Made by a program: the position numbers and the translations under genes. Under the pieces are notes generated by a model. It ran no database searches. It was not told the origin of the DNA and saw only the letters and a list, made by a program, of their open reading frames with translations. A stretch of DNA of 64,000 nt from Coleofasciculus sp. FACHB-T130 (GTDB lineage Bacteria > Cyanobacteriota > Cyanobacteriia > Cyanobacteriales > FACHB-T130): contig NZ_JACJOG010000041.1 in NCBI RefSeq assembly GCF_014695375.1, forward strand, positions 1 through 64,000, in the 5' to 3' direction. Shown one piece after another: positions 1 to 64,000 of this stretch; positions within the stretch are counted from its first letter, which is position 1, and every line of letters starts with the position of its first letter.

Positions 1-103
1 CGCCGAACCAGCCTACATACAGGCGGTTGTCGGTTGATGTAACCCAATCGCAAAACCGTTGCCATACGTTGGCGCTTTCGCGTCTTTGTAAGGTTGTGGT
101 CAT
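1..103 (-). CDS. psbA: Photosystem II D1 protein, 5' end only (partial)
   Basis: Only the first 34 codons are inside the window; the gene runs off the left edge on the minus strand. The translation starts [17 protein letters not shown] and continues with [17 protein letters not shown], which is the highly conserved N-terminus of cyanobacterial D1. D1 is the reaction-centre subunit of photosystem II in the thylakoid membrane; it carries the primary electron-transfer cofactors and turns over rapidly in light. The start codon is the ATG at 103-101, and a plausible promoter and 5'-UTR hairpin lie upstream at 146-203. Cyanobacteria usually have several psbA copies; which isoform this is cannot be told from the fragment. 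Confidence 0.95.
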
Positions 104-145
104 GTTTTTATGAGTGCTTTGAATTTTCTAGGTTCGGTATGAATG

Positions 146-203
146 AGGCGAAGTTTGTCTCGCCTTGTATTTAATAATATTTACATTTATTCGTATTTGT
201 CCA
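146..203 (-). promoter_or_regulatory. Probable psbA promoter and 5'-UTR hairpin
   Basis: Read on the minus strand, a TGGACA box (203-198) is followed after 18 bp by TATTAT (179-174), a good sigma-70-type pair. Just downstream of the expected transcription start an inverted repeat AGGCGA/TCGCCT (165-160 and 151-146) could fold into a small hairpin at the 5' end of the leader. The leader is AT-rich, about 65 nt long, as is common for light-regulated psbA mRNAs. Box assignment is by eye. Confidence 0.55.
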
Positions 204-335
204 GTCTTTTTTTGTTCATAAATCCGAATCACTGTCATTTCATTTACTTATGAGTGGCTGAGAATGCGGTAGGGTTAGCGATCGCAAGCGAGACGTGTCA
301 GCCAGGAGTAGTGGGCGATCGCTTAATGTAATGCC

Positions 336-1913
336 CTAAAAATCAAAGTAAATGTAGGGAAGACCGCCTTGGGGCGCAAATATCCAGACAATGTAGAAAC
401 ACAATGGCACCAGCAGCAGCTTCAGAGGCCAATTAAGCTGTAACTTGAGACCCCGATGGACGGCATAGACGAGGAGCATCGACGCGGCTAGCAGCCAAAG
501 CAGTAGACCTAACTGAGATGCATTCACACCCAGCGCCTCCCCGTAGACTTTTTCGGCAAACTGGGCATCAGCAGACTGACCCCAGAGGTGCTGAATCACC
601 CAACTGGATTGTTTCAGATTCGGTAGGCGGAAGAAAATCCAGGATGTGAACACCATAAACTGGGTTAGCAACCACGCAAGCAGTACACCCGGAAGGCTTT
701 TCCACCAATTTCTAGCTTTTTCAGACTGGCGGGAGTGGGCTTCTGTGAGGCGGTGAGCCACTAAAGCAAGACCGTGATAGGCACCCCAGACGACATAGCC
801 CCAAGCTGCTCCATGCCAAATCCCAGCAATTAACATGATAATTAGCAAATTTAGGCAGGTACGGCGCAGCCCTTGGCGCGAACCCCCCAAGGGAAAATAG
901 AGGTAGTTTCGCAACCAATCGCCTAGCGTAATATGCCAGCGCCGCCAAAAATCAGCAATGCTGGTACTGAAGTAAGGAAAATTAAAATTCTCCGGGAGAT
1001 TGAAGCCTAAGAGGATGGCACTACCACGGGCGATATCTACGTACCCACTAAAATCCAGATAGAGTTGCAGTCCGTAGGCAGCGATCGCTAACCACAAATC
1101 GCCGCTGCTCGCTCGCTCTAAGTTACCAAAACACAAATCAACAAAAATTCCCAGCCGATCTGCCAAAAGCGCTTTTTTAACTGCACCGCAGGCAATCAGC
1201 CACAGTCCTTCTGTAATCTGATTAAGTGTTGGAAATTGCAGCGTTTTGAGCTGAGTTGAGAATTGATGGTAACGAGTAATTGGCCCTGCAATTAGCTTGG
1301 GAAAAAATAACTTATAAGCTGCAAAATCGAGAAATCGCTCCGTCGCTGGGGCACCACGATATACATCAATTAAATAAGCAATGCACTCAAAAGAAAAGAA
1401 GCTCAAACCTAAAGGCGCAATTAAGTGAGTGCTGACCCAACTGGCGCTATTTTCGGCAACGGGTAGCGATGTTCCGGTGAATTGTTCGTAGAAGCCCGCC
1501 ACCGAATTTAAGAAGAAAGGTACATACTTAAAGCTCACCAACAATAAGACATTCAGAACAATCCCCAACCATAAAAACTTTAGTCGCTGGCGATTCCAAA
1601 ACGCTTGATCGAATTGCCAATCTTCATGGGGATCGGTCGCGTACATCCCTAATGCTGTATTTTCTCCAATTGCCTTACCTAAGCTGAAGTTCATCAAAGT
1701 AATAGCAATCAGCAAAGGAATATAGGCGACTTGCGGCGAAGCTAAAATTTGCAGCCAATGCTCATTCACCAAAGTTGGCGCTTGCAGTGAGGTATAGAAA
1801 ACCAGACTGACAACAAGCAACGTCCACATCTGCAAAGACTGTTTTTGGAACGACCAGTAAATTCCCAAAACGCTGAGCAGAAAAACTCCGTAGATAAGAG
1901 AGATAAAAGTCAT
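336..1913 (-). CDS. MBOAT family O-acyltransferase (AlgI-like)
   Basis: A 525-residue polytopic membrane protein of the MBOAT/AlgI type, which passes acetyl groups across the membrane for O-acetylation of exported polysaccharides. The family signature is clear: residues around WRRWHITLGDWLRNYLYFPL and then AGIWHGAAWGYVVWGAYHG, which holds the conserved active-site histidine. The reading frame is open to 2039, but the first 42 residues of that longer form are encoded by heptanucleotide repeat DNA (SPQPSALSPQPS-type), so the ATG at 1913 (MTFISLIYG, running straight into the first membrane helix) is chosen. The next gene upstream on the same strand is the DUF1574/SGNH-like protein, a likely periplasmic partner as in AlgI-AlgJ/X systems. 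The acceptor polymer is unknown. Confidence 0.85.
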   Translation of the reverse strand: MTFISLIYGVFLLSVLGIYWSFQKQSLQMWTLLVVSLVFYTSLQAPTLVNEHWLQILASPQVAYIPLLIAITLMNFSLGKAIGENTALGMYATDPHEDWQFDQAFWNRQRLKFLWLGIVLNVLLLVSFKYVPFFLNSVAGFYEQFTGTSLPVAENSASWVSTHLIAPLGLSFFSFECIAYLIDVYRGAPATERFLDFAAYKLFFPKLIAGPITRYHQFSTQLKTLQFPTLNQITEGLWLIACGAVKKALLADRLGIFVDLCFGNLERASSGDLWLAIAAYGLQLYLDFSGYVDIARGSAILLGFNLPENFNFPYFSTSIADFWRRWHITLGDWLRNYLYFPLGGSRQGLRRTCLNLLIIMLIAGIWHGAAWGYVVWGAYHGLALVAHRLTEAHSRQSEKARNWWKSLPGVLLAWLLTQFMVFTSWIFFRLPNLKQSSWVIQHLWGQSADAQFAEKVYGEALGVNASQLGLLLWLLAASMLLVYAVHRGLKLQLNWPLKLLLVPLCFYIVWIFAPQGGLPYIYFDF

Positions 1914-1933
1914 TTTTGAAGACTGAGGAGTAA

Positions 1934-1978
1934 GGACTGAGGGCTGAGGACTGAGGGCTGAAGGCTGAGGACTGAGGG
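1934..1978. repeat. Heptanucleotide tandem repeat at the 5' end of the MBOAT gene
   Basis: Six consecutive 7-bp units alternate between GGACTGA and GGGCTGA (one AGGCTGA). This is the short tandemly repeated repetitive (STRR) type of DNA common in cyanobacterial genomes. It lies directly upstream of the chosen MBOAT start and is in frame with it, so it creates a spurious N-terminal extension. Confidence 0.85.
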
Positions 1979-2398
1979 TAAATAAGAAGAATTGAACTGA
2001 GTAAAAGAATGAGAGAAGTTTATCTTGGATATTGGGCACTCATTTTACTCCTGATTGACTCAGTCCTCAGTCCGCACTTCGTGCCGCTTCGTTAATATGA
2101 CTCAGTCCTATTTAGCAGGAAAATAAGGGTAAACAACAAGGATTGAACTGAGTAAAAGAATGAGAGAGATTCATCTTAGGTATTCGGTAATCATTCCACT
2201 CCTGACTCACTCAGCCCTCAGTCCGCACTTCGTGCCGCGCTAACATGATTCAATCCTATTTAGCAGGAAACTAAGGGTAAACAAGAAGAATTGAACTAAG
2301 TAAAAGAACGGGATAAATTCAGCTTGGGTATTGGGCACTCATTCCACTCCTGGTTCACTCAGTCCTCAGTCCTCTTAACTCAGTCCTATTTAGCAGGC
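1976..2398. repeat. Triplicated ~150 bp unit including the DUF1574 gene tail
   Basis: Three imperfect direct copies lie at about 1976-2126, 2127-2274 and 2275-2398. Each begins GGGTAAA(T/C)AA, contains TTGAACTGAGTAAAAGAA or a close variant, and ends with CCTATTTAGCAGG. In the third copy that end is the real 3' end of the downstream-read DUF1574 gene (Pro-Ala-Lys-stop on the minus strand), so the other two copies are duplications of the gene tail plus spacer. Copies 1 and 2 carry an extra palindromic GCACTTCGTGC insert that copy 3 lacks. Confidence 0.8.
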
Positions 2399-5300
2399 CA
2401 GGGAATCATGGGATCTTCGGCTAGCTGGTTAGAAACTTCATAAGCACCGTAGCGGTTGAGGTGGCTGGGGTCGGAAAAATAATCGTGTTGAGTAGGATAA
2501 AGCTGATTTAAGTCTCGGAAAATCAGCCCTTTTTGGATTGCTTGCGATCGCATATACTGCTGAAATTCTTGCTCATATTCTATGCGTACTGGATCTAAGT
2601 AATCCTGGGTCAAAGGCAGGTTTATAAAAACAATCGGAATTTGACGCGCTTGGGTAAATTGCAGCAGCGATTCTAGTGCTTGGGTTTGCTTGCCTTCCAT
2701 CTTGAAAGCGTAGTAATCGCTGTCATAGTCGCCGCTGACTCTGGCATATTGCTTGTAGTAGGTGGCAGGATTGTAACGAACGGTGAGGGGAAGGAAGCCA
2801 TCAAAATCGATGGCAAATTGGCTGGCTGTCAATGCTTGGGGAGTATCGGTAGCTCCCTCAGAAGTTGTTTTCGCTGGTTTTGCCCAAACAACATACAGAT
2901 CCCGCAACCGCGTTTTCATTTGGTCGCGCTGGGGATAAGTTGCTGAGAACGTTCCTAGCGTTTCATTGAGCCAATTATTAACCATTTGATAGCTTTGCGT
3001 TAAGGAACCACTAGCTCCTTTATCCGCCGTCGCCGGAGTTTTAGCCGGTGGTGTCGCCGTCGTTCGGCTGGGACTTCCTGGGGTTGAATTCTGCTTGGGG
3101 AAAGTACCGGCAAGCAGATGTTGGTAGCCTTGCGAGTTAGCGATCGCATTATAGGTAGCATCTATCCGCCCGCTATTAAACGCTCTGGCACCATCCGCCC
3201 AAATAATCAGTTTTGGCAGTTGCTCTGGCGTCAAAACTTGGCGAACCATCAAATCTACTACTTGAGCCGTCGCACCGTTGATGCCAAAGTTAAACACCTG
3301 AACACCCGGATATCCCTGCGCTGCCAATGCTTCTTCCAGCGCTTGAGGATCGACCCCCCGCATTGCCCTAGAACTGCCGACTATCCAAACATCCGGGGGA
3401 ACTCCCCGTCTTTGTAACAGCATCTGTTGGTAGAGAGCCACTTTTTCGTCTAACAGGCGGTTATTAAAAGAGGGATTAGAACTTCGGGCGGCTGCCAAAA
3501 TTGCTGCTGATGCGGCATTCATTCGCGGAGACTTTTCATCCTCGTTCCTTACGGTGATATCTCCTTGGCGAGTGAATCCTTCGGAATTGAATACAGGAGC
3601 CTCTGAACCACGAGATTTTTGCAAAGACATCTGGGGCAAGGGAACTGACGTATCCTCGATCGGTTCTCGCGGGTCAAGGGTTGATTTGCCGCTGACCGCG
3701 GACGCTTGATTAATGGGTGGTTTTGACTTCAGGATCGCAGACAGAAACCAATCCGTTTGCACCGTGAGCAAGAATCCCAGCATCCCCCAGACCAAAGCCA
3801 CGACGAAACCTTGGTAATAAGTGTAGGTGGAATTGCTAAGTTTCCCTAAGGCGACGGGTGCCAGGTCTTTAATCTCCACCGTGGGAATAAACAATTGGGA
3901 AGCGCATAGCCATTGCTGGATGGTTCGAGTCACTTTGAAAGAGACAGCGCTAGCGGCTGCTTTGAGGTCTTCCTTGGTGACATCAGAACGCAGAACGGGT
4001 TCGTTACTGCCAGAGAGGATATCTCCTAGATAAACATCGCTGGCAGCAAATTCTGGGGTTGCTTCCGGTACCAGGCGTTTGCGAGGGGTGAAATCAACGC
4101 CCATCTGCCACAAGGGGGTGGAGTGACCGGCGCGACGCCCATAAATTCGCACCCCTTTAATGCCAGGAATCGCCAACCCGCGCAGAAACTTGGCAACAGG
4201 TGGCCCGACGGCAGATTGCTGCGGACTAGAGAGTGCCTCGCTCATGATGTGCAACAAATCTTGTTTGCGGCGCAGAGATAAACGAATGCCACCCGTTGTT
4301 AATCGCTCGTCTAGGTCGGGATTGAGTAAGCGTTGCAATAAAAACTGAATTGCGTTCAGATCGCCCCGTTGCGCCAATTCCAAAGTAGATTCTGCTAAAG
4401 CGGGATCTCTGGACGCAGGTAAATTCAGCCATTCAATCCAGATTGGCGTTTCTTGTTCCGGGACTGGTGTTACACCGTGAGTCTCAACGCCGTAAATGGT
4501 GGCAGCGTGAATGCCTTGCGTTGTCAGAGACTCTAAAACGGGAGCGATCGCACTGGTTGCGGTTTTTCGATCGGGTGCAGCGATCGCAATCTCAGCCGCA
4601 TCGCTCGTGGCAGATGCGGTGTCGCCCGCTGCTTTTAGCTGCTTGAAGAGCTTCTGGCTACAAAATAAATGCAGCGTTGAATCTTTCAGAACTGCGGAGA
4701 TTTGCATCTCCTGCGCGTTTAACACTTGATTGAGCAAGCGGGCGATCGCTTGGATATCTCCCCAACGCGCCCAATCCTTGAGCATTTCCTCTGGAGGGGT
4801 CAGATCCACCCGCAGCCGCCAGTCGGGAGCCGCTTCTCCTCGAACCTGGCTGCAAATCACGGCATCCCGAAACCCTTCCAGCTTCAAATTTCGTAACTGA
4901 GCCGCCACCGGCTCCGCCATCAGCGACTCATCGGTGCTGTAGTTAGAATCGCAAAGTACCCACAGACGACGGGAAACCGCTGGTGAAGCAGGGGACAATT
5001 CTTGATGCTGTCCGGCTCCCCGGCTTCCTGGCTCCCTCCCAAGCGTCTGAATCACGACCTTGACGCCGACTCCCATTGGGCTGAGAGTTTCGCTCAGATA
5101 ACGCGCGATCGCTTCTGGTTGACCGGAGCGAGCGAGGCTGCGGTTGGAGACTCTCAGCCCGTCAGCATCGCTAGTTGCTCCTTGCTCGGCGGTCATTTCC
5201 TGCCCATCCGTCGGCGTCGCAGCAGCAGCCACGCCTGCGGCATCTGACGCCTGATGCAGTTGCAGCCGCTCTAGGTGAATTTGCTTGATCCAGTCTGGGC

Positions 5301-5577
5301 GCTGGATGCCCAGTTTCCGACCATAAAGAATCACCTGGTCAATGGGAGCTTCTTGCGGGGGGAACCCAGCTCCCCCTTCCTTCCCCTTCAGTGCCTCGAC
5401 AAATCGGCTCACAACGGGTCCAGCAGGCGGACATTCGGAGCCTTCACAAAGAATATGCAGGTTATTCCCTCGTAAGCGAAATCGTAGGCGCACTTCCGGA
5501 AGACCGATAGCGCGGGAAACCCACTGGGCGAGGGAGGATTGACCCTCTAAATAGGCGATCGGATCGGCATCCAACAT
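2386..5577 (-). CDS. DUF1574-type protein with C-terminal SGNH-like domain
   Basis: A 1063-residue protein. The N-terminal ~530 residues hold four degenerate copies of one module with the pattern AI-(x)-RLL, then a LHI(L)CE-like strand, a Pro-rich helix and an IYGR-like strand; the clearest are near residues 10-100, 280-395 and 405-510. A single membrane segment (GFVVALVWGMLGFLL) follows near residue 600. The C-terminal third looks like an SGNH/AlgX-type fold: VWIVGSSRAMRGV for the nucleophile region and FSDPSHLNRYGAYE for the Asp-x-x-His pair. Such domains take part in polysaccharide O-acetylation, which fits the MBOAT gene just downstream on the same strand. The frame is open to 5652 from a GTG, but MLDADPIAYLEG at 5577 is a more natural ATG start. 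Function is inferred. Confidence 0.75.
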   Translation of the reverse strand: MLDADPIAYLEGQSSLAQWVSRAIGLPEVRLRFRLRGNNLHILCEGSECPPAGPVVSRFVEALKGKEGGAGFPPQEAPIDQVILYGRKLGIQRPDWIKQIHLERLQLHQASDAAGVAAAATPTDGQEMTAEQGATSDADGLRVSNRSLARSGQPEAIARYLSETLSPMGVGVKVVIQTLGREPGSRGAGQHQELSPASPAVSRRLWVLCDSNYSTDESLMAEPVAAQLRNLKLEGFRDAVICSQVRGEAAPDWRLRVDLTPPEEMLKDWARWGDIQAIARLLNQVLNAQEMQISAVLKDSTLHLFCSQKLFKQLKAAGDTASATSDAAEIAIAAPDRKTATSAIAPVLESLTTQGIHAATIYGVETHGVTPVPEQETPIWIEWLNLPASRDPALAESTLELAQRGDLNAIQFLLQRLLNPDLDERLTTGGIRLSLRRKQDLLHIMSEALSSPQQSAVGPPVAKFLRGLAIPGIKGVRIYGRRAGHSTPLWQMGVDFTPRKRLVPEATPEFAASDVYLGDILSGSNEPVLRSDVTKEDLKAAASAVSFKVTRTIQQWLCASQLFIPTVEIKDLAPVALGKLSNSTYTYYQGFVVALVWGMLGFLLTVQTDWFLSAILKSKPPINQASAVSGKSTLDPREPIEDTSVPLPQMSLQKSRGSEAPVFNSEGFTRQGDITVRNEDEKSPRMNAASAAILAAARSSNPSFNNRLLDEKVALYQQMLLQRRGVPPDVWIVGSSRAMRGVDPQALEEALAAQGYPGVQVFNFGINGATAQVVDLMVRQVLTPEQLPKLIIWADGARAFNSGRIDATYNAIANSQGYQHLLAGTFPKQNSTPGSPSRTTATPPAKTPATADKGASGSLTQSYQMVNNWLNETLGTFSATYPQRDQMKTRLRDLYVVWAKPAKTTSEGATDTPQALTASQFAIDFDGFLPLTVRYNPATYYKQYARVSGDYDSDYYAFKMEGKQTQALESLLQFTQARQIPIVFINLPLTQDYLDPVRIEYEQEFQQYMRSQAIQKGLIFRDLNQLYPTQHDYFSDPSHLNRYGAYEVSNQLAEDPMIPWPAK

Positions 5578-6084
5578 CACAAAGAAAGTACCCTGGACTT
5601 GCAACAGATGAAAAGACGATGAAGCATAAACGCTGTAGCCCGGAGGGCGCACCCTGCGATTGGAAGTCGCGCTTAAAGGTTGTCACAAAGGATGAAAAAT
5701 TGGTTGAACACCAAAATTTCAGGATATACTTCACACTTCATACTTCATACTTAATACTTCATACTTAATACTTCAGCAAGCGTTAACCGCTCCGAACGTC
5801 CCCAAGCTTTGTACAATTGCTTCTAGATTCTCAGTAGTCTTACACAAGACTGCCATTGGTGCTACCGAATTATTGCCCTTGTGCCATAGCTATTTGCCGA
5901 ACGCCCCGTGCTTAGGACAGTAGCGCTGAGGAGCGTGTTCCCTTCCTACTATGCCCTAGGAGGCTATCGCTGTATTATTCAGATGCATAAACTAGAAGGA
6001 TAAGTGCCCCTTGTGCTGTTTAAATTCTGACCTCTTTTATTTGTTTGTCTAAAAAGAAATTAGTTTTCATCTAGACCTTCTCCC
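5578..6084. other. 507-bp intergenic stretch
   Basis: Upstream region of two divergent genes (DUF1574 gene to the left, small membrane protein to the right). Apart from the heptamer array at 5726-5774 I see no open frame of coding character and no RNA gene. The AT-rich part from about 5960 to 6080 probably contains the promoter of the rightward gene. Confidence 0.5.
5726..5774. repeat. Heptanucleotide tandem repeat, seven units
   Basis: Seven perfect-length 7-bp units of ATACTTC or ATACTTA (one ACACTTC) run head to tail. This is a cyanobacterial STRR array; no coding role is seen. Confidence 0.9.
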
Positions 6085-6333
6085 ATGCAAACTCTTCCTA
6101 ACAAAAAGCAACCGTCAACCGCCGAAAATGCAACGTCTGCAACTCCCGAAATTTGGTTGAGTTTAGCCACGGTGCCGATGCTACTCGGAGTTTTAGGCAT
6201 CAAAGCAGTCAGCGAATTGCTATGCGCCATTGGACAAAATAGTGAGGAAGTATTTCGGGGCGATCGCTTGCCGGTTCTCCACGTACCCACCCCAGGAAAC
6301 ACATCACAGGAAGGGGAAAATGAGGAAGAGTAG
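6085..6333 (+). CDS. Small conserved-looking membrane protein
   Basis: An 82-residue protein beginning MQTLPNKKQPSTAENATS with one hydrophobic stretch (IWLSLATVPMLLGVLGIKAV, residues about 27-46) and an acidic tail ending GENEEE. I do not recognise a named family. It lies about 200 bp upstream of ppc on the same strand and may be co-transcribed with it, although the spacer is long. The hydrophobic segment and the well-formed charge pattern favour a real gene. Its function cannot be read from the sequence. Confidence 0.55.
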   Translation: MQTLPNKKQPSTAENATSATPEIWLSLATVPMLLGVLGIKAVSELLCAIGQNSEEVFRGDRLPVLHVPTPGNTSQEGENEEE

Positions 6334-6539
6334 CGGAAAGTAGATAAAAATAAGCTCGCCGACAAACTAGGACGCGATCGCGTGTCTTTGAAGCGAGGCG
6401 TTAGCCTAGCGCTGAAAGAGTCAGTTCGCAACCCCTCCCTTTTTCTGGAAAAACCCAGTTGGTGTTCGCTGTAAACCACTTGCTGGGACTAGAAACCCTA
6501 AAATTAGGTGATTATTCTTCTTTAGAGAGAATAGACTCT

Positions 6540-9500
6540 ATGAGTTCCCTACTGCAATCGACGGATCAGCCATTGACGGTAACATCTACTTCTGCTTTAT
6601 TTTTACGTCATCGCCTCAAAGTGGTGGAGGACTTATGGGAGTCTGTTCTCCAGCAGGAATGCGGTCAGGAACTGGTCGATCTGCTTAATCAACTTCGATC
6701 GAGGTGTTCGCCAGAAGGACAGGCAACAGAATTGCCTGAATCAGTGCCTCAGCTGATCGAAAAGCTTGATCTCAATGCAGCGATTCGAGCCTCACGCGCC
6801 TTTGCTCTCTACTTCCAGCTCATTAACATCGTCGAGCAGCACTACGAACAGCGGGATCAGCAGCTTTCCCGACGTGCTACCTACAACGCTCCTGCTGGTG
6901 AGGCAGCACCTCGTAAACTTCCTAGCCTGCAAGGAGATGGGGACTCCGCCATTGTGTTGTCGCCAGAAGACATGGAGGAAGAAAACCAAAACGGCGGACC
7001 GGGAGCGGATTTGCTTGAAAAGAGCTGGCACCACGATGGCACAGCCAAACGAAATGCCGGGACATTCCACGGGTTGTTTCCCCATTTGCGCCAGATGAAT
7101 GTGCCTCCGCAGCAAATCCAGCGGTTGATTGACAATCTGGACGTGCGGCTAGTTTTCACCGCTCACCCCACGGAAATTGTTCGCCATACGATTCGCGGCA
7201 AACAGCAGCGGATTGCTAAGATTCTGCAACAGCTAGACCAGGCAGAAGAAGAATTTAGAGCCTTAGGTTTGACGACTTCTTGGGAAGCAGAGGCTTGCAT
7301 CGAACAATTAACCGAAGAAATTCGCCTCTGGTGGCGCACCGACGAATTGCATCAATTTAAACCAACCGTGTTGGATGAAGTGGATTACACCCTCCACTAC
7401 TTCCAGGAAGTGTTGTTTGATACGATTCCCCAGCTTCATCAACGCCTAAAACGTGCCTTAAAAGCTTCTTTTCCGGGACTTACTCCCCCTGTAAATAACT
7501 TCTGCCAGTTTGGTTCTTGGGTGGGGGCAGATCGGGATGGAAACCCCTCAGTTACACCGAAAGTCACTTGGCAAACCGCTTGCTATCAGCGCGGTTTAGT
7601 TCTGGAGAAGTATATCCAATCGTTGCGGCAACTGACGAATCAACTCAGCTTGTCGTTGCACTGGAGCGATGTCTTGCCAGATTTGCTGGACTCCTTAGAG
7701 CAGGATCGGTCGCAAATGCCAGAAGTCTACGAGCATCTGGCAATTCGATACCGGCAAGAGCCTTACCGCCTCAAGCTGGCATACATTCAGCAGCGTCTGC
7801 AAAATACCAGCGATCGCAACCGGCGACTTTCGGATGGCGAAAACTTGCATCGGCAAATCTCAGATAGCCAGTCTCACGTCGTTTACCGCTCTGGAGAAGA
7901 ATTTCTAGCAGAACTGCGGCTGATTCACCGGAACCTGATTGAGACGGGTTTATCGTGCCGGGATCTGGAAAATTTAATTTGTCAGGTGGAAATCTATGGC
8001 TTCAACTTGGCGCACTTAGATATTCGCCAGGAAAGCACTCGCCATTCCGACACCTTCAACGAAATAACCCAATACCTGCAAATTCTGCCCAAAGCATACA
8101 ACGATCTATCGGAAGCCGAGCGCGCGCTGTGGCTGGCAACGGAACTGCAAACCAAGCGCCCGTTGATTCCAGCAGAATTGCCATTTTCTGAAAAAATTTG
8201 CGAAACCGTTGAAACCTTCCGAATGCTGCGGCAGCTCCAGCTAGAGTTTGGTTCTCAAATTTGCCAAACTTATATCATCAGCATGAACCGGGAAGCCAGC
8301 GACGTTCTGGAAGTGCTGCTGCTGGCCAAAGAAGCGGGTCTGTATGACCCCTCCACAGGAAAGAGCAGCATCATGGTGGTGCCGCTGTTTGAAACGGTGG
8401 AAGACCTGAAGCGGGCACCCGCAGTCATGCAAGATTTGTTTGAACTGCCTTTGTATCGCGCTTGTCTTGCAGGAGGCTACGAAAACGTTAAAGATTCGCA
8501 AGCGTTAAAGGTTGAGGATTCAAACCAACCTGCCAACTTGGAATCTCCAACCTATAACCTGCAAGAGGTCATGCTGGGCTACTCAGACAGCAACAAGGAT
8601 TCTGGCTTCTTGAGCAGTAACTGGGAAATCCATAAAGCTCAGAAAGTGCTACAAAAAATCGCCGAACAGTACGGCATCGCCTTACGGATTTTCCACGGGC
8701 GCGGCGGTTCGGTCGGTCGCGGCGGCGGTCCTGCCTACGAAGCGATCCTGGCTCAACCCGGTCATAGTATCAATGGGCGGATCAAAATTACCGAACAAGG
8801 GGAAGTGCTGGCTTCTAAATACTCGTTGCCAGAATTAGCTCTGTACAACCTGGAAGCGGTGACAACCGCTGTGATTCAGGCAAGCTTGCTGCGAACCGGA
8901 TTTGATGATATTGAGCCGTGGAACGAAATCATGGAAGAGTTGGCAACGCGATCGCGTGCCCACTATCGCGCCTTGATTTACGAGCAACCGGATTTAGTCG
9001 ATTTCTTCCACCAAGTGACCCCCATCGAAGAAATCAGCCAATTGCAAATCAGCTCTCGTCCTGCCCGTCGCGGCGGTAAAAAGGATTTGGCGAGTCTGCG
9101 GGCAATTCCTTGGGTGTTTAGCTGGACGCAAACGCGCTTCCTGCTGCCGAGTTGGTACGGCGTCGGAACGGCATTGCAAGAGTTCTTGAATGAAGAACCC
9201 GAGGAAAATCTGAAGCTGCTGCGTTATTTCTATTTCAAGTGGCCTTTCTTCAAGATGGCGATTTCTAAAGCAGAAATGACCTTGTCGAAAGTAGATTTGC
9301 AGATTGCTCACCACTACGTGCGGGAGTTATCCCACCCGGAAGATCGCGATCGCTTTGAAGCCTTGTTTGAGCAAATCAAGAGCGAGTTTCACCTCACTTG
9401 CGATTTAGTTCTGACGATTGCGGGTCACAAACGGCTGTTGGATGGCGATCCAGTCCTGCAAAGGTCTGTGCAGTTACGCAACGGCACGATTGTCCCTCTG

Positions 9501-9656
9501 GGCTTTTTGCAAGTCTCTCTGCTAAAACGCCTGCGCCAACATGGCAAGCAAGCAGCCTCTGGTGTCGTCCATTCTCGTTACAGTAAAGGCGAATTGCTAC
9601 GCGGGGCGCTGTTAACAATTAACGGCATTGCCGCCGGGATGCGGAACACGGGTTGA
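6540..9656 (+). CDS. ppc: Phosphoenolpyruvate carboxylase
   Basis: PEP carboxylase adds bicarbonate to PEP to give oxaloacetate, replenishing the incomplete TCA cycle; in cyanobacteria it fixes a notable share of carbon. The 1038-residue protein has the family signatures: [20 protein letters not shown] with the catalytic histidine, the glycine-rich loop [30 protein letters not shown], and the conserved C-terminal MRNTG. The ATG at 6540 (MSSLLQST) is chosen; an upstream in-frame extension to 6459 has no family character. An insertion of about 25 polar residues (around [19 protein letters not shown]) lies just before the [10 protein letters not shown] motif, and another low-complexity stretch sits near residues 125-170. 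The active site is intact, so the enzyme should be functional. Confidence 0.97.
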
Positions 9657-9674
9657 TGGTTGATGGCTAATCCG

Positions 9675-9890
9675 TAAAAGAACCCCACCCCCAGCCCCTC
9701 CCCGCAAGCGGGGAGGGGAGCCGGAGACGCAGGCTCTGGCGGGGTGGGGTTCCGGAGAATTGTGGCTAATCAGTCATATTAAATCTGTTTCATTACCCAT
9801 AAAAGAACCCTACCCCCAGCCCCTCCCTGCAAGCGGGGAGGGGAGCCGGAGACGCAGGCTCTGGCGGGGTGGGGTTTCGGAAAATTGTGG
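9675..9890. repeat. Two copies of a ~91 bp GC-rich palindromic repeat
   Basis: Near-identical copies lie at 9675-9766 and 9800-9890 in direct orientation. Each reads AAAAGAACCC(C/T)ACCCCCAGCC and then a CCCGCAAGCGGG hairpin core, and ends in GGCGGGGTGGGG(T) plus TTGTGG. The outer parts (CCCCACCCCCAGCC and GGCGGGGTGGGG) also pair with each other, so each copy can fold into a long stem. It looks like a non-coding dispersed element and may also terminate ppc transcription. Confidence 0.8.
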
Positions 9891-9943
9891 GGAATAAACG
9901 GGATTTGATATCATTAGCCATTACAAATAATTAGCCATTAGCC

Positions 9944-10219
9944 ATGAATAAAAAACGTATGTTAATTTGTACTTTTATGGCGTTAGCATCGGGTTGTTTC
10001 GGTGCTTATATGGGGGTACAAATTAAGTTGCTGGCTGATAACCAACGCTGCGAAAATATGACAAAAAATACCTTGGAATTTGCAGCATTCAAAACGGCGT
10101 GCCAAGCTTGGATGATGCCGGGAGCTTATATGCAAGGCAGCAGCAGCGGCTTGTGGGGTGGAATGGTTGTGGGAGCTTTTATCGCGGGTTTGGCAACTCA
10201 CCACAAGCAGCCTGAGTGA
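9944..10219 (+). CDS. Small two-helix membrane protein
   Basis: A 91-residue protein, MNKKRMLICTFMALASGCFG at its start, with two hydrophobic segments: residues about 7-28 and about 66-84 (GLWGGMVVGAFIAGLAT). The region between is polar and has a pair of cysteines (RCENM and KTACQAW), which could form a disulfide on the outer side. No known family is recognised. The gene stands alone between the ppc repeat region and the NACHT island; the start ATG follows a short TTAGCCAT repeat. Confidence 0.55.
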   Translation: MNKKRMLICTFMALASGCFGAYMGVQIKLLADNQRCENMTKNTLEFAAFKTACQAWMMPGAYMQGSSSGLWGGMVVGAFIAGLATHHKQPE

Positions 10220-10270
10220 ATTGATATAAAGAGGAAGTTTAATAGCGGGTTGAGGAGAAGCGATCGTACT

Positions 10271-10335
10271 CTAATCTTCTAATATTTTCTCCCTAATCCA
10301 ACCCACAATATCCGCAACTAAATTAGGCTGATTTG
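10271..10335 (-). pseudogene. Relic of the 3' end of a second NACHT gene
   Basis: Read on the minus strand this stretch encodes QPNLVADIVGWIREKILED followed by a stop. The intact NACHT protein nearby (11090-14353) ends QPNLVADIVSWILEKMIEE and a stop, so 12 of the first 13 residues and most of the rest agree. A stop codon precedes the relic seven residues upstream. It is therefore the decayed tail of a paralogous NACHT gene, separated from the intact copy by the HNH gene and its small partner. Confidence 0.75.
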
Positions 10336-10370
10336 TTATTAAAAAAAATTGCTATCCGTGACGTGGATCT

Positions 10371-10805
10371 TCAATAGGCGGATGCCAACCACCCTTGCAC
10401 CCAAAGCTGCCTAGATGTCCGAATAGAATCATCCTCATCATAGCGTTCATCATTCAGATCAAGGCGATCGCAAGTTGCTCGACCTATTGGAGTTTGCCCT
10501 AAAATATTCAAAGCATCTGTTGTCCAAATAAAATGCTCTGACCACTGTTGCTGACGCTGATTAAATAAAGGAACGATTGCTTGAGTCTGTGGATCTGTCG
10601 CAACTGTAAAGTTATAGCGTCGTTCATTACAACGCTGGCAAGCTAATGCTAAATTATCGGAGTCATCAGACCCACCGAGGGACTGCGGCATTATATGATC
10701 GAGCGTGAACCTTGCCGCACTTGCTTTTTCTGAAGAGTGGCAGTATTCGCACAGGTATTTTGCTCGTTGCCGCACTAACTGGCGAGTGATGTCATTTATT
10801 GTCAT
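10371..10805 (-). CDS. HNH endonuclease family protein
   Basis: A 144-residue protein with a complete HNH nuclease core: CEYCHSS, then FTLDHIMPQSLGGSDDSDN, then LALACQRCNERR. The His of LDHI is the catalytic base, the Asn and following residues complete the beta-beta-alpha-metal fold, and the four cysteines (CEYC and CQRC) likely bind structural zinc. HNH proteins of this size nick or cut DNA in mobile elements and in defence systems. Its start overlaps the stop of the 79-residue gene upstream by four bases (ATGA), so the two are translationally coupled. It sits between an intact NACHT gene and the relic of a second one. Confidence 0.85.
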   Translation of the reverse strand: MTINDITRQLVRQRAKYLCEYCHSSEKASAARFTLDHIMPQSLGGSDDSDNLALACQRCNERRYNFTVATDPQTQAIVPLFNQRQQQWSEHFIWTTDALNILGQTPIGRATCDRLDLNDERYDEDDSIRTSRQLWVQGWLASAY

Positions 10806-11041
10806 GCCTGAGCGATAATTTTAGCGTTGATTAACGTAAAAATTCTATCTAGTTCTAATATTGCAGCTAATTCGGCTAATTCTTCTGGTGTCAGTAAGTC
10901 AGCCTTTTTTTTCTGCAAAAGTTCCTCCATGCGAGACTGTAGCTCATCAGTAAACTTAAAGAGATTCAGGTTATCTACTTGACTAATGTGGATACCCTTG
11001 GATACCAAGGATGAGGGGTTAACAATTAATTTAGTAGTCAT
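10802..11041 (-). CDS. Small helical protein coupled to HNH gene
   Basis: A 79-residue protein of mixed character: an N-terminal beta-like part (TTKLIVNPSSLVSKGIHI) and a C-terminal helical part rich in Glu, Leu and Lys (LQSRMEELLQKKKADLLTPEELAELAAIL). The phrase LTPEELAELAAI resembles small antitoxin-like or regulatory proteins that precede HNH genes in cyanobacteria. It overlaps the HNH start by four bases, so a stoichiometric partnership is likely. Whether it is an antitoxin, an inhibitor or a DNA-binding partner of the nuclease is not visible from the sequence. Confidence 0.7.
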   Translation of the reverse strand: MTTKLIVNPSSLVSKGIHISQVDNLNLFKFTDELQSRMEELLQKKKADLLTPEELAELAAILELDRIFTLINAKIIAQA

Positions 11042-11089
11042 AATATTTTTAGAGCGCTGGTACTATTGTAATAGGTTAATGATCGCGCT

Positions 11090-14000
11090 TTATTCTTCGA
11101 TCATCTTCTCTAGAATCCAACTCACAATATCGGCAACTAAATTAGGCTGGCTGGGAGAGAATGTTTGGAGATTACAAGGCTGTTCGCTCACTACACAAAT
11201 TCTCCTCACGTTATGAAATTTGCTCAGTGATGTAAGGAAAGTTTGACTGAAGCCTTGGGATGGTTCGCCGCTTGTATCTTCGTCAAAAATTAGGAAGACT
11301 CCCTGGCATTTTAGCTGACAATAAACTTTGAGCGCTTGCATCGTTTCCGGTTCCCCATTCTGACGTTCGGGACAGCCTTGCAGTACCATCTCGGCGTAAA
11401 TTTCCGAGGCGGGTTTATCTGGGTTCTCGAATTTGCTGCCGTTGATGCAAATGAGGTGGATGGTGTCGTTGAGGCTGGAGTTGTTAGCGATCGCTGTGTT
11501 GAGAAGTTGAGGTAAATTAGATATGTTGAGGCTTTGCTGGGAGTCGTAGGAAGCGAAAGCTGTGGTTTCTGGGAAAAGGGTGATATATGTAGGGTTCCAA
11601 GCCTGATAAAAGGCTGGATAAGATATATGTTTCGCGTAGTAAATCCAGATAATTTTAAAGCATTCTTTTCCAAAAGGATTAACGCCAACTGGCTCGGATA
11701 AATAGTTTTTTAAGTGTGTAATTACTACCGAAAAAAACTTTCCTTGAGATGCCGCTTTAAGCACTAGCAATTCCAAGTTTGACAAATTTTGCCACAAAGC
11801 TATTGCATCTTTAGGGGCGTCCATTTTTCTTAGTATAACCTTAATATTTTCTTCCAGAGTATCAGCACTATCAATACTATATTCTTCATCGGCGAATGCT
11901 GGAAAACCATCTAAAGAAAGATTCTTATCTCTAGCCTGTTTTTGAAGCGAGTTGATAGACCAGTTGAACCGCTTATTTTCCAGCTCAATAAGCTTGTTGA
12001 CATTGTTCTCACATAACCAGAATTGCCCCTGAACCCAAACATCCTCACTGGTATCGTTTAGCTTATGTAGGGCACTGAGCGCATCTGGGTTCTCAGGAAA
12101 GATTGTTAACAAAATAACAGCAGCTTTCATACAAATTTCATCACTGACACAAATCTTCTGTCCCCATTTGCTGGTGAAACAGGAGCTTCTATACTTAGAT
12201 TGACAAGTGTGTACTAAGTTAGTTAGGGCACTCATTACCTTACTGCGATCGCTCTCTCTCAGTGCTGCCTTAGCTTCCTCTTCAATTGGCTCAGGAAATG
12301 TCCGCCATTCCTGGCTGTCAATACTGAAATATCCAAAACCTTTCTCGACGAGTTGCGCCACGATCGTTTCCGCAAGTCTACAACCCCCAAACTCCGCAAT
12401 TCCTGCTGCTGCTAGAAAATATGCTTGATACCTATAAAAGTCACTGCACCCATCCTTAAACTCTACTAATGCCTGAATAAACTCCTCTTTCTGCTCATCT
12501 GCTACTTCTCTCTTATCTCGCCCCAGCCATAGCAAAATCACCTCTTTCCACTGTGGCTCAAAAATTCGGTAAACGTTGCCTGGTAACGGTTGAGGATTGT
12601 CCTTGTCGTGAGTCAAGAAAGAGCACCAATCGTCAATTGCCAGCGCTGCAAAATATTCCTGAAACGTGGGATGGAAGAAAGCGTAAACTGTTTCATCGGG
12701 ATTTTCAGCAGCCAAACCCACGTTGTTCAGCCAACTTAGTTGAATAATCGCTAACTTATACAAGGGTTGATCCGGATGCCCCAGTACCTGACAAACCAGA
12801 CTGTGCTTAAGCCTGAACCGGGAGGCGGTTTGGTCAATTGCCAGCTTTGCTAACTCTCCTAACACCTGATTCAATTGCATCTGTTGACTTAAAGTAGTGA
12901 AAAATTCCTTGCCTTTCCACTCATAAAACTTCTCCACAAACCCCTTGTAGAGTTTCGCTTTGGTATCCGGCAATCCCCCATTTTCGCGCCACAAACTCCA
13001 AGTGCTGCACAACAGCGTCAACCGCAGGGGATTTTTCGCTAAATCCTTAATCCGTTCCTTACCGAGTTCGTCTAACGCCTGTCGCAATTGCTCACCTAAC
13101 TCTGGTTCGCGCTTAAACCGCTTGGCGATAAACTCCCCTACTCGATCTGGGGTTTTCCCCTCTCCATAGCTAAATTCCAAAGTGCGATAAATCTCAAAAT
13201 TGTCCGCCAGCACATTACGGTTGGCATCCCAGACATTTAGCCGACAACTTAGCACCATCCATGTCTGTCCAACCCAGCCGTTTAGCTGATTTTGAATTGC
13301 CAAGAGGGGTTCTCCCTGCAATAACGGCATCTCATCCACCCCATCCAATACGAGCCACACTCGCCCTTGGTTGCACAACCGTTTTAGCTCAGTTTTCAGT
13401 GCTTCCGTTACTTCTACAGCATCAGGAGAGATAAATGGCAGCGCAGCTTTTAGCCATTTGCCGAGTAAATACTGCTCTAGAAACTCCTGCTGGGGATTAG
13501 TTTCTGGTAAATCTGCAAGGGTTATCAAAATCGGCAAATCAGAGGTATTTTCCAACACCCAAAAGGCAATTTTGCGTAACAGGGTAGATTTTCCCGCCCC
13601 TGGTTCCCCAATGATCGCAATGCGCTTGCCGTTGCTCTTACCCTTCCCGTCTTTTAAGACATCCTGCAAAAACCGCTGATGCTCAAACCGCTCCATTTCT
13701 TCATACTCTGGCTCGTATAAGCGCGAACCCTGCTCTGCGAAGTCACCTCCAGCTACTTTGGGTTGTTTTTTGCGCTCCACCAATCCCAACTCGACATAGA
13801 CATCATCGATTTCAAACTTCATGTCTTCGTCAGACATAAGCTGATTGGTAGTCAGCCGTTTCTGGCATTCGAGCATAGTTTGGCAGATTTTGCGCCAGTC
13901 GAAGTCGTCAGATTCTTTCGATATTGGCTTTTGAGCATCACCTGAATTCGATTTTCGAGATTGATCGCACCTATCCCACTCGCCACCCTTATTAAACAAC

Positions 14001-14353
14001 CACTTGATGTTTTCTTCCCTGTCAGTTGCAGGAAAGTTCAGCGAAAAGCGCCAAAATTCTGTGTTTGTGACTGTTTTGGCGCTAATTTTACCCCTTTGAT
14101 CCTGCAAAATTTTCAAATTTATTAGGCAGTGCAGCGCATTGCGGATTTCTTCTCCGTTTAAGTTGCTGCCGCATTGGCTAACCAAAGCCGCCAAGTTTTC
14201 CAGCGTCGCCTGTGTCACCCATAGCTGAGAGCCTTCCTGCCAATCCGCTCTAATCTCTGTTTTCGATAATTCGTTATTAATGTAACGCAGCAGGGCGTTT
14301 AGCAATATCTTGGCGTGTTCTTTCCCCTTTTTTTTACTAAGATTACGCCCCAT
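11090..14353 (-). CDS. NACHT-domain NTPase, STAND-type (probable defence protein)
   Basis: A 1087-residue protein. The first ~130 residues look like a helical or winged-helix domain (WVTQATLENLAALVSQCG). A NACHT NTPase follows: Walker A GEPGAGKS near residue 250, Walker B WLVLDGVDEMP near 335, and a sensor-like WMVLSCRLNVWD. The region to about 600 is the helical arm, with FFHPTFQEYFAALAID typical of NACHT proteins. The C-terminal ~450 residues are helical-repeat-like and end in an alpha/beta segment (DTIHLICINGSKFEN, VFLIFDEDTSG) of unknown role. Bacterial NACHT proteins act as NLR-like phage sensors, which is a family statement and not shown here. ATG at 14353 is preferred to a TTG at 14368. 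HNH and small-partner genes follow 49 bp downstream. Confidence 0.85.
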   Translation of the reverse strand: MGRNLSKKKGKEHAKILLNALLRYINNELSKTEIRADWQEGSQLWVTQATLENLAALVSQCGSNLNGEEIRNALHCLINLKILQDQRGKISAKTVTNTEFWRFSLNFPATDREENIKWLFNKGGEWDRCDQSRKSNSGDAQKPISKESDDFDWRKICQTMLECQKRLTTNQLMSDEDMKFEIDDVYVELGLVERKKQPKVAGGDFAEQGSRLYEPEYEEMERFEHQRFLQDVLKDGKGKSNGKRIAIIGEPGAGKSTLLRKIAFWVLENTSDLPILITLADLPETNPQQEFLEQYLLGKWLKAALPFISPDAVEVTEALKTELKRLCNQGRVWLVLDGVDEMPLLQGEPLLAIQNQLNGWVGQTWMVLSCRLNVWDANRNVLADNFEIYRTLEFSYGEGKTPDRVGEFIAKRFKREPELGEQLRQALDELGKERIKDLAKNPLRLTLLCSTWSLWRENGGLPDTKAKLYKGFVEKFYEWKGKEFFTTLSQQMQLNQVLGELAKLAIDQTASRFRLKHSLVCQVLGHPDQPLYKLAIIQLSWLNNVGLAAENPDETVYAFFHPTFQEYFAALAIDDWCSFLTHDKDNPQPLPGNVYRIFEPQWKEVILLWLGRDKREVADEQKEEFIQALVEFKDGCSDFYRYQAYFLAAAGIAEFGGCRLAETIVAQLVEKGFGYFSIDSQEWRTFPEPIEEEAKAALRESDRSKVMSALTNLVHTCQSKYRSSCFTSKWGQKICVSDEICMKAAVILLTIFPENPDALSALHKLNDTSEDVWVQGQFWLCENNVNKLIELENKRFNWSINSLQKQARDKNLSLDGFPAFADEEYSIDSADTLEENIKVILRKMDAPKDAIALWQNLSNLELLVLKAASQGKFFSVVITHLKNYLSEPVGVNPFGKECFKIIWIYYAKHISYPAFYQAWNPTYITLFPETTAFASYDSQQSLNISNLPQLLNTAIANNSSLNDTIHLICINGSKFENPDKPASEIYAEMVLQGCPERQNGEPETMQALKVYCQLKCQGVFLIFDEDTSGEPSQGFSQTFLTSLSKFHNVRRICVVSEQPCNLQTFSPSQPNLVADIVSWILEKMIEE

Positions 14354-14395
14354 ATTCAACAAGCCCAAACCTAAAGAAATTGTTAATAAACTTCA

Positions 14396-14492
14396 AGTTT
14401 CCCAACCAGGAGACTTTCCCAAGCAGATTTTTCCCATCGTAACAACCCTCTGAACAGCTTGGGAAGTTTTACTTGTACCAATTTCCCAAGCT
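14396..14492. promoter_or_regulatory. Repeated TTCCCAAGC boxes between NACHT gene and small ORF
   Basis: The 179-bp divergent spacer holds a perfect 10-bp inverted repeat AGCTTGGGAA (14456-14465) and TTCCCAAGCT (14483-14492), plus a further half site TTTCCCAAGC (14415-14424) and a weaker GTTTCCCAA (14396-14404). Such an arrangement of like-spaced half sites suggests an operator for a dimeric regulator, or a hairpin in the leader. No regulator gene lies next to it. Confidence 0.45.
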
Positions 14493-14531
14493 CAAACTTC
14501 ACCTCATCAACCTTGAAAGTAGGTGAAGTTA

Positions 14532-14771
14532 ATGATTACAGATTCTCAAAAAGATAAGATTAAGCAGAGGGAAGCTGTAGAAAATTTTCATGGTAATTTT
14601 GTTGAGCCACAACTACAGGCTAAGACTCAAATTCAGTATCAGCCGCAGTCAATCCAGTACGATACTGCTGGGCAAACATCTCCCAGTCTGTTGTTACCAT
14701 TGCTATTGGCATGGTTCTTTTGTCTGGGGCTTCACATCCGCCATTTGTGCCGGATGAATGATAAGAAATAA
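14532..14771 (+). CDS. Small single-helix membrane protein divergent from NACHT gene
   Basis: A 79-residue protein (MITDSQKDKIKQREAVENF...) with a polar, glutamine-rich first half and one hydrophobic segment (SLLLPLLLAWFFCLGLHI, residues about 53-70) before a basic tail. The frame extends to a GTG at 14523 (three residues more); either start is possible. It is not a family I recognise. It is read away from the NACHT gene and shares its upstream region with the repeated TTCCCAAGC boxes, so it may belong to the same island. It could be a small membrane effector or simply a spurious frame. Confidence 0.4.
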   Translation: MITDSQKDKIKQREAVENFHGNFVEPQLQAKTQIQYQPQSIQYDTAGQTSPSLLLPLLLAWFFCLGLHIRHLCRMNDKK

Positions 14772-15035
14772 ATCACTCTTAACCCCGCCAATGACATTTT
14801 GTATCTCAAGAGGAGAGTGCAATCGCATCCACCGTAGTAGTAGGGGCGAAGCATTCGGTTCAAAATATTTCACAGTTGACGGCAAGATTTGTACCCGAAT
14901 GCTTCACCCTATCGCAGGGAAGCGTGAAGCATTCGCATTAATAATATTGGGTTAAGTGGCATAGGCGATCGCGCTTTCTTCTTCGCCCCTACCGCTAACC
15001 ATCTGCAATATCGTTGGGTTGAATTGGAAAACTGT

Positions 15036-15719
15036 ATGAAAAAACGCCGATGGGTGTGGTTCTTTAGTTTGCTGTTTGCTTCCCTGCTGGTTGTTACCAG
15101 TTGCGGCAACAATTTCGATGATGTCAAAAACCTCAAAGCGGGTGCTGGTAAGCAAGTTATTGTTTTAGGCGATAGCATCGCCTCTGGATATGGCGTGGAC
15201 AAGACAGAAGCTTTTCCCAGCGTGTTGAGTCGTCAACTCGGTTTGCCAATACTGAATCGCGGTGTTAGCGGCGATACAACCGCAATGGGGTTGAGTCGCT
15301 TACAAAAAGATGCGATCACAGCAGAACCTTGGCTGGTAATTGTTGAATTAGGCGGAAATGATTTTCTGCGAAAAATTCCCAAAACTGAGACAGAACAAAA
15401 CTTGCGGCAAATCGTAACTTCGATTCAACAACAAAAAGCAATTGTTGTGCTGCTAGGAATCAATCTCGGCTACATAGAAGATGAATATGATGAACTTTAT
15501 CAGCGTGTTGCTAAAGATACACAGGCTTATTTAATTCCGCAGGTTTTAACTGGAATTGTCGATAATCCAAAAAATCGCCAGGAAGATATCATTCATCCAA
15601 ATGCTGCCGGACACCAGCTTTTAGCCTCCCGCGTTGCTAAAAACTTACAGCCCTTATTAGCCCAAGCTACTTGGCCTCCAACCTTGTTGCAATATCGACG
15701 GAGTGCTAATCAAACATAG
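15036..15719 (+). CDS. SGNH/GDSL-type esterase lipoprotein (TesA-like)
   Basis: A 227-residue secreted lipoprotein. The signal peptide MKKRRWVWFFSLLFASLLVV ends in a lipobox with Cys (VTSCG). The SGNH blocks are all present: block I VLGDSIASGYG with the nucleophile Ser, block II NRGVSGDT with Gly, block III ELGGNDFL with Asn, and block V DIIHPNAAGH with the Asp-His pair. Members hydrolyse acyl esters or lysophospholipids at the outer membrane or in the periplasm. ATG at 15036 is used; an upstream TTG adds four residues without reason. It stands alone upstream of agrE with a ~220-bp gap, so no operon partner is evident. Confidence 0.85.
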   Translation: MKKRRWVWFFSLLFASLLVVTSCGNNFDDVKNLKAGAGKQVIVLGDSIASGYGVDKTEAFPSVLSRQLGLPILNRGVSGDTTAMGLSRLQKDAITAEPWLVIVELGGNDFLRKIPKTETEQNLRQIVTSIQQQKAIVVLLGINLGYIEDEYDELYQRVAKDTQAYLIPQVLTGIVDNPKNRQEDIIHPNAAGHQLLASRVAKNLQPLLAQATWPPTLLQYRRSANQT

Positions 15720-15937
15720 GAGCGATTTGCACTGAAACTGTTAAAAATTTTCCATAAATCGCTTTTTGTCAAGTCCCTTGGGTTGTAAAGGAATAAAATA
15801 GACATTAGCCTCTAGAGCTGACTTTCGCTGTTACGAATAAGAGGTAAAGATTTCGTAACAAGTCCTACAGAATTGGATCGTAGAAAGTCTGTATCCAATA
15901 AGAGTTTGCCCTTGTCTATTTCACTTGAGATTCTTTT

Positions 15938-18052
15938 ATGACCTCCTCGATCCGCTTCCTCATGTGCGCTCCCGACCATTACGACGTGGATTATGTGATT
16001 AATCCCTGGATGGAGGGCAATATTCACAAATCCTCGCGCGATCGCGCCGTCGAGCAATGGCAAAAGCTTCATTACGTCCTCAAAGACCACGCCATTGTCG
16101 ATTTGGTTGCACCCCAGCGCGGTGTGCCTGACATGGTGTTTACAGCCAATGCTGGCTTGGTTCTGGGAGATACCGTTGTCCTGAGCCGCTTCTTCCACAA
16201 AGAGCGGCAGGGTGAGGAGCCTTATTTCAAGCAATGGTTTGAGGAAAAAGGCTATAAGGTGCATGAACTGCCTAAAGACTTGCCGTTTGAAGGCGCGGGC
16301 GATGCGCTGCTGGATCGAGAGGGGCGCTGGTTGTGGGCGGGATACGGCTTCCGCTCAGAACTCGATTCTCACCCGTTGTTGGCAAAGTGGCTCGACATCG
16401 AAGTGCTATCGTTGCGATTGATGGATGAGCGGTTCTATCATCTGGATACCTGCTTCTGTCCCCTGAGTGGCGGCTATTTGCTCTACTATCCCCCCGCATT
16501 TGATTCTTACACCAACCGCTTGATTGAAATGCGAGTTGCGCCGGAGAAGCGGATTGCCATCGAGGAAGCGGATGCGGTAAATTTCGCCTGCAACGCTGTG
16601 AATATTGACCACGTTGTGGTGATGAATAAGGCGAGTGAGCCACTCAAAAAACGCCTTGCCGATGTTGGATTTCAAGTTATCGAAACGCCGCTGACAGAAT
16701 TTTTGAAAGCCGGTGGCGCTGCTAAGTGTCTGACGCTGCGGGTGACGGAACCCGTCCGAGAAGAAGTCCATGCCAATGTCTCGGTGGAAAGCCGCACGAT
16801 TCGCCTAGAAGGGCATTTGCTGGACTCCGGCTTAATCAACCGTGCTTTAGATTTAGTCGTAGAAAATGGGGGCAGCTTCCAGGTTCTCAACTTCAGTCTG
16901 GGAGAGCAACGGCAAAGTACCTCCTCTGCGGAGGTGAAAGTGTCGGCTCCTTCCCACGATGTGATGGAAGCGATTTTGTCGCAGCTTATCGATTTGGGTG
17001 CGGTGAATTTGCCCCAAGATGAGCGTGATGCCAAGCTGGAAGATGTCATCCAAGCTGGGGTGGCTCCAGATGATTTCTATGTGTCCACCATTTATCCCAC
17101 AGAAGTCAGAATCAATGGGGAGTGGGTGCGAGTGCAAGAGCAACGCATGGATGGCGCGATCGCTATTACCCAAACTCCCAACGGACGGGTAGCACGGTGT
17201 AAACTGCTGCGGGATTTAGAACTTGGCGAACAGGTGGTGGTTGATGTCGTCGGTATCCGCACGGTGCGGAAGACGGAATCCCGCGAACAGCGCAACACCC
17301 AAGAATTCAGTTTTATGTCTGCCGGAGTTTCCAGCGAACGCCGCGTGGAATTGGTGGTGGAACAAGTTGCCTGGGAACTTCGCAAAATTCGCGATGCTGG
17401 CGGTAAAGTAGTGGTGACAGCAGGGCCAGTAGTGATTCATACGGGCGGTGCCGAACACCTGACGCATCTGATTCGGCAAGGTTATGTGCAGGCGTTGCTG
17501 GGAGGAAATGCGATCGCTGTCCACGACATTGAGCAGTCCATGTTGGGAACCTCGCTGGGTGTGGATATGAAACGAGGCGTCGCTGTTCGGGGGGGACACC
17601 GCCATCACCTGAAAGTAATTAACACGATTCGCCGTTATGGCAGTATTGCCAAAGCTGTTGAGAATGGTGCGATCAATAGCGGTGTCATGTACGAGTGCGT
17701 CCGCAATGGCGTTCCCTTCTGCCTTGCCGGTTCCATCCGCGATGATGGTCCCTTACCAGATACTCAGATGGACTTAATTAAAGCTCAGGAAGAGTATTCC
17801 CAACTGCTGCAAGGTGCAGACATGATTTTGATGCTCTCTTCCATGCTGCACTCAATTGGAGTGGGAAATATGACACCAGCCGGGGTGAAGATGGTCTGCG
17901 TAGATATAAACCCAGCCGTTGTCACCAAATTGAGCGATCGCGGTTCTGTCGAATCCGTCGGCGTCGTCACCGATGTCGGTTTATTCCTCAGTCTGTTAGT
18001 GCAACAGCTGGATAAATTAACCAGCCCTTATCACATTGCTCAATCAGTTTAA
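15938..18052 (+). CDS. agrE: Arginine dihydrolase / ornithine cyclodeaminase bifunctional enzyme
   Basis: A 704-residue protein matching cyanobacterial AgrE (also called ArgZ). The N-terminal domain (about 1-280) is a guanidine-modifying fold that turns arginine into ornithine, CO2 and ammonia; Asn71 (VFTANAG), His168 (RFYHLD) and Cys264 (AAKCLTLR) are all at the positions known for the characterised enzymes. The C-terminal LOR/SDH-like part (about 285-700, with GGNAIAVHDIEQSMLGTS) corresponds to the domain that takes ornithine on to proline in Anabaena AgrE. It serves mobilisation of nitrogen from arginine and cyanophycin. The gene ends in a strong hairpin terminator at 18070. The second activity is assigned by family, not from visible residues. 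Confidence 0.93.
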   Translation: MTSSIRFLMCAPDHYDVDYVINPWMEGNIHKSSRDRAVEQWQKLHYVLKDHAIVDLVAPQRGVPDMVFTANAGLVLGDTVVLSRFFHKERQGEEPYFKQWFEEKGYKVHELPKDLPFEGAGDALLDREGRWLWAGYGFRSELDSHPLLAKWLDIEVLSLRLMDERFYHLDTCFCPLSGGYLLYYPPAFDSYTNRLIEMRVAPEKRIAIEEADAVNFACNAVNIDHVVVMNKASEPLKKRLADVGFQVIETPLTEFLKAGGAAKCLTLRVTEPVREEVHANVSVESRTIRLEGHLLDSGLINRALDLVVENGGSFQVLNFSLGEQRQSTSSAEVKVSAPSHDVMEAILSQLIDLGAVNLPQDERDAKLEDVIQAGVAPDDFYVSTIYPTEVRINGEWVRVQEQRMDGAIAITQTPNGRVARCKLLRDLELGEQVVVDVVGIRTVRKTESREQRNTQEFSFMSAGVSSERRVELVVEQVAWELRKIRDAGGKVVVTAGPVVIHTGGAEHLTHLIRQGYVQALLGGNAIAVHDIEQSMLGTSLGVDMKRGVAVRGGHRHHLKVINTIRRYGSIAKAVENGAINSGVMYECVRNGVPFCLAGSIRDDGPLPDTQMDLIKAQEEYSQLLQGADMILMLSSMLHSIGVGNMTPAGVKMVCVDINPAVVTKLSDRGSVESVGVVTDVGLFLSLLVQQLDKLTSPYHIAQSV

Positions 18053-18069
18053 TTATTGTGTAGACACGA

Positions 18070-18102
18070 TAGGGTGGGCACTGCCCACCCTATTTGTTTT
18101 TT
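18070..18102 (+). terminator. Rho-independent terminator after agrE
   Basis: A perfect hairpin AGGGTGGGC-ACT-GCCCACCCT-like stem is followed by ATTTGTTTTTT. It sits 18 bp after the agrE stop and before the GTG of the next gene. Confidence 0.85.
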
Positions 18103-18121
18103 CAATAGTGGCTCCGAAAGC

Positions 18122-18913
18122 GTGAAAACTGACAGCATTTTCTATCAACTCTTTCAAAATTTTCCCAGCATCTTCTTTGAATTGATTGGGCAACCAGAAT
18201 CAACTGGCAACACCTATCAATTCACCTCAGTTGAAGTCAAACAAACCGCCTTTCGCCTCGATGGTTTATTTCTACCCTTTGACGATTCTGCTGACCAACC
18301 CATTTATTTTGTAGAAGTACAATTTCAACGCGACGAAAGATTTTATCAGCGCTTTTTTGGAGAAATCTTCCTTTACCTATCTCAATACGAACGAGCTAAC
18401 GATTGGAGAGGAGTGGTAATTTTTAGAAGCAAAAGCCTAGATCCAGGTGTGAAGCCCCAGTATCGAGAATTACTGACAAGCCCGCGAATTCGACGGATAT
18501 ATTTAGATGAATTAGGAGAAGCGGCAGATCGATCTCTTGGCGTGGGCGTGGTGAAATTAGTTGTAGAGACTAAAAAGAAAGCCGCTGACTTGGCAAGGCA
18601 GTTACTTAATAAAGCCAGCCAAGAAATTGCTGATGAAGGGGTCAGGCGGCAACTTATAGAGTTGATTGAGACAATAGTCTTGTACAAGTTTCCACAAATG
18701 ACTCGCCAGGAGATGGAAGCAATGTTTGGATTCAGTGAGTTAAAGCAAACTAGAGTTTATCAAGACGCCGTCGAGGAGGGTAAACTGGAAGCAAAATTAG
18801 AAGCAGTGTCTCGATTATTGACATTAGGGTTAACTGTGGAACAGGTCGCAGAGGCTTTGGGATTGACAATTGAGCAAGCCAAACAAGCCGCAGAAGCAAA
18901 GACTTCCGATTAG
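18122..18913 (+). CDS. DUF2887 family protein (Rpn/PD-(D/E)XK nuclease-like)
   Basis: A 263-residue protein. The beginning KTDSIFYQLFQNFPSIFFEL is the hallmark of DUF2887 proteins, which are numerous in cyanobacteria and related to recombination-promoting (Rpn) nucleases. The nuclease-like core is visible as FRLDGLFLP and then QPIYFVEVQFQRDERFYQR, a D...ExQ arrangement. The tail is helical and ends in a small HTH-like repeat (LGLTVEQVAEALGLTIEQAKQ). A GTG at 18122 is chosen as start because homologues begin M-K-T-D-S; the frame is open to 18056 but that part lies within the agrE terminator. The family is often mobile or multi-copy; its biological role is unsettled. Confidence 0.85.
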   Translation: MKTDSIFYQLFQNFPSIFFELIGQPESTGNTYQFTSVEVKQTAFRLDGLFLPFDDSADQPIYFVEVQFQRDERFYQRFFGEIFLYLSQYERANDWRGVVIFRSKSLDPGVKPQYRELLTSPRIRRIYLDELGEAADRSLGVGVVKLVVETKKKAADLARQLLNKASQEIADEGVRRQLIELIETIVLYKFPQMTRQEMEAMFGFSELKQTRVYQDAVEEGKLEAKLEAVSRLLTLGLTVEQVAEALGLTIEQAKQAAEAKTSD

Positions 18914-19003
18914 GCATTTAGTCAGTATTGCTGGGATGGGAATTCATTGCCCAAATCATTGCAAAGGGAATGCCCAAGCCCAGCCTACTGGAGAAAGGAG
19001 TAT

Positions 19004-20779
19004 TTACCGAGCGACTTTGAACCATTGGGTGACGCCTTCTGCGATCGCTGCCGCCATCTTCTGCTGCGCTTGCGGATTGACCACCCATTCAAATTCTTCT
19101 GGATTGCTCATAAAACCTAATTCCAGCAATACAGAGGGTGCAGAGGCAGGACGCGCGAGGGCTAAGTTATCCCAAAAAACGCCGTAGGAAGGACGCCCCG
19201 CCTGAGTCACGATGTAGTTATGCAGAAACATCGCTAAGCTGTGGGCTTGGGGATGATACCAAAAAGTCCCAAAACCCTGCGTATTCTGGGCATCTCCTTC
19301 ATCGGGGAGGGAATTGTAGTGAATTGAAAGCGAAATTGCCGGTTTCACTGCGTCAATGATTGCTACCCGTTCTGGCAACGACACCGCCTTATCAACCTCC
19401 CGCGTCAGGTACACTGTGGCACCCCGTGCAATCAGCTGAGTGGCGATCAGCTTTGACATGGTGAGCGTCACCTCTTTTTCGGGATAGCCGGTTGGCCCTC
19501 CTGCGCCACTGTCTTCACCGCCATGTCCGGGATCGAGAACAATTTTGATTCCAGATAAAGGCTTGTTGGAAGACTGAGAACGGAGAGGGGAGGGACCAGA
19601 GGTGAGACGAGGGGGATGGCGCAGAGATAAAATCAGGCTCGTGCCTTCATATCTCACCGTATAACCCCATTGCTGGGCGGATTTGAGATTAAACGTATAT
19701 TGGACGGTTTCTGGGGCGACCTGTTGCCAATCCAGGCGGGAAATGACGGGATCGGGGTCGAGGCGAATGATGTCCGTTTGCGCCGTCGTGTTATACAGCG
19801 TTAATGTCAGCGTGCGATCGCCCTGCTGCACAACGAGCGGTACCGGCACTTGTAAGGGAAAAATGACTTCTGTAGCACCGGCAATCTTCCGAGCGCGAAT
19901 ACTGCGAATCAGCGATCGCGGTGGCACCGAACCTTTGACAATTTGAACTTCTTTACTGTTAATCCAGCCGCCATAGTCCAAGCGCACCCATTCCCCGTCT
20001 CGACCTGTAATTGTAGCTCGCGTAGTTTTCGGCAGCGGTGTCAGGCGAGAATAATCTGTACTTGGCCCGGTTCGGGCGACCCCGGCATCAACAATCACCT
20101 CAGCCACGTCTAGCTGTGCTGGAGAGAGAATCTGAATCTTCGCCGGTCCCTCCTGACTCACAATCTGCCCATTTTTTTCTACTTTGAACTGGGGACGACC
20201 CAAATCAGCCGCCGCCGCCGCTGCTGCACAACCCAGGTAGTGTCCTGCCCCAGCGACAGCATAAGGTTGATTTTGTGCAGTTAAGGCAGCGGAATTCGCT
20301 GGTAGCTGTACAACCTGCTGCTGGTTAGTTAGCGGAATCGTTTGATTCGCCAAATTGACGGAAACATTGGCGTCAGCAGGAGCAACTGCGCCGAAACACA
20401 GCAACTCACCCGGCAGTCTGGCGAGATCCTGCGATGGAGTCAGGGAATCTTTGGCAAATGCCAACCCCTTTGGTGGCTCAGGGTGGGCGGCAGCCCGCGT
20501 AACTTTAAGTTTGACGGCTTGACCTTGATAGCTCACCGTAAAGAGGTTCTCTCCCGGCTTTAACGGAAAACTGGGAGCAAAATGCCCCTGTTTGCTCCGC
20601 GCGATCGCCTTCCCATTCACCAACACTTTTCCTGGCGGTGGAGCTGTGCCAATTAAGAAAATTCGGTCAGCTGTGGTTTTATGGCTAGCAGGAGGATAGG
20701 AAACGTAAAGAGATTGTTTTGCCGATACTGGTGCTGCCATAACCACCCCTAATACAGCCAATCCCAGGATGTTTCTCAT
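19004..20779 (-). CDS. N-acetylmuramoyl-L-alanine amidase (AmiC-type) with SH3-like domain
   Basis: A 591-residue exported cell-wall amidase. A signal peptide (NILGLAVLGVVMAAPVSA) is followed by a beta-rich region, an SH3-like domain around residues 225-280 (VDAGVARTGPSTDYSRL...GEWVRLDYGGWI) and the Amidase_3 domain from about 395. The zinc-site residues are visible: VLDPGHGGEDSGAGG (His), PEKEVTLTMS (Glu), SLSIHYNS (His) and the catalytic Glu in LLELGFMSNPEE. Amidases of this type cleave peptidoglycan stem peptides during cell separation and, in filamentous cyanobacteria, drill septal nanopores. The gene is monocistronic, convergent with the DUF2887 gene. Confidence 0.9.
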   Translation of the reverse strand: MRNILGLAVLGVVMAAPVSAKQSLYVSYPPASHKTTADRIFLIGTAPPPGKVLVNGKAIARSKQGHFAPSFPLKPGENLFTVSYQGQAVKLKVTRAAAHPEPPKGLAFAKDSLTPSQDLARLPGELLCFGAVAPADANVSVNLANQTIPLTNQQQVVQLPANSAALTAQNQPYAVAGAGHYLGCAAAAAAADLGRPQFKVEKNGQIVSQEGPAKIQILSPAQLDVAEVIVDAGVARTGPSTDYSRLTPLPKTTRATITGRDGEWVRLDYGGWINSKEVQIVKGSVPPRSLIRSIRARKIAGATEVIFPLQVPVPLVVQQGDRTLTLTLYNTTAQTDIIRLDPDPVISRLDWQQVAPETVQYTFNLKSAQQWGYTVRYEGTSLILSLRHPPRLTSGPSPLRSQSSNKPLSGIKIVLDPGHGGEDSGAGGPTGYPEKEVTLTMSKLIATQLIARGATVYLTREVDKAVSLPERVAIIDAVKPAISLSIHYNSLPDEGDAQNTQGFGTFWYHPQAHSLAMFLHNYIVTQAGRPSYGVFWDNLALARPASAPSVLLELGFMSNPEEFEWVVNPQAQQKMAAAIAEGVTQWFKVAR

Positions 20780-20835
20780 GTTAAATCCTAAGTTCCTTAC
20801 ATCAATTAGAGGATAAAATTAGTAAAAAAGTTTCT

Positions 20836-21387
20836 TTAATCTTGTAAAAGTTTTGTGGGGAGTCCATCGATACTCTTTTGATTCTTTTCGCACCAATAGT
20901 CAAAGATTCCTTGTTTCCCTTTTTTTTCACCCCATTCTCTGATAGTTTTTCTTTCTTCTTTCAGTTCATAAATGGGCACGCCATATCCGCATGAAGTTTG
21001 TACTGATTTTATCTCAAGTACCACGATCTGACGTTCTCCTAAGATTGGCGTAAACAAGGAATAAAATTTGTCCCAGGCTTCATGTCTTGGAAAAATTACT
21101 TTTCCCTGACCGTATAAACGAAGAATCAAAGGCTTTTCAGAAAAGCTGCAAAACATGATTGTCATCCGCCCATTTCCTGGTTCATGTAAATGAGCGGAGG
21201 TCTCGTTGCCACTCCCAGTTAAATCAAGGTAAGCCACTGTATTATTATCAATACAGCGGAAAGTATCTACTCCTTTAGGCGACAAATTAATCCGACCTTC
21301 TTTCGGTGCAGTCGCGGTAAAGAAGATTTTCTGCTCCTGAATAAAGTCTCGGAGATTCTGATTTAATTCATCGTAAACTTTAGCCAT
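20836..21387 (-). CDS. Pyridoxamine 5'-phosphate oxidase-family FMN-binding protein
   Basis: A 183-residue split-barrel protein. The start MAKVYDELNQNLRDFIQEQK followed by FFTATAPKEGRINLSPKG and VAYLDLTGSGNETSAHL is typical of the PPOX-class flavin or F420-binding family. Further family character is seen in GNGRMTIMFCSFSEKPLILR and GYGVPIYEL. The protein probably binds FMN and reduces a small substrate, but the family covers many activities and no substrate can be named. It lies 56 bp upstream of the amidase gene on the same strand, so they may share a transcript. Confidence 0.85.
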   Translation of the reverse strand: MAKVYDELNQNLRDFIQEQKIFFTATAPKEGRINLSPKGVDTFRCIDNNTVAYLDLTGSGNETSAHLHEPGNGRMTIMFCSFSEKPLILRLYGQGKVIFPRHEAWDKFYSLFTPILGERQIVVLEIKSVQTSCGYGVPIYELKEERKTIREWGEKKGKQGIFDYWCEKNQKSIDGLPTKLLQD

Positions 21388-23597
<2,210 letters not shown>

Positions 23598-23614
23598 CAG
23601 TTGCTGGCAATTAC

Positions 23615-23651
23615 AGCAGGACGGAAAGCGATCGCTTCACGTCCTGCTTTC
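23615..23651 (+). terminator. Stem-loop after pyrG, HIP1 in the loop
   Basis: Arms AGCAGGACG (23615-23623) and CGTCCTGCT (23640-23648) pair perfectly; the loop GAAAGCGATCGCTTCA contains a HIP1 octamer and can extend the pairing. Only a short T run follows, so termination strength is uncertain. Confidence 0.55.
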
Positions 23652-23715
23652 CACCAACCACTTGCGCGGGGGAGCGTTGTCAGTGCCAGAACTCACCTTA
23701 ATGTGAGGAGGTCAT

Positions 23716-24132
23716 GTGGCGTATTGGATTAAAGTGAGTTATGAGCGAAATGAATATGTAATCGATCTTGACCGCATCAGTGCCTTCGCTTGCACCCCGA
23801 ACGGTAAGGTAACTTTTTGGTTGCCTGATAGTGCCATCCCAATTATTATCAACCGTCAAAGTAACCCGGATGGCTATCAGCAAGTAATGGACTATATTCA
23901 ACAAGTTAGCTTCCATTCACTGGCAGCATCTTGGATCAAAGTTAGTTATGAACGGAATGAATATGTAGTCGATCTCAACCGTATCAGTAGCTTTTCCTAT
24001 TCTTCTAACGGTAGGCTCACGTTCTGGTTGCCGAATAGTGCTATTCCCATCATTATCAACAAGCAGAATGACCCGGATTGCTATCAGAAAATTTTGGAAT
24101 ATATCAAACAGAAAACCGGGCACTCATTTTAA
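23716..24132 (+). CDS. Internally duplicated small protein of unknown function
   Basis: A 138-residue protein made of two tandem copies of a ~66-residue unit (residues about 3-60 and 73-130). Both units read WIKVSYERNEYV-(I/V)-DL-(D/N)-RIS, then TFWLP-(D/N)-SAIPIIIN, then a PD-x-YQ and YI-(K/Q)-Q helix. No known family is recognised; the pattern suggests a small beta-rich fold with a C-terminal helix. The start is a GTG at 23716 behind a strong GAGGAGGT ribosome site at 23705-23712; an overlapping ATG at 23714 is in another frame and gives no protein. It follows pyrG on the same strand after the stem-loop. Confidence 0.75.
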   Translation: MAYWIKVSYERNEYVIDLDRISAFACTPNGKVTFWLPDSAIPIIINRQSNPDGYQQVMDYIQQVSFHSLAASWIKVSYERNEYVVDLNRISSFSYSSNGRLTFWLPNSAIPIIINKQNDPDCYQKILEYIKQKTGHSF

Positions 24133-24168
24133 CCAGTAGGGAGAACGACAAGTGCTGAGACTAACACT

Positions 24169-24217
24169 CCTCAATCCTCAACCCTCAGTCCCCAGCCCTC
24201 AACCCTCAACTTTCAGT
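24169..24217. repeat. Heptanucleotide repeat running into the ROK gene end
   Basis: Seven 7-bp units of CCTCAAC/CCTCAGT type lie head to tail. The last units supply the final residues and the stop codon of the minus-strand ROK kinase gene (24206). Confidence 0.8.
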
Positions 24218-25105
24218 CTTCAAAATTTGCCAAGCCAATTTTGCCGCCCCAACCATTCCAGCTTGGTTGCCTAACTCAGCTTTTAATAGGTGCAAACCCT
24301 CACGGGAACTCTTCAGCACCCGCCGCTCAATTTCTGCAAGTGCAGCCGGAAAGAAAAATTCTGCACTTGCACTAACGCCGCCGCCAATGACAATCGCTTC
24401 CGGCGTTAAAACATAAATGAGACTCGATAATCCAACACCGAGATCGCGTCCGTAGCTTTGCCAAAATTCTAATACTTGCGGGTCGCCTGCCCTTGCCAAC
24501 TTGCCCAGTTCCTCTGGTTCTAACCCCGTGCGGCGGCGAATGGCGGCTACTGAGGCATATTGCTCTAAAGAGCCTTGATTGCCGCTATTACAGGGCGGAC
24601 CCTCTGGATTTAAGGTAATTAATCCTAGCTCAGCGGCGGCACCTTGATGACCCACAAACAGGTTCCCATCGAGGATAATCGCACCCCCCACACCTGTACC
24701 AAGTGTTAGCAGAATCAAATTCCGGTAATGGCGTCCAGCTCCTAACCAAGCTTCTCCCATCCCAGCACAGTTAGCATCATTGGCGAGAACTGTGGGTAAA
24801 CCTGTTTTGGCTTCTAACCAATCTGCGAGGGGTACATCATGCCAGCCTGCCAGGTTAATCGCGACTCTAGCAATTCGACCGGATGCATCGGCGGGACCAG
24901 GGGTACCGATACCGAGCGCGATCGCGTGTCTTGCTGGATCGAGCTGCGCGATCGCTTCTATCATCGCATCCAAAACCGCTGTCGGTGTTGCCGGTTGCGG
25001 TGTCGCCACACTCAACGACTCCAAGCAAGTCCCATCCTCGCGGAACCTCCCCAGCTTAATTGCCGTTCCTCCCAGATCAATGCCAATTACTTCCCGATTC
25101 ACCAC
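24206..25105 (-). CDS. ROK family sugar kinase (glucokinase-like)
   Basis: A 299-residue ROK kinase. The ATP-binding signature VIGIDLGGTAIKLGRF is at the start; ANDANCAGMGEAWLGAG holds the catalytic Asp, and LLTLGTGVGGAIILDGN and AIVIGGGVSAS complete the fold. It probably phosphorylates glucose or a related hexose in the cytoplasm. The usual zinc motif CxCGxxGCxE is degenerate (CNSGNQGSLEQ), as seen in cyanobacterial members. The start is uncertain: a GTG at 25105 has an AGAAG ribosome-site-like sequence seven bases upstream; the frame is open to a TTG at 25126. The last codons and stop fall in heptamer repeat DNA. It is not clear which sugar is preferred. Confidence 0.85.
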   Translation of the reverse strand: MVNREVIGIDLGGTAIKLGRFREDGTCLESLSVATPQPATPTAVLDAMIEAIAQLDPARHAIALGIGTPGPADASGRIARVAINLAGWHDVPLADWLEAKTGLPTVLANDANCAGMGEAWLGAGRHYRNLILLTLGTGVGGAIILDGNLFVGHQGAAAELGLITLNPEGPPCNSGNQGSLEQYASVAAIRRRTGLEPEELGKLARAGDPQVLEFWQSYGRDLGVGLSSLIYVLTPEAIVIGGGVSASAEFFFPAALAEIERRVLKSSREGLHLLKAELGNQAGMVGAAKLAWQILKTES

Positions 25106-25204
25106 AACCGTTCTTCTAATTTCCAAAAACTAATACCACTTATCTATATTCATGCCATTTGTCACTTTTCCCAACCTTTAGAGCTGATTTATAAAGTCCC
25201 AATT

Positions 25205-25245
25205 CCTTCTGTAGGGGCATTGCATTGCAATGCCCCTACAGAAGG
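25205..25245. repeat. Perfect 41-bp palindrome
   Basis: Two perfectly complementary 20-bp arms, 25205-25224 and 25226-25245, flank a single T. The core reads GTAGGGGCATTGCA. It can form a very stable hairpin and is a style of dispersed palindrome frequent in cyanobacteria. It lies past the 3' end of the 181-residue gene on the minus strand and may stop its transcripts, although no T run follows. Confidence 0.8.
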
Positions 25246-25282
25246 TGAAGTTCGTCAGTTATTTAATCCACGACCCTTAATA

Positions 25283-25828
25283 TCAGTCTGAAATTTTAAA
25301 GGAATTCCAGAACTTTTGAAATTCTTGCTTAGCCTGCTGATAACTTACCGCTTTCTGGTCTAATACTGATTTTACAATTTCTTTGTCTTCATACTGCTTT
25401 TTCGCCAATTCAAACTCCAGCTTTTTCATCTGATAATCTTGCTTTTTAATTGTCCCTTCAACGGAAGCAACCCAGTTAGTAAAGCCCAAGTTTTGAACTT
25501 CCCAATCAGTATTCCCTACCTCAGAGATAGCTTTTTCTCCCAAAGCAGATTTACTTTTTTCCGTCAAAGTGTGAAAACTATTCAACGCCCCCTTAATTTG
25601 TGGAAGAACGCGCATTGAATTTTTTACAGAAAACCTTTCATTCAGGGTATAACTAACAGTTTCATCGGGATAAACAGGTTTAAGCTGCAAATCCGCTACT
25701 TGGGCCGTGTTGGGACTGGCTTGCACCTTCAAGCCTGTAACAGGTGCCGCCCTAAGTATCCCAGCGATCGCAATAGATAACATAAAACCACCTGTAGCGG
25801 CAGCAATTAAAGAAATATTGTCTTTCAT
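25283..25828 (-). CDS. Exported or membrane-anchored protein of unknown function
   Basis: A 181-residue protein beginning MKDNISLIAAATGGFMLSI with a hydrophobic N-terminal segment (residues about 5-27) that is a signal anchor or uncleaved signal peptide. The rest is polar, with a long charged helix near the end (KKQDYQMKKLEFELAKKQYEDKE) that could form a coiled coil. No family is recognised. The gene stands alone 94 bp from the permease gene, read in the same direction; co-transcription with it is possible but the permease would then be upstream. Confidence 0.6.
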   Translation of the reverse strand: MKDNISLIAAATGGFMLSIAIAGILRAAPVTGLKVQASPNTAQVADLQLKPVYPDETVSYTLNERFSVKNSMRVLPQIKGALNSFHTLTEKSKSALGEKAISEVGNTDWEVQNLGFTNWVASVEGTIKKQDYQMKKLEFELAKKQYEDKEIVKSVLDQKAVSYQQAKQEFQKFWNSFKISD

Positions 25829-25922
25829 ATCTCAGCAGCAGTGCTTATTGGTAATGGATCGTTGGTAATGGGTCATTGTATAAAAAGGTTTCGATTACCC
25901 ATTACCGATAAAATATTTGACT

Positions 25923-26828
25923 CTATTCAGGGGATTTTTGGTTCCAATTTTCTCTCCGCAACCGGGGATTCACAAACTCGCTTAATCCTTCTCCCACCAG
26001 AGACAACCCTACCACCATCAGCGTCATCGCTAAGCCTGGGAAAAGCGCTGTCCACCAAATGCCAGTAGGCAGAGCATCCAGCGCCTGACGGAGATCGTAG
26101 CCCCATTCTGGAACCTGATCGGCAAGCCCTAACCCTAGAAAACCCAAACTGCCCAAAATCAAAATTGCATCGGCAGCATTCAGAGTAAATAATACAGGCA
26201 CGCTCTGAATCACATTGAGAAACAGGTAGCGAGAGAGAACCCTCCAAGTGTCTGCCCCCATTGCTTGAGCAGCTTCGATGAACAGTTCTGTTTTAACACT
26301 AACCGTATGGTTGCGGACGACTCGATAATATTGGGGAATGTATGAAATGCTGAGCGCGATCGCGGCATTTAAGACCCCTCGTCCCACCACAAACGCCAGC
26401 GTCACCGACAGCAACAGCCCCGGCAACGTATAAATTGTATCCATCAAAAATAGCAGCACCCGATCCAACCTACCACCCAAATAACCGCTGACTAAACCCA
26501 ACGGCACCCCGATGACAAGGCTCAACACGGTTGCTAAGATAACCACTTGCAGCGCCGCTTGGCTCCCAAATAGGGTGCGAGAGAAAACATCGTACCCTTG
26601 GCGACTGGTACCAAACCAATGACGCCACGAGGGCGGCTCATGAATCGGGTTAGCCAAGGACTCCAAAGGATTTTGCACCCATCCCCAAGCCTGAAATGCG
26701 GGAGTGAGGAAGGCTATCAACACGAACATCAAGGTGATAACAATTCCCACCCGCATCATCTGCATGGAGAGACTGGGACGCCCAGATAAACGTAAAAGTC
26801 GAGGTAAGGGAAGTTTTGTCGGGGTCAT
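25923..26828 (-). CDS. ABC transporter permease, oligopeptide/nickel (DppC) type
   Basis: A 301-residue inner-membrane permease. The first part has one helix (VGIVITLMFVLIAFLTPAF) and an extracytoplasmic segment with the DppC-type HWFGTSRQGYDVFSRTLFG. The EAA-type cytoplasmic loop is seen as EAAQAMGADTWRVLSRYLFLN. Further helices carry the family motif SLGFLGLGL and end in GLSEFVNPRLR. It would form a heterodimer with a DppB-type permease and use two ATPases and a substrate-binding protein, none of which are in the window. Substrate may be peptides or metal. Start is the ATG at 26828; a TTG one codon earlier is also in frame. Confidence 0.88.
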   Translation of the reverse strand: MTPTKLPLPRLLRLSGRPSLSMQMMRVGIVITLMFVLIAFLTPAFQAWGWVQNPLESLANPIHEPPSWRHWFGTSRQGYDVFSRTLFGSQAALQVVILATVLSLVIGVPLGLVSGYLGGRLDRVLLFLMDTIYTLPGLLLSVTLAFVVGRGVLNAAIALSISYIPQYYRVVRNHTVSVKTELFIEAAQAMGADTWRVLSRYLFLNVIQSVPVLFTLNAADAILILGSLGFLGLGLADQVPEWGYDLRQALDALPTGIWWTALFPGLAMTLMVVGLSLVGEGLSEFVNPRLRRENWNQKSPE

Positions 26829-26925
26829 CAATATATCCTGGCGATGATAAATCGCGGCTACGCCAACCCCCCTTCAGAAGAAGGGAACAGAAAGCGAAGT
26901 CCGGATGCTACGCGGACTTCATTTT

Positions 26926-26950
26926 AAACCCTTGTCTAGCGGGTTTTGTT
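26926..26950 (-). terminator. Possible terminator downstream of NTRC gene
   Basis: AAACCC (26926-26931) and GGGTTT (26941-26946) form a short stem on the minus strand beyond the NTRC stop. A second inverted repeat, GAAGTCCG/CGGACTTC, lies beside it at 26896-26920. Stems are short, so the call is weak. Confidence 0.35.
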
Positions 26951-26993
26951 GGTATAGCTGCGAATTCTATGCGCCTGATTCCTAAAACCCTTG

Positions 26994-28376
26994 CTAGACA
27001 TATTGCTCAATCATTTGGCGGAACTGGCTCTTTTGCTTAACGCCCTTCATCTCACCCACTAATTCTTTGTTTTTGAAGAACTGCACTGTAGGCGTTCCGG
27101 TAACACCAGCATTCTCGGCAATGTCTCTATCTTCCGCAATGTCAATTTCTACAAAGTGGATTTTGCCATCGAACTCATCCACCACCTTATTTAAGATCGG
27201 CTTTAGCGTATGGCAAGGCCCGCAATTGGGCGAGACATATTTGACCATCAGCAGGCGATCGCTATCATGAAATAGCTTCCGCAACGCATAGCTACCCTCA
27301 TGCCTCGTCGCCTGCGGGTTAAACGCCGCTTCTGGATTCAGCTCAGCTATCTTATCACCAGGCTCATCTGCCGGTGTATCTGGCTCTTCAGACGTATGTA
27401 TCTGCTGACGATACTCCTGGAGCAAACCATTAACAGATAGCCATCGTTCCGCCAACATTGCTGCCATACACCCAGTACCCGCCGCAGTAATCGCCTGACG
27501 ATATTCACGATCCTGGACATCCCCCGCAGCAAAGACACCTTCTACACTCGTCTCCACCGAACCAGGCTTCGTCACGATGTAACCAACTTCATCCAATTCC
27601 ATCTGCCCCTTAAATAGGGAGGTGTTGGGCTGATGACCAACCGCGTAGAACAATCCTTTAACAGGGAGAACACTCTCTTCACCCGTTTGAGTATGTTTGA
27701 GCTTAATCCCGGTCATCCGACCATCTTCACCGACAACATCCACAGGCTGAGAATTCCAGTGAAGCGTAATCCTAGGGTTATTCAGCACCCGATCCTGCAT
27801 TGCTTTACTTGCCCGCATCTTGTCGCCGCGAATCAGCATGTGAACGCGATCGCCATACTTAGTCAAGTAAACTGATTCCTCAGCCGCTGAGTCACCCCCG
27901 CCAACCACAGCCAGTTCCGCACCGTGGAAGATCGGTGTCGCACCATCACAAATCGCGCAAGCCGAGATCCCCCGGCTCCAAAATTCATGCTCGCTGGGCA
28001 GCCCTAACCTCTTCGCCGTCGCCCCCGTAGCAATTACAATACTATGAGTTCTAACTTCCCGTTCCTCAGAGCGGACAATAAAAGGACGCTGACTCAAATC
28101 CACCGAAATCACATCCTCGGTAACTAACTCAGCCCCCCATCTCTCAGCCTGAGCCTTCATCCGATCCATCAATTCTGGTCCGGTAATCCCTTCTGGAAAC
28201 CCCGGAAAGTTCTCCACTTCCGTCGTGGTCATCAGCTGCCCACCAGGTAGCCCCCCAGATTGAAAGCCTTCAAACACAAAGGGTTTCAGATTCGCCCGCG
28301 CCGCATAGATAGCAGCGGTATATCCCGCAGGGCCAGAACCAATAATCACCAAGTTCTCTACTGTTGGGTTGGTCAT
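26994..28376 (-). CDS. trxB: NADPH-thioredoxin reductase fused to thioredoxin (NTRC)
   Basis: A 460-residue fusion. Residues about 1-320 are a thioredoxin reductase: FAD motif [17 protein letters not shown], redox dithiol ACAICDG, NADPH motif [11 protein letters not shown], and C-terminal FAD motif [17 protein letters not shown]. After a linker ([12 protein letters not shown]) residues about 355-460 form a thioredoxin domain with active site PNCGPCHTL. This is the NTRC architecture of cyanobacteria and chloroplasts, in which NADPH electrons pass to 2-Cys peroxiredoxin and other targets without a free thioredoxin. The symbol trxB refers to the reductase part. Both redox sites are intact. The gene is monocistronic. 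Confidence 0.95.
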
Positions 28377-28578
28377 GGTAATTATACAAACTCATAACGA
28401 CTACGCTTAGTCTAGTATAGCGGTTTGGGAGGATGGGGAGGCGATGAGCGTAAGAAACTTTCGCTAGCTGTATATTTTTGCCCATAAATGGGAACCCTTG
28501 AAGGGGGAGTGCTGGCATTAACTATATTTTGACCCGCTTCCCAAATGTTTAAAATTCCAGTATCAGGAAGTATTCCGC

Positions 28579-29910
28579 ATGAACGACCAAGCATCAGAGT
28601 TACTAGAAAGAATTCGTCAGCAATTTGACTTTGGACCCTATCCCAGAATTCCAATAGATAAATCTCCTAAGGATAATCCTAACTATCTTTTTATTCATAA
28701 TTTAGTAACACCTTACTACTTAAGAAATCAAAAAATTATAGATACTAAAGAAAAATTAATTTTAGATGCAGGTTGTGGTACTGGCTACAAAACCTTAATA
28801 TTAGCAGAAGCAAATCCAGGCGCAAAAATAGTTGGCATAGACATATCAGAAGAGTCAATCAAATTAGCACAACAACGCCTAACATATCATGGTTTTGAAA
28901 ATACAGAGTTTCACATTCTCTCTCTCTATGACTTACCAAAACTACGTTTAAAATTTGACTATATTAATTGTGATGAGCTTCTTTATTTGTTCCCAGATAT
29001 ATCTGTTGGCTTAGCCGCCCTGAAATCTATACTAAAGCCAAAAGGTATTATTCGCAGTAATTTGCATAGTTCCTTGCAAAGATTTACCCATTATCGTACC
29101 CAAGAAGTTTTCAAGATGATGGGGCTAATGGATAGTAACCCAGAGGAGATGGAAATAGAAATTGCTGTAGAAACCATGAAGGCTTTAAAAGACGGTGTTG
29201 ACATAAAAGCTAAAACTTGGAATCCCAGCTATGAAAAAGAAGATGGCAAAGAGGGGGTGTTGATGAACTATCTGTTCCAAGGTGATAAAGGTTACACGAT
29301 TCCTGATTTGTTCGCTGCTCTGAGAGCAGCAGACCTAGAATTTATCAGCATGGTGAACTGGCGACACTGGGATGTCACTGACTTATTTAATGAGCCAGAA
29401 AATTTGCCAGCTTTTTGGGGGATGAGTTTACCAGAAGTTTCTACAGAGGAACGGCTGCATCTTTTTGAACTTATGCACCCAGTTCATCGGTTGTTGGATT
29501 TTTGGTGCGGTCATTCGAGTCACGCAGACTCGTTCACGCCAGTTGAACAGTGGGAATTATCGGATTGGCAAGCCGCTAAGGTACATCTACATCCTCAACT
29601 AAGGACTTCTCAGGTCAAGGAAGACCTTCTAAAGTGCCTTGTGGAGCAGAAAGCTTTTGAAATTAGCGGTTATGTCACCCACCCAGCTATGGCTCCTGTC
29701 CAGATAGACAGTAGTATACTAATTTGCTTGCTACCCCTGTGGGAAGAGCCAAAGCCTGTTAAATTTCTGACGGAACGCTGGCTTAAGGTAAAACCGCTGA
29801 ACCCTGTAACCTTGGAACCTGTGACCTTCATGGAAGCCCTCAACGAAGTGAAAGAACTTCTCAGCAAGCTAGATTTCTTTCGCTATGTACTTTTAGAACT
29901 ATCTGCGTAA
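28579..29910 (+). CDS. Class I SAM-dependent methyltransferase, pilin-locus associated
   Basis: A 443-residue protein. The N-terminal half is a Rossmann methyltransferase: motif I ILDAGCGTGYKTLILA near residue 55, motif II KIVGIDISEESIKLAQ, then FDYINCDELLYLF. The C-terminal ~230 residues (NYLFQGDKGYTIPDLFAALRA onward) form a separate domain I do not recognise; the same two-part architecture is found in proteins of cyanobacterial surface-modification loci. It lies about 120 bp upstream of the pilin gene on the same strand. The methyl acceptor is unknown; small molecules, sugars or protein are all possible. Confidence 0.8.
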   Translation: MNDQASELLERIRQQFDFGPYPRIPIDKSPKDNPNYLFIHNLVTPYYLRNQKIIDTKEKLILDAGCGTGYKTLILAEANPGAKIVGIDISEESIKLAQQRLTYHGFENTEFHILSLYDLPKLRLKFDYINCDELLYLFPDISVGLAALKSILKPKGIIRSNLHSSLQRFTHYRTQEVFKMMGLMDSNPEEMEIEIAVETMKALKDGVDIKAKTWNPSYEKEDGKEGVLMNYLFQGDKGYTIPDLFAALRAADLEFISMVNWRHWDVTDLFNEPENLPAFWGMSLPEVSTEERLHLFELMHPVHRLLDFWCGHSSHADSFTPVEQWELSDWQAAKVHLHPQLRTSQVKEDLLKCLVEQKAFEISGYVTHPAMAPVQIDSSILICLLPLWEEPKPVKFLTERWLKVKPLNPVTLEPVTFMEALNEVKELLSKLDFFRYVLLELSA

Positions 29911-30028
29911 GAGCTTTGGAAACGGTAACCAAAATTTTTTGCGGAGGATGATATGAAATTGATCGGATGTGGGTAAGTTACATCTAGGAGTACAAGTCAA
30001 GCATCCCCCACCCCAAGGAGAAACGCTC

Positions 30029-30613
30029 ATGAAGACCGAACTGAAAGCCAAATTTCTGCAACACCTCAACCAGAAAAAGCAGGACGAAGGTTTCACCCTG
30101 ATTGAACTACTCGTCGTTATCATCATTATCGGTATTCTGGCTGCCATTGCTCTGCCGTCCTTCCTTAGCCAAGCCAACAAGGGCAAGCAGTCTGAAGCCA
30201 AGACTTACGTCGGTTCCCTGAATAAAGCTCAGCAGGCAAACTTCACGGAAAAAAGCGTTTTCATCGGTGGTGGTTCGGCAGCTATCCCGGCTTCGGGCAT
30301 TGGCATCAAAACCCAAACTGTCAACTATATATACGGTGCATCTACCGCTGGTGCAGGCACTGGTTCATACGCGTCAAGCTATTCTAGTATACCTTCCAAC
30401 ATTACTGCACCTCTGAAAAACTATACTGGCTATGTATCCCTGATTCTGGCTGGTACTGGCACTGCTGCTGGTGCTGGTGAGTACACAAGCGTTGCCGTTT
30501 TGTGTGAGAGCAAAACAGCTGGCGGTTTTGGTACAACTCCCCTCGTTGGTACTGGTACTGCTGCTGGTGCCGGATGCAATACTAACCAAGTTCAAGTTGG
30601 TGGTACACAGTAA
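30029..30613 (+). CDS. pilA: Type IV major-pilin-like protein
   Basis: A 194-residue prepilin. A positively charged leader MKTELKAKFLQHLNQKKQDE ends at the prepilin peptidase site G|FTLIELLVV (Gly21), with Glu at mature position 5 and then the hydrophobic assembly helix IIIIGILAAIALPSFL. The C-terminal domain is Gly/Ala/Thr/Ser-rich and holds two cysteines (VLCESK and GAGCNT) that likely form the D-loop disulfide. The nonamer GTGTAAGAG occurs twice. The ATG at 30029 has AAGGAG at 30015-30020. Pili of this type serve twitching motility, DNA uptake and attachment. The abundant Ser/Thr are possible glycosylation sites for the neighbouring OGT-like enzyme (inference). Confidence 0.93.
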   Translation: MKTELKAKFLQHLNQKKQDEGFTLIELLVVIIIIGILAAIALPSFLSQANKGKQSEAKTYVGSLNKAQQANFTEKSVFIGGGSAAIPASGIGIKTQTVNYIYGASTAGAGTGSYASSYSSIPSNITAPLKNYTGYVSLILAGTGTAAGAGEYTSVAVLCESKTAGGFGTTPLVGTGTAAGAGCNTNQVQVGGTQ

Positions 30614-30667
30614 TTACTATCCAACAAATACCTGCATGACGGAAACAGTAGGTTGAACTTGACAAAA

Positions 30668-30706
30668 TAAGTGGGTGGTATAGATTTACCCACCCACTTA
30701 TTTTTT
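30668..30706 (+). terminator. Rho-independent terminator after pilA
   Basis: An 11-bp perfect stem TAAGTGGGTGG / CCACCCACTTA (30668-30678 and 30690-30700) is followed by TTTTTT. It separates pilA from the glycosyltransferase gene. Confidence 0.9.
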
Positions 30707-30761
30707 AAGAATTCGGACTTAAAATAAACATACGTTAGTTAATACTAAAATTTAAAATTTT

Positions 30762-32999
30762 ATGACTTCTTCACAAGTTGTGACAACTGCTACGGATTGG
30801 CAAAAACAAGCAAATCAATACCTACTTCAAGGATTTTATAGCAAAGCAGCAGACCTTTACGAGACAGCAATTTCAGTTGAACCTGAAGTAAAGGCTTATT
30901 ACTGGCTTTTGGGATTAATGCTTCTGTTGCAGGGGCAGGAAGCTGAGGCTCAGACAACTTGGATGCTGGGAATTGCAGAGGGAGAACTAGAAGAAATAGA
31001 GCTGTGGACAGCGGAATTGGTTCAAGTTCTGCTAACAGAAGCAGAGCGACGAGAAGTTATTGAAGATTATCAAATTGCCTGGGCTATCCGCCAACATATC
31101 CGGGAAATTGCTCCAACAGATGCTAACAATATCTTACATATTATTTTACTTTCTATTCAACTGGAAAACTTTACAGGTAAAGATATAACAGAATCAGGAA
31201 TCATTGAGTTGTTGCAGGAAAAAAAAGGCAATGTAGAGTTTAATTTATTGCAACAAGTTTTAGTAAGCCTTATGACTTATGCCTATGCTGACCCGGCAGT
31301 TCTCGCATTTACTGAGGCTTGCATAAACTATGGTAATGAGCCTCAAACAATAATTGATATTGTGATACTTACTTGTATAAAAATTGCTTACTCTGGAAAC
31401 CAACCTAAAATAGCATCGCGCTATGCTGAATTGTGTCTAGATAGATGTAATAACCTTCCTCAGATTCAGTCGCAGCTAACAGTTTTTTATCAAAACTGTT
31501 ATGAATACGATAAAGGTATAGAAACAGCAAAGCACTGCTATGAGTCATCTACATCTTTACTAGAAAAGGTTTACAGCAATTACCTAATAATTAGAGCATT
31601 GATGTCTGCATCGGGGTATTGGGAAGAATCGTGTTTGACATTTGCATTACATAAAGAACTGCTGCTTTCACTTATAAAAGAATGGCCACTAAATATAAAC
31701 GTAGACTATTTACCATCTCTTTTGGTCACACCATTTTTTGCCCCATACTTCAAAGATGACCTTCCTAATAATCGCTTGATTCAAAATAAGATTGCTCAGA
31801 TTTGCTATGAAAATCATCAAAAATCAATAAAAGAAGCAGCAAGAGTAGAAGAAAATCAAAAGGTGCCTTCTACTCAAATATTAACTAAAAAGAAAAAAGT
31901 TCTCAAAATTGGCTATGTTTCTCAATGCCTAAGAAGACACTCGGTAGGCTGGATATCTCGCTGGCTATTTAAGCATCACGATCGGGAACGGTTCCAAATT
32001 CACACTTATCTGGTAGGCTATTTATCGATTGATGATTTTACTCAAAATTGGTTTGTTGGTAACAGCGATCGTGCTTACCGTGCTGATGTTCTCGGCTTAG
32101 AAATTCTTAAGCAAATGGAGGAGGATGAACTTGATATTCTAGTCGATCTCGATAGTATTACATCTGGGCATACGTGTCAAATTTTTAACAGAAAGCTTGC
32201 TCCAATTCAAGTAAGTTGGTTAGGATGGGATGCTTCAGGGTTACCATCCATTGACTACTTTATTGCAGATCCTTATGTTCTGCCTGATTATGCTCAGGAA
32301 CACTATACAGAAACTATTTGGCGGCTGCCCAATACCTATGTCGCAGTTGATGGGTTTGAAGTAGCTGCGCCTACTCTGCGGCGCGATCAGCTAGATATTC
32401 CCAATGATGCTGTTGTGTACTTTGTTGCACAGAAGGGGTATAAACGGAACCCCGATAATGTACGACTACAGATGAGGATTCTCAAAGAAGTACCGAATAG
32501 CTATTTTCTGATCAAAGGCCCATCTGATGAAAAATCTTCACGAACTTTTTTTGAAAAGATTGCTGTAGAGGAGGGTGTGAATTGCGCTCGCCTGAAATTT
32601 ATGCCAATTGACATTTCAGAAGAAGTTCATCGAGCTAACCTGGGTGTTGCTGATGTGGTACTGGATACTTATCCCTACAACGGAGCTACAACTACTCTAG
32701 AAACACTCTGGATGGGTATTCCTTTGGTAACGCGAGTGGGTGAGCAATTTTCTGCACGTAACAGCTACGGCATGATGATAAATGCAGGTATAACAGAAGG
32801 TATCGCTTGGACGGATGAAGAATATGTAGAATGGGGAGTTCGTTTAGGGAAAGATGCAGTTTTGCGGCAACAAGTTGCTTGGAAACTGAAACAATCGCGG
32901 CAAACAGCTCCTTTGTGGAATGCTAAGCAGTTCACCCGCGAAATGGAAAAGGCTTACGAGCAGATGTGGGAAAAGTATACTCAAGGCAATCGTACTTAA
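30762..32999 (+). CDS. SPINDLY/OGT-type O-linked GlcNAc transferase-like protein
   Basis: A 745-residue protein. The N-terminal ~380 residues are helical and TPR-like (YLLQGFYSKAADLYETAI). The C-terminal half is a GT41-type glycosyltransferase: KIGYVSQCLRRHSVGWI, LDILVDLDSITSGHT, then the very characteristic PIQVSWLGWDASGLPSIDYF, and DVVLDTYPYNGATTTLETLW with the UDP-sugar site. Enzymes of this family put GlcNAc or other sugars on Ser/Thr of proteins. The position right after pilA suggests the pilin as substrate, which is inference. The 3' end overlaps the convergent FkbM gene by four bases. Confidence 0.88.
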   Translation: MTSSQVVTTATDWQKQANQYLLQGFYSKAADLYETAISVEPEVKAYYWLLGLMLLLQGQEAEAQTTWMLGIAEGELEEIELWTAELVQVLLTEAERREVIEDYQIAWAIRQHIREIAPTDANNILHIILLSIQLENFTGKDITESGIIELLQEKKGNVEFNLLQQVLVSLMTYAYADPAVLAFTEACINYGNEPQTIIDIVILTCIKIAYSGNQPKIASRYAELCLDRCNNLPQIQSQLTVFYQNCYEYDKGIETAKHCYESSTSLLEKVYSNYLIIRALMSASGYWEESCLTFALHKELLLSLIKEWPLNINVDYLPSLLVTPFFAPYFKDDLPNNRLIQNKIAQICYENHQKSIKEAARVEENQKVPSTQILTKKKKVLKIGYVSQCLRRHSVGWISRWLFKHHDRERFQIHTYLVGYLSIDDFTQNWFVGNSDRAYRADVLGLEILKQMEEDELDILVDLDSITSGHTCQIFNRKLAPIQVSWLGWDASGLPSIDYFIADPYVLPDYAQEHYTETIWRLPNTYVAVDGFEVAAPTLRRDQLDIPNDAVVYFVAQKGYKRNPDNVRLQMRILKEVPNSYFLIKGPSDEKSSRTFFEKIAVEEGVNCARLKFMPIDISEEVHRANLGVADVVLDTYPYNGATTTLETLWMGIPLVTRVGEQFSARNSYGMMINAGITEGIAWTDEEYVEWGVRLGKDAVLRQQVAWKLKQSRQTAPLWNAKQFTREMEKAYEQMWEKYTQGNRT

Positions 33000-33988
33000 G
33001 CAAGCAAACCTTGAACATCGCCACTAACGCGATCGCGAATTTTTTCCACAATAGGCAAGGAACCTAATCCTTGCTGTATCAGCCCAGGAAATTGAGCCAA
33101 ACTCTCAATGATATTGTTAGCAAAATTATAATTTGCATCAGTTCCATATTGCAGAGTCAAATACTCCAATAGTTCCAGAGCATAATCTGGAAAATTCATT
33201 ATATCGGCCATGCAAGCTAACTTAAAAATTTGCTTTGGTGTTTTTAAAGGGATACTGATATCCTCTCTAATCAAATCTCGGAAGTAAAACGCATCTGCCC
33301 AAAGTAATTGTCCAGCACGAACTCTTGAATGAATAGGTGATCGCGCACGAGTACGATAAGAAGTAGCTAAGTCAAATAATGTAAAGCCTTTTTTTCGGAG
33401 ATAAGTGTCTACATCCGCAAACAAAGGCTGTTTATCGTATAAATGAGAAAATTCAACTTCAACTTGAACAGCCAGAGTACTGCGTTTTAATATCTCAGAA
33501 GCTCCTTCCAAAACTTGCAGATCCGCACCCTGAACATCAACCTGAAGAAAATCAATCTCTTGGATTCCCTCTGTTTGACAAAAAGCATCTAAAGTTGTGG
33601 TTTCAATTTCTAGAGTAAAATCTAAATTTACTAACTCTGGAAGTCCGCCAAACCTAGCTAAGTATGGTTCATTGGGTGGATATAAGGAACTACACATGGG
33701 ATGTTTGGTTACATAGAGTGTAGACTCTCCTACAGAATTTCCCAGTGCTAAGGGAATGTGTTTTTCTGTCCAATTTATTTGTCTAGCTTCAAGCTCAGCG
33801 TTCGCTTCATCACAAGCATCTACATCTGCATCGAATCCGTATATAGTGAGCCGAGGTGCAAAGATATCCCAGCCAAGGCTGGTGTAGTCATCGTGACTTC
33901 CTAATTTACGAGAACCAACATTACATATAGTTAGGTGGAGCTGATTCAAGTGACCGCTTTTCTTTAAACTGGAAAGAAAAACTGACAT
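32996..33988 (-). CDS. FkbM-family methyltransferase
   Basis: A 330-residue protein. The methyltransferase core has DFLQVDVQGADLQVLEGASE, the late FkbM signature, preceded by YGFDADVDACDEANAELE for the SAM-adenosine site and LALGNSVGESTLYVTKHP. FkbM enzymes O-methylate sugars or polyketides and are common in glycan clusters. The last ~90 residues form an additional helical part. Divergent from nothing close; it is convergent with the OGT-like gene (4-bp overlap) and 49 bp downstream of a second, larger FkbM gene in the same direction, so those two form an operon. Confidence 0.85.
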   Translation of the reverse strand: MSVFLSSLKKSGHLNQLHLTICNVGSRKLGSHDDYTSLGWDIFAPRLTIYGFDADVDACDEANAELEARQINWTEKHIPLALGNSVGESTLYVTKHPMCSSLYPPNEPYLARFGGLPELVNLDFTLEIETTTLDAFCQTEGIQEIDFLQVDVQGADLQVLEGASEILKRSTLAVQVEVEFSHLYDKQPLFADVDTYLRKKGFTLFDLATSYRTRARSPIHSRVRAGQLLWADAFYFRDLIREDISIPLKTPKQIFKLACMADIMNFPDYALELLEYLTLQYGTDANYNFANNIIESLAQFPGLIQQGLGSLPIVEKIRDRVSGDVQGLLA

Positions 33989-34037
33989 TTTATATTCCTC
34001 GCTTTTGAGTGTTTAATAATTATTAACGACTGAGGTT

Positions 34038-35630
34038 TTATAATTCCTGGGTGTGCAAAGCAATTATATTCAATTTACCTTGCAAATCTTCAGCAGAATT
34101 AACTGGAATAAGCTGCTGTAGGTAAGGCTGATATCGAAATAGTTGATAGCCTCTGGATGTCAGAAAATCGGCAACAGCTAGATTACTGCTTTTACTACCT
34201 GCAATATTTTCGTAAAGTATAGCAGGAGTAAATTCGCTGAGAATCTGGCTGCTTCCCTCTAACACTTTCATTTCATGTCCTTCAGCATCAATTTTCAATA
34301 AATCAACCTGCTTGACATGTTCGCGTTCAATTAGACTGTCAAGAGAAAAGCAGTCAATTTCCTCAAAATTACCATGCTGGTTTGTTGCTTCTGCATCACT
34401 AGAAACTATTTCGTTAAGTTCACTAGCAGCATGGAGAGACAATCGGGCTGTGCCATTGCGATCGCTTGCTGCTCCTGCACAAACTTTAACCCAACTTAAG
34501 TCATTAACTTTACAGGTTTCTTGCAAACAACGAACGCAGCCTGAAAAAGGTTCAACAGCTAGTACGCATCCTTCCGCTCCCACCTTTAAAGCAGCGCTGA
34601 AAGTATATACTCCTACATTCGCACCCACATCGATAACCGTCATACCGGGTTTTATCCAGTTTCGCCAAAACTCCATTTCTTTCTCGAACCAGTCTCCTTC
34701 AGCAATCAGTACGCTGGTTACAATACTGCGTAAACTTGGTTCAACCGCTAATAATAATTTGCCCTCGAAAGGTACATAAGTTAGTAAACTGTCAGCTTCT
34801 TTATTAGTCCATTTCCACTCTACAGAACCTGGCATTTTCTTGCCGATATTTCGCCCAATTTCTAGCCATAAACCAGCAGGTTCTATCTGTTGTATATCTC
34901 GATAAGCTAAATGTAGCGCTTGCAGAATAATTGCCGAATTTGCTGCTTTTTGCCTAGCGCGGTTTAAATACAAGAGTCCTTCCCATTGATTATTCATCAA
35001 ACTAGAAATTCCCAGTTTTAGATTAACTGCAAGGGAATCGGGTGATAGTTGAGCAGCTAAATTTAATAATCGTAGTCCTGTTTTATTGTAAAAGACGAGA
35101 GTTGCCCAACACAAAATTTCACTGAATAACAACAGTGCTTGAGAATAGCCATCTTCAATTTGCAGAATTTGAGCTAGTTTCTCATACTGGAAATCTATTA
35201 AGCTAGTGGGAGTAGGAGGTAGATATACTATACCTAGAGCAATTGGTTTATCATTGATATAAGCAGGCTGGAGGGTAGCAACAAAGGTAGAAAAAGCTGT
35301 CTGCATCGCTTGTTCGCTTTCTCCAATCATGGCTAGGACTAGAGCCAGATGAGCTGTGCAGAGGGGATTACCATCCAACTCTGCCCCCCTATTTAAGGCC
35401 TCTAAAGCCATCTCAACATAAAGCGAACGCACAGATGGCTCGTGAGACTGTTCTGCCTCAATGAGTGCCACTACTGCAATATTATTTAAATCTAAGGCGG
35501 ATGTGGGGTCATCCCAAGAAGTACCATCAAGAATGGTGTTTATACGCGATCGCACATTTGAATCGAGGCAAATACAAGCCTTTTCGAGATATTTCCAATA
35601 TGCATCAGCAGAAGCCAAAGAAGTTGCCAT
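34038..35630 (-). CDS. TPR-FkbM methyltransferase fusion protein
   Basis: A 530-residue protein. The N-terminal ~270 residues are helical and TPR-like (ALDLNNIAVVALIEAEQS, LNRGAELDGNPLCTAHLALV). The C-terminal part is an FkbM methyltransferase: motif I GMTVIDVGANVGVYTFSAA, CVLAVEPFSGCVRCLQE, and KIDAEGHEMKVLEGSSQ. It is first of two minus-strand FkbM genes and is divergent from the TPR-like membrane protein gene. The TPR half might bind a pilin or another glycosylated protein, as the OGT-like neighbour also has a TPR half. Methyl acceptor not visible. Confidence 0.83.
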   Translation of the reverse strand: MATSLASADAYWKYLEKACICLDSNVRSRINTILDGTSWDDPTSALDLNNIAVVALIEAEQSHEPSVRSLYVEMALEALNRGAELDGNPLCTAHLALVLAMIGESEQAMQTAFSTFVATLQPAYINDKPIALGIVYLPPTPTSLIDFQYEKLAQILQIEDGYSQALLLFSEILCWATLVFYNKTGLRLLNLAAQLSPDSLAVNLKLGISSLMNNQWEGLLYLNRARQKAANSAIILQALHLAYRDIQQIEPAGLWLEIGRNIGKKMPGSVEWKWTNKEADSLLTYVPFEGKLLLAVEPSLRSIVTSVLIAEGDWFEKEMEFWRNWIKPGMTVIDVGANVGVYTFSAALKVGAEGCVLAVEPFSGCVRCLQETCKVNDLSWVKVCAGAASDRNGTARLSLHAASELNEIVSSDAEATNQHGNFEEIDCFSLDSLIEREHVKQVDLLKIDAEGHEMKVLEGSSQILSEFTPAILYENIAGSKSSNLAVADFLTSRGYQLFRYQPYLQQLIPVNSAEDLQGKLNIIALHTQEL

Positions 35631-35834
35631 ACTCCAACTCAGTTTTTATCATTTCTTATCAAAGTTAGACTATCATCATCTTAAACTAATATACTTCTAA
35701 AAGAAAATATCATATTTATTATAAAAACTTAATCAATCTTATTATATTATTTATACAGCTACAAACGATAAAGAAAAAACTTTAAACTTTTAAAAGACTA
35801 GTTATACTTTTTTACTTTTAAGCAGGTGATATAA

Positions 35835-36638
35835 ATGCTTTCTCGATTTCGTCAAAGCTTCAGTCAACTAGTAGGTGCGTCCTTCTTAGCCCTGCTGTGT
35901 GTTTTGGCAATTGGAGTATTACAGATACCTCAATTAAATAAACTAAGTTCAAAAGCAAAAATTGCCTCAGCAGAAGAACTAGAAAAAGAAGTAGAAGCAG
36001 AAAACATCCGTCTCAATTTGCTCCAGAAATTTCCGGACTTTGGATTTGATAATCTTTTGGCCGACTGGGTATTTCTTGGATTTGCACAGTATTTTGGTGA
36101 TGATGAAGTTCGTAAAGTTACTGGCTATACCCTCAGCCCAGAATATTTTGAAATAATAGTAAACCGCGATCCCAGATTTCGGGAAGCGTATCTTTTTCTT
36201 TCAGCTAGTAGTTCTTTATACGCAGCGCTGCCAGAACGATCTGTTGCTTTGATGGAAAAAGGGCTAAAGTCACTTACTCCTCAAGTTCCACCCAAGTCTT
36301 ATTTTATTTGGCGTTACAAAGGGATGGACGAATTGTTGTTTTTAGGAAATGCTCAAGCGGCAAGGCAATCCTTTGAGAAGGCAGTGGAATGGGCGAAGGT
36401 TTATTCCGATCCAGAAAGCAAATCAGTAGCAGAAATTTCTCGCCAAACATCTGAGTTTTTAGTTCGCAACCCTAATAGCAGAAAGGCTCAAGTGTCTGGC
36501 TGGATTTTGGTGTTAACAAATCCAGTTATTGACGATCGCACGCGCAAGATTGCTATCAGTCGGATTGAGGCGCTGGGTGGTAAAGTCATTATTACGCCGG
36601 AAGGCGGAGTGCAGGTTCAGCTACCGGAGCAAGATTAA
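35835..36638 (+). CDS. Membrane-anchored TPR-like protein
   Basis: A 267-residue protein with one N-terminal membrane helix (LVGASFLALLCVLAIGVLQI, residues about 12-31), a charged coiled-coil-like stretch (SAEELEKEVEAENIRLNLLQ) and a TPR-like helical domain (YFEIIVNRDPRFREAYLFL, AARQSFEKAVEWA). The C-terminus has a small strand-rich part (KVIITPEGGVQVQLPEQD). It is not a named family known to me. It is divergent from the TPR-FkbM gene across a very AT-rich 204-bp spacer that should hold both promoters. Its place at the edge of the pilin locus suggests an envelope role; that is inference. Confidence 0.7.
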   Translation: MLSRFRQSFSQLVGASFLALLCVLAIGVLQIPQLNKLSSKAKIASAEELEKEVEAENIRLNLLQKFPDFGFDNLLADWVFLGFAQYFGDDEVRKVTGYTLSPEYFEIIVNRDPRFREAYLFLSASSSLYAALPERSVALMEKGLKSLTPQVPPKSYFIWRYKGMDELLFLGNAQAARQSFEKAVEWAKVYSDPESKSVAEISRQTSEFLVRNPNSRKAQVSGWILVLTNPVIDDRTRKIAISRIEALGGKVIITPEGGVQVQLPEQD

Positions 36639-36799
36639 GGGATACCGCGCAGGTAGACTTTACCAGAAGAGATGAGATCGCTCTCTTTAACTTTCCTTCG
36701 TAGGTGTTAAAAACAAAACTGCCCCACAGCAAGACTGCTGTAGAGCAAGAGGACAGTTAAACGCTTACTCTAGTTTCCAGAAATCTAGCACCCATTGAC

Positions 36800-38110
36800 T
36801 TGCCCTGTGTGACGGTATTTACAGTGTCCATTGAGAGAAATTAAAGGCGCGATAGGCTGCAATCCTGCTTGACTGACAAAATTAAGAAGCAGGAATGCGG
36901 GTGAGGACCGTAAATTCACGCTTGCAGGATTCATCGTATTGTCGCTTGGAAGCAAGGGCAGGTTGCGGGTCAGGTGCACCAGGGAGAAACGGAGCAACCT
37001 GAATTTTCCATTGCTGTGTAATGGCAAGGCGAATCCAGTTCCAACCCAGTTTGAGGTAACTCATCCCTCGTTGCCAGTGAGCATCGACTTGACGACGCTT
37101 GCCTGATACAACGACTTGCACTCCTTGTAATACCAGAAATAACATTGTTAAGGCAATGACAGCGCACAACTGAGACAGGGCAAACTTGTCCCGCAGCCTT
37201 GACGCTTCCAGTTTTAACCCGTTCGACTTAATGTCCAAAAACGATTCTTCCACCTGAAACCTCAAGCGATATTGGGCAAAAGTTTGCAGGGTGGTTGGTT
37301 CGTCACTCACAATCACCCAGGTTTCATTACTTTGCTTATCATGGGCAAATGCAAGATAGACGCTCGAATAGGGCTTGGTTTTGCCGACTGCAACCCCAGG
37401 AGTGAAGTAGGCTTGCCCCGGTTGCAACGCCACCGACGATACTTTGCGCCACTGCCCCTTAAGTTGAAACTGGAATGAGCGCTTAATGCGAATCCGAAAA
37501 TGCCAACCCAGGGTTTCTTTGAGGTACTTCATCAACTTGCCATTGCTCAAAGCCCCGGTCTGCTAACAGGACAACGGCTACGCCAGGGGGCATCACTCGT
37601 GCCGCTTGCCGCAGCACCCGTTGAAGCGTCCACAACCGTACCGTACTGCTCGATTGCGCCACCACTCGCCAAGCTACCGGAACCGTTCTGCCCCGATACA
37701 CCACCCCAATCCAGACGATGCAGAAACAATTCCACACTACGGTTGTGTCCAAGCTCAGATACAGTCGTTGGCTCTTCCACTGGCAGAGAGCTTGCTTGAT
37801 GAGGGCATGATGGGCTGAAACAACATCAATTCGTCGATTCGATAACCAACGCCGAAACCGTGGTTGGTGCGACTGAGCAACTTTAGCCCGACTGATGACA
37901 TACACCTCAAATCTATTGAGATGAACATTTTGGCTTTGAATTATGCCAATCATCATCCAACAGAGCGTTTGCAGATGGCGCACATCTTGCCACGGAATCT
38001 CACATTGACCCAGATAAGGACACAACGCATCATAAAGACGGGAAGTAGGTGACATTGATTTGACCGATTAGTGTGGTAACTCATCAGCTTAAATCAAGCT
38101 CTGCTTCCCT
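36800..38110. mobile_element. Insertion sequence of the IS4 type (ends not resolved)
   Basis: The frameshifted transposase at 36882-38055 marks an insertion sequence. Its boundaries are approximate: no terminal inverted repeats or target-site duplication could be recognised by eye in the flanks. Confidence 0.5.
36882..38055 (-). pseudogene. IS4-like DDE transposase, frameshifted
   Basis: Two overlapping frames together make one transposase of about 390 residues. The upstream frame (38055-37483) begins MSPTSRLYDALCPYLGQCEI, has SLDTTVVWN (first Asp) and VAVVLLADRGF (second Asp). The downstream frame (from about 37550 to 36882) continues SNGKLMKYLKETLGWHFRIR and has RFQVEESFLDIKSNG (the Glu). 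Between the DRGF motif and KLMKY there are ten bases where family members usually have nine, so a 1-base insertion near 37545-37552 is the likely lesion. I could not find convincing terminal inverted repeats. It looks like a dead insertion sequence. Confidence 0.8.
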
Positions 38111-38213
38111 CCTAGCTTTTGTTCCAGTCCCATGCCCTTTTGTCAGTCAATCAGCGCTGCAATCTATGGTTTGTGCCTACTAAAGGCAAGACAGAAGCTG
38201 ATGGAGGCGTTGG

Positions 38214-38651
38214 CTAAAAAGATGGATGTAGCAACAAACGATTTAGTATCAAGCCTAAACCAAACCCGCTCCAAGATACGGCAACGAGAATCCAAAAAGC
38301 TTGCAGTGCATTGAATTTAGCAGTTTGAAGGTCTAGTCTAGCTAGGGCACCTGCTGAGAGTAGAACAAAAATATTGGCAAAAATATTAATCCAGGTGAGG
38401 ATAAAGACCCCAGCCAAAGCTCCGGTTATGACTGAAAGGAAGGCTCTAGTATCGGAATTCATCCAACGGGCAAAAAAGATTCTTAAGAGCCTGATAGGAG
38501 CCGTTAAAACCAAAGCTATCAACAAGGCTACTCCTATCTCTAACAGCAAAATCTCCCAGGTATATGTAAAGGAAAACAACCAGCCGTATACGCAATAAGT
38601 ACCCAGAAGCAACGCCAGGGTTGCCCTAGGCAATCTTTTCAGGAAAGACAT
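38214..38651 (-). CDS. Four-helix membrane protein of unknown function
   Basis: A 145-residue hydrophobic protein. Membrane segments are seen at about residues 10-28, 34-55 (ILLLEIGVALLIALVLTAPI), 68-95 and 115-137. Short basic loops lie on what should be the cytoplasmic side. It resembles conserved cyanobacterial hypothetical membrane proteins, but no function can be read. The start MSFLKRLPRATLALL at 38651 fits a normal positive-inside first helix. It lies next to the insertion sequence and upstream of a terminator-like hairpin in the other direction. Confidence 0.65.
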   Translation of the reverse strand: MSFLKRLPRATLALLLGTYCVYGWLFSFTYTWEILLLEIGVALLIALVLTAPIRLLRIFFARWMNSDTRAFLSVITGALAGVFILTWINIFANIFVLLSAGALARLDLQTAKFNALQAFWILVAVSWSGFGLGLILNRLLLHPSF

Positions 38652-38947
38652 TCCATTCGTTGCGCTCCTTTTGGCGTATCAATCTTGTACCAAGAGTCTA
38701 CACTGAGCTAGCAAACTATGGTCTCCTTTTTAGGCTTTTTTTAGGCTGGGGAGATTTTTGTCTTTTGGGGGATCGCGCAAGATACTACTGCGCCTGCAAC
38801 TTTGTCCTACGCATTCGTAAGCGATCTTCTTGTGCGATCGCAATCACAGAAGAAGATGATTGATATCGCTCTCCCTGTATGGCTGAGTGGTCATACTAAG
38901 AGACGACTGAACTCTAGCCGAGTCATCAATAGGGAACACACGACCAG

Positions 38948-38981
38948 CCGACAGATTCTGTAGAGAGACTGTCGGTTTTTT
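38948..38981 (+). terminator. Terminator hairpin without an upstream gene on its strand
   Basis: CCGACAG (38948-38954) and CTGTCGG (38969-38975) pair perfectly and are followed by TTTTTT. No plus-strand coding gene lies in the preceding 2.3 kb, so this may end an unannotated small RNA starting somewhere in 38650-38900. The sequence GTCGCTACAA is repeated just after it. Confidence 0.6.
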
Positions 38982-39020
38982 GTCGCTACAAGGATGTCGC
39001 TACAAACGTAAAGACAAGAA

Positions 39021-39045
39021 GTGAAGAAGAAAGATTCTTCTTCAC
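39021..39045 (-). terminator. Probable apcD terminator
   Basis: A perfect 11-bp stem GTGAAGAAGAA / TTCTTCTTCAC with a 3-base loop lies 35 bp past the apcD stop. On the minus strand it is followed by TTCTTGTCTTT, a moderate T-rich run. Confidence 0.7.
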
Positions 39046-39079
39046 CCGCGATCGCATGTTCTGTTTGATAGCGATAGAA

Positions 39080-39565
39080 TCAGGACATGGCTTGAATGAT
39101 GTAGTCGAAATAAGGAGCAGCGGCGATTGCATCGTCCTCGCTGAGTAAGTCGAGGGAGGCTTTTTTCAAGCAACGGATAGATTCAGCCATGCCTGGGACA
39201 GGAACGCCGAGGGAGTTGTACATTTCCCGCACGCCAATCAAACCAATTTTTTCAATCGGTTCCTTGTCACCGGAAAGAACTCCGTAGGTAATTAGACGCA
39301 AGTACCAGCCGTAATCCCGCAGGCACAGCGCCCGTTGCCGCTCCCCGTAGGCATTTCCCCCTGGCGCAATGAAGTCCGGGCGTTTTTGCCAGAGCTGCTT
39401 ACTGGCTTCTTGAACAATTTTTTTCTCATTTTCAGCCAGCGTGTTGGCGATACGCACCCGCTGTGCGCCAGTTTGCAAAAAGTCTTTGATGCTGTTGAGT
39501 TCGCCACTACTGGGGTAACGAAGTTCGTCGTCTGCTTTGAGAATAACTTGGCTAACTACACTCAT
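39080..39565 (-). CDS. apcD: Allophycocyanin alpha-B subunit
   Basis: A 161-residue phycobiliprotein. The start [20 protein letters not shown] and the block [20 protein letters not shown] identify ApcD rather than ApcA, whose sequence differs clearly in these regions. Cys81 carries the phycocyanobilin by thioether linkage. ApcD is one of the terminal emitters of the phycobilisome core and passes excitation to photosystem I and, in state transitions, photosystem II. It is monocistronic, divergent from rlmD across 75 bp, and ends in a hairpin terminator. Length and motifs are standard. Confidence 0.95.
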
Positions 39566-39640
39566 GATTATCGGGATGATTCAGAATATCATTCGTAGTT
39601 TAACGAGTCCGTGGGACACAAATAAAGAGACAGAGATAAT

Positions 39641-41068
39641 ATGTCACTAACAAAATCACTAAATACAGGTTCTAGCGAGGCGGGTGAAGACCTTTGGCAA
39701 CAAGGTCAACTGGTGGAAATAATCATCAGCGATCTTAGTGACAGCGGTGACGGAGTGGGTCGTTTGGGAGGTCGGGTAGTTTTTGTCCCGGATACGGTTC
39801 CGGGCGATCGCGCTCTTGTGCGCTTGGTGCGAGTCAAACCTCAATATGCCCACGGCAAATTGGACGAGATTTTGGAAGCATCTAGCGATCGCATCCGTCC
39901 ATCCTGCATTGTGGCAGATAAGTGCGGGGGCTGTCAGTGGCAGCATATTGACTACCAACACCAGCTAGAAGCCAAGAGAAATCAGGTGATCCAAGCCCTA
40001 GAACGCATTGGCGGGATCGCCCAGCCAACGGTCGATCCCGTCCTGGCAGTTGCCGATCCGTTGGGCTATCGCAACAAAGCGACCTATCCGGTAAAACGGT
40101 CATCTACGGGTCAAGTCCAAGCAGGTTATTACCAAAAAGGCAGCCACCACCTGATTAACTTGAATCAATGCCCGGTTCAAGACTCGCGTTTGAATCCCTT
40201 GCTGGCAGAAGTCAAGCAAGACATCCAGGAGCGGGGTTGGGGAATTTATGACGAAAAACTTCACCGAGGGAAAATCCGTCATTTGGGGCTGCGGATTGGG
40301 CGACGCACGGGCGAAATATTGCTAACCTTGGTCGTCAAAGATTGGAATCTCGCCGGGATCGATGCTCAAGCTCAGGAGTGGTTAACTCGGTACCCCCAGC
40401 TAGTGGGCGTCTCGCTGAACTGCAATCCCGATCGCACCAATGCAATTTTTGGCACGGAAACCCGCTGTATCGCCGGACAACCTTACTTGCTTGAGGAATT
40501 CGCGGGTTTACAGTTCCAAGTGCGTCCCGACACCTTTTTTCAAGTTTATACAGAGCAAGCTGAAGCGCTGTTACAGGCGATCGCTGATGAACTGGATCTG
40601 CAAGGCAATGAGGTGCTAGTAGATGCCTACTGCGGCATTGGCACGTTAACCTTGCCGTTGGCGCAGAAGGTAAAGCAGGCAATTGGCTTGGAGATGCAGC
40701 CAGAAGCAGTCGAGCAAGCGATTCTCAATGCCCAATTGAATAACATCACGAATGTAAAGTTTTATACGGGAACGGTAGAGACGTTATTGCCCACGCTGGA
40801 GGTGAAGCCGGATATTGTATTGCTCGATCCCCCGCGGCAGGGATGCGTCAGCTCAGGGCGTCCGAAGGACGGTCGCGATGTCTTAGAAACCCTTTTAGAA
40901 ATTCAGCCGAGTCGGATTGTCTACGTTAGTTGTAAACCCGCTACCCTAGCCCGCGATCTCAAATTATTGTGTCAATCGGGTGGCTATAAGCTAACCCGCG
41001 TACAACCTGCTGACTTCTTTCCCCAAACGTCTCACGTTGAATGTGCCGCCGTTCTTGTACGGCAATGA
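39641..41068 (+). CDS. rlmD: 23S rRNA (uracil-5-)-methyltransferase, RlmD/TrmA family
   Basis: A 475-residue enzyme that methylates C5 of a uridine in rRNA using SAM. A TRAM domain comes first (VEIIISDLSDSGDGVGRLGG). The Fe-S cluster ligands are CIVADKCGGC and a fourth Cys in NLNQCPVQ. The SAM site is LVDAYCGIGTLTLPLA, the catalytic Cys is in VYVSCKPATLARDL, and the general-base Glu is in TSHVECAAVL. After LLDPPRQGC there are about eight extra residues (VSSGRPKDGRD in place of a D-x-x turn), encoded by a short palindrome CGTCCGAAGGACG. This insertion is close to the active site but in a loop. Exact target uridine is by family only (rlmD or rlmCD-like). Confidence 0.9.
   Translation: MSLTKSLNTGSSEAGEDLWQQGQLVEIIISDLSDSGDGVGRLGGRVVFVPDTVPGDRALVRLVRVKPQYAHGKLDEILEASSDRIRPSCIVADKCGGCQWQHIDYQHQLEAKRNQVIQALERIGGIAQPTVDPVLAVADPLGYRNKATYPVKRSSTGQVQAGYYQKGSHHLINLNQCPVQDSRLNPLLAEVKQDIQERGWGIYDEKLHRGKIRHLGLRIGRRTGEILLTLVVKDWNLAGIDAQAQEWLTRYPQLVGVSLNCNPDRTNAIFGTETRCIAGQPYLLEEFAGLQFQVRPDTFFQVYTEQAEALLQAIADELDLQGNEVLVDAYCGIGTLTLPLAQKVKQAIGLEMQPEAVEQAILNAQLNNITNVKFYTGTVETLLPTLEVKPDIVLLDPPRQGCVSSGRPKDGRDVLETLLEIQPSRIVYVSCKPATLARDLKLLCQSGGYKLTRVQPADFFPQTSHVECAAVLVRQ
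40850..40880. repeat. Short palindromic insertion inside rlmD
   Basis: GGGCGTCCGAAGGACGGTCGC contains the palindrome CGTCC-GAA-GGACG (40859-40871). It adds about eight in-frame residues to the conserved DPPR loop of RlmD. It looks like an insertion of one of the small interspersed palindromes seen elsewhere in the window. Confidence 0.6.
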
Positions 41069-41516
41069 CGGCCCTCTGTAGTGTACTTGACTGAGGTTCG
41101 GGGTGGCTTTTTTAGAAGATTTTGTTACAATAGAGAAAGTGGTTTATCCTACAACTTTTAGGATAGAAAGCACTCCTCTAGAGGTCAGAAGTTAGCAAGT
41201 TATTCGTATCCGTCAGAAAGCTAGCAATTTGCCAAGTAATCTAACGGAAAAATGTAGTTGGTATCCTCGATTAAAAAAAGAGAGTACCGGACAAATACGC
41301 AATGATTAATGCTTGGCGATAGGTGTACTTAAGCCTGGACATCATCTCGAATCTACGTGATTCCCCTGATTGTACGCAAGAGATGTTGTACGTAAAGGAT
41401 GTTGTACGCATAAGATGGGTCCAAAACTACTCGTATCAAAGCTGTATAGCGCTACGCGCATACCCTTCGGCATCTGACTGTTAATTCTATTGAATGAAAG
41501 TCTAGAGGTTTTTTGA
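41069..41516. other. 448-bp intergenic region with short repeats
   Basis: No coding frame is seen. An inverted repeat TATCCTA/TTAGGATA lies at about 41143-41164, and GATGTTGTACG-type direct repeats occur at about 41370-41415. A palindromic CCCTTCGGCAT-type element lies near 41460. The promoter of the ATPase gene at 41517 should be in the right half. Confidence 0.45.
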
Positions 41517-41966
41517 GTGATTGCTATCTCACAGCGTCCGGTAAGGCGAACTTGGGGCACGATAAGCTTCGCTTCTACCCTCTACCTTTGTCCCGTCCTG
41601 GATCTTCTCTTAGCTCAGATTCCATCTCGGTGGCAAGCAGAAATTCGGTTAGGGCTGCAAGAGGCGCTAGTCAATGCAGCAAAACACGGCAATAAGCTCG
41701 ATCCCAGTAAGACCGTGTCCGTCCGCTTTTCGATGGTAGAAGGACAATACTGGTGGGTAATTTCAGACGAAGGAACGGGCTTTTCTCCCCCCTGTGATTG
41801 CCATTCTGACCCCGAACAACATCTCCCTGACGACGAAGCAGAAAGCGGCAGAGGGATGTGTATCCTCCACCAAATCTTCGATCAAGTCCACTGGAACCAC
41901 CAGGGAACGGAACTCAGACTCTGCAAGCAAGTCAAAAATCGCTTCCGGCAACCCCTGCTTTTCTAA
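41517..41966 (+). CDS. Anti-sigma-factor-type ATP-binding protein (HATPase_c, RsbW-like)
   Basis: A 149-residue GHKL ATPase domain. The N box is LGLQEALVNAAKHGNKLDP, the G1 box ISDEGTGFSPP and the G2 box GRGMCILHQIF; the lid and catalytic Glu are standard for serine kinases of the RsbW/SpoIIAB type. Such proteins sequester sigma factors or phosphorylate an anti-sigma antagonist (STAS protein). No partner is beside it. It starts at a GTG (41517); no earlier start fits. It ends overlapping the convergent 93-residue gene by four bases. Confidence 0.85.
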   Translation: MIAISQRPVRRTWGTISFASTLYLCPVLDLLLAQIPSRWQAEIRLGLQEALVNAAKHGNKLDPSKTVSVRFSMVEGQYWWVISDEGTGFSPPCDCHSDPEQHLPDDEAESGRGMCILHQIFDQVHWNHQGTELRLCKQVKNRFRQPLLF

Positions 41967-42244
41967 CGGTTGTGTCCATGAGTTGGGCAAGGCGGTGCTG
42001 AGATAGACTTGTCCAGCCAACCTGAAGCCTGCTGAAAGCGCACCAACGCTTCTTCCGGTTGATCTTTCAGGAGAAATACCAATGCGGCGATGGCTTGTTC
42101 GCCAGCACGAACTTTGCGGTTAGACTTGAGCCGATGCCAATCATTCGGTTGAATACTCAAGCGTTCTGCCAGAGCTTGAGCGAGTTCCAGGGTACTCAGT
42201 TCGTTCAAGTCAGAGGTTTTAGAAAGCTGGGTCGGTTGAGACAT
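41963..42244 (-). CDS. Small conserved cyanobacterial protein (DUF6439-like)
   Basis: A 93-residue soluble helical protein: LSTLELAQALAERLSIQPND, then WHRLKSNRKVRAGEQAIAAL and LLKDQPEEALVRFQQASGWL. The composition and the pattern resemble a small conserved cyanobacterial family (I think DUF6439, not verified). Function unknown. It overlaps the end of the anti-sigma-type gene by four bases, convergently, and is divergent from the coiled-coil membrane gene with a 37-bp gap, so promoters must overlap neighbours. Confidence 0.7.
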   Translation of the reverse strand: MSQPTQLSKTSDLNELSTLELAQALAERLSIQPNDWHRLKSNRKVRAGEQAIAALVFLLKDQPEEALVRFQQASGWLDKSISAPPCPTHGHNR

Positions 42245-42281
42245 ACTGAAGATAGACTCGCATTTATCCCTACTCTACTGT

Positions 42282-42659
42282 ATGCCGCGCCGTCCAAAAG
42301 GATCAGATCCATCACCTTCCCCACTTGGGGATCAAGAGCAATTTGAGCGATCGCTCTTGGAAGTTGAGACTTTGCTTGCGGATCTCAAAGAACGCTATGC
42401 CCAAGTGCAGCAAGACCAGCAACGGCAAGCAGAACTCCAACAGCGATTAGACGATATAAAAAAGGAACAAAGGCTTTCCCAGCAGCGACAACTACAAGTC
42501 GAGCTGCGGCGCATCAAAGAAGAGCTGGATACTATAGAACTTAACTTAGAAAGTCGTCTATTTTCTTGGGACAGTTTAAAAGAACCTTTTTGGCAAGCTG
42601 TCCGCTTTGCAGGACTTGGCATTGTTGTAGGCTGGATCTTGAAGTCCTGCGCTGGGTAG
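42282..42659 (+). CDS. Coiled-coil protein with C-terminal membrane helix
   Basis: A 125-residue protein. A long Gln/Glu/Arg-rich coiled coil spans about residues 22-90 (QRLDDIKKEQRLSQQRQLQV) and a single hydrophobic segment near the C-terminus (AVRFAGLGIVVGWILKSCAG) anchors it. It is conserved-looking but unnamed. It precedes asnS by 109 bp on the same strand; the spacer contains heptamer-like repeats (TCAACCCTCAATTTTCAACCC) that may fold, so co-transcription is uncertain. Confidence 0.7.
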   Translation: MPRRPKGSDPSPSPLGDQEQFERSLLEVETLLADLKERYAQVQQDQQRQAELQQRLDDIKKEQRLSQQRQLQVELRRIKEELDTIELNLESRLFSWDSLKEPFWQAVRFAGLGIVVGWILKSCAG

Positions 42660-42768
42660 GGGTTAGCAGGTTGAAAAGGTGGCAAGTTGAAAGTTAAAGC
42701 TTCAACCCTCAATTTTCAACCCTTTAACTATCGAAACCTTCACTTAGCAGATAACAACAGATAACAAC

Positions 42769-44160
42769 ATGGTGACTCGACGGATTGCAGACATATTGCG
42801 AAATGGTCAGCCAGATGAGCCGCTGACGATCAAAGGCTGGGTACGAACGAAGCGAGAATTGAAAGAATGTGCCTTTGTTGAAGTCAACGATGGCTCATCA
42901 ATGGCTAATCTCCAAGTTGTACTCAATCCGGATTTGTCAGATTATGGAAACATCATCAAGCAGCTGAACACGGGTGCTTCTGTAGAAGTTGCGGGTGTGC
43001 TGGTAGAGTCTCCGGCAAAAGGACAGCGGATTGAGCTGAAGGCAGAAACGGTGAAAGTGTACGGGGAAGCCGATCCCGAAACCTATCCGTTGCAAAAGAA
43101 ACGTCACTCATTTGAGTTTTTGCGAACAATTGGACATTTGCGATCGCGCACCAATTCCTTTGGCGCAGTGTTCCGCGTCCGCAACGCCTGTTCCTATGCA
43201 ATTCACCAATTCTTTCAAGAGCGAGGATTTCTCTGGGTTCATACTCCGATTATCAGCGCTAGCGACTGTGAAGGGGCGGGAGAGATGTTTACCGTCACCA
43301 ACCTCAACCTGAAGGATATCCCCCGCACAAACGCTCAGGAGATTGATTACAGCAAAGACTTTTTTGGACGCCCTGCCTATCTCACCGTCAGCGGACAACT
43401 GGAAGCTGAAGTCATGGCGATGGCATTCAGCAATGTTTATACTTTTGGTCCCACCTTCCGAGCAGAAAATTCCAATACTTCTCGCCACTTGGCAGAATTT
43501 TGGATGGTAGAACCAGAAATGGCTTTCTGCGATTTAGAAGGCAACATGGACTTAGCAGAAGCCTTCCTGAAGCACGTTTTCAAGTATGTGCTGGAGACGT
43601 GTCCTGAAGACATGGAGTTTTTTAACCAGCGAATTGATAACTCCGTTCTCGCTACAGCGGACAATATCATTAACAACGAGTTTGAACGGTTGACTTACAC
43701 GGATGCGATCGCGCTTTTGGAAAAAGCCGATAAAAAATTCGAGTATCCCGTCAAATGGAGCTTGGATTTGCAGTCAGAACACGAACGCTATTTAGCTGAA
43801 GAAGTCTTCAAAAAACCTGTTATCCTTACTGACTACCCAACAGAAATCAAAGCCTTCTATATGCGCTTGAGCGACGATGAAAAAACCGTCCGCGCAATGG
43901 ATATATTGGCTCCTAAAATTGGCGAAATTATTGGGGGATCGCAGCGGGAAGAACGTCTGGATGTGCTAGAACGACGAATTCAGGCTCAAGGGCTAAATCC
44001 AGCAGATTATTGGTGGTATCTCGATTTACGTCGCTATGGCACGGTTCCTCACGCTGGCTTTGGTTTGGGGTTTGAGCGCTTAGTGCAATTTATGACTGGA
44101 ATGGGCAATATTCGAGATGTGATCCCCTTCCCTCGTGCGCCATTGACTGTAGATTTTTAA
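42769..44160 (+). CDS. asnS: Asparaginyl-tRNA synthetase
   Basis: A 463-residue class IIb aminoacyl-tRNA synthetase. The N-terminal OB-fold anticodon-binding domain ([18 protein letters not shown]) is followed by the catalytic domain with motif 1 ([18 protein letters not shown]), motif 2 ([20 protein letters not shown]) and motif 3 ([20 protein letters not shown]). The end is [14 protein letters not shown]. The enzyme charges tRNA-Asn with asparagine in the cytoplasm. Length and order are standard. A strong inverted repeat follows at 44162. Confidence 0.97.
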
Positions 44161-44161
44161 G

Positions 44162-44194
44162 TTCAGTAGAGTGGGTATTGCCCACTCTACTGAA
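44162..44194. terminator. Inverted repeat after asnS
   Basis: TTCAGTAGAGTGGG (44162-44175) pairs perfectly with CCCACTCTACTGAA (44181-44194) over a 5-base loop. It begins just after the asnS stop. No T run follows, so it may act as an RNA 3'-end stabiliser or partial terminator. Confidence 0.65.
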
Positions 44195-44239
44195 AGCCCA
44201 AAAAGCACAAGGGCAAAGTATGAAATCTTGAAACTATAT

Positions 44240-45145
44240 TTAATTAGCTGACTTGACACGACGGCGGCTGCGACTTAGTAAGGCAAGCGCACCGAAACCG
44301 AGCAAAGAGCCAACAGTACCAGGCTCCGGAACGGAGGTGGCAGCAAGACCAACAATATTGCCGCCGCCATTAAAAGTACCCAGTGTTGTAGCAGCACCTG
44401 TGGCCAAGTTAATGCTGTAAATGTTCGAGCCAGAAGCTGCGAAGGCATTATTGACAATGCTACCTCCCTTCTTGGTCGTTACAATGTCAAATCCTCCAGT
44501 TTCGCCGAAATCAACACCTAGGGAGCCAATCGTGTTCAGAATGCCAGCATTGGGCGGGTTCTGCTGAACCAATGTGTCGAGAGCAAAGTCAATTCCGTAC
44601 AGTGCGGTTGTGGTTGTCCCAGTAAACGAATTAGTGTAGGCCGCAGCGGTAATATTGGGGTTAGTGCCAAAGTTGGGATCGCCAGCCGCATAGGCTAAGG
44701 TTCCATCGGTAATCACGGCACCGCTATCTACGTTAATGCGAAGGTTTTGGTCATTGCTACCGACAAGCCGCAGGCGGTCGGGTACTGGGTTGAAGTCAAA
44801 TCCAGACTCGAATCCTCCCGTGAAGGCAGTGCTGAGGGTCTTCACGAAAGTAGCAGCACCCGTGGTGGTGTCAATGGTATAAATACCGTTTTTGTCTGTG
44901 ACACCGTAGAGGAGACCATCGGCTGGTCGAAAGTCAATCCCTAGCACAGTCCCATCAACCCCTGCAATCTTTACGGTGCTAGAAATCTTGGAAAGTTTGC
45001 GGTTAAAGAAAACTAGGCTGTTATCGTCGTTCAGACCAATCAGCTTCATGGTCGCTGCCTCTGCGGGTTTGGCAACGCCGAGCAGATCGAACATCGTAGC
45101 TACAGTTAATGCAGCGATCGCTGTACCAAGCTTAATTAGTTTCAT
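44240..45145 (-). CDS. DUF4394 domain protein with PEP-CTERM sorting signal
   Basis: A 301-residue exported protein. A signal peptide (IKLGTAIAALTVATMFDLLG ... AEA) precedes a beta-propeller-like DUF4394 region (LIGLNDDNSLVFFNR, LLYGVTDKNGIYTIDTTTG, FNPVPDRLRLVGSNDQNLRI). The C-terminus SVPEPGTVGSLLGFGALALL followed by basic SRSRRR is a PEP-CTERM anchor, which directs the protein to the exosortase pathway at the cell surface. It is a likely extracellular matrix protein. It is monocistronic, with a long AT-rich upstream region. Confidence 0.88.
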   Translation of the reverse strand: MKLIKLGTAIAALTVATMFDLLGVAKPAEAATMKLIGLNDDNSLVFFNRKLSKISSTVKIAGVDGTVLGIDFRPADGLLYGVTDKNGIYTIDTTTGAATFVKTLSTAFTGGFESGFDFNPVPDRLRLVGSNDQNLRINVDSGAVITDGTLAYAAGDPNFGTNPNITAAAYTNSFTGTTTTALYGIDFALDTLVQQNPPNAGILNTIGSLGVDFGETGGFDIVTTKKGGSIVNNAFAASGSNIYSINLATGAATTLGTFNGGGNIVGLAATSVPEPGTVGSLLGFGALALLSRSRRRVKSAN

Positions 45146-45684
45146 GGGTAGTTCTCCAACTGCTAATTTTTTCTAGTTTTGTCAGCCAAGCTCAACAAGT
45201 AACTAAAACTACGCAAATATGCTTAGTTTTAACGGTGATTGACAATGACTGTGTACTGTACGGAGGAACTATCACTACGGTTTTCGGTCAGAGTCTATCT
45301 TTACAAATTCTTTAATTAGCAGCCTCTTTTCTCTCAAAAGATGAAGTTTTGATGAAGTTTTGCTGAAATGCTTGTTTAAACTACGCATTGTAAAACTACG
45401 GAAAGCAGAAACTTTCAGTTTGTGTTTCAAGGCAGTGTGGAAGTATAGCAACAGCCAGGGCGGTTAGGACGCTAAGTATAGAACATACTCCATAGCATCG
45501 CGTAGACAAACAAACTGGTCGAGTTGTTTGCGAATTCAACTTTTGAGCCAAGACTTGAGCCAAGGATTTGCGTTAAAACACTTCTTTGTTGATTCCGTAA
45601 GAGTTGACGCTTTAGAGAGTGTTCCACTACGAAATTTTCGATGTAACGCTTGAAGGTTTTTAATTGAGGCGGTGCTTTTTTAGT
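45146..45684. other. 539-bp intergenic region
   Basis: Upstream of the PEP-CTERM gene and downstream of the DUF488 gene. Several short direct repeats such as GATGAAGTTTTG (around 45340-45362) are seen. No coding frame or RNA gene can be supported. Confidence 0.4.
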
Positions 45685-46131
45685 TTACTTCAAATGTTTA
45701 ATTGGAACATCAACAAGCTTCTGTAGTTCGCAAGCAACATCTACTCTATGACATTTAGATGAGTCCATCTCAGCACACAATAGTAAAATCGTGCCGACTT
45801 CAGCAAGCTTTGAAATTTCTATTAGTGTTTCACGCGCTTTATCATAATCAGGAGGAATCCAGTTACTTTTACCAGATGTATTACCTAGAGATTCTTTTGA
45901 TAAATACTTAATTTTTTTATAACTACAAATTTTTTCTATCTGCTCTTTGTACCATTGACGACTCCAAGCACGAGGGCTTAATCTAACGTCTATTACACAA
46001 GTGACATTAAATTCATGTAAGTAATCTAAAAAAACTTCGTGGTTTGTTCTATTTCCATAACCAAAAGTCAGGATGAGTCTATCCATATTAGAAATAGTTT
46101 TAGAATCATCTTCTGTAGCAATAATAGCCAT
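45685..46131 (-). CDS. DUF488 family protein
   Basis: A 148-residue protein of the DUF488 family. Its hallmarks are LTFGYGNRTNHEVFLDYLHE and VTCVIDVRLSPRAWSRQWYK at the start and LLLCAEMDSSKCHRVDVACE near the end, where the Cys-Ala-Glu and Cys-His are conserved. The family is of unknown biochemistry, often next to helicases or restriction genes. ATG at 46131 is used; an internal ATG at 46086 (MDRLILTFGYGN) would also begin near the domain. It lies 6 bp downstream of a gene with an in-frame UGA, so the two form an operon. Confidence 0.8.
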   Translation of the reverse strand: MAIIATEDDSKTISNMDRLILTFGYGNRTNHEVFLDYLHEFNVTCVIDVRLSPRAWSRQWYKEQIEKICSYKKIKYLSKESLGNTSGKSNWIPPDYDKARETLIEISKLAEVGTILLLCAEMDSSKCHRVDVACELQKLVDVPIKHLK

Positions 46132-46137
46132 TTTTAT

Positions 46138-46953
46138 TCAGAAAAAACTGAGCTGTTCATATTTTACTATAGGTGGGTACACTAAACCAATAATCATAAA
46201 ATTCTGGGGATGGCTTTTTAAATTCCCAACAATAAAATAAAGCTCTTTATCATACATAAAGCTGCTTTCGAGTTTTTGCCTAACTTTCTCCAATGCTTCA
46301 TTCTCCTTAGAGTATAAATCAGCTAATTTTGAGCGTTCTCAACAATTTCTGTACAACTGCATGATTTCCCAGTCGGTGATTGTATATTTGTGTTTAACGT
46401 CATCATTATCTGTAAATTCATATCCAAACTTATAAGGAATTTTCTCTAATGTTGACAATGGATTGCTTGGTTCTAGTAAATCGAGCAACTCGAGCTGATC
46501 CTGCACGGCTTGCTGCTTATCGCTCCATTCACGTTCTACTGGCTTGCAAAAATATTTACTTATATTTTTAGGCTTAATTAAACCTAGAGTTTTATTTTGT
46601 TTTTTAATACTATTGATGGAATCAAACTGAAAAGGGAAAATGAAAGATTTTATTTTTCCCCAATTATTCTCCGTCCCGACTTTTCTAAGGACACTTATAG
46701 AATCATCATCTATCCTATAACTTTCAGGTCTAGCATCCTTATCATTTTTTTCTATTCGAGCGCTGATAATACTCCATCTAGGAAATTTTTTATCGAATTC
46801 TAGCTCGCGGAAACGAATAGGATAAATGCGAATCCAACTTTTAGGATTTTCGTCGTCATCCAATAAGATTCCAGCCGTACAAACAGTTTCTTTGTATTTG
46901 GTGCTTATTGAAGGATAAGTCTTTGTTGCAATTAGTATTTTATTTCTTTCCAT
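46138..46953 (-). pseudogene. Dual-domain unknown protein broken by an in-frame UGA
   Basis: The frame runs from ATG 46953 for 204 codons (MERNKILIATKTYPSISTKY...), meets a TGA at about 46339-46341 (Asn-Cys-stop), then continues in the same frame for 66 more codons: ERSKLADLYSKENEALEKV to YFIVGNLKSHPQNFMIIGLV and YPP, to a real stop at 46138. The part after the TGA reads as the normal C-terminal domain (an LYF(F/I)VG ... IIG(L/V)-x-YPP block), as in full-length relatives paired with DUF488, as far as I recall. So this is either a recent nonsense mutation (TGG to TGA is possible) or a readthrough gene. The N-terminal part has SWIRIYPIRFRELEF. Function unknown. Confidence 0.7.
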
Positions 46954-47151
46954 ATAAGTTAACCTTCTTTAAATTCAAGGTGGCTTGGCGGTGCAAAGGG
47001 GAAAAGTTGGTTATAGGCTAGGCTACAAGGCCTGCTAGTGATTGTTGGCGCACGGGATCTCTGCCAAACCGTGAAATTTTCGATGCAAAAGAGCGATCGC
47101 GTTGCGCCGAAGAAGTCCGTTCGCTTTTGCTGGAACCATCGCCCCACTCGC

Positions 47152-47619
47152 TCAAAGCTGTTGAGATATTCTATGCGCTGTCGTAGAAGGGTCTTTTGGC
47201 GCAGGCGACTCTAGCTCAAACCCGTGCTTTTTGTACCAGTTGATAAGACCTGGAGTGGTGGCGATATCTTTGTGAGTCAAGCAACCGTAGATGTGTGTCA
47301 TCCCCTTCTGGCGAGCGAAGTCAAGCGCAAACTTCAGAAGGTAAGTGCCTAGTCCTTTGTTGCGGTAGTTTCTAGGTTTGAGTTTAAATACTTTCCGCCA
47401 CCTTGGGATCTCTACGACATCATCATCATCATTGGAGATAATCAAGTCGCTTATTTTCATTTCTCCTGGTGGATCGACGACGCATTGAAGCCGACCAACT
47501 TCATTATTTTGATATTGCAGCTTGACGACAAGAAGCCCGGATTCATCGTCATAATCGCCTTTCATCTGGTACCGGCGACCTTGCTTATCTCCAACTAATT
47601 GCTCTATCTCCTGAGTCAT
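47152..47619 (-). CDS. GNAT family N-acetyltransferase
   Basis: A 155-residue protein with a GNAT-like core: FKLKPRNYRNKGLGTYLLKF is the acetyl-CoA-binding loop (R/N-x-x-G-x-G-x), and ARQKGMTHIYGCLT and LINWYKKHGFELES form the last strand and helix. It acetylates an unknown amine. The N-terminal half (QGRRYQMKGDYDDESGLLVV) is less typical and may be a small extra domain. It is monocistronic, with a run of short, broken frames on both sides. Confidence 0.75.
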   Translation of the reverse strand: MTQEIEQLVGDKQGRRYQMKGDYDDESGLLVVKLQYQNNEVGRLQCVVDPPGEMKISDLIISNDDDDVVEIPRWRKVFKLKPRNYRNKGLGTYLLKFALDFARQKGMTHIYGCLTHKDIATTPGLINWYKKHGFELESPAPKDPSTTAHRISQQL

Positions 47620-47993
47620 CCAGCCGTTCTCGTAGACTTTCTAAAGTTCCAAGGCATGATGAGTTCCGCTTGATTCCAAAACCCAAGTCGCTGTTATAGG
47701 TGTACTTGTAGCGATCGCACGATTATCTAGAAATTACTTCTTGAAAGTTATTGCTTATGGCGCATTAGGCGTCTATATAGCTTGGGCAGCCCATGGCTTA
47801 TTCCACCAAATTCTAGCTTTAGGGCAGGTAAATCGCTAACTGAGAAGCAAGCTCTATTTACACCAATGAAGTAATTTTAGTCAAAGCTGGAACCATAATA
47901 TTGCCACTGGTAGATGGAAGCATAAGCCTGCCGTTGCGGCAAAGTTATGGGTAAAGTCACAAGGAAGCTAGAAGGCACAAACGTCACAAAAAA
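47620..47993. other. 374-bp intergenic stretch with a possible gene remnant
   Basis: On the plus strand a frame without an ATG runs to 47839 and encodes VPLDSKTQVAVIGVLVAIAR and later a hydrophobic AYGALGVYIAWAAHGLFHQI. It is open from just after a TGA and has no recognisable ribosome site; it may be the decayed end of a membrane protein. The rest has no visible feature. Confidence 0.35.
47741..47839 (+). CDS. Possible 32-residue membrane peptide or remnant
   Basis: From a TTG at 47741 the frame encodes a 32-residue peptide, KVIAYGALGVYIAWAAHG followed by LFHQILALGQVNR. It is a plausible single helix, but there is no good ribosome site. It is included because the codon use looks coding-like; it is as likely to be the tail of a broken gene. 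Confidence 0.25.
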   Translation: MKVIAYGALGVYIAWAAHGLFHQILALGQVNR

Positions 47994-48065
47994 AGCTGGT
48001 GACAAGATTTGAACTTGCGACCGGCTGATTACAAATCAGCTGCTCTACCCCTGAGCTACACCAGC
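47994..48065 (-). tRNA. trnT: tRNA-Thr (anticodon UGU)
   Basis: On the minus strand the sequence folds into a full cloverleaf: acceptor arm GCTGGTG / CACCAGC, D-arm GCTC-AGGGGTA-GAGC, anticodon stem GCTGA / TCAGC with loop TTTGTAA (anticodon TGT) and a T-arm with TTCAAAT. CCA is not encoded. It reads threonine ACA-type codons. Confidence 0.95.
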
Positions 48066-48328
48066 AACCAATGTATAGAATAGCAATTTTTGAATTAAAT
48101 ATCCAGTCCTTTCAGTATTAATACTCAATTCTTTCCCAGGAACATCAGCCAAATCATCAAAACTAATTTGGGCTGGAGTCGCGATCGCCCTCCCCTTCCT
48201 CTTAACCAAACCTCTGGTTGAAATTTCGCGGAACTAGACACAAACGTTCTTAGTTGCTGTAGAATCTATGTTCGTACCCAAAATTACGGTATCCCGACCG
48301 ATGTACCGGGGATTAAAGGAGAGCGTTC

Positions 48329-49468
48329 ATGCGTTTGTGGCAAATTACTCGGCTTAAGGCACTTCAACCGTGGAAACAACAGACAGCCAGATGGCTGAAG
48401 GTCACTTCCCGGAAGGGTTTTGTGTCTCTGTTCCTATTGGGGATGAGTTTAAGCGTAGCGATCGCATCTTGCGCCCCCAGTAACTCTAATTCCCCGACAA
48501 CTACTGCTACCGGTAGTGCTAGTCCCGCGGCAAAAACCGGCGATGCACAAGTAACCCTCGTCTCCTACGCAGTGACTCGCGCCGCCTACGAAAAAATTAT
48601 TCCCCAGTTCACCGCTAAGTGGAAACAGGAACGCAACCAAAACGTTACCTTCAACCAAAGCTATGGTGGATCTGGCTCCCAAACCCGTGCCGTAATCGAT
48701 GGTTTAGAGGCGGACGTTGTAAACCTGGCCCTGGCTCTTGATACCGAGAAGCTTGAGAAAGCCGGGTTAATTGAAGCTGGTTGGGAGAAAGAAGCACCGA
48801 ATGGTGCAATTGTAACCAAATCTGTTGCAGCACTGGTTACTCGCGAGGGCAATCCCAAAGGAATTAAAACCTGGACAGACTTAGCCAAAGATGGCGTGCA
48901 AGTCATTACAGCTAACCCCAAAACTTCTGGTGGCGCTCGCTGGAACTTCTTAGGTTTATGGGGTTCAGTGACCAGAACCGGGGGTGACGATGCCAAAGCC
49001 CAAGAATTAGTCACCAAAGTTTACAAGAATGTCCCCGTGCTACCGAGAGACGCCCGCGAAGCCAGTGATGTCTTTTTCAAGCAAGGACAGGGAGATGTCT
49101 TAATCAACTATGAAAACGAAGTAGTATTGGCTGGGCAAAACGGTCAGAAACTTCCTTATGTCGTGCCCGATACGAACATCTCCATCGACAGCCCGGTCGC
49201 CGTTGTGGACAAAAACGTTGACAAACACGGCACGAGAGAAATTGCAGAAGCGTTTGTCAAGTTTCTATATACCCCAGAAGCCCAACGAGAATTTGCCAAA
49301 GTGGGATTCCGACCCGTTGATCCAACAGTAGGGGAAGAAGTCGCGAAGCAGTATGCCCCAGTTAAAACTCTCTTCACCGCTCAAGATTTGGGGGGCTGGG
49401 ACGAGATCCAGAAGAAGTTTTTTGATGACGGAACAATTTTTGACAAAATTCAAGCTAGCAGTAGATAA
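48329..49468 (+). CDS. sbpA: Sulfate-binding lipoprotein
   Basis: A 379-residue periplasmic sulfate-binding protein. A long basic leader precedes a lipobox at Cys48 (SVAIASCAP). The mature part has the family marks QVTLVSYAVTRAAYEKIIPQ, QSYGGSGSQTRAVIDG, TSGGARWNFLGLWG and LINYENEVVLA. It delivers sulfate (or thiosulfate) to CysTW. The ATG at 48329 has AAGGAG at 48316-48321, supporting the long leader. It is the first gene of the sbpA-cysT-cysW-NIL cluster; a stem-loop lies between it and cysT. A sulfur-starvation promoter is expected upstream but no box could be assigned. Confidence 0.93.
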   Translation: MRLWQITRLKALQPWKQQTARWLKVTSRKGFVSLFLLGMSLSVAIASCAPSNSNSPTTTATGSASPAAKTGDAQVTLVSYAVTRAAYEKIIPQFTAKWKQERNQNVTFNQSYGGSGSQTRAVIDGLEADVVNLALALDTEKLEKAGLIEAGWEKEAPNGAIVTKSVAALVTREGNPKGIKTWTDLAKDGVQVITANPKTSGGARWNFLGLWGSVTRTGGDDAKAQELVTKVYKNVPVLPRDAREASDVFFKQGQGDVLINYENEVVLAGQNGQKLPYVVPDTNISIDSPVAVVDKNVDKHGTREIAEAFVKFLYTPEAQREFAKVGFRPVDPTVGEEVAKQYAPVKTLFTAQDLGGWDEIQKKFFDDGTIFDKIQASSR

Positions 49469-49481
49469 AGACTGACTAAGA

Positions 49482-49541
49482 GCTAATTGCTAATTGCGTC
49501 ATTATCAACCAAGAAAAGACTAGGATTCATTAGCAATTAGC
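49482..49541. promoter_or_regulatory. Long-loop inverted repeat between sbpA and cysT
   Basis: GCTAATTGCTAAT (49482-49494) is perfectly complementary to ATTAGCAATTAGC (49529-49541) over a 34-base loop. Such a stem in the intercistronic mRNA may stabilise the abundant binding-protein message relative to the permeases. Confidence 0.45.
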
Positions 49542-49602
49542 CACAATTAAAACCGAGAACAATTACCGAATTTCATCATTCTTTAATACTGGATACTTTT
49601 CT

Positions 49603-50460
49603 ATGGCTGTATCGGCTCCTCCTCAACAAACTTCTGTTTGGAAAAACCCATTTCGCCAGATAAGCAGTATGTCCTGGCCTTGGCGGATTACCTTGGGGTA
49701 TCTCACCATCATGCTCATCCTGCCAGTGTCTGCCCTTGTGTTGAAAGCAAGTACAGAAAAACCGATTGATTTTTGGAGAATTGCCACCAGTCCCATTGCT
49801 CTTGCAACCTACGATGTTACCTTCATCACAGCCTTCATTGCGGCACTGCTCAACGGAGTGTTTGGCGTGTTAATTGCTTGGGTTTTGGTTCGCTATGAGT
49901 TCCCATTCAAACGGTTCATTGATGCAGCCATTGATTTGCCCTTTGCACTGCCTACCTCAGTCGCGGGTTTAACACTGGCAACGGTCTACAGCGATAACGG
50001 CTGGATTGGTTCCCTGCTAGCACCTTTGGGAATTAAGGTGGCATTCACGCGCTTGGGAGTGGGGGTGGCGATGGTGTTTATCTCCTTGCCATTTGTCGTG
50101 CGAACCTTACAGCCTGTATTGCAAGAAATGGAGCATGAAGTCGAAGAAGCCGCTTGGTCTTTGGGAGCCTCTAAATTTCAGACATTTTGGCGAGTTGTTT
50201 TGCCACCTTTAATGCCAGCGATTTTAACGGGTGTAGCGTTGGGATTTGCGCGTGCTGTTGGAGAATACGGTTCGGTCGTAATTGTGGCGGCGAATGTACC
50301 TTTTAAGGACTTAATCGCATCCGTGTTGATTATTCAGCGATTGGAACAGTATGACTATTCCGGAGCAACGGTGATTGGGACTGTTTTATTAGTAATTTCG
50401 CTGTTAGTTCTAATCGTAATTAATGTTTTGCAAGCGTGGGGACGAAAGTATGAACTCTAA
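49603..50460 (+). CDS. cysT: Sulfate ABC transporter permease CysT
   Basis: A 285-residue inner-membrane permease. Six membrane helices are visible, and the EAA loop [20 protein letters not shown] contacts the ATPase. Family marks are [20 protein letters not shown] and [18 protein letters not shown]. CysT pairs with CysW in the sulfate/thiosulfate importer. It lies 134 bp after sbpA; its stop overlaps the cysW start by 11 bases. Confidence 0.93.
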
Positions 50461-51331
50461 TGTAGCAGGGAAGTCTTTTAATCCAGAATTAAAAACTCCT
50501 CAAGTCTCCCCAAACCAGAAGGAAAAAAGCTGGGTAAAAGTTGTTTTGATCGGGGTAGCGATCGCTTACTTGGCTGTGATTTTGTTCATTCCAGCTATCA
50601 ACGTCTTTGTGCAAGCATTTAAGGGAGGGTTTGGCCCGTTTATCCACAATATGACGGAACCCCATTTTCTCCATGCCGTAAAGCTGACTATCTTGATCGC
50701 CCTGGTTGTCGTACCGATGAATGTTGTGTTTGGACTCTGTGCAGCGTGGGTGGTCGCACGACATCGATTCCGGGGTCGAACCTTTCTGATCAGCCTTCTA
50801 GACATCCCCTTTGCCGTATCCCCAGTCGTCGCTGGACTGATGATCGTGCTGCTCTATGGACGCAACGGTTGGTTTGGTCCACTGCTAGCGGCGGCAAACA
50901 TAAAAATTATTTTCGCCGCGCCTGCAATGATATTGGCGAGTGCTTTTATTACGATGCCCTTCGTCGCCCGTGAAGTGATTCCCGTTTTGGAAGAAGCTGG
51001 TTCAGATCAAGAAGAAGCGGCTAAAACGTTGGGTGCAACTGACTGGCAAATCTTCTGGCGCGTCACTCTGCCGAATATTCGCTGGGGCCTCCTCTACGGC
51101 GTCATTTTGACCAACGCCAGAGTCATGGGCGAGTTTGGTGCCGTCTCGGTTGTATCTGGCAATATTGCGGGCAAAACTCAAACTTTGCCGTTGTTTGTGG
51201 AGGAAGCTTATAAGCAATACCAGACTCAAGCATCTTTCTCAGCCGCCGTTCTACTTGGGGCACTCGCGTTAGTTACCCTGGTCTTGAAAGAAATTCTAGA
51301 GCGTAAAACCAGTATTAAAGATGTTGAATAG
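50450..51331 (+). CDS. cysW: Sulfate ABC transporter permease CysW
   Basis: A 293-residue permease with a cytoplasmic N-terminal tail and six helices. The EAA loop [20 protein letters not shown] and the CysW-type [40 protein letters not shown] are clear. ATG at 50450 is chosen, overlapping the end of cysT by 11 bases; the frame opens nine codons earlier but that part is inside cysT. The partner ATPase CysA is not in this window; the next gene encodes a NIL-domain protein instead. Confidence 0.93.
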
Positions 51332-51346
51332 GAGGAATTGAGGACT

Positions 51347-51676
51347 ATGTATAGTACAAATGACTTGCCTGTAAATACATCAAAACCTGCTCAATCTACG
51401 ACTGGGCACGAAGATAACAGACCTACTAAAATGCGTGTCAGAATCCGCATTCCCAAGGAATATCAGGAAGATCCCATCATCTCGCGACTAGTCTCTCACC
51501 ACGGTGTCACAGTTAATATTGCTGCTGCCCTTTTAGGAGCCAACGCTAGAGATGATGGCTGGTTTGACCTAGAACTCTCAGGATCGACTCGCCAACTTCA
51601 AAGCGCCTTAACTTATTTGAATGAACTGGATCTAGAACTGTGGGGCAAATCTGACAGCGAACAAGATGGGTGGTAA
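51347..51676 (+). CDS. Stand-alone NIL domain protein
   Basis: A 109-residue protein whose C-terminal ~75 residues form a NIL-type ferredoxin-like domain (MRVRIRIPKEYQEDPIISRL, TVNIAAALLGANARDDGWFD, LELSGSTRQLQSALTYLNEL). NIL domains usually bind a sulfur amino acid or substrate as a regulatory part of transport ATPases. Here it is separate and follows cysW by 15 bp with GGAGGA at 51331-51336, so it belongs to the sulfate operon. ATG at 51347 is preferred to a TTG at 51338. It may act as a sulfur-status sensor; this is inference. Confidence 0.85.
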   Translation: MYSTNDLPVNTSKPAQSTTGHEDNRPTKMRVRIRIPKEYQEDPIISRLVSHHGVTVNIAAALLGANARDDGWFDLELSGSTRQLQSALTYLNELDLELWGKSDSEQDGW

Positions 51677-51685
51677 TAAAAAGTT

Positions 51686-51729
51686 AAAAAGGCAAAACTA
51701 ATAATAGAAATTATTAATTTTGCCTTTTT
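51686..51729. terminator. Bidirectional terminator between NIL and regulator genes
   Basis: AAAAAGGCAAAA (51686-51697) and TTTTGCCTTTTT (51718-51729) pair perfectly, with AAT-rich bases inside extending the stem. A/T runs on both sides make it active on either strand: end of the sulfate operon (+) and of the regulator gene (-). Confidence 0.88.
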
Positions 51730-51734
51730 ATTTG

Positions 51735-52382
51735 TTAAGCCATATTACTCTCAATCGCCCAACGAGCTAACTCCGTGCGGTTATGGAGATTCGTTTTACC
51801 TAACATATTGGATACGTGGCTCTCAATCGTCCGCTGAGAGACGTTCATCTGCTCAGCAATTTCTCGATTTGCCATACCTCTTGCCACAAACTGAACTACT
51901 TTCAGCTCGGTCGGGGTTAATTCTACAGTGTCAGGTACCTGGAGTTTCGACCCTCCTTCGGTTCCTCTAGCTGGATGATGAATTAGGCGAGTGGCCTGCT
52001 TAAGAGAAGATTCCACTTGCGCCACCAATTCTTCAGGCTCAAAGGGCTTGACCATGTAGACATCTGCCCCAGTATTGAGACCCTTGACTCGGTCTTGGCT
52101 TTGACCTTTCGCTGAGAGGAATAGAACTGGAATCCAGCTGATGCGGGGATCTTCTCTGACGTGTTGCACAAGGGCAATTCCGTCCATCTCTGGCATCATG
52201 ACATCACAGATAATCATGTCAGGAATATCATGCTCTAGAACTTCCAGTGCTTCCCGACCATTTTCAGCGGTGATGACTTCGTACCCCCGAAATTCCAGGT
52301 AGTCCTTGACCAGCAAAATCAGGTTGGGGTCGTCATCAATCAGCAACAGTCGTTTGTTATCTCTTATACTGGTGTCTTTCAT
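51735..52382 (-). CDS. NarL/LuxR-type response regulator
   Basis: A 215-residue two-component regulator. The receiver domain has the acidic pair LLLIDDDPN, the phospho-acceptor Asp60 in MIICDVMMPEMDG, Thr/Ser in LFLSAKG and Lys in YMVKPFEPEEL. After a linker, the LuxR-type HTH is LTPTELKVVQFVARG and NREIAEQMNVSQRTIESHVS. The layout is that of the Ycf29/Rre1 group of cyanobacterial regulators, but I cannot assign orthology by eye. No kinase is next to it. It ends at the bidirectional terminator. Confidence 0.88.
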   Translation of the reverse strand: MKDTSIRDNKRLLLIDDDPNLILLVKDYLEFRGYEVITAENGREALEVLEHDIPDMIICDVMMPEMDGIALVQHVREDPRISWIPVLFLSAKGQSQDRVKGLNTGADVYMVKPFEPEELVAQVESSLKQATRLIHHPARGTEGGSKLQVPDTVELTPTELKVVQFVARGMANREIAEQMNVSQRTIESHVSNMLGKTNLHNRTELARWAIESNMA

Positions 52383-52583
52383 GCTGTGCCACTCGCCAAG
52401 CCTGGAATTGTGAAAATTTAAACCGTTTTGTACGTATAGTTTACGTTTTTTTCAGCACCCTGCTGCACCGACTCCTACTAAGTCTAGGCAATTCCTATAA
52501 TCTCTTTTTAGAAAATTATAGTCACTGACATGGGTCACAACGACGAAAATCTAGTAGGTACACGGAAGAATATAACGTAGCTA

Positions 52584-53036
52584 CTATGTTACTGTATAGG
52601 GTTTTGGTAGTGGATGAACTAAGAAAGCGTATTCTTGCACAATTTTGTTGCCAATCAGATGTTCTTGGATAATCCGCTCAATGACTTCAGGAGTCGCTCC
52701 ACGATACCAAACACCATCTGGGTAAACGACTAGAATTGGGCCTTGGGAGCAAACTCGCAGACAGTTTGCTTTGGTGCGGAAAATACAAAGAGGGCTTTTG
52801 TCGGAAGGCTTGTCTAGTTTTAGCTCTTTAAGTCGCTTTTTCAAGTAATTCCAAGATTCTAAACTGGTTTCCTTGGAGCAACACTGGGGTAAGGTTGGAT
52901 CGGCACAGATGAAGACATGGCGCTGAATTTGATTCAGTCCCAAGGTCTGCACACAAGCGGCGAGAGCGTTTGGGTCTGATGATTGACAAGTTTCAGGAAT
53001 TTCAGGGCTAGACTCAGCCACTGTGTTTTCAGTCAT
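52584..53036 (-). CDS. Thioredoxin-like [2Fe-2S] ferredoxin-domain protein
   Basis: A 150-residue protein. The thioredoxin-like 2Fe-2S fold is seen as HVFICADPTLPQCCSKETSL with a CIFRTKANCLRVCSQGPILV block giving the four Cys ligands, and YPDGVWYRGATPEVIERIIQ after it. The N-terminal ~35 residues are a low-complexity, Ser/Glu-rich leader. Such (2Fe-2S) ferredoxins act in electron transfer with unknown partners. The gene lies between the regulator and groES, transcribed away from groES. Confidence 0.82.
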   Translation of the reverse strand: MTENTVAESSPEIPETCQSSDPNALAACVQTLGLNQIQRHVFICADPTLPQCCSKETSLESWNYLKKRLKELKLDKPSDKSPLCIFRTKANCLRVCSQGPILVVYPDGVWYRGATPEVIERIIQEHLIGNKIVQEYAFLVHPLPKPYTVT

Positions 53037-53257
53037 TATTTATTTGATTTCCTTGGAAGAAGCGAGATATCCGTTTTTTAGGAGATTTTAGCGGTTCCAA
53101 TTTTTTTTAGCAGATTGAGTGCGATCGCGCTATGCCATCCCAATGACTAAAGCTATCTTTGTGTCTTAAGCATTTCTACTAAAGTCTTCCGACAACCGGA
53201 TAAGTTCGGGAACCCGTACAAAGAATTTTGTTGCGATCGCACACTGGTTGGGCTAAA

Positions 53258-53284
53258 TTAGCACTCAGAGGTTGAGAGTGCTAA
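53258..53284 (+). promoter_or_regulatory. CIRCE operator (HrcA site) upstream of groES
   Basis: TTAGCACTC (53258-53266), nine bases, then GAGTGCTAA (53276-53284): a perfect consensus CIRCE element 57 bp before groES. HrcA repressor binds it and releases it on heat shock. Confidence 0.97.
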
Positions 53285-53341
53285 TTCTCAACGAACGAAT
53301 CGTGTGTCTTGAGTCAAACCTGTAATAGGAGCGAAGTTTGT

Positions 53342-53653
53342 ATGGCAGCTGTATCTCTAAGCGTATCCACTGTTAAGCCGCTGGGCGATCGCGTTTTTGT
53401 GAAAGTGAGCGCTGCTGAAGAGAAAACCGCTGGTGGAATTCTTCTTCCTGATAATGCCAAAGAAAAGCCTCAAGTAGGGGAAGTCGTCGCTGTGGGACCT
53501 GGCAAGCGCGATGACAAAGGCACTCGTGTTGAGTTGGAAGTCTCTGTGGGCGACAAGGTTCTCTACTCCAAGTACGCTGGCACAGACATCAAACTCGGCA
53601 CAGAAGAGTATGTTCTGCTTTCAGAGAAGGACATTTTAGCAGTCGTTTCATAA
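53342..53653 (+). CDS. groES: Co-chaperonin GroES
   Basis: A 103-residue co-chaperonin that caps the GroEL folding chamber. The mobile-loop region [20 protein letters not shown] and the final [16 protein letters not shown] are typical. ATG at 53342 ([18 protein letters not shown]) is chosen; the frame is open 11 codons earlier. It is under CIRCE control and is followed by groEL after a 121-bp repeat-rich spacer. Confidence 0.97.
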
Positions 53654-53654
53654 A

Positions 53655-53766
53655 GTTATGAGTTCTGAGTTGAGAGTTCCGAGTTAAAAACATCTGCTTA
53701 ACTCAACACTCAAAACTCAATGCTCAACACTCCTTCAAAACTCAAAACTCAAAACTCAAAACAACT
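53655..53766. repeat. Heptamer repeats in groES-groEL spacer
   Basis: Units of GAGTTCT/GAGTTGA type (53657-53684) are followed by units of AACTCAA/AAAACTC type (53700-53762) which are roughly their complement. The spacer can therefore fold into a long imperfect stem between the two chaperonin genes. Confidence 0.75.
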
Positions 53767-53768
53767 GA

Positions 53769-55412
<1,644 letters not shown>

Positions 55413-55448
55413 TTTACTCTCTGGGTGGGCATTGCCCACCTACTAATT

Positions 55449-55483
55449 AAAAAAGCTGTTTCCTAGTGGAAGCAGCTTTTTTT
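55449..55483 (+). terminator. groESL operon terminator
   Basis: A stem formed by AAAAAAGCTGTTTCC and GGAAGCAGCTTTTTT (one G-T pair) with loop TAGT ends in seven Ts. A second palindrome, GGTGGGC-ATT-GCCCACC (55424-55440), lies just before it. Confidence 0.93.
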
Positions 55484-55585
55484 GTTTGAACCGCGTTAGC
55501 GAAGCCGCAAGGGAGCGCTTAGACGCAAAGGGCACGAAGCAAGAGAAAGAGGAGGGCGATCGTGATGTTGCCATATAGACTCTTT

Positions 55586-57397
55586 CTAAGATAATCGCTC
55601 CCAGGTACTCCCAAACAAATCATATTTATTACAACAATTGATCACACATAAATCTTTCATGCTTCTTGATAGAGCAGTGTAAACCAGATAATCAAGAGAT
55701 TTTCCTGTATTCATGAGATGGTTTATCTCTGGTGTCAATAGGATTACTGTCTTTAGTTCCCACCCCTTGAAACTGTGAATAGTTGACATTTTTAACCTGC
55801 TATCACCCATCCAGAATGATTTTTTGTGATAATGGCTCTTCTCTGGATCTTCAAACACATGATTTACATTTATGCCCTTACTTTCAAAAATATTAACCAG
55901 GTTCCAGCCAGTTTTATGGTCTGGAACTAAAAAAATAATGTCACTGGGCTGGACACCTTTTTCAAAAAAATATTTGTATGCTTTTTCGCAAAGTTCTATT
56001 CCTTTGTTTACAGGAGATACATTTTCCCAAATAAGTTTTGGATTATTAAATAACTCCATTTGATTTGAAACTATTGGGATATCCTCTGGATCTCGGTCAA
56101 GAAATTGAACTGCAAAATCATTGACTACTTGTACAAGTAAATTTTGTAATCTATATGATTTGTTTTCTTTTAGTTCTCCCCAGCGTCCCCTAAACTGTAC
56201 ATTTTTCATTTGTCCATTTGTCCATTCTAAATCTCTTTTATAAATATTTTGCCTGGGATCGCAAACCAGGAGTAATTCATTCCTTAGAGTTAAATACTTG
56301 CAAAGTAGACAGTACCATTCCCAACAATAATCTTGACCTTCATCAATCAAAATTGCATCAAATTTTAATTGCTGTCTACTAGCTTTATAATTAGATTTAT
56401 CAGTGATAGCTTCAAGCAAACGGTTTGGTACAATAGTCTTAAAAATCTCATCAATGTCAGTTTTATTACTAATAGGCCATTTCATGCCTAATCGCTTATA
56501 TTCATCACTACAAAATCCATGAAAATGTTTAAATACAATATTTTTCCCTTGAAAGTCAAACGGTGTACGGGCTATCTGATCTCTTATATAATGCCAAAGG
56601 GTAATATTAAACGTTATAACCAGAACGTGCTTACCCTCTGAAGCTAATCTTGCTGCTCTATAAGCCAGTATTAATGTCTTGCCACTACCAGCTACAGCTT
56701 TAATACGGTGATGCCCAGGATTTGGCTTGGAGTGTTGGTCTTGACTTGAATCTAGTTTAATCTTTGTACCTTGCTCTTTACTATGAAATGGAGGAGCAAG
56801 CCAAACTCTTAAACTCTCAAAAATCTGGCTATCTTTAGGCTCAATAAAATTGCTGCGTTGATAATTAGCATCTGGTACAATACTTAGCAGTTTTTCTTTA
56901 TTTAGAGCATCATGACCTATCATTGGCTCATATTTTGAGCCTTTATATTTTGATTTTTTCAGAAACTCAGTTACTTCCTGAGTAGTTGCCTTGTGAAAGT
57001 AAACACCAGTTTTTATAAGGCTAAAAGCCTTTTTGTTATTATCAATTTTTTCTCCTAAACTAGGTATGTAAAGATTTAATATATTGTTCCTGTAATGTCG
57101 TACTTGTTCAATTGGGTTGTCAACAATGTATTTTCCTGTTGAATTACTAACAAATAAATTATCTGAGTCCCATTGATAGCTACGTAAATTCCAATCTTTA
57201 ACTTCATATACCATTACACCTACCTGGGGATTTAAAATTACAACATCTGGTCTGTCACCATTTAGAAACGGTTGTACATAAATATCCCAAGCTGGGGGTA
57301 AATACTTATCCAAAAATTCTGCTAGCTTTCTTTCGCCTTCAGTCAAAGGATTGCTAAAATTATTTATTTCATTCCAACTGGGAAAAATACGTGCCAT
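55586..57397 (-). CDS. NERD nuclease-domain / SF1 (UvrD-like) helicase fusion
   Basis: A 603-residue protein. Residues about 15-115 are a NERD domain, a PD-(D/E)XK-type nuclease-like fold: EGERKLAEFLDKYLP, NGDRPDVVILNP and VMVYEVKDWN (D...ExK). Then comes a full SF1A helicase: Walker A KAVAGSGKTLILAYRAA near residue 235, Walker B AILIDEGQDYCWEW, VCDPRQNIYKR, motif V MSTIHSFKGWELKTVILL and motif VI VYTALSRSMKDLCVIN. Nuclease-helicases of this design are found in DNA repair and in phage defence. ATG at 57397 (MARIFPSWNEIN) is preferred to a start at 57448. Codon and base composition are more AT-rich than neighbours, which hints at transfer. Confidence 0.85.
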   Translation of the reverse strand: MARIFPSWNEINNFSNPLTEGERKLAEFLDKYLPPAWDIYVQPFLNGDRPDVVILNPQVGVMVYEVKDWNLRSYQWDSDNLFVSNSTGKYIVDNPIEQVRHYRNNILNLYIPSLGEKIDNNKKAFSLIKTGVYFHKATTQEVTEFLKKSKYKGSKYEPMIGHDALNKEKLLSIVPDANYQRSNFIEPKDSQIFESLRVWLAPPFHSKEQGTKIKLDSSQDQHSKPNPGHHRIKAVAGSGKTLILAYRAARLASEGKHVLVITFNITLWHYIRDQIARTPFDFQGKNIVFKHFHGFCSDEYKRLGMKWPISNKTDIDEIFKTIVPNRLLEAITDKSNYKASRQQLKFDAILIDEGQDYCWEWYCLLCKYLTLRNELLLVCDPRQNIYKRDLEWTNGQMKNVQFRGRWGELKENKSYRLQNLLVQVVNDFAVQFLDRDPEDIPIVSNQMELFNNPKLIWENVSPVNKGIELCEKAYKYFFEKGVQPSDIIFLVPDHKTGWNLVNIFESKGINVNHVFEDPEKSHYHKKSFWMGDSRLKMSTIHSFKGWELKTVILLTPEINHLMNTGKSLDYLVYTALSRSMKDLCVINCCNKYDLFGSTWERLS

Positions 57398-57601
57398 AAA
57401 ATTTATTAAAAGTTTATTTAATAAGTGCGTTACTAGCCATGCAAACATAGCGAATAAGCATCCGCATCAGGAATAGCACCTAGATTTAAATAAATACAAA
57501 AATATACTTACGGAGTTTTACAGTTGCTCACCCTAAATTTAAGCAAAGTGAGCGCACCCACCATTACCCAGCGCCATCACTCTGGCTTTGGTTTAATTTT
57601 T

Positions 57602-58084
57602 TCAAACTTCTATATTAATTTTGTCTGAGGCGAGAATTGCTGCCACTTCTTGTAAAAGCTCGTTTTGTTCTTTCTGAATGGCTTCTAGCCTAGAGGATAT
57701 CTCTGCCAGTCGTTGCTGTTTACCTTTCTCGACAGAGTGAAAATTTGAATCTGATAAAGCTGGGAGTTCAGCATTCTTAGCACCCGTTAACTGTTGGAAA
57801 GCTAAGCCTCCAAACTTGGAAATTGATTGAAAGCTAACTCCAAATAAGAGCTGAATTAGCTTAAAAGGAGCTTTCAAGATTGATAAGCTAGTTGTCTCAA
57901 TTAAGCGACCAACTGCTTTGATTAAGCTCCCAGCGATCGCTATCGCAAACAACAAAACAACTAAGCTGACAATTGGGTGATTCGTCGCCCAGATGAATAC
58001 CTGAAGTAGCCGCAAGACGGAGGGGTGAGCTTGCAGCCATTCATTGATAGAAGAAGCGATCGCTGTTTGAATTGGATTAGACAT
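57602..58084 (-). CDS. Membrane protein with C-terminal coiled coil
   Basis: A 160-residue protein. One clear hydrophobic segment (IVSLVVLLFAIAIAGSLIKA, residues about 36-56) and a second, weaker one follow. The C-terminal ~40 residues are a coiled coil (RLAEISSRLEAIQKEQNELL). The frame is open to 58201, but ATG at 58084 (MSNPIQTAIASS) is a more natural start. Not a family I recognise. It lies upstream of the NERD-helicase gene on the same strand, 204 bp away, and downstream of the P450 gene. Confidence 0.6.
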   Translation of the reverse strand: MSNPIQTAIASSINEWLQAHPSVLRLLQVFIWATNHPIVSLVVLLFAIAIAGSLIKAVGRLIETTSLSILKAPFKLIQLLFGVSFQSISKFGGLAFQQLTGAKNAELPALSDSNFHSVEKGKQQRLAEISSRLEAIQKEQNELLQEVAAILASDKINIEV

Positions 58085-58190
58085 AACACCACCAGAGCTA
58101 AACGCTTTTTGCTGCGTTTGTTCGTATAGAGCCTTTGGTTCCTCAATTGTGATGTTATCGTTTTCCCGAACAAGTGCGATCGCGTCACAC

Positions 58191-59522
58191 CTATGTTTCA
58201 CATAGCACTTGCAACGGTTGAAACCGAACGCGCAGCCTATCTCTTGGGTGGCTGGTGGGAATCTCTACTGAATCTAGGCGTTGATTTGGTAATAGTTCCC
58301 ACTGATAACCCCGTAGTAAGTGGGCGGCTACAATTTTCATCTCCATTTTCGCAAATGCTATCCCAATACAAATTCGTGGCCCACCACCGAAACCAATTAA
58401 ACTAAAGGGACGCTGCTTGTGTTCTTGCCGTTGGGGGCTGAAGCGATCGGGATCGAAACGTTCTGGTTCGGGGTAAACCGTTGATAGTCGATGAGTCCCG
58501 ATAATCGAATACACCGCCTGCCACCCAGATGGAACTTGAAAGCTATTAAACTCAAATGGTTTGACGACACCGCGAAAACCACCCCCGACGGGCTGATGCA
58601 GTCGTTCAGTCTCGCAGAGAATTTGGTCTAGATAAGGCATTTGCCCTAATTGTTCTAAATTTACTCCTCCCCTAGCCGCAAGCTGCTGCTGTTCTTCCCT
58701 GGCGCGTTGCAGAACCTCTGGGTGACGGGCTAACTCCAGGCACAACCAAGTCAGCATCGAAGTGGTCGTTTCATGCCCAGCGAAGAGTAACAGCATTGCT
58801 TGGGCGCGGATTTCCTTTTCGCTCATGCCGTTACCGTCTTCATCCTTAGCTTGTAATAAAAGGCTGAGAACGTCTTTAGTCGGATGTTGCTGGCGATCGC
58901 GCACCACTTTGCCCAAATGTTCTAAAATTTCGTTACGAGCAGCGATCGCTTTCCCAAACTGCGTAAACGGTAAAGGCAGCGGATTGATGGCAAACAGCCC
59001 ATTCGTTAGTCTTGTAAACAACTGGCTCAACCGTACCGCTTCTGGCCCCGGATTCGTACCCAGCAATAATTGACTAGCAATATCAAACGTTAGCAGTTTG
59101 AACTCATCAAACCAGGTAAATTCCTGTTTCTGCTGCCATTTTTCGAGATAGCTTTGCGTAATCGACTCCATTGTGGCAACGTAGTTTCCTAACGCTGCGC
59201 CATGCAAAGCTGGCATCATCAGGCGGCGATTTCTCCGATGCTCCTCGCCATCTTGCACAAATAGTGATTCGCCCAGCAGCATTTTAAAATTGTTGGGCCA
59301 CCCTTCGCGCCACGAGAAACAATCCATGTGGCTGGAGAGAACAAATTCAGCTGCCTCTGGCCCCACCATAAAAACCGTAGGTTTGCCAATAACATGACTC
59401 TTAAAGATAGAGCCATATTGCTGATAGCGCTTTTCGATAAATTTGGGGTCGAACACAAACGCGAGTGTTTCGCCAAGCACCGGCAACCCCATCCTACCAG
59501 GAGGAAGTTTATCGCTGTTCAT
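58191..59522 (-). CDS. Cytochrome P450, CYP120-like
   Basis: A 443-residue soluble P450. All key motifs are present: I-helix LLLFAGHETTTSMLTW, K-helix Glu-x-x-Arg in CETERLHQP, the PERF-type ERFDPDRFSP, and the heme loop FGGGPRICIGIAFAKME with the Cys ligand. The beginning KLPPGRMGLPVLGETLAF matches CYP120, the cyanobacterial group that hydroxylates retinoids. Redox partner would be ferredoxin. Substrate is by family only. It is monocistronic; its promoter follows the ilvD terminator. Confidence 0.9.
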   Translation of the reverse strand: MNSDKLPPGRMGLPVLGETLAFVFDPKFIEKRYQQYGSIFKSHVIGKPTVFMVGPEAAEFVLSSHMDCFSWREGWPNNFKMLLGESLFVQDGEEHRRNRRLMMPALHGAALGNYVATMESITQSYLEKWQQKQEFTWFDEFKLLTFDIASQLLLGTNPGPEAVRLSQLFTRLTNGLFAINPLPLPFTQFGKAIAARNEILEHLGKVVRDRQQHPTKDVLSLLLQAKDEDGNGMSEKEIRAQAMLLLFAGHETTTSMLTWLCLELARHPEVLQRAREEQQQLAARGGVNLEQLGQMPYLDQILCETERLHQPVGGGFRGVVKPFEFNSFQVPSGWQAVYSIIGTHRLSTVYPEPERFDPDRFSPQRQEHKQRPFSLIGFGGGPRICIGIAFAKMEMKIVAAHLLRGYQWELLPNQRLDSVEIPTSHPRDRLRVRFQPLQVLCET

Positions 59523-59549
59523 TATTGTTAATCTGCGTTAAAAGTTATA

Positions 59550-59604
59550 AAAAAATGAAGTATAAAGAGAAACTTCAGGGTTCTTCTTTTATACTTCATT
59601 TTTT
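59550..59604 (-). terminator. ilvD terminator
   Basis: AAAAAATGAAGTATAAA (59550-59566) and TTTATACTTCATTTTTT (59588-59604) pair perfectly over 17 bp. On the minus strand the stem follows the ilvD stop by 28 bp and ends in a run of T. Confidence 0.9.
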
Positions 59605-59631
59605 GGTTTATCTAACAGTTAAAGACTGTTT

Positions 59632-61317
59632 TCAACCCAGATCTAAATCCGTCACGGCACCGACACTGCTAGAAGAAACTAACTTGGCATATTTTGCCAG
59701 TACGCCAGTTGTATAACGCGGTTTAGGCGGTTGCCAAGCAGCGCGACGACGCTCTAGCTCTTCATCGGGTAGATGAAGGTGTAACAGGCGATCGCGTGCA
59801 TCAATTGTAATGGTATCGCCTTCTTCAACGAGAGCGATCGCGCCTCCTACAGCCGCCTCTGGGGCTACGTGACCGACAACCATGCCGTAAGTCCCACCAG
59901 AGAAGCGTCCATCGGTAATCAAGCCAACAGCATCCCCTAATCCCGCACCAATCAGGGCAGAAGTGGGAGCCAGCATTTCTCTCATTCCAGGGCCACCCTT
60001 GGGGCCTTCGTAGCGAATCACTAGGACATCTCCACGGTTGATCTTGCCAGCCAGAATGGCTGCTAAAGAAGCTTCTTCAGATTCAAACACCCGCGCTGGG
60101 CCGGTTATTGAAGGGGTTTTGACGCCGGTAATTTTGGCGACAGCCCCTTCCGTTGCCAGATTGCCTCTCAGGATGGCGAGATGCCCTTGAGCATACATCG
60201 GGTTATCCCAGGGACGGATAACATCTTGATCAGCACGGGGCTGTTCTGGGACATCTGCCAAGACTTCAGCAATGGTTTGTCCGGTGATAGTCAGGGCGTC
60301 TCCGTGTAGCAAATCGCGGACCAGGAGCATCTTCATCACCTGGGGAATTCCACCGGCTTTGTGGAGGTCAGTGGCGACATACTGACCGCTAGGCTTGAGG
60401 TCGCACAAAACCGGAACGCGGGCGCGAATGGTTTCAAAATCATCCAGGGATAATTCAACCCCAATCGTATGAGCGATCGCTAGTAAGTGCAGCACTGCAT
60501 TCGTAGAACCGCCCACTGCCATAATTACAGAAATGGCATTCTCAAACGCTTTTCGGGTAACAATCTGTCGCGGTAAAAGTTGTTTTTTAATTGCCTCTAC
60601 TAGGACAAAAGCAGATTTCTCAGCACTTTCTGCTTTTTCAGCATCTTCTGCTGCCATTGTGGAAGAATAAGGCAAGCTCATCCCCATCGCTTCAAAAGCG
60701 GAAGACATTGTATTGGCAGTGTACATTCCGCCGCAAGAACCGGCACCCGGACAAGCCTTGCGTTCTACTTGCAGCAACTCATCCGTGTCTATTTTTCCGG
60801 CGCTGTGTTGCCCCACCGCTTCAAAAGCACTCACAACCGTCAAATCGCGCCCGTTGTGATGTCCCGGTTTAATCGTACCGCCATACACGAAAATAGCCGG
60901 AATATTCATCCGAGCGATCGCAATCATCGCTCCGGGCATATTCTTATCGCAGCCCCCAATTGCCAGCACTCCATCCATACTCTGCCCGTTGCAGGCAGTC
61001 TCAATCGAATCGGCGATGACTTCCCGCGACACCAGGGAATACTTCATCCCTTCGGTGCCCATCGAAATGCCGTCGCTGATGGTAATCGTGCCGAACATCT
61101 GAGGCATCGCCCCAGCCACCTTGGCTCCAGCTTCAGCCCGTTTCGCTAAATCATTTAACCCCATATTGCAGGGGGTAATGGTGCTGTACCCATTGGCAAT
61201 TCCCACAATGGGTTTCGTAAAATCCTCATCTCCAAAACCAACAGCACGTAACATAGCCCGGTTGGGCGATCGCTGTACGCCTTGGGTGACGACTTGGCTT
61301 CTCAAATTCTCCGGCAT
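59632..61317 (-). CDS. ilvD: Dihydroxy-acid dehydratase
   Basis: A 561-residue Fe-S dehydratase of branched-chain amino-acid and pantothenate synthesis; it turns 2,3-dihydroxy-isovalerate and -methylvalerate into the 2-oxo acids. The cluster Cys are in [10 protein letters not shown] and [16 protein letters not shown]. The other family marks are [36 protein letters not shown] and [12 protein letters not shown]. The start is ATG at 61317 ([16 protein letters not shown]). It stands alone, with a long upstream region. Confidence 0.96.
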
Positions 61318-62157
61318 TCTCTGTCCTTAAGATTGCTTTTCGGTGGATCGGCTATTCTCTTTGCAGGTTTGGTGTTTGAGAGAAGGTCTCCCCATATAAC
61401 TAGATTACAGGAATCTTCTTGTCAAAGAGCTACCCGCTGACAGCTACCAGGTGGCAGCTATTTTGTAACAATTAGAGTTAATTGAGCGGAGTTGAGCGCT
61501 CAAGTTAGGAATAAGATTCAGTAGCTAGAGATTAACCTCTAGTTCTCATGATTATTTAGGAGTTTCCAGCCTTGTAAATCTTTGATAGAAAATGCGCGAA
61601 CTAACAAGTCAGCGCTACGCTAACGCCTCGCTTCGCTGTTTTCATGCCCAAAGGGCTGTACGCTATTGCCACCCCTCCGTCAAAATTCTAGGCGCGGTGA
61701 AGCATAGTGACTTTATCCCACACTTAACCTTACGGTTATAGTGTAAGCTTTCTCAACCTCACGGCTACTGGTTCTAGTATCCAACAGGCAAACTCGCTCA
61801 AGCATCTACACTGACTGAATGTCCAACAATTAAACTGACCCAGGCTCCAAACGCGAGTTCCACCGTTTTTGAATCCCGCTCGAAGTGAAGGATCTAAACA
61901 AATGTTCGCTCTACCTGTGTACCCAGGAGGTTTTACGCACTCAAGGGTTAGGGAGTGCCGCCTCCTGCTTCAATGTGTCATGGTTCTGTGTCGATCCCAA
62001 TCGTCGATTAGAACCTTTATTTTTGGCTTTGAGCGTCTGTCATCCCACCCTTGGGCAGTTGGCATAGACTGCGATCGCTATTTTCCTGCCACTCTAGGAG
62101 AGGGGTTGAACCCCATCCCTAACGACTGTAGCGGCAGTACCCTGAAGGGAGGTCTAG
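61318..62157. other. 840-bp intergenic region upstream of pentapeptide gene
   Basis: Divergent spacer between ilvD and the first pentapeptide gene. A ~68-bp element at 61603-61670 recurs downstream of that gene. An imperfect stem ACACTTAACC/GGTTATAGTGT lies at about 61720-61744. Frames exist but have no coding character. GGGAGGT at 62147-62153 is the ribosome site of the next gene. Confidence 0.5.
61603..61670. repeat. Direct repeat copy A flanking the pentapeptide gene
   Basis: ACAAGTCAGC, then TAACGCCTCGCTTCGCTG, then CATGCCCAAAGGGCTGTACG. It matches copy B at 63001-63069 at nearly every base, in the same orientation. Confidence 0.85.
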
Positions 62158-62994
62158 ATGGATGCCGATGAACTGAAACGTCTCTACGCAGCAGGCGAAC
62201 GAGATTTTCGAGAGGTAAGTCTGCGAAGAGCAGACCTGATGGGAATTGACCTGAGCGAAGCGAACCTGCGGGGAGCAGACCTGCGCGAAGCAAATCTAAT
62301 TGGGGCATACCTAATCGGAGTCAACCTACGGGAGGCAAATCTCAATGGAGCGGTTCTCCGCGCCAATCTCAGCGAGGCAAATCTTATCGGCGCTAGCCTG
62401 ATTGACGCCAACCTGAGCGAAGCGATTTTAACTGAAGCGAGTTTACGAGCTGCCAATCTCAGCGGAGCTAACCTCGCCGGAGCTAACCTGAGTCACGCTC
62501 TTTTGAGCGAGACTATTCTCCGCGATGCCAATCTGACTGGAGCCAAACTAATTGATGCACCCTTAAGTCGAAGCAACTTGACGAATGCTACGTTGATTGG
62601 AGCTGTGCTGGAAGGTGCAAACTTAACGAATGCCATTCTAATTGGAGCCAACCTGGAGAAAGCCAACTTAGCGAACGCTGTTTTAAATGGAGCCAGTGCA
62701 ATTGGAGCAAATCTCACGCAAGCAGACTTGAGCCGCGCCAAGATGAGCGGAACCAATCTGACAAATGTCATCTTAATTAAAGCCAATCTGAGGGGAGCAA
62801 ATGTAAGTTGGGCGACTCTGCGAGGAGCGAATCTCACCGGAGCTAACTTGTACAGGTCAAAACTATGCTGGTCAAACCTGACTGGGGCAATTCTCACTGA
62901 AGCGGTTCTCATTGACGCTAACCTAAATCGGGTCAATTTCCGTGACGCCGATATGACTGGTGCCATCATGCCTAATGCAGCTACGCACGAGTAG
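62158..62994 (+). CDS. Pentapeptide-repeat protein 1
   Basis: A 278-residue protein. After a short N-terminal part (MDADELKRLYAAGERDFREV) nearly the whole protein is A(N/D)LxG-type pentapeptides (ADLMGIDLSEANLRGADLRE) that form a right-handed quadrilateral beta-helix, over about 50 repeats. The common N-terminal MDxDE(L/V)L..YAAGERDF motif is shared with protein 2 downstream. Such proteins can be cytosolic or lumenal, or mimic DNA to block gyrase; here function is unknown. The ATG follows GAAGGGAGGT at 62145. A glutamate-free tail (ATHE) ends it. Confidence 0.85.
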   Translation: MDADELKRLYAAGERDFREVSLRRADLMGIDLSEANLRGADLREANLIGAYLIGVNLREANLNGAVLRANLSEANLIGASLIDANLSEAILTEASLRAANLSGANLAGANLSHALLSETILRDANLTGAKLIDAPLSRSNLTNATLIGAVLEGANLTNAILIGANLEKANLANAVLNGASAIGANLTQADLSRAKMSGTNLTNVILIKANLRGANVSWATLRGANLTGANLYRSKLCWSNLTGAILTEAVLIDANLNRVNFRDADMTGAIMPNAATHE

Positions 62995-63000
62995 CGAAGT

Positions 63001-63069
63001 GACAAGTCAGCCCTAAACTAACGCCTTGCTTCGCTGTTTTCATGCCCAAAGGGCTGTACGCGATCGCCA
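63001..63069. repeat. Direct repeat copy B between the two pentapeptide genes
   Basis: Second copy of the element at 61603-61670, just after the stop of gene 1, containing CATGCCCAAAGGGCTGTACG. A separate inverted repeat ATTTTAGATTG/CAATCTAAAAT (63075-63085 and 63102-63112) follows and may terminate gene 1. Confidence 0.85.
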
Positions 63070-63162
63070 GCCAGATTTTAGATTGGCAATTCATCGAAAA
63101 TCAATCTAAAATCCAAAATTCCTAAGTCCACGCTAACCGGAAGCAATTTAGAGGCAATAGAA

Positions 63163-63759
63163 ATGGATGGGGATGAGGTTTTAACACGATATGCTGCTGG
63201 AGAACGGGATTTCCAGAAGTTAGATTTGAAGGCGGCAAATCTGGAAGGAGCTAACCTACGCCAGGTCGATTTCAGCGAGACGATTCTGGAGGGAGTTAAC
63301 CTAGCCGGAGCCAACCTGCGGGGGGTGAACCTAACAGGTGCCGATCTGAGTGGAGCAAACTTGAGTCGTGCTGATCTCACGGGTGCCGATCTCACGGGTG
63401 CTGACTTGATCGGAACCAATTTTGATAAAGCCAGACTGATTGGAACAAGGCTTGTTAAAACCGAACCGATTGGTGCTGAGCTAACTGGAGCGAACTTAAC
63501 TGGCGCAAATCTAACTGGCGCAGATATGAGAAGGGCAAACTTGAGCTACGCCAACCTCAGCGATGCAATCTTGTGTGAAGCCAATCTGACTAGCGCCCTC
63601 CTCATTGGAGTAAATCTGAATAGAACCGACTTAATTAAGGCGAATTTGAGTCAAGCCGACTTAAGTGAAACTGATTTGAACGGAGCCGATTTAAGTGGAG
63701 CGGAATTGAGCGGGACAATTATGCCAGTTGAACACTTTACACCCAGCGAGAGCAAATGA
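63163..63759 (+). CDS. Pentapeptide-repeat protein 2
   Basis: A 198-residue paralogue of the preceding protein. It begins MDGDEVLTRYAAGERDFQKL and then has about 35 A(D/N)LxG repeats (ADLTGADLTGADLIGTNF). The repeat register matches gene 1, so the two probably arose by tandem duplication; an ~70-bp element (copies A and B) flanks gene 1. The ATG at 63163 has a weak ribosome site. No partner is visible. Confidence 0.85.
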   Translation: MDGDEVLTRYAAGERDFQKLDLKAANLEGANLRQVDFSETILEGVNLAGANLRGVNLTGADLSGANLSRADLTGADLTGADLIGTNFDKARLIGTRLVKTEPIGAELTGANLTGANLTGADMRRANLSYANLSDAILCEANLTSALLIGVNLNRTDLIKANLSQADLSETDLNGADLSGAELSGTIMPVEHFTPSESK

Positions 63760-64000
63760 GCCGCGATCGCTGGTAAATTCAACGATCAAATCCCACGATC
63801 GCGCCAAACTTAGTGGTAGAGATGCAATTCCTGTCAGTCTTCTACAATCTAGAAGCTAAAATCCAAAATGATATTTTGGATTCGACTCGCTTAAAAATAT
63901 CACGTGATGGGCACACGCGCTTTCTACCAGTATTAAGAAATTTACAACTAAAATTATTAGGGGCAGTCACTAGTGTGCTACCCCTAAGTCAGAAAATCAG
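63760..64000. other. Right-end flank, 241 bp
   Basis: No coding frame is seen. A perfect 10-bp inverted repeat AATCCAAAAT / ATTTTGGATT (63860-63869 and 63873-63882) is the only structure; it belongs to the same ATTTTGGATT style seen after gene 1. Confidence 0.5.

Follow-up and report, generated by a model that had tools for sequence, protein, structure and literature searches.

Organisation of the locus

The locus lies on the minus strand of the window (the whole stretch of 64,000 nucleotides analysed) and comprises a PDC-M19B-like gene (M19B) interrupted by an in-frame TGA, followed by an intact DUF488 gene. M19B starts with an ATG at 46953 and has 204 sense codons (46342-46953), the TGA as codon 205 (46339-46341), 66 further sense codons (46141-46338) and a normal stop, which also is TGA (46138-46140); with the TGA codon counted as sense the full frame corresponds to 271 residues. 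A spacer of 6 bp (46137-46132) separates the normal stop from the ATG at 46131 of the DUF488 gene (45685-46131, 148 amino acids), for which no obvious ribosome-binding site was seen by eye. The coordinates agree with the first-pass annotation, which had placed the TGA after codon 204, with 66 more codons and 6 bp to DUF488.

The pair is AT-rich, with a GC content of 0.32-0.37 (500-base windows, 45500-46999) compared to 0.43-0.51 further out, and it occurs once in the draft assembly (60 contigs, 6.21 Mb). Scanning the locus for promoters and terminators gave fewer sites than in shuffled sequences. The segment 45441-47936, which also holds a GNAT acetyltransferase gene (47152-47619) and ends near a tRNA-Thr gene (47994-48065), has no long match in a same-genus genome (G001), and its flanks fall on two contigs of that genome, so that no empty site can be demonstrated.

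The frame downstream of the TGA

With the TGA read as Arg, the M19B protein matches positions 1-266 of the 269 in the PADLOC profile for PDC-M19B (PDLC04508; E 3.5e-70). The first 204 codons alone match positions 1-205 (E 3.2e-58) and the 66 downstream codons alone match positions 209-267 (E 6.4e-9), and since the latter match the end of the profile whose first part is matched by the former, the 66 codons belong to the M19B gene. Whole homologues read on through the position of the stop, and distant ones (Planctomycetota, Coriobacteriia and Actinomycetes; approximately 31% identity) can be aligned as far as residue 261 or 262 of the 271. The conserved C-terminal domain proposed from the initial inspection is consequently borne out, and the homologues, which would have spoken against it had they ended at the TGA, continue past the site.

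Homologues of M19B were detected in four of 60 related genomes and in 17 of 386 genomes in a sample of the phylum (own genome included in both), at nine loci in a contig search of genomes, and in 24 plasmid records and one viral contig. A distant PDC-M19B relative (29% identity) is present next to a tyrosine recombinase on the archaeal conjugative plasmid pSOG2 of Sulfolobus islandicus (L137).

Codon 205 in homologous loci

Among 23 homologous loci examined at the site, 18 show more than 50% identity and cover it, and in all 18 the counterpart of codon 205 is Arg. It is encoded by all six codons (CGA, CGC, CGG, CGT, AGA and AGG); at this position the amino acid is conserved and the codon is not. 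The other five loci have Val (L025), a gap (L028 and L029) or Arg (L030), these four at 29-36% identity, while L027 does not cover the site. Neither Trp nor Cys is found at the position, and none of the 18 close homologues carries UGA. The suggestion that UGA may replace Trp hence finds no counterpart in the family, and the proposed comparison of homologues, in which a Trp codon was to favour mutation and a conserved UGA recoding, gave neither of the two.

The ratio of dN in the C-terminal part to that in the N-terminal part is 1.16-1.59 in six pairs that include the window gene vs 1.02-2.10 in 15 pairs of intact homologues, which gives no indication that constraint is relaxed beyond the TGA. 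Since the C-terminal part carries no extra decay, the mutation would be recent or the TGA a sequencing error; synonymous sites are largely saturated and the change can therefore not be dated. No second genome of the species was found in the collections searched.

Relation to PDC-M19 and predicted fold of M19B

All 11 members of the M19B alignment match PDC-M19B (best E 1.5e-83), and Pfam and NCBIfam gave nothing significant for the protein or the family. The DUF488 protein scores over the cut-off for Pfam DUF488 (PF04343; E 4.9e-15) and its best PADLOC match is PDC-M19A (PDLC04505; E 1.4e-12), of which it covers just positions 145-293 of 294; PDC-M45B comes second (E 7.7e-10). As in PDC-M19 and in close homologues, the two genes are adjacent in the order M19B-DUF488, with a full-length M19B profile match and the M19A-like gene 6 bp downstream; the locus departs from PDC-M19 in that the M19B frame is not intact but has the TGA at codon 205. 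From these matches the pair would represent an uncharacterised candidate anti-phage module, as PADLOC lists it. PDC systems are described as unpublished candidate systems (PMC11811056), and for two others, PDC-M63AB and PDC-S04, another study reports tests with no evidence of defence activity (PMC12409345). A full-text literature search returned no paper on PDC-M19.

Searches of solved structures by sequence gave none for the M19B family and two chance-level matches for DUF488 (E 0.88). One weak match, with a type IIG restriction enzyme as the target (E 0.0037), was taken as due to chance. The AlphaFold model of M19B (mean pLDDT 85.3, pTM 0.84) has two OB-like beta-barrels. Foldseek gave a best E of 9.8e-5, but TM-scores of only ~0.2-0.3 in the top rows; VIA Z scores were 6.6 for LEF-3, 5.5-5.9 for RPA70 and ~5-5.5 for HIN domains, which is within the range of common arrangements. 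At these modest scores the model resembles paired-OB-fold proteins, and the modelled fold by itself would suggest a possible nucleic-acid-binding role. The two modelled barrels would be in keeping with Pfam DuOB (PF22557); two of the 11 family members match it at noise level (best E 0.04), the window protein does not, and the unrelated families KptA_kDCL (0.0097) and vATP-synt_E (0.058) match as well or better.

In the model the TGA falls within a helix (residues 195-207), and truncation at this point would remove the helix at 213-229 together with the strands 239-245 and 248-258 of the second barrel.

Search for UGA recoding in the genome

The first reading of the sequence had also allowed for readthrough or a selenocysteine-type site. 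UGA or Cys would be expected to be conserved at a selenoprotein site, where the family has Arg, and the genome would be expected to encode the selenocysteine machinery. SelA gave no match in the genome (0/1), while the control search was positive in E. coli. A tRNA-Sec model gave 12 matches, none above the cut-off, the best of them being a tRNA-Ser(gct) according to ARAGORN. With a general tRNA model 71 matches were obtained (150 of 360 candidates scored, i.e. not exhaustive), and ARAGORN saw no UCA anticodon on the 47 loci holding such matches; one weak match (C46:80529-80598) received no ARAGORN call. Besides the dispersed set, 36 tRNA genes are arrayed within approximately 5 kb of the genome (C46:57584-62601), reminiscent of the long 26-gene trn operon described for Anabaena PCC 7120 (PMC10272220). 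The RNA around the stop is predicted to fold no better than shuffled sequences (z -0.39). These results leave little room for a readthrough or Sec-type site.

We also examined in-frame interruptions on the contig (236,552 of the 6,211,392 bases of the genome). The first scan, based on codon usage, gave zero candidates because the first part of M19B itself scores near zero. On the contig, open segments adjoin one another in frame in 117 pairs, 20 of which show little overlap with other frames; the stops separating these are TAA in nine cases, TGA in seven and TAG in four, and three of the 20 come from the M19 locus (the premature TGA and two normal gene ends). For comparison, 102 long frames end normally in TAA (53), TAG (29) and TGA (20). 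TGA is thus somewhat more common among the 20 interruptions, but it is not clearly over-represented, and recoding cannot be read from so small a set in which most cases are unverified as broken genes. Of five in-frame pairs searched against Pfam, two seem to be adjacent genes that share a frame (methyltransferase and cupin; ArgZ-like and DUF2887), one is a Uma2 gene and two were unmatched. Genome-wide recoding of UGA was rejected as unsupported on this one contig.

A second interrupted gene and comparison with a same-genus genome

The Uma2 gene (C41:206220-206702, minus strand), which is present on the same contig, is likewise split by an in-frame TGA. In G001 an intact Uma2 gene (94% identity) has an Arg codon at the TGA position; elsewhere the residue is Gly (G002 and G005) or Ser, Leu, Thr, Thr, Leu, Leu, Phe and Ala in eight more loci. 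The position of this stop is therefore not conserved, Arg being found in G001 alone. The genome has 45 Uma2 matches, one with an internal TGA and one with an internal TAG. As an example of nonsense-interrupted cyanobacterial accessory genes, Uma2 resembles M19B in having a single TGA at a relative's Arg codon and an otherwise intact frame. It differs in belonging to another family, in that the Arg copy comes from one same-genus genome, and in that the position varies further away.

The two stops share a 9-mer, TGTTGAGAA, on one contig, which is a little odd. We compared the contig with contig C6 of G001 (13 blocks with 73,282 aligned columns, all outside the M19 locus) with respect to C/T asymmetry, limiting the comparison to sites flanked on either side by two matching bases. 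C in G001 and T in the present genome was observed at 1129 sites vs 1148 for the reverse; for the TCG context the numbers were 104 vs 106 and for GTCGA 8 vs 6, the last being few cases. A base-calling or methylation artefact at TGTTGAGAA was on this basis rejected, with no asymmetry, few cases and an M19 region without counterpart. Among comparable open frames, 56 each way, an in-frame stop was found in five for the present genome and in three for G001. Well inside the frame there is one stop each way (Uma2 and, in reverse, an unverified frame of 123 codons), both at an Arg codon, while the others lie within the first 26 or the last 10 residues. Such nonsense changes are ordinary here.

M19B in other genomes and plasmids

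In the phylum sample, three genomes of one genus have an open DUF488 next to an incomplete M19B, which lacks about the first 70 residues in G288, keeps residues 1-165 in G295 and keeps about the first 22 residues in G194; in G333 and G311 M19B ends ~10 residues early. The three broken copies in the one genus (loci L026, L027 and L032) represent 5' loss, C-terminal loss and near-complete internal loss. The plasmid copies in Calothrix and Fischerella are whole, and the gene downstream of them is similar in size to DUF488; a Gloeocapsa plasmid has residues 1-90 of M19B and no DUF488 listed nearby in its incomplete gene table.

Of 12 phylum loci picked by their DUF488 (at least 45% identity), four have a broken M19B (the window, G288, G295 and G194) and none a broken DUF488. 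Perhaps M19B is prone to repeated loss with retention of DUF488, in which case DUF488, without a whole M19B, may act alone or protect from its partner. We consider this doubtful and treat it as a hint only, because the loci were chosen by DUF488, because the chance of all four breaks falling in M19B is ~0.18 when weighted by length (271 vs 148 residues; calculated by hand, and more if three of them are non-independent), and because of the Gloeocapsa plasmid without a listed DUF488.

Origin of the interruption and its possible consequences

M19B differs at codon 205 from its relatives, and from this difference we infer a mutation event and its direction. A recent point mutation from Arg to stop, which turned M19B into a young pseudogene, is probably the correct explanation; the weights given here to mutation, sequencing error, split gene and recoding are our own judgement. 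As expected for a recent pseudogene, homologues are intact at the site and the downstream frame is kept. An untouched C-terminal part is also expected from readthrough, and an intact and conserved downstream frame would fit a UGA that is read through or recoded (as Sec, Trp or Arg, or through regulated leakiness) to give a protein of 271 residues, as would the small difference in TGA use between the in-frame interruptions (7/20) and the normal stops (20/102). Against this, the 20 interruptions include the two normal gene ends of the M19 locus and the pairs of neighbouring genes, UGA occurs at the site in none of the 18 close homologues, and neither Sec machinery nor, among the tRNA candidates scored, a UCA anticodon nor a stable RNA structure at the stop was seen; we regard recoding as very improbable. 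Hardly more credible is a split gene, in which a second start after the TGA yields a C-terminal piece and the halves cooperate. By eye, AAGGAG is located 9 nt ahead of an in-frame TTG from which the last 51 codons could be read, but AAGGAG corresponds to Lys and Glu codons of the M19B family, the TTG position is variable among six close, unsplit relatives (Met, Ile, Ile, Thr, Leu and Leu), and a break within a modelled helix would be a poor place for a split. Both readings are thus unlikely.

Sequencing or assembly error, with a gene that is whole in the living cell, is a more serious candidate, though still an improbable one. The lack of any trace of decay after the TGA and the draft state of the assembly are in keeping with it, but the comparison with the same-genus genome, which covers columns outside the M19 locus, revealed no general or context-specific C/T asymmetry, and with in-frame stops occurring in both directions the assembly is not visibly error-rich. 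Thus, among the three options first considered, recent nonsense mutation is the best supported, sequencing error is less likely and readthrough or Sec is unsupported.

If a recent nonsense change did convert the Arg codon of M19B to TGA, translation would halt at codon 205 to give a product of 204 residues, which, missing one helix and the final beta-hairpin of the second barrel, would most likely be non-functional. The premature stop would also widen the gap to DUF488 from 6 bp to 207 nt, and since DUF488 has no obvious ribosome-binding site its coupled translation may drop as well.

Together, our data assign a gene without significant Pfam or NCBIfam match to PDC-M19B, with a likely fold, and show that in this candidate defence gene the stop takes the place of an Arg codon; that it serves as a recoding site is very unlikely. 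The locus would as such represent a further case of accessory modules decaying in place.
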